Assembly (NCBI GenBank): GCA_024681175.1
Contig: JAILBI010000081.1
Span: 1-7,187, forward strand
Origin: Acholeplasmatales bacterium
GTDB lineage: Bacteria > Bacillota_I > Bacilli_A > Acholeplasmatales > Anaeroplasmataceae
Length of the DNA: 7,187 nucleotides
Direction of reading: 5' to 3'
The notes under the pieces were generated by a model, which ran no database searches, was not told the origin of the DNA, and was given only the letters and a program-made list of their open reading frames with translations. Below are positions 1-7,187 of this stretch, piece by piece (position 1 is the stretch's first letter; every line of letters begins with the position of its first letter). A program made the translations under genes and the position numbers.

Positions 1-811
1 CATTATATAAATTTTTATTATAAAGCTCTAATGTAGGGAATAAGAAATATGATAATAATCCTAATAATATTATTACTGCTGATATGGTAAATATTAATGT
101 TGTTTTATCTTTAAATGATTTATATATATTTTTAAAATAAAAACATAAATAAATACCACCTGCAGCATATGAATATAATGCAGTTGCATTATGAGATAGA
201 TATAAAAATAATGCACCAAATATTATTTCTATAAATGGTTTTATTTTTAATTCCTTCATATGAACAAAATCATATAATCCTAAAAAGAATAAAGGAACAA
301 ATGATATTGCCACTGCTTCTGCAATTGCGAAACGTTCAAATGCGCAAAATAATTTATAAGGCATGAATAAATATGTAGCACCTATCAAAATTGATAATGC
401 TCTATTTTTAGTCATTCTCATTCCTAATGTGTATGCAAACATACCAGATGAAAATATAGATAAGAAAATAACTATTTTAACACCTTGTAATAAAGAAACA
501 CCAAATGGTTCTAATACTACAGCTACTACGGCCATTGAGAAATGAGATAATGGTGAATAAAATAATCTTTTACCATATCCTAAACCAAATGAAAGATATG
601 ATGATATTACATTATATTCATTTCTTTTTAATGCCAAATAGATATCTTCTATTTGGGCATAATGGAATGTAGTGTCATCACCTCTTGGATATCCTTTATA
701 TAATAAAATATATCCTGATAACATAGATAAAGAAAATATAATTATCCATGGTAATACTACATACAAGATAGATATTAACTTATTAGTAATATTTCCTTTT
801 CTTAATTCCAT
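1..811 (-). CDS. Polytopic membrane protein, GT-C glycosyltransferase-like (partial, C-terminus beyond the window)
   Basis: An open frame of 270 codons runs without a stop from ATG at 811 to the left edge, so the C-terminal part is missing. A strong GGAGAAGG site lies directly upstream of the ATG. The first hydrophobic segment (about residues 13-37) is followed by an extracytoplasmic loop with GDDTTFHYAQIEDI at 44-57. An acidic pair followed by His after TM1 is typical of GT-C fold lipid-sugar-dependent glycosyltransferases. Next come GLGYGKRLFYSPLSHF (76-91), several membrane helices, and FERFAIAEA (158-166). That order (acidic loop, GYG..lFY.P, then R..A..E) resembles the integral membrane families annotated as PTPS-related (PF10131) or YfhO-like, an assignment made from memory. 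A role in decorating surface polysaccharide or teichoic acid is inference. It lies 45 nt downstream of proC and may share that transcript or use the promoter at 840-868. The membrane call is firm, the family call moderate. Confidence 0.8.
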   Translation of the reverse strand, partial: MELRKGNITNKLISILYVVLPWIIIFSLSMLSGYILLYKGYPRGDDTTFHYAQIEDIYLALKRNEYNVISSYLSFGLGYGKRLFYSPLSHFSMAVVAVVLEPFGVSLLQGVKIVIFLSIFSSGMFAYTLGMRMTKNRALSILIGATYLFMPYKLFCAFERFAIAEAVAISFVPLFFLGLYDFVHMKELKIKPFIEIIFGALFLYLSHNATALYSYAAGGIYLCFYFKNIYKSFKDKTTLIFTISAVIILLGLLSYFLFPTLELYNKNLYN

Positions 812-839
812 ACCTTCTCCACACAAAAAAACTAATAAT

Positions 840-868
840 ATTATATCATCAAAATATTATTTTTCTAA
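840..868 (-). promoter_or_regulatory. Possible internal promoter for the GT-C-like gene
   Basis: On the minus strand a perfect extended -10, TGATATAAT, lies at 848-840. A weak -35 (TTAGAA, 868-863) stands 17 nt upstream inside the end of proC. The predicted start near 833 would leave a leader of about 22 nt ending in the GGAGAAGG site. AT-rich sequence makes chance matches common, but the TGn extension raises the odds. Confidence 0.4.
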
Positions 869-1648
869 TTCTTTTCCTCTATTTGCACATTTTTCTGATG
901 CTTCATATACAATATCATCTAATTTCTTATCATCAAATACATATACACCTTCAATAGTTGTACCCTTATATGAACATACATCATTAATTAATGTATCTAA
1001 ATCCTTAGGTGATGAATTTAATAATGTCGCACAACCAAGTGTTGCATCTGCAAGCATTTTTCTTGCATCATTTTCATCTATTCCATTCTTTTTAGCATAT
1101 CTTACAAATGATCTAATAAAATACCAAATATATGCAGGATATGAACCATTTAGTGGTAATAATATATTTATTTTATCTTCAGATACTTCTGTAACTGAGC
1201 CAATAGATTCAAACATTGATCTTGCAAAAGCTAAATTAGCCTTAGATACATTATTTGAATGAGCCATTGTAGATACTGCCATATTGATTTGAGCACCTAA
1301 ATTTGGCATGAATCTTACAACCTCTAATTCATTACCTAATGATTTTTGTAAATATGAAATTGTAATACCTGCCGCAATTGTAATTAAAAGATTAGGCTTT
1401 TTATTTGAATCTTTTAATTTTTCCATAACCTCAGGAAATTGTTGAGGCTTTATTGCAAATAATACTATTTCACTATTTTGATAAACATCAAGCTCATCTT
1501 TAGCTAAGACAAAGCCTCCATTTAAAATATCTTCTTTATTTAATGAATATATAATAATATCTTTTCTTTCTATTTTTTTAGATTCAATTAATCCATTAAT
1601 AATTGAACCACCCATTTTTCCAAATCCTAATAATCCAAGTTTATACAT
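857..1648 (-). CDS. proC: Pyrroline-5-carboxylate reductase (ProC)
   Basis: This 263-residue protein has about the usual ProC length. ProC catalyses the last step of proline synthesis, NAD(P)H-dependent reduction of 1-pyrroline-5-carboxylate to proline, in the cytoplasm. The N-terminal Rossmann fold shows LGFGKMGGSIINGL (7-20), where GxGxMG binds the dinucleotide, then FAIKPQQ (64-70), which matches the family AvKPq motif. VVRFMPN (110-116) is the conserved hinge. The C-terminal dimerisation and substrate domain has NGSYPAY (167-173) for the family GSGPAY, and SYKGTT (226-231) for SPGGTT. These substitutions make it a somewhat divergent member, but the MPN, PAY and GTT cores are present. The ATG at 1648 is preceded by AAAGGAGA at 1653-1660. 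It sits 49 nt after the DUF1963 gene with no terminator between, so co-transcription is likely. No proA or proB is visible. Confidence 0.94.
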   Translation of the reverse strand: MYKLGLLGFGKMGGSIINGLIESKKIERKDIIIYSLNKEDILNGGFVLAKDELDVYQNSEIVLFAIKPQQFPEVMEKLKDSNKKPNLLITIAAGITISYLQKSLGNELEVVRFMPNLGAQINMAVSTMAHSNNVSKANLAFARSMFESIGSVTEVSEDKINILLPLNGSYPAYIWYFIRSFVRYAKKNGIDENDARKMLADATLGCATLLNSSPKDLDTLINDVCSYKGTTIEGVYVFDDKKLDDIVYEASEKCANRGKELEK

Positions 1649-1697
1649 AATATCTCCTTTATTTGATATACAAATATAATTAACCTATTTTTATTTT

Positions 1698-2390
1698 CTA
1701 TGTTGTTTCAAGATTAATTTTAACATCAGTAAAATCTAATTTTTCAAGTGCTTCATTAGACATATAGAATTGAAGGAAGCCATCATCTCCCCACATATAA
1801 TCATCGCCACTTTCAAGTTGAAGTATCTGACTTTCATTGTCTTGAAGATAACTTGATTGGAATATTTGAGGATAACCACCTAAAAAACCATAATCAGTTT
1901 CAATGAAATGATAGTTATCAAAATATTCATCTTGAATATCTTCATCAGCATCCTCTATATATTCATATAAATCACTAAATTCTTCATGGTTAGGATACAT
2001 CTTGATCTTATTTACATTGAAATATTTCTCTTCATATGTCTTTGTATCAGATTCTTCTTCATGTAAATTATCAGTTCCTTCATTTACATATATAACCTCG
2101 TAATGCTCACCTTTTTCTAAAGGATAATTTGAATTAATTACATCATCATCAAGGAAGATATATAAAATACCTGATGATGGTAAATATTTCACTTTCTTAT
2201 CAGCATTAACCTCACCAAAATTAACCTGCATAAAAAATGGAATTTTTTCACCATTTGAAATAGGCCAACTAAAATTTGTAGGAACAAGTGGATTACCACC
2301 GATTTTAGTTGTTGTTTCAGATTCATTTTCTACTAATTCAAATGAATCTTTAGCATATTTTTCAATTAATTTTTTATTTAATTTCCCCAT
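1698..2390 (-). CDS. DUF1963 / YwqG-like cytoplasmic protein
   Basis: This 230-residue acidic soluble protein has no signal peptide or membrane segment. It has the layout of the DUF1963 (YwqG-like) family: KIGGNPLVPTNFSWP at 29-43, then FFMQVNFGEV at 52-61, a beta strand GILYIFLDDD at 74-83, LGGYPQIFQ at 170-178, and near the end WGDDGFLQFYM at 200-210 followed by LDFTDVKI. These correspond to the family pattern of GG.P..P, QinL, GyPq.iQ and wGD.G...f. The molecular function of this family is not known to me. Residues 105-160 are unusually rich in Asp, Glu and Tyr. The start at 2390 follows GCGGAGG with suitable spacing. The gene is first in a probable transcript with proC and the GT-C-like gene. 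The family call is good; no function is proposed. Confidence 0.87.
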   Translation of the reverse strand: MGKLNKKLIEKYAKDSFELVENESETTTKIGGNPLVPTNFSWPISNGEKIPFFMQVNFGEVNADKKVKYLPSSGILYIFLDDDVINSNYPLEKGEHYEVIYVNEGTDNLHEEESDTKTYEEKYFNVNKIKMYPNHEEFSDLYEYIEDADEDIQDEYFDNYHFIETDYGFLGGYPQIFQSSYLQDNESQILQLESGDDYMWGDDGFLQFYMSNEALEKLDFTDVKINLETT

Positions 2391-2410
2391 TATAAAAGCC
2401 TCCGCTTTTT

Positions 2411-2439
2411 ATTATAATCTTTTAAATTAATAAATTAAA
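2411..2439 (-). promoter_or_regulatory. Weak candidate promoter for the DUF1963-proC transcript
   Basis: TATAAT lies at 2416-2411 on the minus strand, with a poor -35 (TTTAAT, 2439-2434) at 17-nt spacing. It follows the previous unit's terminator, where a promoter is expected. The predicted start near 2404 would almost touch the GGAGG ribosome site at 2403-2399, giving a very short leader. The true promoter may therefore lie further upstream in this A/T-rich gap. Confidence 0.3.
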
Positions 2440-2470
2440 TATAATAAATAATTTGTTTGATATTAAACAT

Positions 2471-2500
2471 AAAAAAAATTAGGCTCATCGAGCCTAATTT
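2471..2500 (-). terminator. Rho-independent terminator of the PurF-like operon
   Basis: A perfect 10-bp stem AAATTAGGCT/AGCCTAATTT (2476-2485 with 2491-2500) encloses a 5-nt loop. On the minus strand it runs into an uninterrupted tract of eight T (2478-2471). It starts three bases after the stop codon of the 252-residue membrane protein and separates that operon from the DUF1963-proC unit. Confidence 0.92.
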
Positions 2501-2502
2501 AA

Positions 2503-3261
2503 TTAATTATTATCGCCAAAATCAAGTTTAACTTCATCTTTTGATGATTCTTCAGCATCATTATTTTCTTGAGCTGGAGCTTCTTCTTTAACTTCTTCAT
2601 CCTTAGTGTCTTCAGCTACTTCTTCAGTTGCTTCTACATTTTCTTCAGCTACTTCTTCCTTAGCTTCTTCAACTTTTGCTTCTTCTTTAGCTTCAGTTTC
2701 AGGTAAGAATGAAATTAAACCAGCAACTAATGTAGAAATCATTAATACAGATGTAGCAATTACATATAATGAAACATATAATGCACCTTCATAATCATAT
2801 AAGAAATAATAACCCATTGTTGCAGTTACAGTAACGATTGTTAAATATGATGCTGCAGTAACGAATACTACCTTTGCCCACTTATAACCATCTTTTACCA
2901 TAAATACTGCAGAAACTGCAAATAAGATTACTGCTAAGAAATTTAATACTGGGTAATTGAATACTGGATCACTTGCACCATAGCCAGCTGCTAAATAATC
3001 TTCAGCAAATTGGCTCATATAAATTGCAAATACTGCATAAGAGATAAGTGGTAATAATTTAATAAGCTTATGATTATCTAATAAATTGATAATTAAACCA
3101 CCTAATGATACGATTGCGCCAACTAAGATAATTGATGTTTCTTTGCCTGTTACAACAGCTTCTGATTCCTCTACAGCCTTTGTTAATATAAATGATACTA
3201 CAAATAATACTAATGCTACGGCTGATAAAATAACTGATACTAATTTAGAATTTTTATTCAT
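2503..3261 (-). CDS. Uncharacterised six-helix membrane protein with acidic cytoplasmic tail
   Basis: I do not recognise this 252-residue protein. It has about six hydrophobic segments, near residues 7-27, 43-61, 67-83, 105-122, 129-150 and 161-186. The first ends in a short polar loop with EESEA, and GYKWAK at 125-130 is a basic cytoplasmic-type loop. From residue 188 to the end is a 65-residue low-complexity tail of Glu, Ala, Lys and Val (for example KEEAKVEEAKEEVAEENVEA), strongly acidic and probably helical or disordered. An even number of helices places both ends on the same side, presumably the cytoplasm. Its ATG overlaps the stop of the upstream 178-residue gene by 8 nt (ATGAATAA), and a GAGGAGAG site lies inside that gene, so translation is probably coupled. 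It is the third and last gene of the PurF-like operon and is followed at once by a terminator. That the frame is a real gene is firm; its function is unknown. Confidence 0.85.
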   Translation of the reverse strand: MNKNSKLVSVILSAVALVLFVVSFILTKAVEESEAVVTGKETSIILVGAIVSLGGLIINLLDNHKLIKLLPLISYAVFAIYMSQFAEDYLAAGYGASDPVFNYPVLNFLAVILFAVSAVFMVKDGYKWAKVVFVTAASYLTIVTVTATMGYYFLYDYEGALYVSLYVIATSVLMISTLVAGLISFLPETEAKEEAKVEEAKEEVAEENVEATEEVAEDTKDEEVKEEAPAQENNDAEESSKDEVKLDFGDNN

Positions 3262-3790
3262 TTTCGCTCTCCTCTTTCTTATTTTCGTTTTCTAAATCTT
3301 TTTTAAGTACAATAACAAATACTGTTACTACTTGAATTGCATGTGCAAATGCAACTATTCCTCCACCAAGTACAGGAACTACTGTAATTGCGGCGAATGT
3401 CAAAAATACAATATAGAATGCTAAATTGATGTATTTATGAGGTTTTAATTCTCTTAATAGGAATAATACAAATAATCCAGCGTCTAATGCTAAATAATAA
3501 ATAGAATTATAATTTCCTTGTGTTATTCCATATACATCACTAACAATACCACCTAATACTAGAAATGCAAAGATATAAAATAATAAATTATTATAATTTT
3601 TCTTTACAGAACCATATATTAGTAATGCTCCAGTTGTAATAAATGATGCCCAACCAATGATTGTAACAATCATTTGGTTAGTCATGTTATTATTAATAGC
3701 CCCAATAATACCTGGAAGTATTAATAATAATGATACAACTGTTACTGCGAAGATAATTAAGTTGAAGTTGTTTTTAATTTTTTCTTTCAT
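3254..3790 (-). CDS. Uncharacterised six-helix membrane protein, coupled to the PurF-like gene
   Basis: This 178-residue protein belongs to no family I can name. It has about six hydrophobic segments, near 11-31, 40-60, 68-88, 97-113, 120-140 and 143-162, and a short charged tail (KKDLENENKKEESENE). Size and topology are like its downstream neighbour, so the two could be distant paralogues or partners, but I see no convincing shared motif. I chose the ATG at 3790 (MKEKIKNN) rather than an in-frame ATG at 3820. The former forms a TAATG stop/start overlap with the PurF-like gene and has GGGAGAG just upstream, giving a basic N-terminus directly before helix 1. The 3820 start would place a hydrophobic decapeptide and 31 nt of overlap without a good ribosome site. 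The 3' end overlaps the next gene by 8 nt. Confidence 0.84.
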   Translation of the reverse strand: MKEKIKNNFNLIIFAVTVVSLLLILPGIIGAINNNMTNQMIVTIIGWASFITTGALLIYGSVKKNYNNLLFYIFAFLVLGGIVSDVYGITQGNYNSIYYLALDAGLFVLFLLRELKPHKYINLAFYIVFLTFAAITVVPVLGGGIVAFAHAIQVVTVFVIVLKKDLENENKKEESENE

Positions 3791-5196
3791 TATTCTCTCC
3801 CATCCCAACAATATGTACATAATTTATTTTCATCAATTTCAGTGGCCTTCTTAAGGTCATCTAAACGATTGAACTGAAGTGAAGTGAAATTCAACTGCTG
3901 ACGAATTTCTTCTACCATCTTTTTATATTTATCTCCATCTGGATTAATATATTCTTTGATAGTATCTGGATCTGTATTTCCTTCAAATTTCATTATTACT
4001 TTTCTTGTAATAAGTTCCATCTCACTATTAGATCTTGAGAAATTTAAATATTTACATCCATATAATAATGGTGGACAAGCTGATCTAATATGAACCTCTT
4101 TTGCACCGCTATCATATAAGAATTTAGTTGTTTCTCTCATTTGTGTTCCACGAACGATTGAATCATCTATTAATAATAATTTCTTATCTTTAATTAAATC
4201 ATGGACTGGTATAAGCTTCATATGTGCAATCAAATTACGTTTAATTTGAGTTGTAGGCATAAAGCTTCTTGGCCATGTAGGTGTATATTTAATAAATGGT
4301 CTTGAATATGGAATTCCAGATTCATTTGAATATCCAATTGCATGTGCAATACCTGAATCAGGTACACCTGCAACACAATCAGGCTTTGCAGAATCTCTTT
4401 GGGCAATGAATTTACCACAATTATATCTCATTCTTTCAACGCTTATTCCCTCATAAGCTGATGAAGGGTAACCATAATATACCCATAAGAATGTACAAAT
4501 TCTCATTTTATCACCAGGTGCAACAAGCATCTTAACACCTTCCTCAGGTGTAATGATATCTATTTCACCAGGTCCTAATTCTTTATAATCTACATATCCT
4601 AAATTTAAATATGAGAATGATTCAAATGCAACACAATATGCGCCATCCTTATGACCTATTACTGCAGGTGTTCTTCCATATTTATCTCTAGATACATAAA
4701 TACCTTTTTCATTTAATAATAATACTGTAATTGAACCATCTACAATTTCTTGAACATATCTTAAGCCATCAATTAAATTTTCTTTTTGATTGATAACTGA
4801 AGCAATAAGCTCAGTAGGATTAATATCTCCTCCACTCATTTCTAAGAAATGTGATGTTCCATGCTTAAATAATTTTTCTTCAATTTCTTTTACATTGTTA
4901 ATTCTTCCTACAGTAGTTATTGCATAAGTACCATGGTGAGATTTAACAATTAATGGTTGTGGTTCATAGTCTGATATACAGCCTATTCCCATCTTACCCT
5001 TCATTGAAGGTAAGTCTCCATCGAATTTTGTTCTAAATGGAGCATTTTCAATGTTATGTATTGACCTATTAAAACCATCTTCTCCCAAAACAGCCATACC
5101 AGCTCTTCTTGTTCCTAAATGAGAATGATAGTCTACACCAAAGAATAGATCGATTACACAATCAGTTTTTGATACGACACCGAAAAAACCACTCAT
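3790..5196 (-). CDS. PurF-family amidophosphoribosyltransferase homologue lacking the glutaminase nucleophile
   Basis: At 468 residues this has normal PurF length, and pipelines would label it purF. The C-terminal phosphoribosyltransferase half is well conserved: GVPDSGIAHAIGY at 277-289, the SFMPTTQIKR segment at 311-320, and the PRPP loop LLLIDDSIVRGTQ at 340-352. The cysteines that bind 4Fe-4S in Bacillus PurF have counterparts at C234, C381 and the C460/C463 pair. In contrast the Ntn-glutaminase half is degenerate. It begins MSGFFG where PurF matures to CGxFG. The Arg-bearing RYAT stretch reads SDYE (75-78). The HNGNLVN oxyanion segment reads TVGRINN (95-101), with Val for Asn. Glutamine hydrolysis at this site is therefore doubtful, and use of free ammonia or a regulatory PRPP-binding role is inference. 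It leads an operon with two membrane proteins; no other purine gene is in view. A GAGGAGGA site lies about 10 nt before the ATG, slightly far. Confidence 0.9.
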   Translation of the reverse strand: MSGFFGVVSKTDCVIDLFFGVDYHSHLGTRRAGMAVLGEDGFNRSIHNIENAPFRTKFDGDLPSMKGKMGIGCISDYEPQPLIVKSHHGTYAITTVGRINNVKEIEEKLFKHGTSHFLEMSGGDINPTELIASVINQKENLIDGLRYVQEIVDGSITVLLLNEKGIYVSRDKYGRTPAVIGHKDGAYCVAFESFSYLNLGYVDYKELGPGEIDIITPEEGVKMLVAPGDKMRICTFLWVYYGYPSSAYEGISVERMRYNCGKFIAQRDSAKPDCVAGVPDSGIAHAIGYSNESGIPYSRPFIKYTPTWPRSFMPTTQIKRNLIAHMKLIPVHDLIKDKKLLLIDDSIVRGTQMRETTKFLYDSGAKEVHIRSACPPLLYGCKYLNFSRSNSEMELITRKVIMKFEGNTDPDTIKEYINPDGDKYKKMVEEIRQQLNFTSLQFNRLDDLKKATEIDENKLCTYCWDGRE

Positions 5197-5206
5197 TTTC
5201 GTTTTG

Positions 5207-5214
5207 TCCTCCTC
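5207..5214 (-). promoter_or_regulatory. Ribosome binding site of the PurF-like gene
   Basis: GAGGAGGA on the minus strand is a near-perfect anti-SD match, 10 nt before the ATG at 5196. The spacing is longer than the usual 5-9. It supports the start that yields MSGFFG, and hence the absence of an N-terminal Cys. Confidence 0.75.
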
Positions 5215-5235
5215 GTATTAAAAAATACATTTTAT

Positions 5236-5264
5236 ATTATACAATGTTTTTGAAAGAAAAAAAA
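5236..5264 (-). promoter_or_regulatory. Probable promoter of the PurF-like operon (-10 only)
   Basis: A consensus TATAAT lies at 5241-5236 on the minus strand, just downstream of the rplS terminator and about 40 nt before the start codon. The hexamer at the -35 position (5264-5259) is only TTTTTT, part of the terminator's T tract. Either the promoter is weak or relies on an activator, or the operon is partly read through from rplS. Confidence 0.45.
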
Positions 5265-5284
5265 GACAATTTGCATTGCCTTTT
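5257..5284 (-). terminator. Rho-independent terminator after rplS
   Basis: On the minus strand AAAAGGCAAT and ATTGTCTTTT (5284-5275 with 5270-5261) pair over 10 bp with one G-U wobble. They close a GCAA loop (a GNRA tetraloop) and run into eight T. On the plus strand the wobble becomes an A/C mismatch, so the element is built for minus-strand transcripts. Confidence 0.85.
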
Positions 5285-5285
5285 A

Positions 5286-5302
5286 AAAGTCAAGTTGACT
5301 TT
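5286..5302. repeat. 17-nt palindrome between rplS and its terminator
   Basis: AAAGTCAA and TTGACTTT are perfect inverted arms around a single central base, starting 4 nt after the rplS stop codon. As RNA it could fold with 6 bp and a 5-nt loop, but it has no T tract of its own. Each arm contains TTGACT, like a -35 box. Role unknown; it may be a transcript-end stabiliser or a protein site. Confidence 0.5.
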
Positions 5303-5306
5303 ATAA

Positions 5307-5663
5307 TTATCGTCTTTCGTCGATTCTTGCAGCTTTCTTAGATAATGTACGGATATAGCCGAGCTTAGCACGTCTAACCTTACCTTTTCTAACTACGTCA
5401 ATATGATCAATGATTGGTGAATGAAGTGGGAATGTTCTTTCTACACCGATACCATAAGAAATTTTTCTTACAGTGAAAGATTCAGAAATTCCAGCACCTC
5501 TCATCTTCATTACAAGTCCTTCAAATACTTGGATACGATGAGTGTCGCCTTCAATAATCTTAACGTATACCTTTACGTTGTCGCCAGGACGGAACTCTGG
5601 ACGATTTTGTAAATATTCAGCAGTAATTTCATTAATTAATGCTTGTCCTTTTACATTTGCCAT
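5307..5663 (-). CDS. rplS: 50S ribosomal protein L19 (bL19)
   Basis: This 118-residue protein has the normal length for bL19, which sits at the interface of the 30S and 50S subunits. The match to Bacillus L19 extends over the whole protein: [16 protein letters not shown] (24-39), [14 protein letters not shown] (43-56), [25 protein letters not shown] with its very conserved [12 protein letters not shown] core (59-83), [16 protein letters not shown] (90-105) and the end KKAARIDE. I chose the ATG at 5663 (MANVKGQ). The same frame opens further upstream at a TTG (5687), but that would include the ribosome binding site and the leader stem. In most Bacillota rplS closes the rpsP-rimM-trmD-rplS operon; here it stands alone with its own promoter, leader and terminator. 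It is probably autoregulated through the leader upstream. Confidence 0.98.
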
Positions 5664-5672
5664 AAAGTAATA

Positions 5673-5680
5673 TCTCCTCA
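5673..5680 (-). promoter_or_regulatory. Ribosome binding site that fixes the rplS start
   Basis: TGAGGAGA on the minus strand lies 9 nt before the ATG at 5663. It begins 3 nt after the right arm of the leader stem. It lies inside the frame of the alternative TTG start at 5687, which argues against that start. Confidence 0.8.
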
Positions 5681-5683
5681 TTA

Positions 5684-5727
5684 ACAATATTCATAGCCAT
5701 TATAATTCCTTGCTAGCGGAATATTGT
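5684..5727 (-). ncRNA. Putative L19 leader (cis-regulatory RNA upstream of rplS)
   Basis: On the minus strand ACAATATTC (5727-5719) and GAATATTGT (5692-5684) pair perfectly over 9 bp. Within them TAGC (5715-5712) and GCTA (5697-5694) form an inner 4-bp stem with an asymmetric internal loop. The capping loop includes AAGGAATTATAAT. The structure ends 3 nt before the ribosome site of rplS, the place expected of the ribosomal protein L19 leader known in low-GC Gram-positives (Rfam L19_leader, recalled rather than searched). A competing hairpin, ATTCC (5722-5718) with GGAAT (5709-5705), would break the outer stem and might be a switch. A small hairpin CCTAT/ATAGG lies just upstream near 5733-5746. 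Confidence 0.72.
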
Positions 5728-5753
5728 GCTTTACCTATAAAATAGGCAAAATG

Positions 5754-5782
5754 ATTTTAACATAGAGATATTATTATTGCAA
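5754..5782 (-). promoter_or_regulatory. Promoter of rplS
   Basis: On the minus strand TTGCAA (5782-5777) and TAAAAT (5759-5754) are separated by exactly 17 nt, with a TGn extension (TGTTAAAAT). The predicted start near 5747 gives a leader of about 84 nt that contains the whole L19-leader fold. It lies directly after the preceding terminator. Confidence 0.75.
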
Positions 5783-5795
5783 GAAATATTTTGTT

Positions 5796-5831
5796 AAAAA
5801 ATAAATATCTTTGCGACGACGCAAAGATATT
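5796..5831 (-). terminator. Rho-independent terminator of the EIIC-like gene
   Basis: A perfect 12-bp stem AATATCTTTGCG/CGCAAAGATATT (5831-5820 with 5815-5804 on the minus strand) has a TCGT loop. It is followed by TATTTTTT. It lies 6 nt after the stop codon and insulates rplS from upstream transcription. Confidence 0.92.
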
Positions 5832-5837
5832 ATAATT

Positions 5838-7049
5838 TTATTCATTTTCTTCTTTATTATCTTCTAAAGCTATATCTTCATTTAATTCTTGTTTTGCTTC
5901 TTCTTTTAAATCTTCTTTTGCTAAAGCTTCATCATTAACATCTTCAACTTCAGCGTTATTATTATTTTCAGTTGCTGATGCTTCAGCCTTTCCTTCAGGT
6001 GTTGCTGATGCAAAATCATCAGAAGTTGCTAACGCAAAATCACCTTTTTGAATCCAACCAATTTTTCTAAATAATAAATCAAGACCAAATACTAAAGCAA
6101 TTGGAGCAACAACACAAATACCTAACACTTCAATTATTGCTAAAGGCTTATATCCCATTACATCAAATGTATCTAAAATACCAACAAGACCTGATGTACC
6201 CATACCTGCGCCAACTGAATCAGTTTTAAATTTAAATACATATGCAAATACGCCTAATATTGCTGATGCAATAATAGTAGGTAACCAAATAAGTGGCTTT
6301 TTAACAATATTTTTAAATTGGAGCATTGATGTACCAATACCAACAGCAATAACAGAACCAACCTTATTATCTCTTGCAGTATGTACAGCAAATCCTACCA
6401 TTTGTGTACAGCATCCAACTAATGCAGCTCCTGCAGCAAGTGGTGTATTACCAATTGCAATTGCAACACATATTGCAACACTTGAAATAGGTGCAGTTAG
6501 TGCCATACCAACAAGTACAGAAACAATAATACACATTAATAATGGTACAACATCAAATGAAGCTTCAATAACCTCACCAATACCTACAGTAATATAATGA
6601 ACATAATCAGCTACAAAGAATGAATAGAACATTGTACAAATTAAGCCAACAAGTGGTATTAATAAAATATCTACAGGTGTTTGTCTTCTCATTATTAATT
6701 TAATTGCAAAATATCCAACTAAAGATGCACAGTAGCAAGATAAAGGATCTGAGAATGTTTGCCAAACTCCTCCATCAATGAAAGAGAAAATTTGTGTTCC
6801 ACATGCACCACATACTGCAATAGTAACCATTCTAATACCTTTTTCCTTTAATGCGATTGCAACACCAAGACCTATACCAAAGCCCATTAAGCTTTGAACA
6901 TATTTTGCAAATGTACTTACATAATCACAATAAGGGATTTTGGAAATTAGATTTAATATTGTTCCAATAATTAAGGTTCCAAATAAACCAATTGCCATAC
7001 CATTTGTAGTATTTGCAATAAAGCTTCTAACCTTCTTAAAAGTATTCAT
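5838..7049 (-). CDS. PfoR-type PTS EIIC membrane protein (PTS_EIIC_2 family) with acidic C-terminal tail
   Basis: This 403-residue membrane protein has roughly ten hydrophobic segments between residues 12 and 326. It carries motifs of the stand-alone EIIC-like family PF13303/COG3641 (PfoR): FIANTTNGMAIGLFGTLIIG (10-29), LTAPISSVAI (184-193), PLAAGAALVGCCTQMVGFAV (203-222), GTSMLQFKNIVKKP (239-252) and GMGTSGLVGIL (282-292). The fold is that of sugar-PTS permease domains, but there is no EIIA or EIIB domain and none is encoded nearby. The substrate, and whether it uses PTS phosphorylation at all, is therefore unknown. The old regulator name PfoR is not regarded as reliable. Residues 335-403 form an extra Asp/Glu/Ala-rich tail that begins with repeats of the DFALAT/DFASAT type, beyond the usual family end. 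I chose ATG 7049 because GGAGG lies 5 nt upstream; an in-frame TTG at 7061 is part of that site. It is monocistronic, with its own promoter and terminator. Confidence 0.88.
   Translation of the reverse strand: MNTFKKVRSFIANTTNGMAIGLFGTLIIGTILNLISKIPYCDYVSTFAKYVQSLMGFGIGLGVAIALKEKGIRMVTIAVCGACGTQIFSFIDGGVWQTFSDPLSCYCASLVGYFAIKLIMRRQTPVDILLIPLVGLICTMFYSFFVADYVHYITVGIGEVIEASFDVVPLLMCIIVSVLVGMALTAPISSVAICVAIAIGNTPLAAGAALVGCCTQMVGFAVHTARDNKVGSVIAVGIGTSMLQFKNIVKKPLIWLPTIIASAILGVFAYVFKFKTDSVGAGMGTSGLVGILDTFDVMGYKPLAIIEVLGICVVAPIALVFGLDLLFRKIGWIQKGDFALATSDDFASATPEGKAEASATENNNNAEVEDVNDEALAKEDLKEEAKQELNEDIALEDNKEENE
5971..6042. repeat. Degenerate short repeat within the acidic tail of the EIIC-like gene
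   Basis: GTTGCTGATGC occurs at 5971 and 6001, and GTTGCTAACGC at 6025. The latter two copies extend to CAAAATCA (6001-6018 and 6025-6042). They encode the peptide repeats DFALAT, DFASAT and EASAT. This looks like slippage or duplication in a low-complexity tail rather than a functional DNA repeat. Confidence 0.5.
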
Positions 7050-7054
7050 AAATA

Positions 7055-7061
7055 CCTCCAA
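7055..7061 (-). promoter_or_regulatory. Ribosome binding site that fixes the EIIC-like start
   Basis: TTGGAGG on the minus strand ends 5 nt before the ATG at 7049. The upstream in-frame TTG is part of this site and so is unlikely to be used. Confidence 0.8.
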
Positions 7062-7075
7062 TATAAAAAATTTAA

Positions 7076-7096
7076 AATGATTATAATATAATCATT
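7076..7096. promoter_or_regulatory. Palindromic operator candidate over the EIIC-like gene's promoter
   Basis: Arms AATGATTATA and TATAATCATT are perfect inverted repeats about one central base. The element covers the whole -10 and half of the spacer of the promoter at 7080-7108. A dimeric repressor bound here would block RNA polymerase. The sequence is A/T-only in the core, so part of the symmetry could be chance, but 10 matching pairs including a G-C pair is more than background suggests. Confidence 0.5.
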
Positions 7097-7108
7097 CCTA
7101 TAAATCAA
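7080..7108 (-). promoter_or_regulatory. Promoter of the EIIC-like gene
   Basis: On the minus strand TTGATT (7108-7103) and a consensus TATAAT (7085-7080) are spaced by 17 nt. The predicted start near 7073 gives a short leader of about 24 nt carrying the TTGGAGG site. Confidence 0.7.
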
Positions 7109-7137
7109 TAAAATATTTAATTTTATAATTAAAGCAT

Positions 7138-7170
7138 AAAAAAAAATAGACAGAATCAAACGATTCTGTC
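7138..7170 (-). terminator. Rho-independent terminator of an upstream off-window gene
   Basis: A perfect 9-bp stem GACAGAATC/GATTCTGTC (7149-7157 with 7162-7170) has a 4-nt loop. It is followed on the minus strand by TA and nine T. A run of six T also follows on the plus strand (7174-7179), so it could stop transcripts in both directions. The gene it serves on the minus strand begins beyond the right edge. Confidence 0.85.
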
Positions 7171-7187
7171 ATGTTTTTTATAAAGCT

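Follow-up and report, generated by a model that had tools for sequence, protein, structure and literature searches.

Purine synthesis is usually taught as depending on glutamine at its first committed step. What, then, does a PurF homologue do that has lost the residues for using glutamine? The question is raised by a gene at positions 3790..5196 on the minus strand of the window, by which we mean the whole 7,187-nt stretch of Acholeplasmatales contig JAILBI010000081.1 analysed here; all coordinates below are on the minus strand. The gene, identified by its ORF, homology and predicted fold, encodes a 468-aa protein without glutaminase residues (Cys-less PurF). Residues 3–392 are homologous to B. 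subtilis PurF (1ao0/1gph), and a full-length PurF fold is predicted for the protein (AlphaFold/Foldseek/VIA; the list of structural matches was drawn on for the PurF match alone). The structural comparison with Bacillus PurF that had been proposed in the sequence-only reading yields a predicted model with the PurF fold over its whole length and residue 2 at the place of PurF residue 1. The score against the NCBIfam PurF model TIGR01134 is 183.8 bits, far under the cut-off of 350. A clear ribosome-binding site, GAGGAGG (5208..5214, read from the sequence, ATG 11 nt further on), precedes the MSGFFG start and rules out an upstream start supplying a Cys. A simple pseudogene is ruled out by the open frame and the high conservation across phyla. 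Identity with GlmS was also rejected: GlmS-type matches are separate genes, mostly of 600–690 aa and scoring about 80–120 bits.

We counted residues in relatives taken by BLAST score alone (138 unique sequences from 152 loci; every relative scored at least 468 bits and no canonical PurF more than 200) and in 52 canonical PurF sequences. Codon 2 of the window gene (5191..5193) encodes Ser at the place of the nucleophile Cys1, as judged by alignment and structural register. This position is Gly in 129 and Ser in eight of the 138 relatives, and the remaining one, a truncated ORF, has Gly in the DNA. The Cys motif is present in 52/52 canonical sequences (propeptides shift their N-termini in the alignment, and the motif was confirmed separately). 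Of 236 parsed proteins (240 fetched), 220 have Gly and 16 have Ser as residue 2, and the start is mostly MGGFFG. Arg26, Arg73 and Asn101, which we take to be the glutamine-binding and oxyanion residues of PurF, are lost as well. Residues 22–31 read DYHSHLGTRR (5104..5133) in place of canonical ..LQHRGQE., with Leu27 standing for Arg26 in 138/138 relatives (Arg in 52/52 canonical). At residues 75–78, SDYE (4963..4974), Arg73 and Tyr74 are replaced by Ser75 and Asp76 in all 138 relatives (Arg73 is kept in 50/52 canonical), and the glutamine loop is 8 residues shorter: the stretch from the Tyr74 position to the QP motif measures 3 residues in 138/138 relatives versus 11 or 12 in canonical PurF. 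The former oxyanion stretch HNGN lies within TVGRINN (residues 95–101, 4894..4914), where Asn101 has given way to Val in 122, Ile in 14 and Thr in 2 of the 138 relatives (Asn in 52/52 canonical). The sequence-only reading had noted the Ser at the place of Cys1, SDYE at the Arg site and Val for the oxyanion Asn, and had argued that several independent changes speak against one sequencing error. Each of these losses extends to the relatives compared; since the changes are common to the whole subfamily, sequencing error or local decay is ruled out.

A second set of relatives was chosen for carrying the motifs SHLGT and DDSIVRGTQ and then reduced to <95% identity (145 to 120 sequences; canonical 46 to 44), so that invariance at these two motifs is partly built in. 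In this set Cys13 is near-invariant (109/120). We rejected it as an alternative nucleophile exposed by cleavage: it is Ala in 10 relatives and Ser in 1, the relatives without it include L212, which comes from a genome with no other PurF found, and the first residue that aligns to residue 1 of PurF chains is residue 2, not 13. The N-terminal domain is well conserved in Cys-less PurF (mean majority frequency 0.74 versus 0.62 in canonical PurF), and its former glutamine pocket bears new near-invariant residues. We regard it as confirmed, at the level of sequence, that Cys-less PurF is a PurF homologue of full length that lacks what is needed to use glutamine via Cys1.

The phosphoribosyltransferase half tells a different story from the glutaminase half. 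The earlier claim that the PRPP loop, PDSG and the cysteines at 234, 381, 460 and 463 are intact proved correct across the 138 relatives, where the PRPP-loop and pyrophosphate-loop positions checked are kept in at least 137, the final Thr excepted. In the pyrophosphate loop PDSG (residues 279–282, 4351..4362), Asp280 and Ser281 are each found in 138/138. The PRPP loop LLLIDDSIVRGTQ (residues 340–352, 4141..4179) keeps Asp345, Arg349 and Thr351 in 138/138 and Asp344 in 137/138; its last position is Gln352 in 138/138 relatives versus Thr in 52/52 canonical sequences. The flexible loop (residues 303–320, 4237..4290) retains Lys303 and Arg310 (138/138 each) and Arg320 (120/120), and its KNRY has become KYTPTW, with Thr307 for Tyr in 137/138; Lys327 is present in 138/138. 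All four Fe–S cysteine positions of Bacillus-type PurF, namely Cys234 (4495..4497), Cys381 (4054..4056) and the Cys460 and Cys463 of CTYC (3808..3819), are occupied in 138/138 relatives, so far as sequence positions go, and the cluster itself is predicted. The canonical counts are 52/52 for the first two and 51/52 for each of the last two, one sequence ending early.

In a tree of 101 rows built by a quick method, canonical PurF is split from the other sequences by a very long branch, fully supported by SH-aLRT. The phylogeny suggested earlier for PurF homologues lacking Cys1 thus sets Cys-less PurF clearly apart. The tree covers 22/24 paralogue-only rows, 50/56 two-gene rows and every second of 46 canonical sequences, and it stands without eight carriers removed by the motif filter (L207, L215, L238, L239, L240, L242, L246 and L248). 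On this tree the label 'paralogue-only' has to change 16 times, and starred branches force at least 9 of these changes; the groups are separated by long branches, against which the program cautions.

The subfamily is widespread, as had been surmised from GG-FFG starts in other anaerobes. A scan of a one-genome-per-species collection returned at least 593 loci with two subfamily peptides, and the 80 of these that were retained are, by title, mainly from Lachnospiraceae or other Clostridia. Two protein searches scored at least 7,998 and at least 8,000 sequences, all significant, which may include canonical PurF; the best 120 of each share 77–94% and mostly 85–100% identity. The matches are named 'amidophosphoribosyltransferase', and among those listed are sequences from Acholeplasmatales, Anaeroplasma and Parabacteroides. 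By tblastn, identity is 57% in Peptoclostridium acidaminophilum, 51% in Phocaeicola, 50% in Parabacteroides and 48% in Bacteroides. Whole-genome searches separate the two forms well (553–889 bits for relatives, apart from one fragment at 349, and no more than 193 for canonical PurF). Cys-less PurF was found in 9/120 genomes from the class to which G006 belongs (titled Erysipelotrichaceae and presumably Bacilli) and in 45/147 genomes of the class of Eubacterium ruminantium (G005, presumably Clostridia); both class samples and both family samples were requested with a completeness threshold of 85 or 90%.

Cys-less PurF was found and canonical PurF was not in 24 genomes, 22 of which keep purD, whose product takes phosphoribosylamine (PRA) as its substrate. 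The two exceptions are G020, also without purH, and G291, where the contig stops just past purM. Four genomes of a class presumed to be Bacilli (G031, G040, G109 and G149) have Cys-less PurF only, with purD in 4/4 and a PurF above cut-off in 0/4. In the E. ruminantium class, 15/45 carriers lack a second PurF-like match (0/15 above cut-off, purD in 14/15). Altogether, none of the 19 sole-PurF genomes searched holds a TIGR01134 match above cut-off. A further set of 27 genomes, those searched for 28 of the 80 scan loci, has a PurF above cut-off in 21, a split PurF in one (G017) and none in five, of which four keep purD. The probability that at least 15 of 45 PurFs are missing by chance is about 1e–7 at the purD gap rate of 1/15 and 2e–5 if gaps are assumed in 10%. 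In two taxonomic families, all genomes covered are paralogue-only (3/3 and 4/4, the fourth genome of the latter, G323, lying outside the PurF-model check); gaps in single assemblies are therefore no explanation for these families. For single genomes such as G020, an assembly gap may account for the missing PurF. The purH model TIGR00355 scored above cut-off in only 7/15 genomes, and the argument for this reason rests on purD and on operons. The association with canonical PurF differs between classes: it is less common in carriers in the E. ruminantium class (30/45 versus 85/102) and more common in carriers in the G006 class (6/9 versus 26/111).

In seven sole-PurF genomes Cys-less PurF occupies the place of purF in a pur operon, and in five of them a ZTP riboswitch, which senses a purine-pathway intermediate, precedes purE. 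The order in G109 and G149 is purE-purM-purN-purH-purD-purL-Cys-less PurF-guaB-GSIII-fhs-guaA, with purC divergent alongside (GSIII, glutamine synthetase III; fhs, formate THF ligase gene). G031 has the same order minus fhs and with a short guaA-like ORF. Neither purB nor purK was seen in these three stretches. The other four (G190, G222, G246 and G291) share purE-Cys-less PurF-purM, followed by purN, purH and purD in G190, G222 and G246. Similar operons occur in six carriers that have a second PurF at another locus, as purE-(purC)-Cys-less PurF-purM-purN-IMP cyclohydrolase-like; G289 has purE-purC-Cys-less PurF-purM up to the contig end, and in G257 purF and the Cys-less PurF gene lie side by side in one operon. 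A ZTP riboswitch was found in 10/16 operons searched. In nine it lies upstream of the purE frame or at its 5' end (G109, G149, G031, G190, G222, G299, G213, G289 and G257), and in G205 it lies within the operon, ahead of the IMP cyclohydrolase gene. G184 has a purine riboswitch before purE; neither type was found in the remaining five operons (G246, G291, G183, G182 and the MT836108 contig). A riboswitch search of the window and 12 other loci returned no riboswitch, only a tRNA. Overall, a core pur gene lies within four genes of Cys-less PurF in only 12/45 carriers of the E. ruminantium class, about 2–3 being expected on a rough estimate (14 pur genes in 1,800–2,500), and in 10 of the 80 scan loci, with purB directly upstream in eight of those.

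Because the glutaminase residues are lost, the PRPP site is kept, and the protein is the sole PurF found beside purD and holds the operon slot of purF, we consider it probable that Cys-less PurF is a glutamine-independent, ammonia-dependent PRA synthase. The phosphoribosyltransferase half would convert PRPP and free ammonia to PRA, the reaction with which de novo purine synthesis starts, and the former glutaminase half would be retained as a remodelled, non-hydrolytic domain. Both the product PRA and free NH3 as the nitrogen donor are inferred from the sole-PurF genomes and the operons. Free NH3 is plentiful in gut and rumen. Free ammonia was one of the options in the sequence-only reading and is the one favoured here; another of them, a PRPP sensor only, is contradicted where no further homologue was found and Cys-less PurF takes the operon place of purF, so that a sensor-only role fails for those lineages. 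That reading had also held that being the only PurF of a purine prototroph would speak against a lost glutaminase, an expectation that was mis-aimed: relatives are the sole PurF found in genomes where purD and further pur genes are retained, which argues for an ammonia-using enzyme and not for a working glutaminase. In a passage of PMC3261824 that cites Mei and Zalkin 1989, replacing Cys1 of E. coli PurF by Ala or Ser is described as abolishing the use of glutamine but not that of ammonia. A passage of PMC3485032 states that, in Salmonella, no PurF-independent route had yet given enough PRA for purine needs. Against the PRA synthase reading, the PRPP-loop change from Thr to Gln, like the remodelled flexible loop, could point to a different acceptor or product. 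Most carriers, moreover, keep canonical PurF, and most copies of the gene lie away from purine genes. On balance, we lean towards the broader view that a widespread natural PurF subfamily starts purine synthesis from free ammonia and that the glutamine-using PurF has been lost entirely from several anaerobic lineages.

The Cys-less PurF gene of the window has no pur neighbour; rplS lies upstream and hydrophobic ORFs lie downstream. The nearest genome found, G104 (82% identical), shares the order rplS-Cys-less PurF-small ORF-ORF and has canonical PurF, purD and purH, and the species of the window is probably a two-PurF species too. Both PurFs are present in 30/45 carriers of the E. ruminantium class (a second match is listed for 26; for G205, G266, G290 and G315 it is known by match count only) and in 6/9 of the G006 class. 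In L008, L023, L028, L030, L242 and L150 the two genes are direct neighbours or have a single gene between them. In two-PurF species, probably including that of the window, Cys-less PurF may work alongside the glutamine-using enzyme as an isozyme that takes ammonia, or it may be a regulator. Among other neighbours, carB adjoins Cys-less PurF in L052, L053, L072 and L217, and pepT does so in 4/4 plasmid-collection records (Peptoclostridium and three Bacteroidales). The recurrence of pepT in two phyla is not accounted for by an ammonia-dependent PRA synthase.

The presence of canonical PurF in most carriers, sometimes with its gene next door, raises the alternative that in two-PurF species Cys-less PurF is a silent or weak partner, or a PRPP or nucleotide sensor, that forms assemblies with canonical PurF, or that controls it or the pathway. 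The new near-invariant residues in the former glutamine pocket would be expected of a new ligand site, and crenarchaeal PurF' is likewise paired with PurF in the part of PMC3261824 that describes it. We nevertheless hold this to be unlikely: it is not the whole story where Cys-less PurF is the sole homologue found, and the near-complete retention of the PRPP and pyrophosphate loops would be odd in a silent subunit. A somewhat fainter prospect is that Cys-less PurF makes PRA with ammonia from a separate docking glutaminase, as in split amidotransferases. Its N-terminal domain is whole and conserved and could offer a docking surface, and the glutamine enzymes GSIII, GuaA and PurL share its operon in G109 and G149. 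However, in 133 loci no family beyond pur genes, guaB, carB and pepT directly adjoins Cys-less PurF in more than four (most such families being unnamed), and the places aligned to Tyr74, Thr76, Tyr258 and Tyr329, which presumably line the ammonia channel of E. coli PurF, are changed or deleted. We know of no class II amidotransferase that acts in trans.

Gln352 and the Thr in place of the KNRY Tyr set Cys-less PurF apart from canonical PurF in the transferase half too, and together with the pepT and carB neighbours they would suit a PRPP-dependent transferase with another acceptor and product, working outside purine synthesis and recruited to pur operons in some lineages. This we find highly improbable, as it would leave the sole-PurF lineages without a known source of PRA while they keep purD and the operon, and the riboswitch control points to purines. 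The ammonia-dependent PRA synthase is the reading that we retain.

If PRA is indeed made from ammonia, at least 593 loci labelled 'amidophosphoribosyltransferase' in gut and rumen anaerobes carry the wrong nitrogen source, and metabolic models of those organisms are wrong at that step. Should the broader view also hold, it would not be true of bacteria that a glutamine amidotransferase always opens de novo purine synthesis. The sole-PurF lineages offer a clean test, with no second enzyme interfering. We saw no account of a bacterial Cys-less PurF subfamily, or of lineages relying on it alone, in the open-access papers covered by our searches; the idea of a Cys-less form is already in print for archaea, as a suggestion.

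Compared with known systems, Cys-less PurF shares with canonical PurF (TIGR01134; the Fe–S type of B. subtilis, 1ao0/1gph) a two-domain fold, by prediction, of an Ntn amidotransferase and a type I phosphoribosyltransferase. Common to both are the PRPP loop DDSIVRGT, PDSG, the four Fe–S cysteines and, in several lineages, the operon slot; Cys-less PurF differs in lacking Cys1, Arg26, Arg73, Tyr74 and Asn101, in a glutamine loop shortened by 8 residues and in a PRPP loop ending in Gln. The nearest precedent is crenarchaeal PurF', described in the relevant part of PMC3261824 as a PurF homologue without the N-terminal Cys, encoded near pur genes; we liken the two by this published description, not by sequence comparison. 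Such a location is found for a minority of the bacterial relatives and not for the window copy. The authors of PMC3261824 offer, in that part, an 'ammonia-dependent phosphoribosylpyrophosphate aminotransferase' as one untested possibility for PurF'. Every crenarchaeon covered there has PurF and PurF', whereas several bacterial lineages here show the Cys-less form only, and if PRA is made from ammonia the 2011 suggestion is open to test in bacteria. Beta-lactam synthetase and carbapenam synthetase, relatives of asparagine synthetase B that are among the structural matches of the window protein, have the class II amidotransferase fold, but their synthetase domain and product are unlike those of Cys-less PurF. 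In these two enzymes the glutaminase half is dead; Cys-less PurF, if our reading is right, would be a natural amidotransferase whose synthase half has outlived its glutaminase half.

The PurF-like gene of the window ends in a stop codon that overlaps with the start codon of the following ORF, the two together reading TAATG (window 3788-3792); this ORF encodes a small hydrophobic protein. In the nearest genome found (G104; L163, position 9437), the following ORF likewise begins at the final base of the PurF-like gene. Because the overlap is present in both genomes although the two proteins that follow in G104 share only 24% identity with those of the window, the PurF-like gene and the next ORF may be translationally coupled.

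At other loci of the subfamily, the PurF-like gene has different neighbors. Peptidase T gene pepT lies immediately 3' of it in two phyla, in a Peptoclostridium record (L146, 11574-12800) and in three Bacteroidales records (L147, 11564-12787; L148, 11464-12684; L149, 11513-12733), where gcvT follows pepT. A purine role for the PurF-like gene leaves the pepT neighbor unexplained. Two of these Bacteroidales records, labelled circular plasmids (NZ_OY725932.1 and NZ_OY725754.1, carrying L147 and L148), contain the housekeeping genes eno, pth, rplU, and rpmA and may be chromosomal pieces. The record of L150 (MT836108.1), labelled 'Bacteriophage sp.', has the gene order purE-purC-PurF-like-purF-purM-purN, resembles a bacterial chromosome, and is probably misfiled. 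The gene for carbamoyl phosphate synthase large chain, carB, a further glutamine/ammonia enzyme, adjoins the PurF-like gene downstream in L052, L053, and L072 and upstream in L217. In G196, a genome where the PurF-like gene but no canonical PurF was found, the PurF-like gene (L207) is flanked by a glmS-like gene and guaA; none of ATG, GTG, or TTG occurs at the expected start position of its frame.

Two relatives are over-long, P0121 (661 aa) and P0219 (568 aa, with a PF07784 domain), and may represent fusions or gene-calling errors. In the sequence alignment, the window protein carries an insertion of ∼25 residues preceding the C-terminal helix (residues about 400-425, window 3922-3999), which is missing in the canonical sequences displayed.
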